From contig JBFLYD010000001.1 in assembly GCA_040756905.1 (NCBI GenBank), forward strand, positions 1 through 32,764: a stretch of DNA of 32,764 nucleotides. Direction: 5' to 3'. Under the pieces are notes generated by a model. The model was given only the letters and a program-made list of their open reading frames with translations. It searched no databases and was not told the DNA's origin. The position numbers and the translations under genes were made by a program. This document shows, piece by piece, positions 1-32,764 of this stretch; within the stretch, counting starts at the first letter, position 1; each line of letters starts with the position of its first letter. The stretch comes from Acidobacteriota bacterium (lineage in GTDB: Bacteria > Acidobacteriota > Aminicenantia > JBFLYD01).

Positions 1-125
1 ACTTTTTCAAATTCTGATTTCATCGAAAAAGTGGCCGGAATAAATCGGAATGGGTGGCCACTTTCAATCAGAATCAGTGGCCGGTTTGAATCGGAATCGA
101 TGGCCACTTTGGATCGGAATATACA
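1..125. mobile_element. IS21-like insertion sequence terminus, left
   Basis: Bases 2-125 are the exact reverse complement of 32641-32764. Inside are four tandem units of about 23-25 bp, each holding a TGGCC core followed by an AATCGGAAT-like core (AATCAGAAT in one). The inner edge ends in CA, so the element reads TG...CA, and several repeats near the terminus are typical of IS21-family ends. The transposase genes would lie outside the window. The IS end joins a TPR gene fragment directly. The family assignment rests on end structure only. Confidence 0.6.
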
Positions 126-250
126 GAAGAGTATATTTCGATAAAAAATCTTGGGAAAAGGCAAAATTTTATCTGGAAAAACATATATCATTGGGAGGTC
201 AAAATCAGGAAAAGGCTAAAGAATTACTCGATTTTTTAAAATATAAATAA
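126..250 (+). pseudogene. 3' fragment of a TPR-repeat gene cut by the IS
   Basis: The frame that ends at 250 encodes a TPR-like C-terminus (DKKSWEKAKFYLEKHI, then NQEKAKELLDFLK), with the helix pattern and Lys/Glu-rich composition of the neighbouring TPR proteins. The 5' part is missing because the IS terminus ends at 125. The frame stays open into the IS, with a formal ATG at 50, but those residues are IS sequence. Its stop codon is one base away from the TTG start of the next gene, so the two were probably translationally coupled. Any original function is lost or unknown. Confidence 0.6.
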
Positions 251-251
251 A

Positions 252-3200
252 TTGAAAAGCACATTCCTTCCATTCTCACTTAAAATAAACTTTTTTCTCA
301 TCCTTTTCTTACTTTTATTTAACTATTCTTTCTCCAGTGATTTTTTGAATTTTTACAAAAAAGGTGAGAGAGCCCTGAATAATAAAAACTATCATGAAGC
401 AATAGAGTATCTCTCTAAGTCCATAAAATCATGGTCAAAGCCTGCAAAGAAATTTTCCCTTGCCATAGTATTTAACCTTCGTGGGATTGCTTACAGTGAG
501 CTAAAAGAATACAATAAAGCAATAGAAGATTTCACAGAGGCAATAAAGCTAAATCCTAAATATGAGGAAGCATTCAACAATCGTGGGGTAGCTTATTACA
601 ACTCAGGCGAATACGATAGGGCAATTGAGGATTATACTGAAGCCATAAGATTAGAAAAGGGGTATCCTCAATCATTACACAACAGGGGTTTAGCTTATTT
701 AGAAATAGGAGAATATGATAAAGCAATTGAAGATTTCACAAAAGAGGTGAGCTTAAATCCAAAATCTCCAGAAGCATATGATCTACGGGGAATGGCTTAT
801 CTAAGGATGGGATTAAAGGAGAAGGCATTAGAGGATTTTGTAAAGGCATTGGAAATTAATCCTGAATTCTGGAGTTCATATTTAAACCGAGGGCTTCTTT
901 ATTCTGAAGATGGAGAATATGAAAAAGCTATTAAAGATTTTACAAAGGCGATAGATTTAAATCCTTTAAATGCTGAAATTTACAACAATCGCGGAATTGC
1001 CTATTCAGAATTGGAGGAATATGAGATGGCTATAATGGATTTCACGCAGGCTGTAAAATTTAATCCTTATTATAAAGAAGCATATTTCAACAGAGGTATT
1101 TGTTATGAGAAACGAGAAGAATATCAAAAAGCGATAGAGGATTTCAGCGAGGCTTTAAGACTGAATCCTGACGATGCGGAGACACTTTACAGAAGAGGAA
1201 TCAGCTACTATCATCTCGGCTTGATAGAAAAAGCAATATTGGATTTAAAGAGATCAGCGGGCTTAGGACACCATCCCGCAAAGAAATTTTTAAAAGAAAA
1301 GATTAAACCCATAGATCATGAAGTCAGGGTGGAACTCGTATTAATAGAGGTTTTTGTCAGTGATAAAAAAGGAAATTTCATTGAGGATCTTACAAAGGAT
1401 GATTTTGAGGTATATGAGGATGGAAAGAAGGTTAAAATTCACTATTTTAATGTGGTAAAACCTGCAAAAGAACTTATCGAAATAAAAAAATCAGAAACAA
1501 TTGAAGAAGCTAAAGAACCTTCCGCTCGTGAGAAGAGATTGATTATTTTATTCGATAATATTAATAACAATCCTCTCTTTCTTCTTCGCAGTTTACCAGA
1601 AATTGAAAAGATGTTGAAAACACTTTTAGAAAAAACAAAGGAAATCTCAATAATGGAATTGAATCCAGAATATGGCGTTAGAATAATCCAACCATTTTCC
1701 TCAGAAAGGAGTTCAATTCTTACTCAAATATCAGAGTTCAAAGGGGACTTATGGAAAGAGATAGAAAAGCAAACCTCAGAAAGAACAATGAAAGAAATTG
1801 AAAAAGATGCTAAGTTAAGTATCGAGAATAGATTCATGTCAAGCCATCATTTCTTCACGGAATCAGTAATCTTGGAAAGAAGCCTTGCAATAAGAAGAAG
1901 ACTTGAACGGTCGTTTAGTGCTTTTTTGACTGCTATAAATTATATAAGAGGATTCGATGGTATAAAGATAGTGCTTCTTATAAGTGATGGATTTTCTGTT
2001 AGAAGTAGGATTGTTAAATTATTCGATCCTTTTGAGATATTTGATGGAAAAAAATACTTCGACTCTCGTGAAGTTTTTGATAGATTTTTAAAATTGATCA
2101 ACGAAGAAAATATAACTTTTTACACTCTTTCCCCGAAGGGACTAGAACTAACGCTTGATTACGGTGAGCTTCCATGGGGACCTGGCGCATCTCAAATATT
2201 CTGGAAAGATGAAATACAACAATGGACGGGAGAGCTTTACACAATTGAAAAAATAGCAGAGGAGACAGGGGGCCTTTATCTGAGAGATAAAAAAAAATAT
2301 GAAGAATTTGTTAAATACCTTGAAAGAGACCTCACACACTTCTACGAAATAGCCTATAAGCCTCTCAGAGAAGAGAAGGATGGAAAGTTTCACAAAGTAA
2401 AAATAAAAGTGAAAAGACCCGATCTTATTGTAAGATACAAAAAAGGTTATATGGATTTTACTGAAAAAGAGCTTGAGAGAAGAAACATTGCTTTAGCATT
2501 TCTTTCTCCATCTTTCTTCAGGGACATCACCTTTTCCTGTAAAATGAATAGCCTCTTTCTCGAAAGTGAAGTTCCCCAATTCTGGATGAGATTAGCGATT
2601 CCTTTGAACCAATTCCAAAATTTTAAAGATTCTCCTGAGGAGCTTACTGTTATGTTCGGTATAAAGGAAGAAAAGGGAGAGAAGTTTCATATAGGCGAGA
2701 CAAAGCTCAGGGTAAGGGATGCCATTAAAAAAGGTTCCCCTTTCTTATACTATGCTTTTGGAACCTCAGAACTAAAACTAAAACCCGGAGAGTATAGTGG
2801 TTTAATTATTCTAAGACATGGTGAAGATAGAATTGCTGGATGGGAAGCTACTTTGAAGATACCCGAACTGAAGAGAGAGGGGCATGCGAGTATCCTCAAT
2901 TCCATTTTAGGTTTCATAAGAAGCGATATAAGTAGCGATGGTGCTCCATTTACAATTTCTAAGAGAGACGGCGCTCTAAATCTTTCGAAAGCCAATTTTT
3001 TCCCATTGGTTGACAATGAATTTAGGGAAGGATCAAAAATAGCTCTATTTTTACAGATTTATAATCCAGATGAATCCAAAGACTTTTCCTTCCGATTTTC
3101 TCTTTATAAAGATGAAGAACTTATTTCAAATACATTCTCCCAGAAGATCGAGTCTTACTTCGATAAGAAGACAAAAATATTCAATGAAATTTACCTTTTG

Positions 3201-3296
3201 GATTTTCATGGAATTTTTCCGGGAGATTATAGATTAGTAATTCATTCACCTCAAGATCGTATTGAGAAAGTAATTAAAGTAAGAATCACCCCTTAA
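252..3296 (+). CDS. Secreted TPR and VWFA-domain protein (acidobacterial VWFA type)
   Basis: This is a 1014-residue exported protein. Residues 1-28 form a signal peptide (hydrophobic FFLILFLLLF). About residues 30-350 hold eight or so TPR units with repeated NRG-AY and A(I/L)-DF signatures. From about 360 comes the N-terminal segment seen in the acidobacterial VWFA-related family (VELVLIEVFVSDKKGNF, DLTKDDFEVYEDGK). The A-domain-like core follows, with LIILFDNINNN where the metal site would be and IVLLISDG later. The DxSxS motif is not classical, so metal binding is uncertain. The C-terminal 250 residues look beta-rich and unknown. The start is TTG with no clear Shine-Dalgarno, probably coupled to the stop at 250. 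The likely role is protein-protein interaction in the periplasm or envelope. Confidence 0.8.
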   Translation: MKSTFLPFSLKINFFLILFLLLFNYSFSSDFLNFYKKGERALNNKNYHEAIEYLSKSIKSWSKPAKKFSLAIVFNLRGIAYSELKEYNKAIEDFTEAIKLNPKYEEAFNNRGVAYYNSGEYDRAIEDYTEAIRLEKGYPQSLHNRGLAYLEIGEYDKAIEDFTKEVSLNPKSPEAYDLRGMAYLRMGLKEKALEDFVKALEINPEFWSSYLNRGLLYSEDGEYEKAIKDFTKAIDLNPLNAEIYNNRGIAYSELEEYEMAIMDFTQAVKFNPYYKEAYFNRGICYEKREEYQKAIEDFSEALRLNPDDAETLYRRGISYYHLGLIEKAILDLKRSAGLGHHPAKKFLKEKIKPIDHEVRVELVLIEVFVSDKKGNFIEDLTKDDFEVYEDGKKVKIHYFNVVKPAKELIEIKKSETIEEAKEPSAREKRLIILFDNINNNPLFLLRSLPEIEKMLKTLLEKTKEISIMELNPEYGVRIIQPFSSERSSILTQISEFKGDLWKEIEKQTSERTMKEIEKDAKLSIENRFMSSHHFFTESVILERSLAIRRRLERSFSAFLTAINYIRGFDGIKIVLLISDGFSVRSRIVKLFDPFEIFDGKKYFDSREVFDRFLKLINEENITFYTLSPKGLELTLDYGELPWGPGASQIFWKDEIQQWTGELYTIEKIAEETGGLYLRDKKKYEEFVKYLERDLTHFYEIAYKPLREEKDGKFHKVKIKVKRPDLIVRYKKGYMDFTEKELERRNIALAFLSPSFFRDITFSCKMNSLFLESEVPQFWMRLAIPLNQFQNFKDSPEELTVMFGIKEEKGEKFHIGETKLRVRDAIKKGSPFLYYAFGTSELKLKPGEYSGLIILRHGEDRIAGWEATLKIPELKREGHASILNSILGFIRSDISSDGAPFTISKRDGALNLSKANFFPLVDNEFREGSKIALFLQIYNPDESKDFSFRFSLYKDEELISNTFSQKIESYFDKKTKIFNEIYLLDFHGIFPGDYRLVIHSPQDRIEKVIKVRITP

Positions 3297-3370
3297 ATAT
3301 AATAAAAAAATTCATAATCAATATTTTAAATTTCTTCAATGAGAGACCGAAAGAGAAATAAAGTGCAAGT

Positions 3371-3388
3371 AGGAGGGAAAAAGCCATA
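3371..3388 (+). promoter_or_regulatory. Strong ribosome binding site before a non-canonical AUA start
   Basis: AGGAGGG at 3371-3377 is the best Shine-Dalgarno in this intergenic space. Counting from the AGGAGG core, nine bases separate it from ATA at 3386, which opens a frame beginning I-F-K-K-R-K-K-R and then a hydrophobic run. No ATG, GTG or TTG sits at that spacing in this frame. The site decides the start of the S41 peptidase. Confidence 0.55.
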
Positions 3389-4612
3389 TTTAAAAAAAGG
3401 AAAAAAAGAGTTTTAATTGTTTTATTGTTTTTAATAAGCTCTTTTCTTTGGAGCTTAACTAAGGAAGAGAGGATCAAGAATTTTGAAAAACTTTATAAAT
3501 CAGTAAAAGAGCAATTTCCTTTTTTTGAAATGAGAAATATCGAGTGGGATGAAATTTATAAAAAATATAGATACATTATCCAATCTTCTTTAGATTCAAT
3601 AGATGACGAAGAATATATCTCAATTTTGAGGGATATGTTAGCAGGATTAGATGATGGGCATGCAGATATTATTAAACCTCCTTTTAATTTGATTGGTATT
3701 GGAGCATTTATTACATTAAAAGAAAATAGAGTGATTGTAGATTATGTTGAAAAAGGTTCTCCAGCAGAGAATAGAGGATTGAAGAAAGGATATGAAATAA
3801 CAGGAGTAAATGGTTCTTCAGTATCCAATTACATTAACTCCCTTCCAATTTATTTCAAAAAACCGCAATGGAAACTTCGAGTTCTTTTCTTTCATGGGAA
3901 AGCAAATATATCTATTTCTCTTACTTTAAAAGACATGGATAATACAATTAAAACAATTGAGGTTAAAAGATTAATAAAAGAGAAGAAACCCGTTGAAAAT
4001 AAAATTATTTATAAGTTTTTAGATGATGAAATTGGTTACATAAGAATATCAGCATTTTCCGGGAAAAATATTATTAAAGAATTTGACGAGGCATTAAAAG
4101 ATTTATTTAGAAGCAAAGGTCTTATCATAGATGTCAGAGGTAATCCAGGAGGAAGTTCAGAAATTTCAGATTGGATAGTAGGAAGATTTATAGAATATAA
4201 GATTAAAATAGGTACTTCGGCTTATAAAATGCCAAAATATATTCCAAGTGAAGGATTCAAAAATGTATTTAATTATATTATTAAGCCAAGGGGAAAAACT
4301 TATAAAAAGCCAGTGGTTATTTTAATTGATTTTTGGTGTGCAAGTGCATGTGAACTTTTTACAATTTCCATGAGAGATTCAGGAAGGGCTATATTAGTTG
4401 GAAGGAAAACTTCCGGGATAATGGGGCTTCCTGGATTTATAAAACTTTCAGGAGGCATATTAGCTCGATTTTCAACAGGAGATTTTATCCGATTGAATGG
4501 AGAAAGTGTTGAAGGTCGAGGTATTACATCAGATATTCAAGTAGATAATGAAGATGAAGACATTGAAAAAGCTATTGAAATTTTGAAATTGAAGATTTCA
4601 AAGATAAAATAA
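3386..4612 (+). CDS. S41-family C-terminal-processing-like serine protease, exported
   Basis: The protein has about 408 residues if read from ATA at 3386, or 395 from TTG at 3425. The extra 13 residues supply the positively charged n-region of a signal peptide (KKRKKR, then VLIVLLFLISSFLW), so the longer form is preferred. Next come an N-terminal helical region and a PDZ-like segment (GSPAENRGLKKGYEITGVNG). The S41 core has GYIRISAFSG, the oxyanion-type motif DVRGNPGG, the nucleophile in CASACE (Ser about 320 in the long form) and the general-base Lys in GRKTSG (about 341). It therefore keeps the Ser-Lys pair of tail-specific proteases. It lies just before the CXXX peptide on the same strand, so it could process that peptide, but this is inference. 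The ATA could also be a mutated ATG. Confidence 0.85.
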   Translation: MFKKRKKRVLIVLLFLISSFLWSLTKEERIKNFEKLYKSVKEQFPFFEMRNIEWDEIYKKYRYIIQSSLDSIDDEEYISILRDMLAGLDDGHADIIKPPFNLIGIGAFITLKENRVIVDYVEKGSPAENRGLKKGYEITGVNGSSVSNYINSLPIYFKKPQWKLRVLFFHGKANISISLTLKDMDNTIKTIEVKRLIKEKKPVENKIIYKFLDDEIGYIRISAFSGKNIIKEFDEALKDLFRSKGLIIDVRGNPGGSSEISDWIVGRFIEYKIKIGTSAYKMPKYIPSEGFKNVFNYIIKPRGKTYKKPVVILIDFWCASACELFTISMRDSGRAILVGRKTSGIMGLPGFIKLSGGILARFSTGDFIRLNGESVEGRGITSDIQVDNEDEDIEKAIEILKLKISKIK

Positions 4613-4737
4613 TAGAATAAACAAAGTAACAAAAAAGAAGAATTACTAACCATGGAAGTATTATTTAATAGAAATGTTGAGAATAAATTATCAACTCAGA
4701 TTGAAAAGAGGATTAAAACCTCTTAAAAATAAAAAAG

Positions 4738-4756
4738 AAAGGAGATAGAGATGTAG
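4738..4756 (+). promoter_or_regulatory. RBS and ATG followed at once by an amber stop
   Basis: AAAGGAG at 4738-4744 is spaced 6 bases from ATG at 4751, an ideal initiation site. The next codon is TAG (4754-4756), then TAC, then a second in-frame ATG at 4760 that opens the Cys-rich peptide. Translation of the peptide would need reinitiation at 4760 or reading through TAG. Confidence 0.6.
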
Positions 4757-4759
4757 TAC

Positions 4760-4924
4760 ATGATTTTGGGGAATGAAGGAGTCACTCCTAATTGTCCAGG
4801 AGACCCTGGAAGATGTGCAGATTACTGCTGGATCGACTGTCCTGAGGTTTGTTCTGTAGTGTGTGGTGTAGTATGCAACCCATATTGTGAATTATTATGC
4901 AGTCAACTCTGTGTGATTGACTGA
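4760..4924 (+). CDS. CXXX-repeat cysteine-rich peptide, RiPP-precursor-like
   Basis: The peptide has 54 residues from ATG at 4760, with ten cysteines. After C12, the cysteines fall at 19, 23, 27, 31, 35, 39, 43, 47 and 51, exactly every fourth residue. The stretch before them is Gly/Pro/Asn-rich (GNEGVTPNCPGDPGR). The TGA stop (4922-4924) sits exactly where the next Cys codon, number 55, would be. One inserted base there puts two more Cys (TGT 4933, TGC 4945) in phase and moves the stop to 4957-4959. Perfect period-four Cys recalls the CXXX-repeat peptides matured by radical SAM enzymes. No maturase is visible in this window. Neighbours are an exported protease upstream, and a TPR gene and an ABC exporter stub downstream. 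Metal binding is an alternative. The lesions suggest a recent pseudogene or unusual decoding. Confidence 0.65.
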   Translation: MILGNEGVTPNCPGDPGRCADYCWIDCPEVCSVVCGVVCNPYCELLCSQLCVID

Positions 4925-5089
4925 TAGGTGGATGTGACCAGTACTGCGAAGGGTTTTGAATAAGCATAATATGAAATTGAATAAAGGTAGAAAGCAATGA
5001 TGAGAACTTTTTAATCTATTTTAGTAGGCCATTGGGCTCATAATCAGCTTGGGAATATACTCTATAAACAGAAAAGATATTATGAGGCG

Positions 5090-5563
5090 GTGCAAGAATA
5101 TAGGAAAGCTATAGAAATAGATCGAGATTATCTTATTGGATATTACAATCTTGGTTCAGCCTATGATGCCTTGGAAGATAAAGAGAATGCAGAAAAGCAT
5201 TGGAGATTTGTAGCTGAACATGGAAAAGTTAAGAACAAAGGAAAGGAGGCTGAAGAGAGGGTAAAGGGCGAAAGGATGGAAATCCTCGTTTTTGTTAAGG
5301 AGACGCAACCATATTTCTATGCCCGTAAATACCTTGGATTCTTATATATAGATAAAGGGCTTAAAGAGAAAGCAATTAAAGAATTTGAAGAGGCATTAAA
5401 AGTCATCCCTTCTGATGCTGAAATCCACTATGAGCTTGGAAAAATTTATATGGGTTTAGAAAATAAGGAAAAAGCCATATATCATTTCGAAAGCGCTATT
5501 AAGAATGGAACTAAGAATGAACGGGAGGCAAAGGAGTTCTTAAAAGAACTTAGAAAAAAATGA
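5090..5563 (+). CDS. TPR-repeat protein, probably missing its N-terminus
   Basis: The protein has 157 residues from a GTG at 5090, with at least three TPR units (YLIGYYNLGSAYDALEDKENA, ARKYLGFLYIDKGLKEKA and AEIHYELGKIYMGLENKEKA). The frame is open further upstream to 5015, and those codons also encode TPR sequence (NQLGNILYKQKRYYEAVQEY). No usable start exists there before a TAA at 5012. It is therefore probably the remainder of a longer gene that lost its 5' end, or it starts internally. Its stop overlaps the ABC-transporter stub by ATGA (5560-5563), so the two were one transcription unit. Function is unknown beyond protein binding. Confidence 0.6.
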   Translation: MQEYRKAIEIDRDYLIGYYNLGSAYDALEDKENAEKHWRFVAEHGKVKNKGKEAEERVKGERMEILVFVKETQPYFYARKYLGFLYIDKGLKEKAIKEFEEALKVIPSDAEIHYELGKIYMGLENKEKAIYHFESAIKNGTKNEREAKEFLKELRKK

Positions 5564-5781
5564 ACAAGGATTCCAACCTCTTTAGGTTTATAAAATATTT
5601 CAAACCCTACACATCAAGAATAATTGAATCAGCCATATTGATGTTCTCAACCTCCCTTCTTGAGCTTCCTCTTCCCTTAATCACAATGTTCATTATCGAT
5701 GATGTTATTGTTGAGAAAAACTATGGGCTTTTGAATATCCTATGTTTTGCTCTTTTCGGTATCCTTAATTATATTGAATGA
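5560..5781 (+). pseudogene. N-terminal stub of an ABC exporter
   Basis: Seventy-three codons encode the start of an ABC-transporter transmembrane domain: FRFIKYFKPYT as the cytoplasmic lead-in, a first membrane helix with SLLELPLPLITMFIIDDVIV (a typical exporter TM1-loop pattern), then NILCFALFGILNYI. A full half-transporter has about 570-600 residues, so nearly all of it, including the ATPase, is absent. The frame stops at 5781, and 38 bases later the convergent DUF3108 gene ends, which suggests a deletion rather than a point mutation. It may have exported the Cys-rich peptide encoded 640 bp upstream. Confidence 0.65.
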
Positions 5782-5819
5782 ATATAGAATAGCTTCAAAA
5801 GGAAAAGAAGCGAAGATTC

Positions 5820-6608
5820 TCATTCATTAATTTTATTCCCTTCCTGATATTCAATCAGTTCAGCAACACTGTAGCCAATCGTGAAACTGCTTTTAAATCT
5901 TACAGGGATTCTTTTTTCATCTTCTGTTATCCAGATGAAGAGTTTTCCTTTGCTTGTCTGAAAGGACCCTCTGAGTCCAGACAAAATTTCGAGAACAAAA
6001 CAATCAAATTCGCCAAAAGGAGTTTTTATTGATTCTTTTTCTTTAACTCTGACTTTTACGATACTTTTTCTCTTTCTATCGAAAACAGGAATTTCATAAA
6101 AGGCGTCGATTTTTAAAGGCAATATGCGGAAATAGTAAAAACAGGAAAGAACATCCTGGATGCAGGGAAACCCAAGCTCATAAGTTAGGTCATTTTTTTC
6201 CAATCCTCTTTTAGTTATTTTATTCTGTTTGAAATAAATCTTAGAATTATCATAGTCAAACTCTGAAATCTCATCAGAAACCCATCTTCCCTCTCTCTGA
6301 TGTTTAATTGCTTTATGGGAACAAAAAGAGTGGAAATCCACAAAGGATTCGATATGGTCATCGACGAAAAAAAAGCTTGATATAATTCCAATGCTTTTTG
6401 CTTTTAAAACAATATGAAACATTTCTGGATTTGGATTTTTAGCCTTTTCCATGTAAAATTCTGCAATGCCAGCTTTTAAAAAAGTCCAACTAATTTCATA
6501 TTTCATTTTTTCGCCTGGTTGAAAAGGGAATTGAGAAAAAGCCCTGACGGTAAAGAACAGAATTATAAAGAATTTTAAAGATATGATTTTATGATAAGAA
6601 TCAACCAT
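5820..6608 (-). CDS. DUF3108 exported protein
   Basis: The protein has about 262 residues from the ATG at 6608; a frame up to 6638 is also open. The 6608 start gives a signal peptide (KIISLKFFIILFFTVRAFSQ). The mature protein begins FPFQPGEKMKYEISWTFLKA, the usual DUF3108 opening, and contains CIQDVLSCFYYFR, TPFGEFDCFVLE and a closing VRFKSSFTIGYSVAELIEY, all family-typical beta-sheet segments. DUF3108 proteins are envelope-associated and often encoded near LPS or cell-envelope genes; their biochemical role is not settled. The gene overlaps the methyltransferase-like gene upstream and ends the heptose operon. Confidence 0.75.
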   Translation of the reverse strand: MVDSYHKIISLKFFIILFFTVRAFSQFPFQPGEKMKYEISWTFLKAGIAEFYMEKAKNPNPEMFHIVLKAKSIGIISSFFFVDDHIESFVDFHSFCSHKAIKHQREGRWVSDEISEFDYDNSKIYFKQNKITKRGLEKNDLTYELGFPCIQDVLSCFYYFRILPLKIDAFYEIPVFDRKRKSIVKVRVKEKESIKTPFGEFDCFVLEILSGLRGSFQTSKGKLFIWITEDEKRIPVRFKSSFTIGYSVAELIEYQEGNKINE

Positions 6609-7120
6609 ATTGTTATAAACCCGATGGATGCTCTCCATTCTCTATTTTTAAAATAAAGAAACCAGGAGAATTTTTTATTTGATGAATTTTTGTAAGGTTT
6701 AAATATTGGAAAGATTACAGGAACTTTGTCTTTATACTCCCCGAATTTATCAGAAAAAAAATTATCCATTTTTTTCTCTTCTAATTTAATGATTGGAATG
6801 TAAAATAATAAAAAATATATGATGAAGAGAATTAGTCCATAAAATGAATTGGAGCTAATTATAAATCCAATCCCTAAAAGAAGATTTCCAAAGTAGAGAG
6901 GATGGCGTGTAAATCTGTAAGGACCGGATGTTGTTAATGATTTGTCCTTTATTAAATGGCCCGATGACCAGGCCCTTATTAATAGACCTAATATACCTAT
7001 AATTGCTCCCATGAGAAGGGATGTTAAAGTTGGCTTTGAAATCAAAATAATTATAAGAACAATTACAAATCCAGATGAGATTCTATTCGCTATAAAAAAA
7101 TTTTCAATTTTTTGTTTCAT
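6575..7120 (-). CDS. Isoprenylcysteine carboxyl methyltransferase-like membrane protein
   Basis: This is a 181-residue integral membrane protein with about five hydrophobic segments. The signature GPYRFTRHPLYFGN at about residues 66-79, followed by a helical pair, EEKKM and a closing F..YK..VP.IFP, is that of the ICMT/phospholipid-methyltransferase family (SAM binding on RHP and the Glu of the second motif). Bacterial members mostly have unknown substrates. Its start overlaps the heptosyltransferase stop by 17 bases, so translation is coupled. The extra C-terminal hydrophobic segment (IGFITIWLILII) may be a further helix. Confidence 0.75.
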   Translation of the reverse strand: MKQKIENFFIANRISSGFVIVLIIILISKPTLTSLLMGAIIGILGLLIRAWSSGHLIKDKSLTTSGPYRFTRHPLYFGNLLLGIGFIISSNSFYGLILFIIYFLLFYIPIIKLEEKKMDNFFSDKFGEYKDKVPVIFPIFKPYKNSSNKKFSWFLYFKNREWRASIGFITIWLILIIKSYL

Positions 7121-8123
7121 TTAAAATTCTTAGAACCTCTTTTTCTACTTCCTCAACTTGAATTTCTTTCAAACACTCGAGGTTCTTGCATTTTTTCTTG
7201 TAGCAGAAACTGCATGGAATATTTTTAAAAATAACAGACGAATTTTTGTGGAACGGGCCATTTTTTTCTGGATCCGAAGGACCATATATACCCACAGATG
7301 GAACAGAAAAGAGAGACGAGATGTGAAGGGCAAGGGTGTCTCCACTTACTACAAGATCTGCATTTCTTATATAATCTATTATCCTTTTGATAGGCATGTA
7401 AGGAACAAGTGGGATGTTTCCAATTGAAGATGCTCTCTTAGCCAATCTCCTTTCCATTTCATTTCCCCAGAGGATCACTGGATTTAATCCTTTTTCTTTT
7501 AGTCTTTTTCCGAGTAAACCGAATTTTTCAGGAGCCCATCTTTTTGTTTCCCAATTTGCGCCTACATTCAGGATTATATAAGAAGCATCCTTTTTATTAA
7601 AAGGTTCAACTTGTTGAACAAAAATATCTTCTAAGCTATCTACTTTTTCGTTATTTATTCCAATCAGGGAAAGAAGTCTTTTGTTTTTATCTATGACATG
7701 GATTTTTTCGGAAATTGTGTTCAATTTTTTGTTGTAAAAAATAGAGGATATGGGCTCCTTTAGATTGTTATTTCCAAATCCGACTCTAATTTTTGTTCCT
7801 GAAAGATAGGAGATTATCGAAGACTTGACCGTCCCCTGAAAATCGACTGCCAGGTCAAAACCATTTCTAATTTTCTTAAAAAAATTTCTAATTTCCTTTA
7901 ATGTATTTTTTGAAAATGGTTTTTTTCTCCAGTTTAATGTGTCGGCTATTATGATTGAATCGAGATTTTTTACCATACTTAAAATTTCGCTCCCCTTCTT
8001 TTCGGTAACCCATGCTATCCTGGAAGAAGGGAATTTTTTTCTTATAAGATAAAAAGATGGAAGGGTATGAATTATATCGCCGAGCGAACTTAATTTTACT
8101 ATCAATATTTTTTTAAATTCCAT
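7104..8123 (-). CDS. GT9 heptosyltransferase of LPS inner core
   Basis: This is a 339-residue GT-B glycosyltransferase of family GT9 (RfaF/WaaC type). The N-terminus ILIVKLSSLGDIIHTLP is the family hallmark, with the acceptor-side Asp in GDI. The C-terminal half has NVGANWETKRWAPEKF, VVSGDTLALHISSLF and GIYGPSDPEKNGP, the ADP-heptose binding region. It should transfer L-glycero-D-manno-heptose to Kdo or to the first heptose at the inner membrane. A Cys-rich tail (CSFCYKKKC, CLKE) occurs in many GT9 proteins. It lies one base after rfaE2 and after rfaE1, so the operon makes and uses ADP-heptose. Assignment to HepI or HepII is not possible from sequence alone. Confidence 0.85.
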   Translation of the reverse strand: MEFKKILIVKLSSLGDIIHTLPSFYLIRKKFPSSRIAWVTEKKGSEILSMVKNLDSIIIADTLNWRKKPFSKNTLKEIRNFFKKIRNGFDLAVDFQGTVKSSIISYLSGTKIRVGFGNNNLKEPISSIFYNKKLNTISEKIHVIDKNKRLLSLIGINNEKVDSLEDIFVQQVEPFNKKDASYIILNVGANWETKRWAPEKFGLLGKRLKEKGLNPVILWGNEMERRLAKRASSIGNIPLVPYMPIKRIIDYIRNADLVVSGDTLALHISSLFSVPSVGIYGPSDPEKNGPFHKNSSVIFKNIPCSFCYKKKCKNLECLKEIQVEEVEKEVLRILNETKN

Positions 8124-8124
8124 A

Positions 8125-8601
8125 TTAATTAGATAATTTTTTTATCTTCCCGATAATTTCTGAAGATGATTTTATTTTATCACCTCCAACAATCATAACT
8201 TTTCCTCCATAGCTTTTTACGATTTCTTTCTCAGGAACCGTCTCCTCTGTATAGTCGCCTCCTTTACAATGAATATCTGGTTTTAATTCTAAAAGAACTT
8301 TTCCCACATTATTTTCATTAAATACAGTAACATAATCTACAAAATAAAAGGAGGATAAAATCTCAGCTCTTTCTTTCTCATTTAATAATGGCCTTATATT
8401 TCCCTTTAATTTTTTGACGGATTTATCAGAATTAATTGCTACTACGAGAATGTCACCTTTTTCTTTTGCTTCTTTTAAATATCTTATGTGTCCGATATGG
8501 ATTATATCAAAACAGCCGTTAGCCAACACAATTTTTTTTCCCTTTAATTTCTCATTCTGAATTAATTTTTTAAGCTTATCGAGAGGAAATAGTTTTGACA
8601 T
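8125..8601 (-). CDS. rfaE2: D-glycero-beta-D-manno-heptose 1-phosphate adenylyltransferase
   Basis: This is a 158-residue nucleotidyltransferase-fold enzyme. KIVLANGCFDIIHIGHIRYL at about 23-42 holds the HxGH nucleotide-binding motif (H35, H38). VAINSDKSVKKLKG and RPLLNEKERAEIL follow, and HCKGGDYTEETVPE is typical of RfaE domain 2. It converts heptose 1-phosphate and ATP into ADP-D,D-heptose in the cytoplasm. In many Gram-negatives this domain is fused to the kinase (HldE), but here it is a separate gene whose start overlaps the kinase gene by 26 bases. No heptose phosphatase (GmhB) or epimerase (HldD) gene is present in this window. Confidence 0.9.
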   Translation of the reverse strand: MSKLFPLDKLKKLIQNEKLKGKKIVLANGCFDIIHIGHIRYLKEAKEKGDILVVAINSDKSVKKLKGNIRPLLNEKERAEILSSFYFVDYVTVFNENNVGKVLLELKPDIHCKGGDYTEETVPEKEIVKSYGGKVMIVGGDKIKSSSEIIGKIKKLSN

Positions 8602-9598
8602 ACTTATTTACAGTTTCTTTTAATTCATTTCGGGTTAATGTGGCAGCTCCTTTCTTCATCACAACTACCCCTCCGGCTAAATTTGATAAAATGGCTGATT
8701 GATAAAAATTTCCTCCAGACACAAGCGAGAGAGTGAATGTGCTTATGACAGTGTCTCCTGCACCTGTAACATCAACAATGTCAGTCGAACCGAACACTGG
8801 AATGGATAAAGGTTTGGAATTTCTCTGGAAAAGTATCATACCTTTGTAGCCCCTTGTGATAAGAAGGGCAGGAGAACCTAATTTTTTCATGATAAATTCT
8901 CCTGACTTTATGATTTTATCTTCATTTTCACCCATGAACACTTTTAAACATTCTTCCACCTCAGGTTCATTCGGAGTTGCTACCGTTACCCCATAAAAAT
9001 CAAGCAATCTGTGTCTTGAATCAAGGGATACTGGTATTTTCATTTTTTTTGCATGGTTAATGATTAAATCAGAAACAGATTTAGGTATATTTCCGTAGTC
9101 ATAATCAGAAATAATGAGAGCATCGCTTTTGACTAAAGCTGATTTTAAATTTCTTATCAAACATTCTTTATCGTGTTTATTCATATTCCACTGGGCTTCA
9201 TAATCGATGCGCAAAACCTGTTGTTTATAGGTATGTTCTCCTCCTGCGAGAATTCTTGTTTTCGTTGGTGTTTTATAATCGTTCTTTTCGATGAGATACT
9301 TTGTCTCTATTTTCTTTCTTGAAAAGAGCTCTTTTAGTTTCTCTCCCGAAGAATCTTTACCGATAAATCCAATCGGAATTGGGTTTCCACCTAACTCCAG
9401 TATATTTTTTATAGAATTAGCAGCTCCTCCGAGATCCAATTCCTTTTTTTCAAATTTTAGTATGATAACAGGAGCTTCCCTCGAAACTCTCGATGTTCGA
9501 GTGTAGATGAATTCGTCAAGAATGAAATCACCCCACACAACAATTTTTTTATCCTCAAACTGCTCGATTATTTTAAAAAAACTTTTTTTATCAATCAT
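8576..9598 (-). CDS. rfaE1: D-glycero-beta-D-manno-heptose-7-phosphate kinase
   Basis: This is a 340-residue PfkB/ribokinase-fold sugar kinase. VVWGDFILDEFIYTRTSRVSREAP is the RfaE-specific N-terminus, LGGAANSIKNILELG the substrate loop, and DVTGAGDT at 276-283 the PfkB signature with catalytic D282. TPNEPEVEE is also typical. It phosphorylates heptose 7-phosphate at C1 ahead of the adjacent adenylyltransferase. ATG at 9598 fits the RfaE N-terminus, although no clear Shine-Dalgarno precedes it. A sigma70-like promoter lies 15 bases upstream, so the leader would be very short. It is first in the operon, downstream of tRNA-Glu. Confidence 0.9.
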   Translation of the reverse strand: MIDKKSFFKIIEQFEDKKIVVWGDFILDEFIYTRTSRVSREAPVIILKFEKKELDLGGAANSIKNILELGGNPIPIGFIGKDSSGEKLKELFSRKKIETKYLIEKNDYKTPTKTRILAGGEHTYKQQVLRIDYEAQWNMNKHDKECLIRNLKSALVKSDALIISDYDYGNIPKSVSDLIINHAKKMKIPVSLDSRHRLLDFYGVTVATPNEPEVEECLKVFMGENEDKIIKSGEFIMKKLGSPALLITRGYKGMILFQRNSKPLSIPVFGSTDIVDVTGAGDTVISTFTLSLVSGGNFYQSAILSNLAGGVVVMKKGAATLTRNELKETVNKYVKTISSR

Positions 9599-9612
9599 TT
9601 ATACAATAGGCA

Positions 9613-9641
9613 AAGATAACAGAATGAAACTTCTATGTCAA
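9613..9641 (-). promoter_or_regulatory. Promoter of the rfaE1 operon
   Basis: On the minus strand, TTGACA (9641-9636), a 17-base spacer and TATCTT (9618-9613) form a good sigma70-type pair between tRNA-Glu and rfaE1. Predicted transcription would start near 9606, only about eight bases before the ATG, giving a nearly leaderless mRNA. Confidence 0.45.
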
Positions 9642-9671
9642 TTTAAAAGTAAAATTAATAGTGTGCTGGAG

Positions 9672-9746
9672 CGCCCCCAACCGGATTTGAACCGGTGTTG
9701 CCGCCTTGAAAGGGCGATGTCCTAGTCCAGACTAGACGATAGGGGC
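9672..9746 (-). tRNA. tRNA-Glu (TTC)
   Basis: This is a 75-nt cloverleaf. The acceptor stem is GCCCCTA pairing with TGGGGGC, the anticodon arm CGCC-CTTTCAA-GGCG gives anticodon TTC, and the T-arm is ACCGG-TTCAAAT-CCGGT. CCA is not encoded. It lies 5 bases after tRNA-Lys on the same strand and must share its promoter, so it too is affected by the insertion at tRNA-Lys. Confidence 0.93.
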
Positions 9747-9751
9747 ATTTT

Positions 9752-9823
9752 TGACCCGTGCTGGACTCGAACCAGCGACTCCCTGCTTAAAAGGCAGGTG
9801 CTCTCCCTCTGAGCTAACGGGCC
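9752..9823 (-). tRNA. tRNA-Lys (TTT), integration target
   Basis: This is a 72-nt cloverleaf. The acceptor stem is GGCCCGT with ACGGGTC (one G-U pair), the anticodon arm CCTGC-CTTTTAA-GCAGG gives TTT, and the T-arm is CTGG-TTCGAGT-CCAG. CCA is not encoded. Its 5' half through the anticodon loop (9784-9823) is repeated at 19812-19851, so the present 5' half came with the integrated element while the 3' half is original. The integrase stop codon lies inside it. Confidence 0.93.
9784..9823 (-). repeat. attachment site (att) inside tRNA-Lys, 40-bp core
   Basis: Forty bases are identical to 19812-19851, in the same orientation, covering tRNA-Lys from its first base to the anticodon loop. This is the left boundary of the integrated element. 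It also contains the last two sense codons and the TAG stop of the integrase. Confidence 0.88.
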
Positions 9824-10995
9824 GAATTATTATTAATAAAGGATTTCCTAAAGTCAATGTTTTCCAAAACTTCCAATTGTGGATAATTTGCGTCTATTTT
9901 TTCTTGAGTCTCTTCACTCATCACAGGAAGAATTGAATTAACTGTTTTTCTTAAGCCTTCCATAGTAGCATGGCTATATCTTGATGTCATTCTTATATCT
10001 GCATGTCCTAATATTTCCTTAAGAGATATTATATCACAATTTCTTTGAATAGTGTAGGTAGAAAAAGTATGCCTCAAATCGTGAAATCGAAATCCTATTA
10101 TTTTAGCTCTTCTGCATGCATTTTCAAACGACCTTCTTATTGAGTGCATCGGCTTACCGTTTCTTTCATCGATAAATACATACTCATTGATTCTTCTAAT
10201 GTTCTTTAAAGTTTCTAATAACATGGAATTCATTGGAATTCTTCTTATCTTACCGTTTTTTGAGTGAGTGATATGGATAAATCCTTCCTGGAAATTCACC
10301 TGTCCCCACCTAAGATAAAGAATCTCCCTTAGTCTCATTCCTGTATTTAGTGCAGTAATAATAATCGGTTTAAGATGGCCGTTTGATTCCTGGAGTAATT
10401 TTTTGATTTCCTCTGGAGTTAAGATTTTCTCTCTCGGTTCTTCTTTCAGAAACCTAATCCCTTTTACTGGATTTGAATCAGCTAATTCCCATTTAATAGC
10501 AAGGTTAAACATTCGCTTCAATAAGGCCAATTCTCGATTTATTGTTGCGTTAGAAGGAGTTTTTTTAATCTTTTTTACTGGCGAAATCTTAATTTCCTTT
10601 TTCCTTTCTATTTTGTATTGTTCTACTAAAAAGTTTGTTATTTGAGATAATTTAAATCCAGAAAAATAACCGCTTAGATGTTTAGCTAAATGGATATCGT
10701 TAGGCCAACTTTTTCTGTTAATCTTAGCCCATTCAAAATATTTCTCTACCATTTCCATAAAGGAGATTTTAACCTGTCTTGGCAATTTGTATCTTTGCTG
10801 ATAGATGTCTCCTTGTCTCATCTTCATGACCTTCTCTGCATCTGATTTTGATTCAAATCCACCCTCTCTCACCCGCCTTCCATTGAAATAATAAGCAATC
10901 CAAAACTTTTTGCCCCTTAAAAAAATTGAGCCAGTCCCGTAGGGACGTCTTGTTCTCCTTTTACCCATTTTCTCTGACTCATCGGTGAGATTCAT
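9814..10995 (-). CDS. int: Tyrosine recombinase, integrase of the element
   Basis: The integrase has 393 residues from ATG at 10995, chosen because GAGGA lies 8 bases upstream; an upstream TTG at 11019 is less likely. An N-terminal arm-binding domain (RPYGTGSIFLRGKKFWIAYY) is followed by a core-binding SAM-like domain at about 75-180 and the catalytic domain with all expected residues: R221 in TGMRLREI, K246, H305 and R308 in HDLRH, H331 in LGH, and the nucleophile Y340 in SRYSH. It should integrate the element into tRNA-Lys by recombination across the 40-bp core. The C-terminus ends S-A-R-stop, with A, R and TAG lying inside the tRNA. These last codons also carry a promoter-like pair. It follows the excisionase-like gene by about 100 bases. 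Confidence 0.92.
   Translation of the reverse strand: MNLTDESEKMGKRRTRRPYGTGSIFLRGKKFWIAYYFNGRRVREGGFESKSDAEKVMKMRQGDIYQQRYKLPRQVKISFMEMVEKYFEWAKINRKSWPNDIHLAKHLSGYFSGFKLSQITNFLVEQYKIERKKEIKISPVKKIKKTPSNATINRELALLKRMFNLAIKWELADSNPVKGIRFLKEEPREKILTPEEIKKLLQESNGHLKPIIITALNTGMRLREILYLRWGQVNFQEGFIHITHSKNGKIRRIPMNSMLLETLKNIRRINEYVFIDERNGKPMHSIRRSFENACRRAKIIGFRFHDLRHTFSTYTIQRNCDIISLKEILGHADIRMTSRYSHATMEGLRKTVNSILPVMSEETQEKIDANYPQLEVLENIDFRKSFINNNSAR
9829..9857 (-). promoter_or_regulatory. Replacement tRNA-Lys promoter inside the integrase coding sequence
   Basis: On the minus strand, TTGACT (9857-9852), 17 bases and AATAAT (9834-9829) end five bases before tRNA-Lys. The displaced host promoter at the other end begins with the same ten bases, TTGACTTTAG, with the same spacer length. 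The bases also encode the integrase residues IDFRKSFINNN. The element thus appears to bring its own tRNA promoter. Confidence 0.6.
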
Positions 10996-11096
10996 ATCAA
11001 ATTTCCTCAAAAATATCAACTACAATGCGATTAGAGAGGAGATTTAGGAGAAACCCTATATAAATCATTAACCCTGAATCTTGAAAAATCATAGCT

Positions 11097-11381
11097 TTAG
11101 TTATTTTTGATTCTTTCGAAGAATTCATCCAAATCCTCGTTCTTGGTTAATTTTTTTGCCTTTTTTGTTTTCTCTGGAATTGAATCTATCTCCAAATTAT
11201 ACTGAGTCCTTTTCTCCAACCATTCATCCAAAGCCTTTTTCCTGACCCTTAGAGGTGCTTTTCTTCCTTCTCCTAATTTACAAACAGGGATAGACCTTTT
11301 CCACGCCCATTTCTTTACAGTAGAAAGTGATAGGCTCAAATATTCGGCTGTCTCTTCCAGGGTAAGAATCTCTTTATTCAC
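11097..11381 (-). CDS. Excisionase-like helix-turn-helix protein
   Basis: This is a 94-residue protein from GTG at 11381, with GGGAG about ten bases upstream. Residues 3-55 are a MerR/excisionase winged-helix domain (LTLEETAEYLSLSLSTVKKWAW, then PVCKLGEGRKAPLRVRKKALDEWL). The lysine-rich tail has no known fold. Its position next to the integrase and its domain make a recombination directionality factor likely; a plain transcription regulator is the alternative. It overlaps the upstream XRE-type gene by eight bases, so it is translated from the long operon. Confidence 0.75.
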   Translation of the reverse strand: MNKEILTLEETAEYLSLSLSTVKKWAWKRSIPVCKLGEGRKAPLRVRKKALDEWLEKRTQYNLEIDSIPEKTKKAKKLTKNEDLDEFFERIKNN

Positions 11382-11925
11382 CTAATATCTCCCTAATCTT
11401 CTCAAATATTTCCTGCTCCCATATCAAAATACCAAGTTCTTCTAACTCTTTCCTCAAATCATTGGCTCTAATATAGTCTTTGCCAATCCTTGATTTAACT
11501 ATTTTATTAAGATAACTTGCTTTCAATTCCCTTATTTTTTCTCTGACTAAGTCTTTTTCAGTGGTATAGGTAAACACTTTTTCAGGCTCTTTGTTTACTT
11601 TTTCTAAAATACTGTTTCCTTTATTTTTTAATTTATCTTTGATTGCGTTCACTATCCTTTTAGATAAAGGCTTTTTACCGTGTAAACACTGAGAGAGGTA
11701 AGAAGGAGAATATTCAATCTCTCTTGCTAATTTTCTTAAACCCCCACAAGAGGCAATTGCCTTTTCCAGTAAATCAAGGGGATTTAGTGAAGATTCTTTA
11801 ATGGGAACTTTATAAACATCTAAGTAAGCTTCGTTTTGCTTCTCATCAAATCTCTTCTGAATAAATTCTTCGAATAAGTGCTTTAAGGAATCAAAAGCTC
11901 TATCGTAATCTCTATCGTAATTCAT
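11374..11925 (-). CDS. XRE-like helix-turn-helix protein
   Basis: This is a 183-residue protein with a central Cro/C1-type HTH at about 49-92 (GGLRKLAREIEYSPSYLSQCLHGKKPLSKRIVNAI), where the Cro-like recognition helix SPSYLSQCLHG is clear. The N-terminal 45 residues are charged and helical, and the C-terminal 80 residues (KDLVREKIRELKASYLNKIV, later ELEELGILIW) look helical and unknown. It overlaps both neighbours by 8-14 bases in the replication-recombination operon. It could regulate that operon or the excision decision. Confidence 0.65.
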   Translation of the reverse strand: MNYDRDYDRAFDSLKHLFEEFIQKRFDEKQNEAYLDVYKVPIKESSLNPLDLLEKAIASCGGLRKLAREIEYSPSYLSQCLHGKKPLSKRIVNAIKDKLKNKGNSILEKVNKEPEKVFTYTTEKDLVREKIRELKASYLNKIVKSRIGKDYIRANDLRKELEELGILIWEQEIFEKIREILGE

Positions 11926-12493
11926 AATTTTCCTTTCCCTCTCTCCAGATATTTTTCATGTATTCTAAACTATTAACCAAAGTTTCCACGATAAGTTTTG
12001 CCTGTTCTTTTGTCTTTAGAAACCCTATTGTCATAACAATGTTTCCCTTTCGAAGAGTGATAGGATAGACACTTTCGGAGGCTTTATCACAAAATATCTC
12101 AATCCCTTTGATTTCTGTTGAAAATCTTTTTTTTATTTTTAAGGAGTCAAAAAAAGTCTCAGACCTCAATTTTTTGCCTTCGGGAAGCCTTGCCAGTATT
12201 GAATCATAGCTATCGACATTTTCAAAATTGCCAAAATTCGATATTATATCCCTGCTTGATTCCTGTCGATAAGATAAATCCTTATCTGTATTGGATTTTC
12301 TGTGTTTTTGGACTTTTCGGTATATCGACGCTAAATCAGGCCTATTTTTGGCCTGTTTTCCTCTCTTATTTTTTATCCATTTTTTCTGATAGTCATGCTT
12401 ATAATTTTTTCTACAATCCTCTGAACAAAAATTTTCTTTTCCTGAAAGTCCCTTTTCAATTACTTTACCGCAGTTCTTACAAAGCTTTCTCAT
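11912..12493 (-). CDS. Zinc-ribbon protein of unknown function
   Basis: The 193-residue protein has an N-terminal zinc site with C5, C8, C23 and C27 (CKNCGKVIEKGLSGKENFCS, EDCRKNYK). This treble-clef-like ribbon occurs in small phage DNA-binding proteins. A basic stretch follows (KKWIKNKRGKQAKNRP). The C-terminal part contains TLRKGNIVMTIGFLKTKEQA and looks alpha/beta. The domain suggests nucleic-acid binding. It overlaps the next gene upstream by 17 bases and the XRE gene downstream by 14, so it is part of the replication operon. No specific family is recognised. Confidence 0.6.
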   Translation of the reverse strand: MRKLCKNCGKVIEKGLSGKENFCSEDCRKNYKHDYQKKWIKNKRGKQAKNRPDLASIYRKVQKHRKSNTDKDLSYRQESSRDIISNFGNFENVDSYDSILARLPEGKKLRSETFFDSLKIKKRFSTEIKGIEIFCDKASESVYPITLRKGNIVMTIGFLKTKEQAKLIVETLVNSLEYMKNIWREGKENYELR

Positions 12494-12710
12494 TTCTGAT
12501 TACTCCGATTGATTCTCTCTTTTTAGCTTCTCTGTTTATTCTTTTTAATTCATTTCCAATATAATCGTTTATCTCTTTCAACCTTATTTCTAACTCTTCA
12601 AAGAGTTTTTTTCTTTCGTTTGAATCTTTTTCTTTTCTTATTCTTGATGTAGCAAAATTAAGATAGATATTCAGCAAACTTATTAAATCCAGGTCTTTCT
12701 CAATACTCAT
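12477..12710 (-). CDS. Small hypothetical helical protein
   Basis: The 77-residue protein is strongly charged and predicted all-helical (RKEKDSNERKKLFEELEIRL). No family is recognised. It overlaps the helicase gene by 11 bases and the zinc-ribbon gene by 17, so it is translated within the operon. A helicase partner or loader role is possible from position only. Confidence 0.55.
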   Translation of the reverse strand: MSIEKDLDLISLLNIYLNFATSRIRKEKDSNERKKLFEELEIRLKEINDYIGNELKRINREAKKRESIGVIRNEKAL

Positions 12711-13917
12711 TTGTTATCTCCAAAATTCTCCCTGTTTGTTTATCAAAATGACATTCCATAAGCTTGGTATCTCCTCTTTTGTTTTTGAGAAGTTTTACAA
12801 TCATCTTATTTTTAAATTTCTCTCCGCTTTCTTCATCAATCTCTGGTCTCCAGAGGCCTATAACAAAGTCCGATTTCTCCTCAACTGCTCCGGAGTCTCG
12901 AGCCATGTTTAACCTCACCGGAATACTGCCGTCTTCAGCCTCTCTCGATAATTGATGAACTAAGATAATCAAAACATTTTCCTCTTTAGCTAATTTCTTG
13001 ATGTCGGTTATAAGACTTGTTGTTTTCAAATACAAAGAGCTAAAGAATTCCGTTTTGATGAGGTCAAGGAAATCGATGAAAATTATCCTTAAGTTTTTGT
13101 TTTTGATTATCCTTCTGATTTCTTCAATTGAGTATATGTTTGAGAAAATCTCTACATTTTTGAAAGTATTTAAAAATTCTTCCTGATATTCTAAATTTGA
13201 AGAAACCGCTAAAACTTGCTCAGCATTGAGGTTAAAATATATCTGCCAGAGCCTTTCTGTGATAGATTCTTTAGGCATTTCCAGTGAGAAGAATCCTATT
13301 TTTTCGGTATGAGTTGAAACTATGTTCTTGAGGATGTTTAAAGCTAAGAATGTTTTTCCTACTGTAGTTCTTGCCATGATAAGAAGGATTTCGCCAAACC
13401 TAAATCCTCTTGTTGCTCTATCTATTGTTGGTAATCCCAAAGTTATTCCTGGGCTTTTTGATGTTGTAAGGCCAATAAATTCTTTTAGACAAAACTCTAT
13501 AGAGGAATCCTCTGTTTCTGTTTCTGGAATATCAGCTTTAGTTAGAATCTTTTTGAATCTTTCTAAATCAAATTTTGGTTCTTCCGATAATGCTTTCAAC
13601 TCTTTAAAAACAGATTCTTTGACTTTTGTTTCCTGAAGTTCCCTTATAAAACTTTTTAATTCACTCTCAGCATTTGAAAAGTTTATATAGCTGGTATTCT
13701 TCAAGATAGAATTAAAATATTCTATTGGAATCTCATCTTTCAGGTTCTCTATTATTTGCAGCAAGCTGAATGTTTTTCCTTCTTCTTTGTGGAGTTTTTT
13801 CATCTCCCTGTATATAAGCTTAGCTGGTTCAGAAAAAAGCTCTTCTGGGATATCCTCTCTGAATAAAGAATCGTCATTTAGCATTGTTCCGATTATTGCT
13901 TGCTCTAATGAAATCAT
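12700..13917 (-). CDS. DnaB-like replicative helicase
   Basis: The protein has 405 residues, slightly shorter than bacterial DnaB. The N-terminal DnaB domain (SLEQAIIGTMLNDDSLFREDI) precedes a RecA-fold ATPase: GLPTIDRATRGFRFGEILLI, Walker A ARTTVGKT at 182-189, SLEMPKESITERL, Walker B LRIIFIDFLDLI with D282, and a switch region VHQLSREAEDG followed by DSGAVEEKSDFVIGLWRPE. It should unwind DNA at the element's fork. Its ATGA start overlaps the stop of the O-like initiator, the usual initiator-helicase order of lambdoid phages. No separate DnaC/P-type loader is recognised. This is strong evidence that the element replicates on its own at some stage. Confidence 0.88.
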   Translation of the reverse strand: MISLEQAIIGTMLNDDSLFREDIPEELFSEPAKLIYREMKKLHKEEGKTFSLLQIIENLKDEIPIEYFNSILKNTSYINFSNAESELKSFIRELQETKVKESVFKELKALSEEPKFDLERFKKILTKADIPETETEDSSIEFCLKEFIGLTTSKSPGITLGLPTIDRATRGFRFGEILLIMARTTVGKTFLALNILKNIVSTHTEKIGFFSLEMPKESITERLWQIYFNLNAEQVLAVSSNLEYQEEFLNTFKNVEIFSNIYSIEEIRRIIKNKNLRIIFIDFLDLIKTEFFSSLYLKTTSLITDIKKLAKEENVLIILVHQLSREAEDGSIPVRLNMARDSGAVEEKSDFVIGLWRPEIDEESGEKFKNKMIVKLLKNKRGDTKLMECHFDKQTGRILEITNEY

Positions 13918-14771
13918 CTTAACCCCGCTTTTTTTAGTTCTTCCATTGTTAAATCATAAGCCGATGGTTTCTTGTTTCCAGTTTCTGATTTTGAATAGTT
14001 TTCAAATGGTTTATTTTCTGTTAAGAATTTCTCAAGCCCTCTCTGAAGAAACTCCTTTAAAGTCCATTTGTAAGTCCAGAAATACTTATCATCAGTTAGG
14101 ATGGTATAGTAATTGTCAATTGCTTCTTTTATCTCTTCGGGAGAGTATTTTTTAAGCCGAGCATTAATTACACTCTGAAGGTTAGCTGTTAACTCTCGGT
14201 GTTTGATTATTCCCTTAGAGTTCCAATAAGAGAAGATATCTTGTATAGGGGAAGTTTTTTCTTCTTTTTGAGAATTCGGACTATATATATTTTCTTTTGT
14301 AATAGTTTCTTTTGTGGGTGCAAGAATTTGTATATCTTTTTCAAGTTCTTGCACTACCCCTATTTTTCTTGCACTACCCATTTTCTTCTTGGTAGCATAA
14401 TAATTCCTTCTATTTTCAAGGATTTTCGTATATTGAGGTGTTTTTTCTTGCACTACCCATTGGTCATAATCCTTATTAAATTTAATGGTGCTTATTTCGT
14501 TAGAATTTCTATTTCTTTTTCGATATATAATAATCATTCTTTTGGCCTCGAGATTCTGGAGAGCATAAATTATCATCCTTCTGCTTTTCCCTGTCATTTT
14601 TTGTAATTGAGAAATACTAATTTTGTCTTCTCTTTTATTCCAACCATATGTTTTACGGAGAATTGCCCATATAATTTGCCCTTCAGTAAATCCCGGCATT
14701 GCTTTTGCCAGTGCCTCTACAATTTCATTAGCTATCTTTGTGTAGCCATTTTCAACTTGTGGATTTGCCAT
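13914..14771 (-). CDS. Phage O-like replication initiator
   Basis: The 285-residue protein has a start confirmed by GGAGG about seven bases upstream. Residues 1-100 match the N-terminal domain of phage lambda O-type initiators (NPQVENGYTKIANEIVEALA, then a winged helix around TEGQIIWAILRKTYGWNKREDKIS). The C-terminal half has a helical segment (YSPEEIKEAIDNYYTIL, TYKWTLKEFLQRGLEKFL) seen in phage replication proteins that contact the helicase. In lambda, O binds iterons that lie within its own gene. Candidate repeats here are in the gap at 16155-16664. It overlaps the helicase gene by four bases and the 70-aa gene by 20. Confidence 0.82.
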   Translation of the reverse strand: MANPQVENGYTKIANEIVEALAKAMPGFTEGQIIWAILRKTYGWNKREDKISISQLQKMTGKSRRMIIYALQNLEAKRMIIIYRKRNRNSNEISTIKFNKDYDQWVVQEKTPQYTKILENRRNYYATKKKMGSARKIGVVQELEKDIQILAPTKETITKENIYSPNSQKEEKTSPIQDIFSYWNSKGIIKHRELTANLQSVINARLKKYSPEEIKEAIDNYYTILTDDKYFWTYKWTLKEFLQRGLEKFLTENKPFENYSKSETGNKKPSAYDLTMEELKKAGLR

Positions 14772-14964
14772 TGCTTTCCCTCCTTTTTTCTAAGTCTTCA
14801 ATTAAGGAATTAATAACTTCTCCGATGGGAATGAAATCAGACTTTTTCCTATGGGGTTTTAATTTTCTGTTCTTTTTTGCTAAATTACTTTTGTTAAAGG
14901 AAGTTCTACAATATTTATTAAGGAAGTCCTCCAGATTGACTGTTTTTACTTTTTCAATATTCAT
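14752..14964 (-). CDS. Small basic protein, unknown
   Basis: The 70-residue Lys/Asn-rich protein (LAKKNRKLKPHRKKS) is preceded by a good Shine-Dalgarno, AGGAG, about ten bases from the ATG. No family is recognised. It lies 11 bases after the DUF5659-like gene and overlaps the initiator gene by 20, so translation is coupled. The basic character suggests DNA or RNA contact, which is inference. Confidence 0.6.
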   Translation of the reverse strand: MNIEKVKTVNLEDFLNKYCRTSFNKSNLAKKNRKLKPHRKKSDFIPIGEVINSLIEDLEKRRESNGKSTS

Positions 14965-14975
14965 ACAATCATCTC

Positions 14976-15215
14976 CTAAAAATTTCGAAATATTAACTTC
15001 TTCAGATTATCCAAAGCCTGAAGATAATCTCCGATTTTAACCTCTTGATTATTTAGAAAATCTTGGATTAATTTCTCGCATTCCCCATCATCCTGAAAGA
15101 CGAAAAACACTTTTCCATTTTCATGTCTGGAATTCAAAAGCTTCACTCCCCTTGCTTTAAGGAATGCCCCAAGATATAAGTCTGTTGTGCAATAATTTTT
15201 ATTTTTCATTTTCAC
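14976..15215 (-). CDS. DUF5659-like small protein
   Basis: The 79-residue protein has the pattern of the DUF5659 family: TTDLYLGAFLKARGVKL at the start, KVFFVFQDDGECEKLIQDFLNN in the middle, and a final helix DYLQALDNLKKLIF. Such proteins occur in phages and conjugative elements and have no known activity. It is the first gene of the minus-strand replication operon, about 40 bases downstream of the repressor gene. Confidence 0.65.
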   Translation of the reverse strand: MKMKNKNYCTTDLYLGAFLKARGVKLLNSRHENGKVFFVFQDDGECEKLIQDFLNNQEVKIGDYLQALDNLKKLIFRNF

Positions 15216-15255
15216 TTAAAGAAATTTTTTCAATGTCAATAGCCATGAGTTAACC

Positions 15256-15459
15256 TCACCTATTTGATTCAACTGGAAAAACCTCATCAACTTGCACCTT
15301 TAATGCCCTTGCCAGCTTCTCCCTGACTTCCATCCCCGGATTAATATAGCCAAGTTCAATCATATCAACCCAACACAAAGAAACCCCAGACTCAGCAGAG
15401 AGGCGACCCATAGCCCATCCTCTCTCTTTCCTTAATTTTCTTAAATTGTTTCTATGCAT
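15256..15459 (-). CDS. XRE-family repressor-like regulator
   Basis: The 67-residue Cro/C1-type HTH protein reads LRKLRKERGWAMGRLSAESGVSLCWVDMIELGYINPG, then a helix and PVES. The frame is open to an ATG at 15498, but AGGAGG lies four bases before the internal ATG at 15459, which also fits the usual start of such regulators. It is divergent from the 199-codon plus-strand gene at 15555 and upstream of the replication operon. That is the place of a lysogeny-type switch, so it is likely the main repressor of the element. Confidence 0.75.
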   Translation of the reverse strand: MHRNNLRKLRKERGWAMGRLSAESGVSLCWVDMIELGYINPGMEVREKLARALKVQVDEVFPVESNR

Positions 15460-15554
15460 TTTGCCTCCTGAAGCCTTGATTTTTTCGGCTTCATACATTA
15501 GAATAAACTATTGTGATTGCTTTCAATATAGCTCATTTTTGGTGACAGACAGAA

Positions 15555-16154
15555 ATGATTAGAAAAGTTGATGCTGATGTAAATGTTGAATTTCTAATCC
15601 TTATGCAAAATTTTAGAAAAGATAAAGGCGGTAAAGAAGTTTTTGATTTCAAGCGAGGATATAGTTTTATAAAAAGATTGCTTCCTATCAGGGGTGACTC
15701 ATTGGAACTTTCATCACTTTGTTATAAAACGAAAAAATCTCTTAAAAGAAAATATTTCTTCATTCATCGCATTAAAATTCTTTTTTTGTGGAAATGTGTT
15801 AAAGAGATGAGATTTTTTGCTCGATGGTTAGTAAATAAAAAAAATAAACTTGATATTCCTGAAGGGATTTTTGTCCCTAAAAGGCATTTTGAAAGTATTA
15901 CGAAAAAGTTTCTACTTCTTATCTCTATTTTAAAATATTTGATCAAAAAAAATATTCCATTAAAGTCTTATTCAAGGGAAATACAGAGGAAATTCCACAT
16001 ATCAAAGAAAGACCTCTTAGAGTTCTATAATTGGCTTCTTTTACTCGAAACAAAAGGAGAGTTATTGAAGCAATTTTATGTTGAATTATTAGCTCGATAC
16101 AATGTTTTTATTAAAGAAAAAGGAATTGATAAATTACAATCAATCAAATTATAA
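15555..16154 (+). CDS. Hypothetical protein, only plus-strand gene of the element
   Basis: The 199-residue protein is rich in Lys, Phe, Leu and Ile and probably all-helical (KKFLLLISILKYLIKKNI, LLEFYNWLLLLETKGELL). No known domain is recognised. It has no signal peptide, and no convincing membrane helix despite its hydrophobic runs. It starts with ATG and a weak GACAG ribosome site, and faces away from the repressor, so both starts share a 95-bp region. The length of the open frame in AT-rich DNA supports a real gene. It could be a regulator, a cargo gene or a phage-interference factor; nothing in the sequence decides. Confidence 0.5.
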   Translation: MIRKVDADVNVEFLILMQNFRKDKGGKEVFDFKRGYSFIKRLLPIRGDSLELSSLCYKTKKSLKRKYFFIHRIKILFLWKCVKEMRFFARWLVNKKNKLDIPEGIFVPKRHFESITKKFLLLISILKYLIKKNIPLKSYSREIQRKFHISKKDLLEFYNWLLLLETKGELLKQFYVELLARYNVFIKEKGIDKLQSIKL

Positions 16155-16664
16155 ACTTCCCCCTTTTCTTTAAAATCTCTTAATAAAGACCTGATTTTTC
16201 TTATATAACGGCAAATGTTAGGATATTGAATTTCGCAGGGAAGGCTACCCCCCCCTAACCAGGTCTCGGCTGAAGGCTAATCTATCCTACCATATCCTAT
16301 CCTTTCAGCTAATCTCTTTTAATTTCTTGAAAGAATATCCTTAAAAGGAAATCTATTAAAATCAATAATTTAGTGTTCACGCAATCCACTCTTTATGGGA
16401 ACACAATTTAAAAAAATCTCAATCAGGTAGGAATGAATTAGGATTTTAAAAATTGTAATATATCGACATAGTCAAAAAACGTAATATATCCGAATAGCTT
16501 TTTACTCCACCTAATATTAAATTATACATAGTGTCACATGGTATTATCATATAATACTTATATATCTTCTTACAATAAAGGTTTTCTAATGTTTTTAGAT
16601 ATTATATTAGATTAAAAAATTACCTCGATTTTGTAGGTCAATTCTATATAATTTTTAAGCTTTT
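16155..16664. other. Repeat-rich non-coding region, candidate origin or ncRNA locus
   Basis: This 510-bp stretch has no plausible gene. TATCCT-type motifs lie at 16283, 16293 and 16298, with an inverted copy TAGGATA at 16219-16225. GCTAATCT occurs at 16276 and 16308. GGCTGAAGG (16269-16277) can pair with CCTTTCAGCT (16301-16310). An eight-C run lies near 16249. GTAATATATC occurs at 16456 and 16482, 26 bases apart. It sits between the replication/repressor half and the accessory half, which suits a replication origin with iterons or a small RNA, but neither is proven. Confidence 0.4.
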
Positions 16665-17060
16665 TTATCTCCCAAATAAACCTAAACCTCTAAGAGGGAA
16701 TAAAGAGAATCTATAATAATCTTTTAAAGCAGACCGTGGAAAGAATTGAGTAGTTGGTCTCTGAGCACTATAAATAGGTGTTATATTTTTCTCCTGCAAT
16801 TCTTTGAGTAAATTATCCAGAAAAGAAAAATCCATAGTCATTCCTTCGGGATAACCCCAATTTCCCATTCTTTTGTATTGTTGTAATAAAGCCTGCATCA
16901 TAATTGGGTCTAATTTCTCTATAAATGGACTTCTATAAATATATTTTCTTCTTTGTGCTTCTTCCCATTTTCTTTGTTTTTTCGCTTCTATAGAGCCAAA
17001 TAAACCAGCAAGTAATGATGAGGCTGACTTTATTAAAGCTTCAGTAGTTTCAGGTTCCAT
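16665..17060 (-). CDS. Hypothetical protein with phage-structural-like N-terminus
   Basis: The 131-residue protein has a strong Shine-Dalgarno, GGGAGGT, before the ATG at 17060. The N-terminus LIKSASSLLAGLFGSIEAKKQRKWEEAQRRK pairs a small-residue amphipathic helix with a charged coil, a pattern I associate with minor virion or DNA-injection proteins of small phages; this likeness is weak. The rest is proline- and aromatic-rich (SAQRPTTQFFPRSALKDYYRF). It has its own promoter with an inverted repeat at the transcript start. Function is unknown. Confidence 0.55.
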   Translation of the reverse strand: MEPETTEALIKSASSLLAGLFGSIEAKKQRKWEEAQRRKYIYRSPFIEKLDPIMMQALLQQYKRMGNWGYPEGMTMDFSFLDNLLKELQEKNITPIYSAQRPTTQFFPRSALKDYYRFSLFPLRGLGLFGR

Positions 17061-17100
17061 TTTAATACCTCCCTAAATATCTTTTTATTTTGCATCACCC

Positions 17101-17123
17101 ACACGGATACTTATCTTCCGTGT
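17101..17123 (-). promoter_or_regulatory. Inverted repeat, operator or 5' hairpin
   Basis: ACACGGA (17101-17107) and TCCGTGT (17117-17123) form a perfect 7-bp inverted repeat with a 9-base loop. It lies just downstream of the -10 box of the 131-aa gene promoter, so it would overlap the transcript start. No T-run follows it on the minus strand, which argues against a terminator for the lipoprotein gene. Confidence 0.45.
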
Positions 17124-17131
17124 TCTATAAA

Positions 17132-17160
17132 ATATTACCAGATTAAAGAATATTTGTCAA
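17132..17160 (-). promoter_or_regulatory. Sigma70-type promoter of the 131-aa gene
   Basis: On the minus strand, a perfect TTGACA (17160-17155), 17 bases and TAATAT (17137-17132) precede the 131-aa gene, whose ATG is at 17060. This gives a leader of about 65 bases that contains the 7-bp inverted repeat. Confidence 0.5.
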
Positions 17161-17194
17161 TTTCACAGTTTAGCATTGCTTTTTAAAATATATC

Positions 17195-17998
17195 TTATTT
17201 TTTTCTTTCGCAAGATGGCAGTCTATAATCTATATGGTTGATGAATTGCTTTAATAGGAGAATAGTATCAAATGGAATACCAGTATCAAACGATCCTACT
17301 GCACTTGCTACTAACAATGGCTTTACTACGAGCCGAGAATCATAATAATTTTTAATAAAAACTCGAAGATCATCATATGTTTTAATATTTTTCCCTCTAT
17401 TTGTTTCTTTTAAATAAATGGTGTAATCCTTGTAAGTGAGTAATTCCCCCTCTTCCGTGAGATAGAAACGACCGGCAAAATAAATTGTAACCATAGGAAA
17501 TACATAGGCTTTATAATAGCCTGGTCGATATACAGGGACAAGCTTTAACTCACTTGGAAGATTTAGAGAACCAACTTTCCAACCAAACTCGTCTTTAATG
17601 GTTATTTTTTTACTTGGGGTAAAATCTGGAAGCCAAGTTGTAGAAGGGGGAATATATACATCTGAGGTGGCAACTGAAAAATATATACCTGCAATGAAAT
17701 CTGCTGAAGGGATAGACTTTGTATATGTATAATCGTGATTTACTAAAATGGTTTTAACTTCTTCTAATAATTCTTTTTCAATAAAATAGTCCCTGCTTAT
17801 TCCCTTGTTATGCGGAAAAACTGTAAAAAATTGACATTCCGACATAAGCTCTTCATCACTATAAACTTCTATTTCAGGTGCTGGGATATCTATTTTTTGG
17901 GGTATTGGTTGTATTAAAGCTCCCTCCCGCTCCAAGAGTTCACTACAGGCGGGACAAAGAAACAAAACACAAATTGGGATTAAGGTTATCTTTTTCAT
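17195..17998 (-). CDS. Lipoprotein carried by the element
   Basis: Read from ATG at 17998, the protein begins MKKITLIPICVLFLCPACSE, a lipoprotein signal with a lipobox-like C-P-A-C and Cys about 18 as the lipidated residue. A TTG start at 18043 would put an unlikely basic extension before it. The mature part (about 250 residues) includes VKTILVNHDYTYTKSIPSADF and alternating beta segments (VATSDVYI, VFPMVTIYFAGRFYL), loosely like the DUF4136 family. It is probably attached to the outer membrane. No replication or integration role is apparent, so it is likely cargo, perhaps altering the surface or superinfection. It ends about 70 bases before the promoter of the 131-aa gene. Confidence 0.7.
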   Translation of the reverse strand: MKKITLIPICVLFLCPACSELLEREGALIQPIPQKIDIPAPEIEVYSDEELMSECQFFTVFPHNKGISRDYFIEKELLEEVKTILVNHDYTYTKSIPSADFIAGIYFSVATSDVYIPPSTTWLPDFTPSKKITIKDEFGWKVGSLNLPSELKLVPVYRPGYYKAYVFPMVTIYFAGRFYLTEEGELLTYKDYTIYLKETNRGKNIKTYDDLRVFIKNYYDSRLVVKPLLVASAVGSFDTGIPFDTILLLKQFINHIDYRLPSCERKK

Positions 17999-18067
17999 TT
18001 TATTTTCTTTATTGATTTTAATTTTAGAAATCTTTTTTGTCAATTGTAAATTGTTTAATCAAATTAT

Positions 18068-18976
18068 CTACCACCTGACAAATTTCTCTGCCCCCTGAGA
18101 TATCCTCTTTAGGTTATGAGCATATATAAGCGTGGTATTTATATTCTGATGTCTCAGCATGTCTTTAACCTGCACAATATCCGCCCCATTCATCAAGGCC
18201 AAGGTTGCTGAGGAATGCCTGAAACTGTAAGCAGATATTTTATTTGTTTTTATTCCAGCCTCTTTCAATCTGTTAAATATTATTTTTCTTATCCCGGAGA
18301 TTGTCAATCTTTTTCCTAAGCTTCTGTCTGAATGAGAAATAAAAAGGGAGTCAGAAGGTTTATAATTCTTTCTCATATTAAGATACTCCATAATAGGCTT
18401 ATAAGATTCTTCAACCAAGATAACAAAGTCATCTTTAGAGTCTGAGCCTTTACCTTGCACTTTTAAAATCCATTCTCCTGAATCGAAGATAATATCCTCA
18501 ATATTAGCTCTGGATACTTCGCAAGTTCTTAATCCAGTCCTAAGCATTAGGTTAATAATGGCAAAATCTCTTTTACCTATGATTGTAGACTTATCAACTG
18601 AGGAAAGAAGCTTGACTATCTGAGACTGTATTAGTGGAGATTTAAAATAACCTTTAGGCTTTTTCACTCCTTTAATTCCCTTGGTTATATCAGGGTAAAG
18701 CCTTTGAGATTCTAAAAAAGTAAAAAGCCTTCTTAAAGCTGTTAAATAACTGGAGATTGTAAAGGCAGATAGTTTTTTCTCTTTTAGGTGATTCTTAAAA
18801 GAAATAATATCTTCTTTTCCAGGCTTATCGATTTGATTCTCATATAGCCAATTAGAGAATACCTTTAGAGCTTTTGAATAAGTCTCTTTAGTTGATTCTC
18901 TCAAATCCATTCTATTGAGGATTTCTTCAAGGGAAAGAGAGGATAAATCGCCGAATTTAATTTGAATTATGCTCAT
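18068..18976 (-). CDS. Second tyrosine recombinase, XerC/D-like
   Basis: The 302-residue protein has an N-terminal SAM-like core-binding domain (STKETYSKALKVFSNWL) and a catalytic domain with R150 (RTGLRTCEVSR), K176, R253 in YSFRHSS, H276 (MLRH) and the nucleophile Y285 (TTLIYAH). The first His of the HxxR box is replaced by Tyr250, a change seen in some active family members. Its size and lack of an arm-binding domain resemble Xer recombinases. It lies at the end opposite the integrase. Its ATG overlaps the stop of a small HTH gene, so the two are coupled. It may resolve multimers, help excision or invert DNA. Confidence 0.87.
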   Translation of the reverse strand: MSIIQIKFGDLSSLSLEEILNRMDLRESTKETYSKALKVFSNWLYENQIDKPGKEDIISFKNHLKEKKLSAFTISSYLTALRRLFTFLESQRLYPDITKGIKGVKKPKGYFKSPLIQSQIVKLLSSVDKSTIIGKRDFAIINLMLRTGLRTCEVSRANIEDIIFDSGEWILKVQGKGSDSKDDFVILVEESYKPIMEYLNMRKNYKPSDSLFISHSDRSLGKRLTISGIRKIIFNRLKEAGIKTNKISAYSFRHSSATLALMNGADIVQVKDMLRHQNINTTLIYAHNLKRISQGAEKFVRW

Positions 18977-19188
18977 TTCTTCTTACGCCTTTCTTTCCTT
19001 TTCTTTTCAAAGAAAGAGCCTTGTAAAAATTCCTTTAATGATTCTTCGGAGATGTAAACCTTACCACCTATTTTTTGAAATCTTATCTTTCCACTATAAA
19101 CATAATTTCTTACTGCTCTTAAAGTAATTCCTAACTGTTTCGAGACCTCTTCCAGGGAATAGAGTTTTATTCCTGCAATTTTTAACAT
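18973..19188 (-). CDS. Excisionase/MerR-like small HTH protein
   Basis: The 71-residue helix-turn-helix protein reads YSLEEVSKQLGITLRAVRNYV, then GKIRFQKIGGKVYISEESLKEFL, the typical excisionase/MerR DNA-binding wing, and ends in a very basic tail (KKRKERRKKK). It overlaps the second recombinase by ATGA. This pairing suggests a directionality factor dedicated to that recombinase, distinct from the one next to the integrase. Confidence 0.75.
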   Translation of the reverse strand: MLKIAGIKLYSLEEVSKQLGITLRAVRNYVYSGKIRFQKIGGKVYISEESLKEFLQGSFFEKKRKERRKKK

Positions 19189-19220
19189 TTTGAGTCCTTT
19201 ATTTTAATTATAATAAATCC

Positions 19221-19496
19221 TTATCTCATAAAAGAAAGAAGTAATTTAGATAATCCTTTTTCAATTCCAACCTTAAATCCCCATTCAGCTGAAGCTTCCT
19301 CAATGGCTACTGTTAATTCTCCGATTAAATTGAATATCTCATCTGATTCTTCTATTGTCGATAGCTTCCCGGTTTTCTCCATCTTCTCAAACCAATCCTT
19401 GAGTTTATCATCTGCTTGTTTTACTTTCTTATTTTCGTAAACCCCTTCAGAAAATTTTTCATCCATGTCTTCTCTTAATTCCCCTAAAATATTCAT
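19221..19496 (-). CDS. Small acidic hypothetical protein
   Basis: The 91-residue protein starts at ATG 19496, chosen because GGAGGG lies four bases upstream; a TTG at 19511 would overlap that site. It is acidic and helical (LREDMDEKFSEGVYENKKV, FEKMEKTGKLSTIEE). No family is recognised. It is the first gene at the right end of the element, about 30 bases before the small HTH gene on the same strand, so it probably leads the second recombinase operon. Acidic small proteins in such places are often antirepressors or anti-defence factors, which is speculation. Confidence 0.55.
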   Translation of the reverse strand: MNILGELREDMDEKFSEGVYENKKVKQADDKLKDWFEKMEKTGKLSTIEESDEIFNLIGELTVAIEEASAEWGFKVGIEKGLSKLLLSFMR

Positions 19497-19675
19497 TTTA
19501 CCCTCCTTCAAAATTTATATTATCATAAATATTAGTGAAAATCAAGCATTATTTTACAAAAATTAAGCTATTTATTGCACTTTTAGTCCGATGCTAATTT
19601 GAAATATAAGCCTTATCAGTTCAGCATCTGCTCATCTCAATAAATCAATTAGAGGTTTTTTGAGACACTTCTGAC

Positions 19676-19740
19676 TGTGTCTATTTGTGTCTAATTTATA
19701 GGAAATTATAGGTATTTTAAGGAATTTATAGGAACTTATA
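19676..19740. repeat. Clustered short direct repeats near att, possible integrase arm sites
   Basis: AATTTATAGGAA occurs at 19693-19704 and 19723-19734, exactly 30 bases apart, with a variant AATTATAGGTA at 19704-19714. TGTGTCTA occurs at 19676 and 19686. They lie 70-135 bases from the right 40-bp core, where arm-type integrase and excisionase sites usually sit. The rest of the 300-bp gap after the last gene has no visible gene. Confidence 0.45.
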
Positions 19741-19811
19741 AAAGTATAGAGAAATCCCGTCAATACTGGCTTTTCTTTGATTTTAAGGGGTTTGGTTAGG
19801 ATTGCTTTTTG

Positions 19812-19851
19812 TGCTTAAAAGGCAGGTGCTCTCCCTCTGAGCTAACGGGCC
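19812..19851 (-). repeat. attachment site (right), 5' half of the original tRNA-Lys
   Basis: This is a perfect 40-bp copy of 9784-9823. It is the host tRNA-Lys 5' half, left behind with its own promoter when the element inserted, and it lacks the T-arm and the 3' acceptor strand. Transcription from 19861-19889 would give an orphan half-tRNA fused to element sequence. Confidence 0.85.
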
Positions 19852-19860
19852 TAACTTAAA

Positions 19861-19889
19861 TTTATATCCTATCCTCTTTCTAAAGTCAA
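19861..19889 (-). promoter_or_regulatory. Original host tRNA-Lys promoter, now separated from the tRNA
   Basis: On the minus strand, TTGACT (19889-19884), 17 bases and TATAAA (19866-19861) end nine bases before the orphan tRNA half. Just upstream lies an inverted repeat, GTGTCAC (19900-19906) with GTGACAC (19931-19937). The region 19852-20128 holds nothing else I can identify. Confidence 0.65.
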
Positions 19890-20128
19890 TTCTATGGTCG
19901 TGTCACTTAAATATCTTTCTTTATTCTTTTGTGACACAACACTTTCCCTCTGGGAAAATACCTTCCCCATACCCCTTCAATGTGCTTTATGAGAAATTGC
20001 TTGTTTGTAAAATTATATATGGAACAGCACGCTATGGTCTTCTTATTAGGGAAATTATTCTTTTTAAGTAGTCTGAGTTAACTATAAATTTTAGAATTTA
20101 AAATGAGTAAGACCGTTCACATTAAGAC

Positions 20129-22867
20129 TTAGAAACTTGTCCTTAGTCCAAGCTGAATCTGTCGAGGAGCTCCAGCAGTGGTACCAACCCCAAACTTCGG
20201 AGACAGCATGTTACCAACATAGCCACCGAAATTCTTCCAGTTGAACACATTAAATGCGTCCACGAAGGCCATCAGGGAATATCCTTTAAAGGTAAAGTTC
20301 TTAGATAATCTAAGATTTAAAATCTTTGTTGAAGGCGCTCTTTTTGCATTTCTTCCTTCTGGTGGATAATCGTTGGTCAACACCGAATCCTTGTTGTCAT
20401 CTTTTCCAGTATAGACAAGATAGGGTCTTCCTGTGGAAAAGGTCCCCCAACTACTGAGCTGGAATCCTAAGGGCAGATCCACAATTCCGCTTATGGAGAC
20501 CCTGTGTCTTTCGTCTATGTTAGAGGGAGCCTTCTTTAGGAACTGGGGATTTGTGTAATAGAGGTATCCGTAGTAAATGGTGTTGTCCCATTCAGAATCA
20601 GCCCAGCCAAGGGTATAGGCAACCTGAAAACCCCATGAACCCTGTTTGTAGGGTTTATCAATGGTTAAATAGAAGGAATTAAACCAGGAATTCGCTTCAT
20701 CTGTCCATACATTTATCCTTCCATACTTTGTGGTTAATACCCTTTTCTTTGTAGTAGCATCTACATAATTGGCATCATAGGTTTGTATCTCATTGTACCC
20801 TCTAACCCCAACATAGCTTAGACCAAAGGTAATATCCTTTAGCCTATGCCTTATGCCGAGACTGAATTGAAGGGTCATGGGAGGTTTAATATCATCTGAG
20901 ATTAGGAATATCTCTGGAGGAGGAACCACGCCAAGGGCTATTAATTTGAGGACTTCACTACGATTATAATACTTTTCATCCCATTTAACTGTTCCAGGAG
21001 CACCATCGGGAGAGAAGTAGATGTAATAGACTTTCCATGTCAATCGGAGGCTCTCATCTGATGCAACATTCCATACATGTCTGTCATAGGCTATTCCAAA
21101 GCCACCGGTAAGGAATGTGGTCTCTTTCTTAGTCATATCATAGCTGAAACCGAATCTTGGAGCGAAGGAATAAAGATAGGGCTTCCTGTTCGTCCCGTCG
21201 GAGAAGTATTTTGATTCAAAGAAATGAGAAAGATCCCCTTTTATATCCTCAGGGGTGACAAAATTATTGTTTATCATGTTGGACTCATAATCCCATCGGA
21301 TACCAAGGTTGAGGGTTAGAGAGGGATTAACTGTCCAGTCGTCCTGAACAAAAATACCAAGCTGGGTGTTGCTTGACCTGAGGTAGGGAATCCCTTCACC
21401 GACAATTCCCAAATATGGCATTGTATCTGTATCCTTCCTGAAATAGAATTGAGGATTTAGAAAGAGCTTCTGTTCAGCCTGATAATTTAACCTGGATATA
21501 AAGAAGCCTGCTTTGAATAGATGGGAGCTGTAAGCATAGCTAATATCATCGTAGAGGGCATATCTATCCTGGTACCAGTTTTGAGGAGAGTGGGAATGTC
21601 CACCAATGATCATGCTTGGGTATCTCTTTGCATAAGTTAGAGAAACAGGATCTATAATCCAGTTATATCTCTGGAAGCTGAATCTAATATCGTTCATCAT
21701 GGAAGGAGAGATTATATACTGATGTCTTAAGATGCCTGTGTAAACATAGTTATCGAAATATCTTGCGAAGTTATAATCGAATATTCCACCTCCCCCGATA
21801 AGCTGAGAATCATATCTTGCACTCAATGAAAGATCAAGATAGTTATTGGATGAAGGCTGACATGTTAGACGAAGGAATCCCAGATGACCATCAAATGGTC
21901 TTTTAAATGTTTGAGCATACTGAGAGAAAATTGGGTTTCCAGGAACCACTGTAGAAAAGGATTCTGTAAATGTCCCTTCATAGGTAAGGAAGAAATGGAA
22001 TCTGTCCTTAATAATTGGACCCCCAAGGCTTACTCCTGGCTGACGACGCTTGTAAGGAGGTTTGGTCTTTTCGAAGTAACCAAGGGCATTGAGATCCTTG
22101 TCTCGATAGGTCAGAAAGGCAGTTCCATGAAATTCATTGGTTCCTGTCTTGGAAGCAGCAGTGATAACCCCTCCTGATGCTTTGGCAAATTCGGCCTTGT
22201 AAAGCTGGGTGATGACTCGGAATTCCCTTAATGCATCCTGAGGAAAGGCATTCCCCGCGCTAACAAATTGTCCTGCTAGTCCGCCTTCCACTATTTCATT
22301 CTTAAATTCAGCACCATCGATGTAAAAACCCATATTGGTGGGTAAAGTAGCTCCGCTGGCAATTGTTGCACCATAGGGCTTAATTCCTGGTGCGAGGGTG
22401 GCAATTTCAAGGAAATTTCTTGTATTTAGGGGTAAATAGGTAACTTGTTCTGGTCTGATGGGTATGGAAAGCTCAGATTTCTTTAGCTCTGCAACTGGTG
22501 CCTCTGCAGTAACAACCACCTCTTCCTGAAGCTCTTTTAGGGCAAGGGTGAAATTCACAGTGGCTTTCTGTCCAACGAGAAGCTCCATAGTCTTGATCTG
22601 GGGACCATAGGCAGGATGTTGAATCTTAACCTCATATTTACCGGGAGGAACAGAAAAGATATAGTAAAGACCAGAGTCTGAAGTGACTGTGACCCAAGCC
22701 AATCCAGTTTCCACATTTTTTGCACTTACTTCAGCGCCAGGTACAGGGAGTCCCTCCTTATCAACCACCTTTCCTTCGATAGAAACAGTGCTTACCTGGG
22801 AAAAGGATGGAACATAAAGAAATATTAAAAGAGCAAAAATTAGAGTAATAAAATAAAATTTTCGCAT
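20129..22867 (-). CDS. Oar-like TonB-dependent outer-membrane receptor
   Basis: The protein has 912 residues from ATG at 22867; a GTG two codons upstream lies inside the AAGGAGGTG ribosome site and is rejected. A signal peptide (FITLIFALLIFLYVPSFSQ) is followed by a carboxypeptidase-regulatory-like domain at about 27-110 (SIEGKVVDKEGLPVPGAEV, DSGLYYIFSVPPGKYEV). The plug region comes next (VVVTAEAP, LPLNTRNFLEIATLAPG), then a large beta-barrel ending in Phe (GLRTSF), the usual signal for outer-membrane assembly. This architecture is the Oar-like type common in Acidobacteriota. The substrate is unknown. It appears more GC-rich than the integrated element. It is followed by the tRNA-Lys promoter region, which was its neighbour before the insertion. 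Confidence 0.88.
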   Translation of the reverse strand: MRKFYFITLIFALLIFLYVPSFSQVSTVSIEGKVVDKEGLPVPGAEVSAKNVETGLAWVTVTSDSGLYYIFSVPPGKYEVKIQHPAYGPQIKTMELLVGQKATVNFTLALKELQEEVVVTAEAPVAELKKSELSIPIRPEQVTYLPLNTRNFLEIATLAPGIKPYGATIASGATLPTNMGFYIDGAEFKNEIVEGGLAGQFVSAGNAFPQDALREFRVITQLYKAEFAKASGGVITAASKTGTNEFHGTAFLTYRDKDLNALGYFEKTKPPYKRRQPGVSLGGPIIKDRFHFFLTYEGTFTESFSTVVPGNPIFSQYAQTFKRPFDGHLGFLRLTCQPSSNNYLDLSLSARYDSQLIGGGGIFDYNFARYFDNYVYTGILRHQYIISPSMMNDIRFSFQRYNWIIDPVSLTYAKRYPSMIIGGHSHSPQNWYQDRYALYDDISYAYSSHLFKAGFFISRLNYQAEQKLFLNPQFYFRKDTDTMPYLGIVGEGIPYLRSSNTQLGIFVQDDWTVNPSLTLNLGIRWDYESNMINNNFVTPEDIKGDLSHFFESKYFSDGTNRKPYLYSFAPRFGFSYDMTKKETTFLTGGFGIAYDRHVWNVASDESLRLTWKVYYIYFSPDGAPGTVKWDEKYYNRSEVLKLIALGVVPPPEIFLISDDIKPPMTLQFSLGIRHRLKDITFGLSYVGVRGYNEIQTYDANYVDATTKKRVLTTKYGRINVWTDEANSWFNSFYLTIDKPYKQGSWGFQVAYTLGWADSEWDNTIYYGYLYYTNPQFLKKAPSNIDERHRVSISGIVDLPLGFQLSSWGTFSTGRPYLVYTGKDDNKDSVLTNDYPPEGRNAKRAPSTKILNLRLSKNFTFKGYSLMAFVDAFNVFNWKNFGGYVGNMLSPKFGVGTTAGAPRQIQLGLRTSF

Positions 22868-22888
22868 TTTCACCTCCTTCGCAAGATT

Positions 22889-23223
22889 TTAGATATTTTT
22901 TATCTTGGTGTCAAGCATTATCTTATTTTTAAAGTTCGAGTTACTTGAGCTCTTTTTTTCTGGCAGAGATAGGATGTGTTTTTCAAAATAAGCGATTGCT
23001 TTGGGCTTGCCATTATCATGGAGGTCAAAGTCAGATTGAGTTAAATCTGTTACCGGATTCCCTTTATTATCAGTCATATACACCTGAACCAATTTTAAAG
23101 TTACAGTAACCTCATATTTAAGCGTTTCCTGTTCTTTTCTTTCCTATATGGATTTTGAATTCAAATAATGAAGATTTGATTGCAAAAGAAAGATTAGTAT
23201 GAAAAGAAAGATTTTTTTATCAT
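22889..23223 (-). pseudogene. Broken VWFA-family gene remnant
   Basis: From ATG at 23223 the frame fails after a run of seven A. With one more A it would read a signal peptide (KIFLFILIFLLQSNLHYL), then reach TAG at 23146-23144, then continue in the same frame as QETLKYEVTVTLKLVQVYM and NPVTDLTQSDFDLHDNGK. That is the N-terminal block of acidobacterial VWFA proteins, as in the gene at 252. The A-domain itself is deleted; the frame ends at 22889 in unrelated residues. So three lesions are visible: one-base deletion, nonsense codon and 3' deletion. It may once have been the partner of the receptor just downstream. Confidence 0.72.
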
Positions 23224-23266
23224 TCCTGACCTTTTATATTAATATTTAACTTCTACCTCTGCAGTC

Positions 23267-25426
23267 TTATTTATAGATTAATTTATAGAGTTTATCAGCA
23301 AGTTCTGAGTCGAGAGTTTTCAAGATTTTGTGTTCTTCAAGGGCTTTAAATCTATCCTGAAGGAGTAAATAGGTTATTCCAAGGTTATAATGGGCAAGGG
23401 CTGAATTAGGGTCTAACTTTATTGCTCGCTTTAATTCTTCAGCTGCTTGATTATAATCGCTATTCTTTAAATACGCAATTCCTAAATTGTAATGGGCGTT
23501 GGAATTATTCGGGTTCATTTTTACAAACTGTTTGAAAGCCTCTATAGCCTGGGCAAATCTTCCCATCTGGAAATTTGCAATTCCTAAGTTATAGCTTATG
23601 TTTACATCATTTGGGTTTAGCCTTGCTGCATTTTCAAGAGCTTCTACAGCACTTTTGTTCTGACCGATTTTTAAATACGCAATTCCTAAATTGTAATAGG
23701 CAAGTGAATTTCCGGGGTTATCCTTAATAAACTTTCTGAAGCTTTCTATAGCCTCATTGTACCTTCCAAAATTGAAATAGGTAATCCCTAAATTGTAATA
23801 GGCGTTGGTATCTCCAGGGTTTAATTGAACTGATTTCTCTAAAGATTCAATAGCTTTTGTAATCTCTCCTAATTTCAAATAAGTCATTCCTAAATTGTAA
23901 AAGCTGACATAGTTATCGGGGTTTATTGTTATTGATTTATTGAATGCAGTAATTGCATCTTGATATCTTTCAAGTCTTAAATTTGCAATACCCAAATTTA
24001 AATATGCCTCAGAATCTGAAGGGTTTTTGGAGATAATTTTGTTGAGAACTTCTATCGATTTTTCGAACTGCTCTGAGGTATTGTAGACTCTAACCATAAG
24101 GTTATAATAATCTTCCGCCTTTTCCGGACGAAGTCTTAGAAGCTCATTGTATTCCTTGATGGCATCATCGAATTTAGAGAGTTTCTCATAGGAAAGACCT
24201 GATAAGTAATGGGCTTCAAAATCATCAGGGTTTATTTTTAAAACTTCTTTTGCAGACTGGATTGCATTTTCATACTGACCGAGGTTATGGTAAATAGTTG
24301 TAAGTCTTAAATTCCCTCTCAATGTAAAAGCCAAATCCCTATTTATCGATTCCTTATAGGATTGGATTGCTTTATCAAACTGGGAGAGCTTTTCATAATC
24401 AAGGCCAAGGTTGTAATAGGCTTCTGCAAAGTCAGGTTTAATCGAAAGAGCTTTTTCATAAGATTGTATTGCCTTTTCACTTTGAAGCATTTTGTCATAG
24501 ATTTGACCCAGGGATAAATACGCAAGAAAATAGTTCGGGTCTATTTTTATAGCCTGATTAAAGCTTTCAATCGCCATGTCCGTTTTTCCAGTTTTATCAC
24601 AGATATTCCCTATATTACATAAGAGTTCAGGGTCTTTAGGGTTTTCCTTTACCATTTCCTGAAAATACCTCAAGGAGTCTTCATATCTGCTGTTTGAAAG
24701 ATAAGCAATCGCTTTTAGATATTTACCTTCATAGATTTTACTAAAATCTTCCTCAGGGTACGTTAATCTTTCTTTTGGGGCTATATTCAACATATTCTGG
24801 ATATGGTTTATGGGAACAGCGAAGTTTAAATTTTCAGTTCCCTCGATAAGATATGTTGAAATACCCACAACTTCTCCATCCTGATTGAACACTGCTCCGC
24901 CACTGCTCGTTGGAGTTACTGTCGGAGTTATTTTCCACAATTTGTTGTTGTTTTTTATCTCAACGATGCTGTTGATTATGCCCTCGGTTATCTTATTGTT
25001 TCCTCTTTCGTAAAGTCCGATTAGATATATCTTATCTCCTACTTTCATTTTATTCGGGTCTCCTATTTTTATAGGCTGGAGCTTTTTACCTCGAAATTTA
25101 ATCAGCGCAAGGTCAAGGTTTCTATCAAGATTTATAATTTCAGATATGGGTTGGGGTTTCTCCTCTGGAACTTTAACCTCTGATGTTTTTGCTCCGCAGA
25201 GTATATGATAATTTGAAGCAACAATTCCCTCTTCAGAAAGTATGAAACCGCTTCCCTGTCTTAGGACTTGTTTTTTTCCATCATAAATAATTATAGATAC
25301 TACAGATTTGTTAAAATTATTGAAAATTTGTGTCGCCTGGTCAATCTGCTTTTCTTGAGAGAGAGTTTGGACCTGAAATGAAAAAAGAAAGATTATTAGA
25401 ATCATTAAAAATATTTTTATTTTCAT
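23267..25426 (-). CDS. Exported trypsin-like serine protease with TPR tail
   Basis: The 719-residue protein has a signal peptide (IFLMILIIFLFSFQVQTLSQ) and an HtrA-like trypsin fold at about 35-220. Its triad is H74 (SNYHIL), D105 (NLDLALIK) and S175 (TPTSSGGAVF). About 13-14 TPR units from residue 230 to the end follow, with regular YNLGI-Y and A(I/V)-(S/A)-L patterns and Asn/Pro loops. No PDZ domain follows the protease, so the TPRs may take over substrate choice. It likely acts in the periplasm in quality control or processing of envelope proteins. The ribosome site is a G-rich GGGGGG before ATG at 25426. The long near-identical repeats make it prone to recombination. Confidence 0.88.
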   Translation of the reverse strand: MKIKIFLMILIIFLFSFQVQTLSQEKQIDQATQIFNNFNKSVVSIIIYDGKKQVLRQGSGFILSEEGIVASNYHILCGAKTSEVKVPEEKPQPISEIINLDRNLDLALIKFRGKKLQPIKIGDPNKMKVGDKIYLIGLYERGNNKITEGIINSIVEIKNNNKLWKITPTVTPTSSGGAVFNQDGEVVGISTYLIEGTENLNFAVPINHIQNMLNIAPKERLTYPEEDFSKIYEGKYLKAIAYLSNSRYEDSLRYFQEMVKENPKDPELLCNIGNICDKTGKTDMAIESFNQAIKIDPNYFLAYLSLGQIYDKMLQSEKAIQSYEKALSIKPDFAEAYYNLGLDYEKLSQFDKAIQSYKESINRDLAFTLRGNLRLTTIYHNLGQYENAIQSAKEVLKINPDDFEAHYLSGLSYEKLSKFDDAIKEYNELLRLRPEKAEDYYNLMVRVYNTSEQFEKSIEVLNKIISKNPSDSEAYLNLGIANLRLERYQDAITAFNKSITINPDNYVSFYNLGMTYLKLGEITKAIESLEKSVQLNPGDTNAYYNLGITYFNFGRYNEAIESFRKFIKDNPGNSLAYYNLGIAYLKIGQNKSAVEALENAARLNPNDVNISYNLGIANFQMGRFAQAIEAFKQFVKMNPNNSNAHYNLGIAYLKNSDYNQAAEELKRAIKLDPNSALAHYNLGITYLLLQDRFKALEEHKILKTLDSELADKLYKLIYK

Positions 25427-25835
25427 CGCCTACCCCCCAATTTTTAGTTTTTCTTTATTTCAAAAATAAAATTTTTTTTCAGTCCTCTAATAGGGTAATA
25501 CATTTCCATAAAAAATCAAGAAAAAATTATCGATAGGAATTTCCTTTTTTGGGTAACATCAATTTTCTGCATTTTTTGTCCAAATTTTACTTCCTAACAT
25601 CCTCATAATTTATATCATGGTAAAAAGTAAATATCAAATTTTGGGAAAAAGAGAAGAAGATAGAAAAAGAGAAAGGAAAACTTCTAAAAGTGAACAAAAT
25701 GAGATAGACTATCTCCGATATTAAATGAGAGAATGCTGATTATGAACCTGTTAGATAATGTCAGAAAATAGAACAAACTATAAAAAAAATAAATTCTAAA
25801 GCGCATAGCTCAATATAGCAATGAAAGTCTAATAT
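25427..25835. other. Non-coding gap between the protease-TPR gene and the transposase remnant
   Basis: This 409-bp AT-rich stretch holds the upstream region of the protease-TPR gene and otherwise shows no gene with a ribosome site. A 35-codon lysine-rich frame at 25617 has no Shine-Dalgarno and is not supported. It may be debris from the mobile element beside it. Confidence 0.4.
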
Positions 25836-26075
25836 CTACCAGGGTGAAGCTGAAATAGATAGTTGCTGTGAGAGATGAGGCGGAGGTCTTTCAGCAATAA
25901 AGCTCAACTTAAGGTGATTGATTATCTTGTCTACCACAGAGTAATCTGCGATAAAAGAAATGATCTTCATTTCACCCTGATATTTGGGGCATACAAGGGG
26001 GTCTACCTCATAGACTTTTTTAATCATCTCTGTCCAGCCTTTGCGAAGTACTGTTTGGATATCCTCCTCCATCAT
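25836..26075 (-). pseudogene. C-terminal remnant of an IS91-type transposase
   Basis: The 79 residues WTEMIKKVYEVDPLVCPKYQ through MKIISFIADYSVVDKIINHL and ERPPP match the end of IS91-family (Y2) transposases. There the usual CPKC knuckle is intact; here its second Cys is Tyr. The frame runs open further upstream to about 26130 with family-like residues but has no start and no catalytic domain. It is a dead fragment, and shows that this accessory region was visited by mobile elements. Confidence 0.62.
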
Positions 26076-26159
26076 CGGAAGAGAAGTGGTATCTTCTCCT
26101 GATTTAAGGACATATTTGAAAAGAGAGAGTCAAATTTGTGTATATAAAATTTAGCTGTA

Positions 26160-26194
26160 TTGACATTTTTAAAATTTTGTATTATATGTAATAC
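26160..26194 (+). promoter_or_regulatory. Promoter and palindromic operator of the ParD/ParE-like pair
   Basis: TTGACA (26160-26165), 17 bases and TATATG (26183-26188) form a promoter. The -10 lies within a perfect inverted repeat, GTATTA (26179-26184) and TAATAC (26189-26194), a fitting operator for the ribbon-helix-helix antitoxin. AAAGGTG follows as ribosome site for the ATG at 26209. Confidence 0.55.
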
Positions 26195-26208
26195 AAAGGT
26201 GAAAAGCT

Positions 26209-26424
26209 ATGGGAGTTTTAACAATTCGCTTATCAGACGAAATATTCAAAAGATTGAATAAGCTCGCAAAAAAAACTAAGAGAACAAAAAGTTCATTTAT
26301 TAAAGAGATGATAGAGGAGTCTCTCGATGATTTTGAAGATGCGTATAAGGCTCTGGAAAGATTGAATGATAAGAATGCCCGATATTTAACAACCGAAGAG
26401 CTGGAGCAAGAGCTTGGCTTATAG
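26209..26424 (+). CDS. Ribbon-helix-helix antitoxin
   Basis: The 71-residue protein has an N-terminal RHH DNA-binding fold (VLTIRLSDEIFKRLNKLAKK, then SSFIKEMIEESL) and an acidic C-terminal tail that would wrap the toxin (NDKNARYLTTEELEQELGL). It overlaps the toxin gene by 11 bases and is preceded by a palindromic operator, so autorepression is likely. CopG/DUF6290/RelB-like naming is interchangeable at this length. Confidence 0.85.
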   Translation: MGVLTIRLSDEIFKRLNKLAKKTKRTKSSFIKEMIEESLDDFEDAYKALERLNDKNARYLTTEELEQELGL

Positions 26425-26674
26425 TGTCATATGGCATGAAGAAGCACTGACTGACCTTAAATCTCTTGATAAGCAAATTATTACTAAAATTGTTGAGAGA
26501 GTAAAAAATTATCTTACTCAGAATCCAATGACTCTTGTTAAACCGCTAAAAGGGGTCTTTAAAGGTTTATTTCGCTATAGATTTGGAGATTACAGAATCA
26601 TATATGCGGTTGACATGGAAGAAAAGAAAATTATAGTCTTGCATATCGCCCATAGAAAAGACATCTATAAATAA
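26414..26674 (+). CDS. RelE/ParE-family toxin
   Basis: The 86-residue protein has the RelE/ParE fold: SVIWHEEALTDLKSLDKQI, the helix pair, KPLKGVFKGLFRYRFGDYRIIYAVDM and the closing VLHIAHRKDIYK. The basic residues and the R-x-GDYR-IY signature favour the RelE ribonuclease branch, but gyrase-targeting ParE cannot be excluded. The start is TTG at 26414 with GGAG about ten bases upstream, inside the antitoxin's last codons. Confidence 0.88.
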   Translation: MAYSVIWHEEALTDLKSLDKQIITKIVERVKNYLTQNPMTLVKPLKGVFKGLFRYRFGDYRIIYAVDMEEKKIIVLHIAHRKDIYK

Positions 26675-26787
26675 TTCAAGAGTTCTAAAGTCTTAGTGCT
26701 CTACAAAAGTACTCAACTGCATTTTAAGAGATTTTGAAAGGCGCACTTTACATTTAGTTTAAACAGGACATTCTTTCAAGAGATTAT

Positions 26788-27215
26788 CTAATCCCTTTGG
26801 ATAATGAAACTTTTTATCTCGAAATCGCTTATCCCAAATTTGGTTTTAAACTGCTCTTCAAATGCCCCTACGGGGGCTGCCCTAATGTCTATGATATATA
26901 CATCATACTTTCCTTCCAATTCCCTGAAAAGACGACAGAAATTGGATAATAACCTTTTATCCATATCCTCTTCTGGCACCCTCCAGTAAACGAATCCTAA
27001 TTTATCATTCCTTGAGGTCAAGGGAAAGATACCTATCTTATTTTTTATGCAATATTCAAGATATGGTTTATAATCTTTTAATTCCTTTCCCAGTGATTTC
27101 GCGTCTTTTTAATTCTTTCTATCAAGCCAGTTTCATCCATCATGAAAACTTCTGTAAAAAGGGCTGCTTTCTTATTTCTGCTCAATATCTCTATATGCTT
27201 TTTTATTCTCTTCAC
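26788..27215 (-). pseudogene. Frameshifted gene of unknown family
   Basis: A frame from GTG at 27215 reads VKRIKKHIEILSRNKKAALF and FMMDETGLIERIKK, then shifts at a run of five A (27106-27110). With one more A it continues DAKSLGKELKDYKPYLEYC and joins the frame with GFVYWRVPEEDMDKRLLSNF and YDVYIIDIRAAPVGAF, to a stop at 26788. The combined product would be about 140 residues. The second part alone has a formal ATG at 27021. No family is recognised. The repeat copy at 27269-27370 lies directly upstream. Confidence 0.5.
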
Positions 27216-27268
27216 TACTCGTCTTTCCCCATGTTAGGTGTCTCATAAGATGTAAAATTCCATCTTCA

Positions 27269-27370
27269 AATCAATCCCCTGATCCCTTTTGGTCCGAAAG
27301 GGGAAATGGAGAGAAAATTTTTTCATCATTTATTATTTTATCATCCAGAGGATTTTATTATAAAGATAGG
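27269..27370. repeat. Diverged direct repeat, copy 1
   Basis: About 102 bp, roughly 80 percent identical by eye to 28099-28197 in the same orientation; shared blocks include AATCAATC, GAGAGAAAATTT and TTATTATTTTATCAT. It lies upstream of the frameshifted minus-strand gene and downstream of the VapC gene. Confidence 0.7.
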
Positions 27371-27401
27371 CGAGAAAGACAATTTGGGCTTTATCTGTTC
27401 T

Positions 27402-27791
27402 CTACCATTTTTCAATTCTTAAGGATTCTATCTCCAAGAAATGTTCATCCTGAGTGGAAATGATTAGTTGATGCTGCAGAGCATTAGAAGCAATCCAAAT
27501 ATCATTTTCTGGAATTGGTCTCCCTTTTCTTTTTAAAACAGTCTTGAGCTCAGCATACATTTTGGAAGTTTCTATGTCAATGGGCAAAACCTCACAAAAC
27601 TTTATAAATTCAAGGATTTTCTCCCTATTTTCCTTTGGATTTCTTGAATTATCCGCTCCGAAAAGGAGCTCACCTATAACAACTACGGAGGTATATATTT
27701 TTTCAGCCTCTGTGATTTTTAAACTGATTTCTTTGTCTCCGTTTAAAAAAGCAATAATGATGTTTGTATCTAAGAGGTATTCACCATTCAT
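27402..27791 (-). CDS. VapC-type PIN-domain toxin
   Basis: The 129-residue PIN-domain ribonuclease carries the four acidic metal-binding residues: D8 (LLDTN), E41 (GELLFGA), D97 (PENDIWIAS) and D115 (STQDEHF). The order and spacing are those of VapC toxins, which cut tRNA or rRNA. Its start overlaps the antitoxin gene by 11 bases. The PIN fold and complete active site suggest an active toxin. Confidence 0.9.
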   Translation of the reverse strand: MNGEYLLDTNIIIAFLNGDKEISLKITEAEKIYTSVVVIGELLFGADNSRNPKENREKILEFIKFCEVLPIDIETSKMYAELKTVLKRKGRPIPENDIWIASNALQHQLIISTQDEHFLEIESLRIEKW

Positions 27792-28014
27792 TAATATCTA
27801 TTCTCTCGCAAGCCTCCTCAATAGAGAGTTTTATTGCCTCCGCATCTGCATTACTGATCGATCCCATTAAAGAAAGCAGTGCGCCCTTCTCTTTAGGAAA
27901 AGGGGCTTCTTTTTTCTTTATGAATTCTATGAAATCCTTTATTTCCTTAATTCTCTCTTCGGGTAAATCTTTCAAGAGAATGAATATTTCCTCCAACCCC
28001 TTTCTTTCCTTCAT
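27781..28014 (-). CDS. VapB-like antitoxin
   Basis: The protein has 77 residues from ATG at 28014, preferred because GAGGA lies four bases upstream; a TTG at 28059 is open but has no such site. The N-terminal half is helical (GLEEIFILLKDLPEERIKEI, FIEFIKKKEAP), similar to antitoxins of the DUF2281 type. The C-terminal half (SNADAEAIKLSIEEACERID) would bind the toxin. No classical AbrB or RHH fold is evident, so the autoregulatory mode is unclear. It is directly followed by vapC. Confidence 0.72.
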   Translation of the reverse strand: MKERKGLEEIFILLKDLPEERIKEIKDFIEFIKKKEAPFPKEKGALLSLMGSISNADAEAIKLSIEEACERIDINEW

Positions 28015-28098
28015 TGTTTCCTCAATTTTTAATCTATCACATAAAAGATTTAAAAACAACCATTTTAAGCGTCACTCGCAATTATTAACCCAATTGCC

Positions 28099-28197
28099 AA
28101 TCAATCTGCTGATCTCTTTTGGCTGGAAGGTGAATTGAGAGAAAATTTCTTCATCACTTATTATTTTATCATTTAGAGGGTTTTATTAGAAAGATGG
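28099..28197. repeat. Diverged direct repeat, copy 2
   Basis: About 99 bp matching copy 1 at 27269-27370. It lies upstream of the VapB gene as copy 1 lies upstream of the frameshifted gene, so both copies stand before a minus-strand gene. The remaining bases to 28294 hold no supported gene. Confidence 0.7.
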
Positions 28198-28294
28198 ATT
28201 AGATGGGCAGTTCTGAAGGGAAATTATAGAATGAGGTATAAAAATATCGTCAATGAATGTTTTCCAAGGCTGGAAATAAGTTTACAAAATGAAA

Positions 28295-29425
28295 TTACAG
28301 TGAGCTTTTGATTAAAGATATCATCACCCTACGTAGAATATTCCCTGTTAAATATGACAAAAGCGTTCCAAAAGTTATAACTTTATGAGCAGTTTTGAAC
28401 GAAAATTTATCATTTGCTTGAATATAAATCTCACTTGTTTTTTGATCAATATTTGAGACCCCTATTATCCAAAATGTCGCAATTCCATATTCGACTCTCC
28501 CATAAATTATGTTATCGTTCTTACCCGTTCCGCCAGCCGATGAGGGCTTTAGACCAGCTATGTTCTCCGCTATATTCATTAATCTATTAATATCAATTCT
28601 ACCATCGAGTTCAAATGCGAACAAGAAATATTTTTTATTGATGATTTCGATCAGTTCATCTAAATTAAGAGGGCTGTTAAGCGAATACCATAATTTGAGC
28701 TCTATAGACTTATAATGAATTCCACCAATATTACTGTTCGGATGAGCACTGGGAGAGGTTTGCCATTGAGCTCTAATATGAGCAGCTGAGATAGAGCCTT
28801 TAAAATCACCTTCCTGGACTTTAATGGCACTTTGCTCAATACCCTGATCTCTGAAGAAATTGTTCATTTTTTCAATCCAATTCTTGCCTATTGCTTTTGA
28901 TAATTTTAGAATTTGTTCTTCATTTTTGCCTTCTGTGGGAATATATTCAAAAAAATTAAAACGATATTTTTTTATTTGAAATCTAGTTCCAATATACCAG
29001 GCATTAATATTGTCTTCTATCTCTCCAGCAATTCCTTGGAGCAATAATATTTCATAATCATAAAGAAATCTATGGTGCTTTGCAGGGTTCCTTAAATATT
29101 CTACTTTCTTCAAATATACCTTAAATGTGTCCCAATCTTTAAATATGGGTTCAAAAAACTTTTTGTTCTTATCTAAAATTTCTCGAAGATCTCCAAAATC
29201 AGTATATGCGAGTAAATCTTGGTCAATTAGTTTAGTGTATCTTCGTCCCTCCTCTTCCTTTTGTTTCTTTTGCAATTCCTTTACTCTATCAGCACCAAGA
29301 CCATGCTTAGGGTCTTGTAACCAATTAGGAGATAATTTCTGTGCTAATACTTCAGAGATAATGTTTCTCAATAAAGTCTCTATCTTTTGTATGGGATCGA
29401 CTTGACTTATTAAAATATTACGCAT
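28295..29425 (-). CDS. HEPN-domain protein (Swt1-like), putative RNase or defence factor
   Basis: The 376-residue protein has a HEPN-like helical domain at about 1-145, of the Swt1 kind: LLRNIISEVLAQKLSPNWLQ, TDFGDLREILDKNKKFF, WDTFKVYLKKVEYLRNPAKHHR. The last segment has R112-N-x3-H117, the Rx4-6H active site of HEPN ribonucleases. Residues 150-376 match no domain I know; they include HIRAQW, GGIHYKSIELKLWYSLNSP and SSAGGTGKND, and look alpha/beta. No membrane helix is visible. It lies on the same strand and 181 bases downstream of the SIR2 gene. HEPN proteins often act in abortive infection or toxin systems. A weak promoter lies just upstream. Confidence 0.7.
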   Translation of the reverse strand: MRNILISQVDPIQKIETLLRNIISEVLAQKLSPNWLQDPKHGLGADRVKELQKKQKEEEGRRYTKLIDQDLLAYTDFGDLREILDKNKKFFEPIFKDWDTFKVYLKKVEYLRNPAKHHRFLYDYEILLLQGIAGEIEDNINAWYIGTRFQIKKYRFNFFEYIPTEGKNEEQILKLSKAIGKNWIEKMNNFFRDQGIEQSAIKVQEGDFKGSISAAHIRAQWQTSPSAHPNSNIGGIHYKSIELKLWYSLNSPLNLDELIEIINKKYFLFAFELDGRIDINRLMNIAENIAGLKPSSAGGTGKNDNIIYGRVEYGIATFWIIGVSNIDQKTSEIYIQANDKFSFKTAHKVITFGTLLSYLTGNILRRVMISLIKSSL

Positions 29426-29453
29426 CGTCGTTTATTTTGGCCTCTTTAATCTG

Positions 29454-29518
29454 ATTGTAACACAAATCCCTGAATATGATAATACTACAAAGGTGAATAT
29501 CTGTCTGGCGTCAGACAG
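29454..29518 (-). promoter_or_regulatory. Possible promoter with upstream hairpin for the HEPN gene
   Basis: On the minus strand, TTATCA (29482-29477), 17 bases and TACAAT (29459-29454) precede the HEPN gene by about 30 bases. Further upstream, CTGTCTG (29501-29507) and CAGACAG (29512-29518) form a 7-bp inverted repeat with a 4-base loop. It could be an operator or a terminator of the SIR2 transcript, though no clear T-run follows. Confidence 0.35.
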
Positions 29519-29606
29519 GGTTGACTGGGAAAATAAAGCGCAAAAAGGCATTGAAGATAGCAAGATCTTCTGGCAATTTAATATCTCACACTTTTCTATA
29601 GATGAT

Positions 29607-31358
29607 CTACCACCAAGGAAGCCCAGAAACTAATTTATCGAACTCTGTCTTTACATTTAGAAATCTCTCCAATGAGCCTTCAAAAAGACCATGCTTTAAA
29701 GGTAACCAATTCTTACCTGCCTGTGTGACCTCTAATTCAATTTCTTTAATAATCCACTTTTCAGGGTAACGCCTCCCCCTCCATCCAAAACACCCTATTG
29801 GTCCCCAAACATCGCCTATCTGCTTCTGACGCAAATCAGCATGAACTAAGGCAAGTAAATATTCAAATCGGTCGAAGCATTTTTTGTACTGGGTATCATC
29901 TGATAAAGATTCTTTAAAAGGCTCTCGTAACTTTTCTTCGAGTAGATCACTAATTGGTGTATAACGTCTTTCCATACCGGGTAACTGTTGTGCAACACTC
30001 TTATCCATAACTGCATAGGGATATAAAGCAAGGCCAAGGGGCTGATCTTCTATTCCCTCTTTAACTTTGACTTTGGTAAGCAAAACTGCAAATGTACCAT
30101 ATTTTTCAGCTGCAATAGAGGCAATCCCTCCTCCATAAAGGAGAAGAAGCGCAGGAAATAATCTCAATTCGAGCCATATATTTAATCCAGCCCTCTCTCC
30201 AGGTGGATTCGCGATTCGTTCAAGGCTTTTCACCCACAGGTCTTCATGTGTCTTTTCTCCCCAGTAGCAACCAGTGATCATGAGATCCCGAAGAATTTCG
30301 GTTAGAGCGTAATAGCGGTGAATACGTTTTGTCAGTTCTATTGTGCTGAATGGCACACCTTGCACTGGAAAATGCTCAATGGTTAACCCTGCATAAACTC
30401 TTTCTGTTTCCTCCATCATCAGATCATGCAGGCGAATCTTATAATGGTCGTCAACGATGTACTTCTTTAAAGTGGCTACAGCAACTTTTGATGAGAGAGG
30501 ATGTGGCCTCGAAAGCTCCTCTAATGCAAAGACCTTTTCAGCTATTTCACGAAAGAATGAATCAGCGTCCCGAATAGAAATAGTTTGTACATGCCTTAGT
30601 TTGATGAGTTTTTGCATCTGTTTTGTTGGTTTGCCTCTCATTGCCCAATATGTGGTAAACCTGTGAGTCTGGCAACGCTCAATTGCTGCTCGTAATGCTG
30701 TATCCCATTCAGCAGACCATCCACAGATTATAAGGCCAAAATCATCGAAAATTTGGTCCAATAAACGATTAATGCCTTTGTCGTATTTTGCAAGTTCATC
30801 AGGTGTATTTCTAATCCGGGTGTCGAGATAATCGCCATGGACTTTAATTATGGTACACTTTGTATGCGTAATTGGTAAAGCCCCAATGGCAGCGTCAGGA
30901 GTACTGATGACCGTTGGTACAATACCTACCTCCTCTATGGCTTCCTCTATTAAACGATCAAAATTAGTTGTAACAATAACCCGGATATATCCCTTTACTA
31001 CTAGTTCAGCTATCGCCTTGTGCGCTTCAGTTGGTATTTTTAGATGTTGCTCCCTTTCTTCTTCAGTGGGCTCAAAGTAACTCCTTAGAAGCTGACTGCG
31101 TTCTGCTTGTGACTTTGCAACTATATTAAGCAACTTGTTATAGTTTGGTGCTTCACCGAATGTAGCTTCGTACCAGGCAGCGGGATCAGGCTCACAATTC
31201 TCACCTTTGAGATGTGCCACTTTACGGATGAGATCTAATACCACCTCCCAACCTGTTGGAATACCAGCAGACCGCGACACTCCAGAGCCAATGAGTAATG
31301 CATACACCCCTTTATTAGAGTGCATAGAAAATGCTAACGAAATGATAGGTTCAATCAT
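29607..31358 (-). CDS. SIR2-domain protein, putative NAD-consuming defence effector
   Basis: The 583-residue protein has an N-terminal SIR2-like Rossmann domain at about 1-290. LLIGSGVSRSAGIPTGWE at 21-38 is the NAD-binding loop, VTTNFDRLIEEA at 128-139 and KVHGDYLD at 171-178 the catalytic His/Asp region, and LIICGWSAEWD at 208-218 closes the pocket. These are the marks of SIR2_2-type proteins, many of which drain NAD during phage attack. The C-terminal 290 residues (HYKIRLHDLMMEETERVYAG, LFPALLLLYGGGIASIAA) are unknown and may sense infection. The gene seems more GC-rich than the HEPN gene. A two-gene unit with the HEPN gene is possible but unproven. Confidence 0.82.
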   Translation of the reverse strand: MIEPIISLAFSMHSNKGVYALLIGSGVSRSAGIPTGWEVVLDLIRKVAHLKGENCEPDPAAWYEATFGEAPNYNKLLNIVAKSQAERSQLLRSYFEPTEEEREQHLKIPTEAHKAIAELVVKGYIRVIVTTNFDRLIEEAIEEVGIVPTVISTPDAAIGALPITHTKCTIIKVHGDYLDTRIRNTPDELAKYDKGINRLLDQIFDDFGLIICGWSAEWDTALRAAIERCQTHRFTTYWAMRGKPTKQMQKLIKLRHVQTISIRDADSFFREIAEKVFALEELSRPHPLSSKVAVATLKKYIVDDHYKIRLHDLMMEETERVYAGLTIEHFPVQGVPFSTIELTKRIHRYYALTEILRDLMITGCYWGEKTHEDLWVKSLERIANPPGERAGLNIWLELRLFPALLLLYGGGIASIAAEKYGTFAVLLTKVKVKEGIEDQPLGLALYPYAVMDKSVAQQLPGMERRYTPISDLLEEKLREPFKESLSDDTQYKKCFDRFEYLLALVHADLRQKQIGDVWGPIGCFGWRGRRYPEKWIIKEIELEVTQAGKNWLPLKHGLFEGSLERFLNVKTEFDKLVSGLPWW

Positions 31359-31580
31359 AGTATTACTCTCTAAAGTTCTTCATCTCTTTGCAATTTTACA
31401 ATTTCCTTTTATTTTCCTCAAACTTCTCTTTCCCTTTTGAATTAAAATCCTAATACTTCAAGAGACATTTTGGGATTCAAGTGCCCCAGATTACCGCAGC
31501 GATCTATATTCCTGAAAGACGATTCACTTGTACTTAACCATGCCGATTATCATTCGACCATAATCATTTCTATCGAGGCG

Positions 31581-32549
31581 CTAAACCACCACTGGAGCCA
31601 TATCGCTATCCCCGATCCTGTATCCTAATCCTTCAGTAAGGCCAGGGCGGCCTTCCCCCTGATCCGTTTCGCTGAAGCCACCAACCAAAAAGAAACGCCG
31701 TAACCAATGGGGGCACTTAAGTAGTTTTCCCTTTGAGTCGAACATCGGAAACCGATTTTGCCGAATACCTTTAAAACCCTTAAAAGGAAAGTTAAAGATC
31801 AAAACCTGTGCCGCCGCTCCTCCAGAGTATTCCAACTCGGGCTTCCAGCCACGAAACCCACCTCCGAAGGCAAACCCTCCTGTGAAGTTTGCAAAGGTGT
31901 TCCACCTAACCTTTACAGATGGGTACTCGAATTCACAGCCTTTGGATTGGACACCAGCGATTTCTACATACAACGGCACGTGCGTCGGGAGGGCTCTTTC
32001 TCCTTCATAAAGGGGGAGTCTCAAGCGAATCTGATCAGAGTGAACGTTGTTCGGATCGGGAAAGTATGGTCTGCCTTCAAGCAAGATCACTACATCTGAG
32101 TTTTCCGAAAAGCCGAAGCCATTGATGACGAGATCGGTATCCTCAACCTTAGCCCACTGGATGAAGGGCTTATTAATTGTCGCTACGGACTTTTCTACGA
32201 ACCCCTCTCCATTTTTGTATTTGACTTTGTACCACTTCCACTTTGGGTAGCTCCCGATGAGTGGTAGGCTATCCCCCTTTTTTACGATACCGAGGGACTC
32301 GGCATCCAGGCTGGGTAATTTTCGCACATGGGTATTGTCTACGTTTATTTCCACAAAAAATTCCCCTGAGGGGGGTTGTTGCCACTTATCACAGAGAGGT
32401 AGGGCCGTATCCGCTGTCTGAGACTCGAGCCCGCATTTCGCAAGGAGAGGACCATTAGGTCCAAGTAACAAAAGGGCAAGCAGGAACACCATCCACACAC
32501 CTCCCGACATAACTAATGCACTTAAAATCTTCACTCTTTTTAGAAGCAT
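31581..32549 (-). CDS. Exported SH3-domain protein
   Basis: The 322-residue protein has AGGAGGG before the ATG. Its signal sequence or anchor is VMSGGVWMVFLLALLLLG, the mature start CGLESQ, and residues 65-125 are a bacterial SH3 domain (DNTHVRKLPSLDAESLGIVKKGDSLPL, WYKVKYKNGEGFVEKSVA). The region after 130 has an IPT/beta-sandwich flavour (LVINGFGFSENSDVVIL, PLYVEIAGVQSKG), and the Gly/Phe-rich tail is unusual. Such proteins bind the cell wall or the envelope. Its codon and base use are clearly more GC-rich than the neighbours, suggesting separate acquisition. The IS terminus begins 91 bases upstream. Confidence 0.72.
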   Translation of the reverse strand: MLLKRVKILSALVMSGGVWMVFLLALLLLGPNGPLLAKCGLESQTADTALPLCDKWQQPPSGEFFVEINVDNTHVRKLPSLDAESLGIVKKGDSLPLIGSYPKWKWYKVKYKNGEGFVEKSVATINKPFIQWAKVEDTDLVINGFGFSENSDVVILLEGRPYFPDPNNVHSDQIRLRLPLYEGERALPTHVPLYVEIAGVQSKGCEFEYPSVKVRWNTFANFTGGFAFGGGFRGWKPELEYSGGAAAQVLIFNFPFKGFKGIRQNRFPMFDSKGKLLKCPHWLRRFFLVGGFSETDQGEGRPGLTEGLGYRIGDSDMAPVVV

Positions 32550-32640
32550 TTTACCCTCCTATAGAAATGATTTATGTTATACAAAAACTTATCCATTTTC
32601 TCCGCATCTATATAACGCGTCGAATTCATTTCAATTCATG

Positions 32641-32764
32641 TGTATATTCCGATCCAAAGTGGCCATCGATTCCGATTCAAACCGGCCACTGATTCTGATT
32701 GAAAGTGGCCACCCATTCCGATTTATTCCGGCCACTTTTTCGATGAAATCAGAATTTGAAAAAG
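32641..32764. mobile_element. IS21-like insertion sequence terminus, right
   Basis: This is an exact inverted copy of 2-125. The element begins TGTATATTCC at 32641 and runs outward. The same end of the IS therefore faces inward at both edges of the window. Between the SH3 gene and this terminus (32550-32640) only an upstream region with a ribosome site is seen. Confidence 0.6.

Follow-up and report, generated by a model that had tools for sequence, protein, structure and literature searches.

A probable radical SAM RiPP cluster in decay, with an intact sister cluster in the same Aminicenantia genome

Among the systems that have been named, the CXXX-repeat RiPPs (maturase TIGR04115; peptides TIGR04117 and TIGR04118) share with the locus described here the placing of a cysteine at every fourth residue. 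The ranthipeptide maturases PapB and SCIFF (CteB) are SPASM radical SAM enzymes that make cysteine thioethers, and PapB acts on CX3D motifs, where it forms a bond between Cys and Asp (PMC9413430). The maturases of Clo7bot (TIGR04334), TIGR04463 and CefB (NF038107, Cys-every-fifth) are those closest to the enzyme on which much of the argument below turns, and the likeness extends to the short-leader Cys-rich precursor that adjoins it and to its ABC exporter. A search of the literature found no work on Clo7bot, on the NCBIfam accessions concerned or on RiPPs of Aminicenantes.

Here we describe a locus in the genome of an Acidobacteriota bacterium of the class Aminicenantia (assembly GCA_040756905.1). 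The window, by which we mean the whole stretch of DNA that was analysed, comprises positions 1 to 32,764 of contig JBFLYD010000001.1 (contig C1 below), 32,764 nucleotides in all. We consider it probable that the locus is what decay has left of a gene cluster that once specified a radical-SAM-modified, Cys-rich RiPP, and that its sister is the intact cluster which this genome carries on contig C7. The features in and beside it are as follows.

3425-4612, + strand: S41 peptidase, apparently intact, upstream of the peptide; membership of the cluster is unsupported
4740-4744, + strand: AGGAG ribosome-binding site, 6 bases 5' of ATG 4751 and 15 bases 5' of ATG 4760
4751-4756, + strand: likely ancestral start, ATG 4751, then amber TAG 4754-4756 (from the sequence, the AGGAG spacing and a weak leader match to the class)
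4760-4924, + strand: putative Cys-rich precursor remnant, an open frame from ATG 4760 to TGA 4922, 54 aa, ten Cys
4922-4959, + strand: frameshifted tail, with TGA at the tenth Cys position, TGT 4933 and TGC 4945 one base off phase, and an end at TGA 4957-4959
4997-5563, + strand: TPR protein remnant with TAA 5012-5014; homology to residues 441-616 of the 618-aa C7 TPR protein (37% identity, E 1e-31)
5560-5848, + strand: ABC exporter remnant; 5560-5766 matches C7 4186-4392 (88%) and 5767-5848 matches C7 5850-5931 (93%)

The initial annotation had drawn attention to nine cysteine codons at exact 12-base spacing, and this pattern is borne out. Nine TGY codons occupy 4814-4912 on the + strand as CX3 repeats, a pattern found once in the window against none expected from 100 dinucleotide shuffles, and runs of five or six TGY codons at this spacing have no second match in the 2,564,525-base genome (controls, 0). 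In 200,000 permutations of the 54-aa peptide's own residues the run of nine was never reached, the longest run being seven. An extra Cys seven residues upstream brings the open frame to ten (spacing 7,4,4,4,4,4,4,4,4), and profile searches with the window peptide found no protein-family match.

Both ends of the peptide are disturbed, much as had been proposed: the best start, ATG 4751, is followed at once by TAG, and beyond the ninth codon a TGA stands at the tenth spaced position with two further Cys codons one base out of phase. ATG 4751 is well placed for the AGGAG and ATG 4760 poorly placed; the ribosome site leads into ATG-TAG, and the open frame starts from ATG 4760 only. The description of the peptide as interrupted by an amber codon therefore needs qualification, as the TAG is present but precedes the Cys run, and from ATG 4760 all nine codons can be read without meeting a stop. 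At the other end, the loss of one base within the tenth Cys codon would explain both TGA 4922-4924 and the one-base offset of the two Cys codons that follow.

Unusual decoding of these stops had been put forward as well. The TGA sits exactly at a Cys position, as would be expected were it read as selenocysteine, and the TAG might likewise be read as an amino acid. We give this reading next to no credence. A TAG (4925-4927) lies directly behind the TGA, no stable hairpin was found 3' of TGA 4922 (z 0.93), a profile search returned no SelB match over cut-off in a genome that is 97.8% complete, and no tRNA-Sec over cut-off was found in the genome, where the two that came closest are a tRNA-Arg and a tRNA-Ser. 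TAG and TGA, moreover, serve as the ordinary stops of genes here. Separately, a 359-aa frame (L103:1971-3050) is similar to the SelB model over its C-terminal half (26 bits) but lacks the GTPase part.

The case for a RiPP cluster rests on the cluster on contig C7, in which a radical SAM/SPASM maturase, a Cys-rich peptide, a TPR protein and an ABC exporter follow one another in this order, the maturase adjoining the precursor.

C7 388-1818: radical SAM/SPASM enzyme, 476 aa
C7 1806-2018: Cys-rich peptide, 70 aa, 12 Cys, beginning with CX3C repeats
C7 2320-4176: TPR protein, 618 aa
C7 4186-5913: ABC exporter, 575 aa

In the window the order is Cys-rich peptide, TPR, ABC, with all three genes damaged, and no radical SAM domain (PF04055) was found anywhere on contig C1, so that no maturase adjoins the peptide there. 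The TPR fragment aligns solely with the end of its C7 counterpart, the first ~440 residues (the first two thirds) being gone, and between TAA 5012 and GTG 5090 there is no ATG, GTG or TTG, yet the TPR homology begins at about 5036. Where a radical SAM Cys-rich RiPP cluster would have its exporter, the window has a remnant with an internal deletion: about 1,457 bases that lie between the two matching segments on C7 are missing. Used as a search query, the 73-aa ABC fragment (5560-5778) retrieved the intact C7 exporter with 94% identical residues.

Over the first 69 ABC codons, 20 of the 24 differences between window and C7 are synonymous (dN 0.025, dS 0.65, dN/dS 0.04). As far as so short a stretch can tell, the low ratio implies that most of the divergence arose under selection and that the deletion is probably young, which suggests a recent loss of the exporter at the window locus. 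The ABC fragments of the two loci are nearly identical and the TPR fragments share 37% identity, and parts of the cluster may thus differ in history; the closeness of the ABC part to C7 is likely to stem from its recent duplication or from gene conversion.

Since the genome is a draft of 69 contigs, and errors that drop one base are frequent, the gene could be intact in the organism, with the stop and the frameshift introduced by sequencing or assembly. This is unlikely, as base-calling cannot yield the ABC deletion or the TPR truncation and neither small lesion lies within a homopolymer run. Nor does a chimaera of contig C7 account for the ABC remnant, given the 6-12% by which the two differ.

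A second alternative accepts the lesions and holds that a stripped-down, non-autonomous locus still works, the 54-aa, ten-Cys peptide being (re)started at ATG 4760 and the C7 machinery then modifying and exporting it in trans; one maturase would then serve two very different substrates. The frame from ATG 4760 retains ten Cys, nine of them exactly spaced, and at C7 the genome does have an intact maturase and exporter. We nevertheless regard this as doubtful, if with a small chance of being right, given that ATG 4760 sits 15 bases from the ribosome site, that the frameshift removes two or three Cys positions, that the adjoining genes are all damaged, and that the window peptide has no core alignable with the C7 peptide and a leader unlike it.

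How such clusters are equipped elsewhere could be judged from 141 genomes searched with the C7 maturase, which gave 19 strong matches in 10 genomes. Many maturases of the C7 type are adjoined by short Cys-rich peptides with strong ribosome sites, whose leaders take the form M-x-[FWY]-[ILM]-[IVLM]-x-P (for example in G113, G110, G115, G046 and, within the present genome, on contig C61). Across the class, ten to a dozen further Cys-rich peptides with short leaders adjoin maturases of the C7 kind, and in genome G113 radical SAM gene, Cys-rich peptide and ABC gene stand in the same order. From ATG 4751 the window leader would read M-stop-Y-M-I-L-G. Of 517 ATGs preceded by a ribosome site, about 18 do as well on the leader profile, ~10 of these being training peptides, and the compatibility of the window leader with the leader form of the class is accordingly a weak one.

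Another type of cluster found in the class (G075, G107, G112, G115) has precursors in which a double-glycine leader precedes five to seven CX3 cysteines, with radical SAM maturases nearest to TIGR04115 and PapB. In a third type, represented by G055, several CX3-repeat peptides adjoin a maturase whose TIGR04115 score, 534.8 bits, exceeds the cut-off of 350. The peptides next to this last maturase carry twin-arginine-like leaders (L115:1979-3088 and upstream; L043, L044). Precursors of the CX3 type thus adjoin radical SAM genes in the class, and peptides with cysteines recurring every four residues are in a natural setting beside radical SAM enzymes there.

This bears on a further alternative, that of an unmodified Cys-rich peptide which binds metal or forms disulfides without any radical SAM chemistry. 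In its favour, contig C1 has no maturase and the peptide matches no family. Exact CX3 spacing, however, is a hallmark of radical SAM targets (the TIGR04115/04117/04118 kinds), the TPR and ABC genes beside it correspond to those that accompany the C7 maturase, and the CX3-repeat peptides of the class adjoin maturases, all of which makes an unmodified peptide very improbable. The original choice between a RiPP and a metal-binding peptide, freshly broken, can accordingly be narrowed: with the C7 cluster and the class CX3 precursors in view it was most likely a radical SAM RiPP precursor, recently broken, and unmodified metal binding is disfavoured.

Two other sets of repeat matches were set aside. 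CHSA-repeat matches, tried as RiPP precursors in many genomes of the class, proved to be C-terminal tails of a long membrane-like protein (L022-L031 and other loci) that occurs in many class genomes and also in the phylum (G145, G200), and other genomes also have TGT/TGC repeats of low complexity, which are unrelated.

Measured against the named families, the C7 maturase scores 379.6 bits with Clo7bot (cut-off 600), 353.6 bits with TIGR04463 (cut-off 525) and 262.8 bits with CefB (cut-off 600); being below all three, it is a relative and not a member of these families, and other maturases of the class likewise fall below the three cut-offs. The peptides also differ, matching none of the NCBIfam peptide models, and the window locus is set apart by being broken and without a maturase. 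With respect to the CXXX-repeat RiPPs, the window peptide reaches 6.5 bits with TIGR04118 (E 8.1; cut-off 35), and the best TIGR04115 match of the genome is the C7 maturase itself, at 67.4 bits against a cut-off of 350. With the PapB model this enzyme scores 140 bits (cut-off 340), and the window peptide lacks the CX3D pattern. The solved structure nearest to it by sequence is 5wgg/5why (E 1.5e-13), which we take to be that of the SCIFF maturase CteB. To call the peptide one of an undescribed, lineage-specific kind was hence too strong: the maturases are near, if outside, Clo7bot, TIGR04463 and CefB, and one class member passes the TIGR04115 cut-off. We read the decayed cluster as belonging to a kind already known.

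A model for the decayed RiPP cluster can be drawn from its intact sister and from the related families. In the intact form, the leader would bind the peptide to the SPASM radical SAM enzyme, as families of this sort lead one to expect, and the enzyme would then cross-link the Cys residues of the peptide, to judge from C7 and related clusters most likely as thioethers. The modified peptide would be released from its leader and the product exported by the ABC transporter, with the TPR protein presumably made together with maturase, peptide and exporter. We infer that the window Cys peptide was once the substrate of a C7-type maturase. Decay would then have left the window locus without a maturase, with a stop behind the best-placed start, a frameshift in the tenth spaced Cys codon, a TPR gene minus its first two thirds and an ABC gene minus its middle. 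Nothing functional would be made there now, the locus being probably silent or yielding a useless fragment.

Against a decayed sister of C7 stand the absence of an alignable core between the two peptides, the weak leader match, the lack of a homologue of the peptide elsewhere, the unequal divergence of the ABC and TPR parts and the 54-aa frame from ATG 4760 that is still open. If our reading is right, the window has caught a radical SAM RiPP cluster in mid-decay while its sister in the genome is still intact, and it draws attention to little-described Cys-rich RiPP clusters of the class, the maturases of which reach the cut-off of no named family; for the laboratory, the intact clusters would be of more interest than the broken one. 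Besides C7, the genome has at least three more radical SAM clusters with ABC exporters, on contigs C61, C20 and C49 (radical SAM/ABC cluster loci of the genome: L070:388-5913; L075:3200-10909; L076:904-6001; L077:7250-12458). By eye, two of the additional clusters include beta-propeller-like proteins and the one on C61 a pair of M16-like peptidases, and C61 and C20 have short Cys-containing candidate precursors.

The surroundings of S41 relatives, examined in three genomes, held neither a Cys-rich peptide nor a maturase nearby, and the link with S41 peptidases that the initial annotation had envisaged finds no support. A homologue of the window peptide in a related genome, which it had also anticipated, was searched for and not found: neither the S41 peptidase nor the peptide led to an orthologous locus in GTDB and viral contigs, where the family amounts to one genome, and phylum-wide pattern searches gave Cys-repeat matches but no copy of the window locus among the matches listed. 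It is for want of such a homologue that the RiPP reading leans on the C7 sister cluster and not on an orthologue. A 17-residue peptide match in a viral contig (L112) was taken for chance.

Elsewhere on the contig, window positions 1-125 and 32641-32764 carry one 125-base repeat, made up of 23-base units, in opposite orientations. Contig C7 ends in an identical sequence, and the repeat is probably the terminus of a repeated mobile element that breaks the assembly. A dispersed repeat of ~180 bases at 19897-20034 is similar to C7 7052-7235, and its translation is also found on contigs C20 and C43. Positions 9814-18976 form a phage-like block with two integrases, a DnaB-type helicase and a replication protein O. 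A match over cut-off to the acidobacterial VWA protein TIGR03436 was also recorded, and 29607-31358 encodes a 583-aa protein with a SIR2-like domain that is possibly a defence gene.

Follow-up and report, generated by a model that had tools for sequence, protein, structure and literature searches.

The tRNA-Lys(UUU)/tRNA-Glu(UUC) operon of this Acidobacteriota bacterium lies directly behind the integrase gene (int) of a phage-like element of about 10 kb, and would be transcribed from a sigma-70-type sequence, TTGACT-17-AATAAT, contained in the last codons of int (minus strand, 9857-9829) and ending 5 nt from tRNA-Lys. The probability that this candidate site is the replacement promoter for the operon is put at about 0.7, based on sequence and matrix scores. 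We infer that RNA polymerase uses the two hexamers, and the predicted transcription start is at, or adjoining, nt 1 of tRNA-Lys. The stretch of DNA analyzed (the window, 32,764 nt) provides a well-bounded example of insertion into the 5' half of the first gene in a tRNA operon that is both single-copy and needed. Few tRNA-targeting elements make this choice, and the exact bases for testing can be named. The int gene, both tRNA genes, both att copies and both of the promoter sites described below are on the minus strand, and the host genome is AT-rich (35% GC).

The element is flanked on both sides by nt 1-40 of tRNA-Lys(UUU), repeated without a mismatch: one copy adjoins int (9823-9784) and the other lies at the far end (19851-19812; 40/40 identity). 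Between the att copies are the tyrosine integrase gene (9814-11019; PF00589, 6e-33; phrog_1, 2e-72), in which the residues of the catalytic domain are conserved, a gene for an HTH_17 protein that is likely an excisionase (11097-11381; PF12728, 1e-13; phrog_66) and, according to profile matches, genes for a DnaB-like helicase (12700-13917), an O-like replication protein (13914-14771) and a second tyrosine recombinase (18068-18976), all on the minus strand, as well as regulators. Profile searches recognized no structural phage genes within the element, which suggests that it is likely to be satellite-like or a reduced phage. The complete tRNA at one end, the upstream 5' fragment in the same orientation at the other, and the tyrosine integrase are features of a 5'-fragment tDNA island. 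Since the 5' half of tRNA-Lys and the native promoter are found at one end of the element and the complete tRNA at the other, the insertion displaced the 5' half together with the host promoter, and left the operon behind int. Recombination would have taken place in the anticodon-loop region of tRNA-Lys(UUU), with the element oriented such that the 5' half was displaced; attP brought in tRNA nt 1-40 and so restored the tRNA sequence, while the host promoter ended up at the opposite end of the element. Outside the element, at 29607-31358, is a gene for a 583-aa protein with a SIR2_2 domain, possibly a defense protein.

The intact tRNA-Lys(UUU) gene (9752-9823, predicted by ARAGORN) is a composite, with nt 1-40 (9823-9784) in the att identity block and nt 41-72 from the host. 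The tRNA-Glu(UUC) gene follows 5 nt downstream (9671-9746) and has no promoter of its own; the Lys-Glu pair is conserved in the class. In 29 genomes of the same class, with no genome nearer than this, the element is absent and the operon is uninterrupted, immediately preceded by a promoter of the TTGAC type. In the host genome (97.8% complete), tRNA-Lys(ttt) and tRNA-Glu(ttc) are each encoded once, and the remaining Lys and Glu tRNA genes carry ctt and ctc anticodons, which under standard decoding rules read AAG and GAG only. Among host ORFs in the window, AAA and GAA codons are used about twice as often as AAG and GAG (~2:1), and both tRNAs are needed to decode them. As tRNA-Lys and tRNA-Glu are single copy and needed, the element must therefore allow their transcription. 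A preliminary description of this DNA had called the host promoter displaced and stated that insertion in the 5' half would otherwise silence both tRNAs. The displacement was borne out: the two single-copy genes form one operon, the promoter of which has been moved away with the 5' half.

The same description had the int frame entering tRNA-Lys and stopping within it, with TTGACT, 17 bases and AATAAT placed five bases before the tRNA, and both details are correct. The stop codon (TAG, 9814-9816) corresponds to nt 8-10 of tRNA-Lys(ttt), and the final codons of int are ATT GAC TTT AGG AAA TCC TTT ATT AAT AAT AAT TCG GCC CGT TAG. They carry TTGACT (9857-9852), a 17-nt spacer, AATAAT (9834-9829) and AATTC (9828-9824), followed by G1 of the tRNA (9823). 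The native tRNA promoters of this genome are mostly of the form TTGAC[A/T]-17/18-TAnnnT and lie 5-19 nt, mostly 8 nt, from the tRNA. With a matrix built from these promoters (the host-trained matrix), the int-tail site scores 13.1 bits, the displaced host promoter 13.8 and the native promoters 10.0-18.0. A score of 13.1 is reached by 26 of 17,721 coding-strand positions and by 15 of 20,000 random codon tails, giving a chance level of 0.08-0.15% overall for a site that had been chosen beforehand, in the preliminary description. A host-type promoter-like site thus lies directly upstream of the restored tRNA, as in a replacement-promoter element. Promoter-like sites are not in excess in the surrounding DNA (4 found, 4.8 expected, in a lenient consensus scan of a 1.9-kb region). 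The 5-nt discriminator, which occurs in one native case (tRNA-Met, L047), is the shortest among the native promoters, and the transcript would have next to no 5' leader on which RNase P could act; this counts against the proposed promoter. Promoter and coding functions would hardly conflict, because the protein tail beyond the catalytic Tyr is unconserved.

The original host promoter (TTGACT-17-TATAAA, 19889-19861), recognized by its sequence and with the host-trained matrix, faces into the element, and 10 kb now separate it from the tRNA operon. It consists of TTGACT (19889-19884), a 17-nt spacer and TATAAA (19866-19861), and is separated by 9 nt from the displaced 40-nt tRNA copy. Within the window, the sequence TTGACTTTAG is present once in the int-tail site, once in the displaced promoter and nowhere else. 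That these two sites have TTGACTTTAG and the spacer length in common, as was first noted in the preliminary description, is accurate, although TTGACTTTAG adds little, being mostly the -35 common to host tRNA promoters. TTGAC[A/T] begins most tRNA promoters of the genome, and TTGACTTT recurs, for example at tRNA-Ala-cgc; the identity of TTGACTTTAG was dropped as proof of copying because TTGAC[A/T] opens most of the native promoters. The second recombinase gene (18068-18976) and an excisionase-like gene (18973-19188) are located distally in the element, on the same strand as the displaced tRNA promoter and downstream of it, and may now be driven by it. A reciprocal exchange of promoters can be imagined, in which the element gives the operon a promoter made of int codons and gains a host tRNA promoter facing its own right-end recombinase genes, and Int binding at the interleaved att sites could couple excision to tRNA transcription; such an arrangement is improbable on present evidence.

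The int tail also carries sequences resembling att sites. A core-proximal attP motif, GGAAATCCTTTA (9848-9837), lies in the promoter spacer. It matches the family motif, [CG]TAAgtnnTTGA, only weakly, with a score of 8.2 compared to 10.8-17 in relatives, and is equaled by 73 of 20,000 random tails. The family motif is present between int and the tRNA in part of the integrase family, in both orientations, and also in phage D3; it therefore occurs where int faces the 3' end of a tRNA and no promoter is needed. Further into int is a candidate arm-type site, TAGACGCAAATTATCCACAA (9896-9877), which resembles a second candidate, TAGACACAAATAGACACAG, in the far arm (19693-19675). Next to the latter, inspection for repeats revealed four head-to-tail 10-bp repeats (AAnTTCCTATA type, 19737-19695) that are also candidate arm sites. 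Given the attP motif and the arm-like site in the int tail, the 3' end of int probably serves both as coding sequence and as att DNA.

That the hexamers are functionless AT-rich coding and attP sequence fits with the -10 sitting in an AT-rich spacer typical of attP in this family, and a generic sigma-70 matrix tested against shuffles of the 60-nt tail gave only p=0.02; the explanation is nevertheless very unlikely given the level of ~0.1% found in the host-trained tests and the loss of the promoter of two single-copy, needed tRNAs. Capture of the promoter, with attP having taken sequence from upstream of the host tRNA-Lys by imprecise excision, can be considered since ATTGACTTTAG is common to the int tail and the displaced promoter, and AATCCTTTATTAATAATAATTC resembles AATCCTTTATAAATAATACTCC of locus L093. 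The att identity in the window, however, ends exactly at tRNA nt 1, the likeness is limited to the -35, the -10 and AT-rich flanks, and GGAAATCCTTTA can be aligned with the family attP motif too, so that capture has little probability. In the preliminary description, the int tail was considered a replacement promoter that had evolved by mimicry, meaning that selection had made the tail resemble the host tRNA-Lys promoter, with insertion being tolerated as a result. Such mimicry would be a trait of the element lineage, and it concerns the origin of the site and is compatible with promoter function. The match is strong and in the right place, and the observed codons give the best score found for the peptide, but 924 of 20,000 synonymous recodings (4.6%, p=0.046) score as well, making codon choice weak and barely informative evidence. 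The arrangement is not common to 14 relatives (see below), and a search by protein or DNA pattern for close copies of the element, with which conservation could be compared, yielded none from 142 genomes of the class, 396 genomes of the phylum and IMG/VR. A host-type promoter in a usable place is the part of the earlier proposal that stands, while its evolution by mimicry is doubtful.

The closest homologues of the integrase are 53% and 51% identical to it. Fifteen independent loci, including that of the window, have an int running into the 5' end of a tRNA (Lys, Leu, SeC, Asp, Arg, Ser, Gly or Met), and at 16 loci int faces the tRNA 3' end. The integrases of locus L026 and of a genome of the same class as the host (G110) have an identical C-terminus. 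One integrase family therefore uses the anticodon-loop site in both orientations, and for the members that displace the 5' half, it can be asked by what means transcription of their tRNAs is maintained. The -35/-10 arrangement of the window was found next to the tRNA in none of the 14 other 5'-facing loci, the two closest relatives included; a viral contig (L155) has a site of similar score (10.1), but its -10 is 19 nt from the tRNA. In G244 (tRNA-Arg), the 5' half was confirmed to have been displaced, with a 33/34-nt match lying 10.0 kb away, and G055 contains 5' fragments of tRNA-SeC. In G075, the tRNA-Asp behind such an int is the sole complete copy found and has no clear promoter nearby. 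Within 25 nt of the tRNA, promoter scores are alike in the 5'- and 3'-facing sets (p=0.48), while over the last 220 nt they are higher in the 5'-facing set (p=0.008, uncorrected, one of two tests). This latter difference is led by L020 (G080:C188), with a very good TTGACT-17-TATTAT in the int coding region, about 203 nt before tRNA-Leu and pointing at it. Since the positions and scores differ, and G075 lacks a clear promoter, the 5'-facing elements have no single promoter solution in common, and for some relatives it is plausible that the tRNA is transcribed by read-through or from a distant internal promoter. Conservation of the -35/-10 bases across related integrases had been proposed as a check. 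The functional tRNAs of the 14 relatives apparently manage without the arrangement, which rules out the int-tail promoter as a trait or strategy of the family but does not refute such a function for the site in the window. Probably, the promoter belongs to the free int tail of this one element, whether selected or fortuitous in AT-rich DNA, and is not a strategy conserved across the integrase family.

Transcription could instead reach the tRNAs by read-through, starting further upstream at the promoter of int itself or at one inside int, and the hexamers next to the tRNA would then be incidental. With the int stop codon inside the tRNA, a terminator between the two is impossible, and a possible source of transcripts is present at 10127-10100 (TTGAAA-16-TAAAAT). 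The int genes of integrated elements are usually repressed, and repression would limit an essential tRNA. The family scores over 220 nt favor read-through, as does the equality of the tRNA-adjacent scores, but the tRNA-adjacent site in the window scores within the range of native tRNA promoters. Read-through has also been proposed for archaeal elements of the pTN3 type, in which the integrase promoter would drive the tRNA (PMC8371274). On balance, it is a possible but unlikely source of the tRNA transcripts in the window.

The idea of a replacement promoter is already known from other elements, and the window is a further case with a well-placed candidate promoter inside int. Displaced 5' tRNA fragments were found in 159 of 3,919 tDNA islands by Islander (PMC4383910), and these share with the window an att core in the anticodon region, an intact tRNA with a displaced 5' fragment, a tyrosine integrase and loss of the original promoter. 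That paper is silent on what drives the restored tRNA, and in the window a candidate can be located inside int. In archaeal integrases of the pTN3/TKV4 type (PMC5495485, PMC8371274), attB is likewise the 5' half of a tRNA, with 41-bp identity, separation of the tRNA from its promoter and sequence overlap between int and the tRNA. There, however, integration splits int, and expression of the tRNA is attributed to the integrase promoter, whereas in the window the stop codon is in the identity block, integration leaves int whole and unchanged, and the candidate promoter abuts the tRNA. Islands associated with dusA (PMC4482086) also integrate at the 5' end of a gene and bring putative new -10/-35 sites, but their target is protein-coding. 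Phage D3 has a related integrase (29% identity), the same TAA..TTGA motif at the end of int and an attP annotation directly after it, but its int lies on the strand opposite to the tRNA-like sequence that it faces, and the host promoter would therefore be expected to remain in place. In phage Mx8, int overlaps attP (PMC4701971) and the C-terminus of Int is altered by integration, unlike that in the window. DLP12/argU and epsilon34 were considered as precedents and dropped; epsilon34 replaces the 3' portion of argU.

Several other arrangements were seen among the relatives. Three int genes of the family, at L009, L239 and in the window (9814-9816), end at tRNA nt 8-10, where U8-A9-G10 is read as TAG; many tRNAs provide this stop codon for a gene that enters them from the 5' side. 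G055 has several full and partial copies of tRNA-SeC (L104, L139, L140, L141 and L142), some being displaced 5' halves beside a far arm of the element family, and the int tail of L104 and the copy in L140 share ATAATAAATGC upstream of the tRNA. A tRNA-Met (L246, G480:C13) has apparently been invaded from both sides, with one int at its 5' end and a second at its 3' end. Invasion from both sides is also apparent for a tRNA-Leu (L103, G097:C347:2581-2642) and a tRNA-Asp (L277, G075:C70:192238-192287), each with an int pointing at its 5' end and, downstream, a 3' copy that has been displaced.
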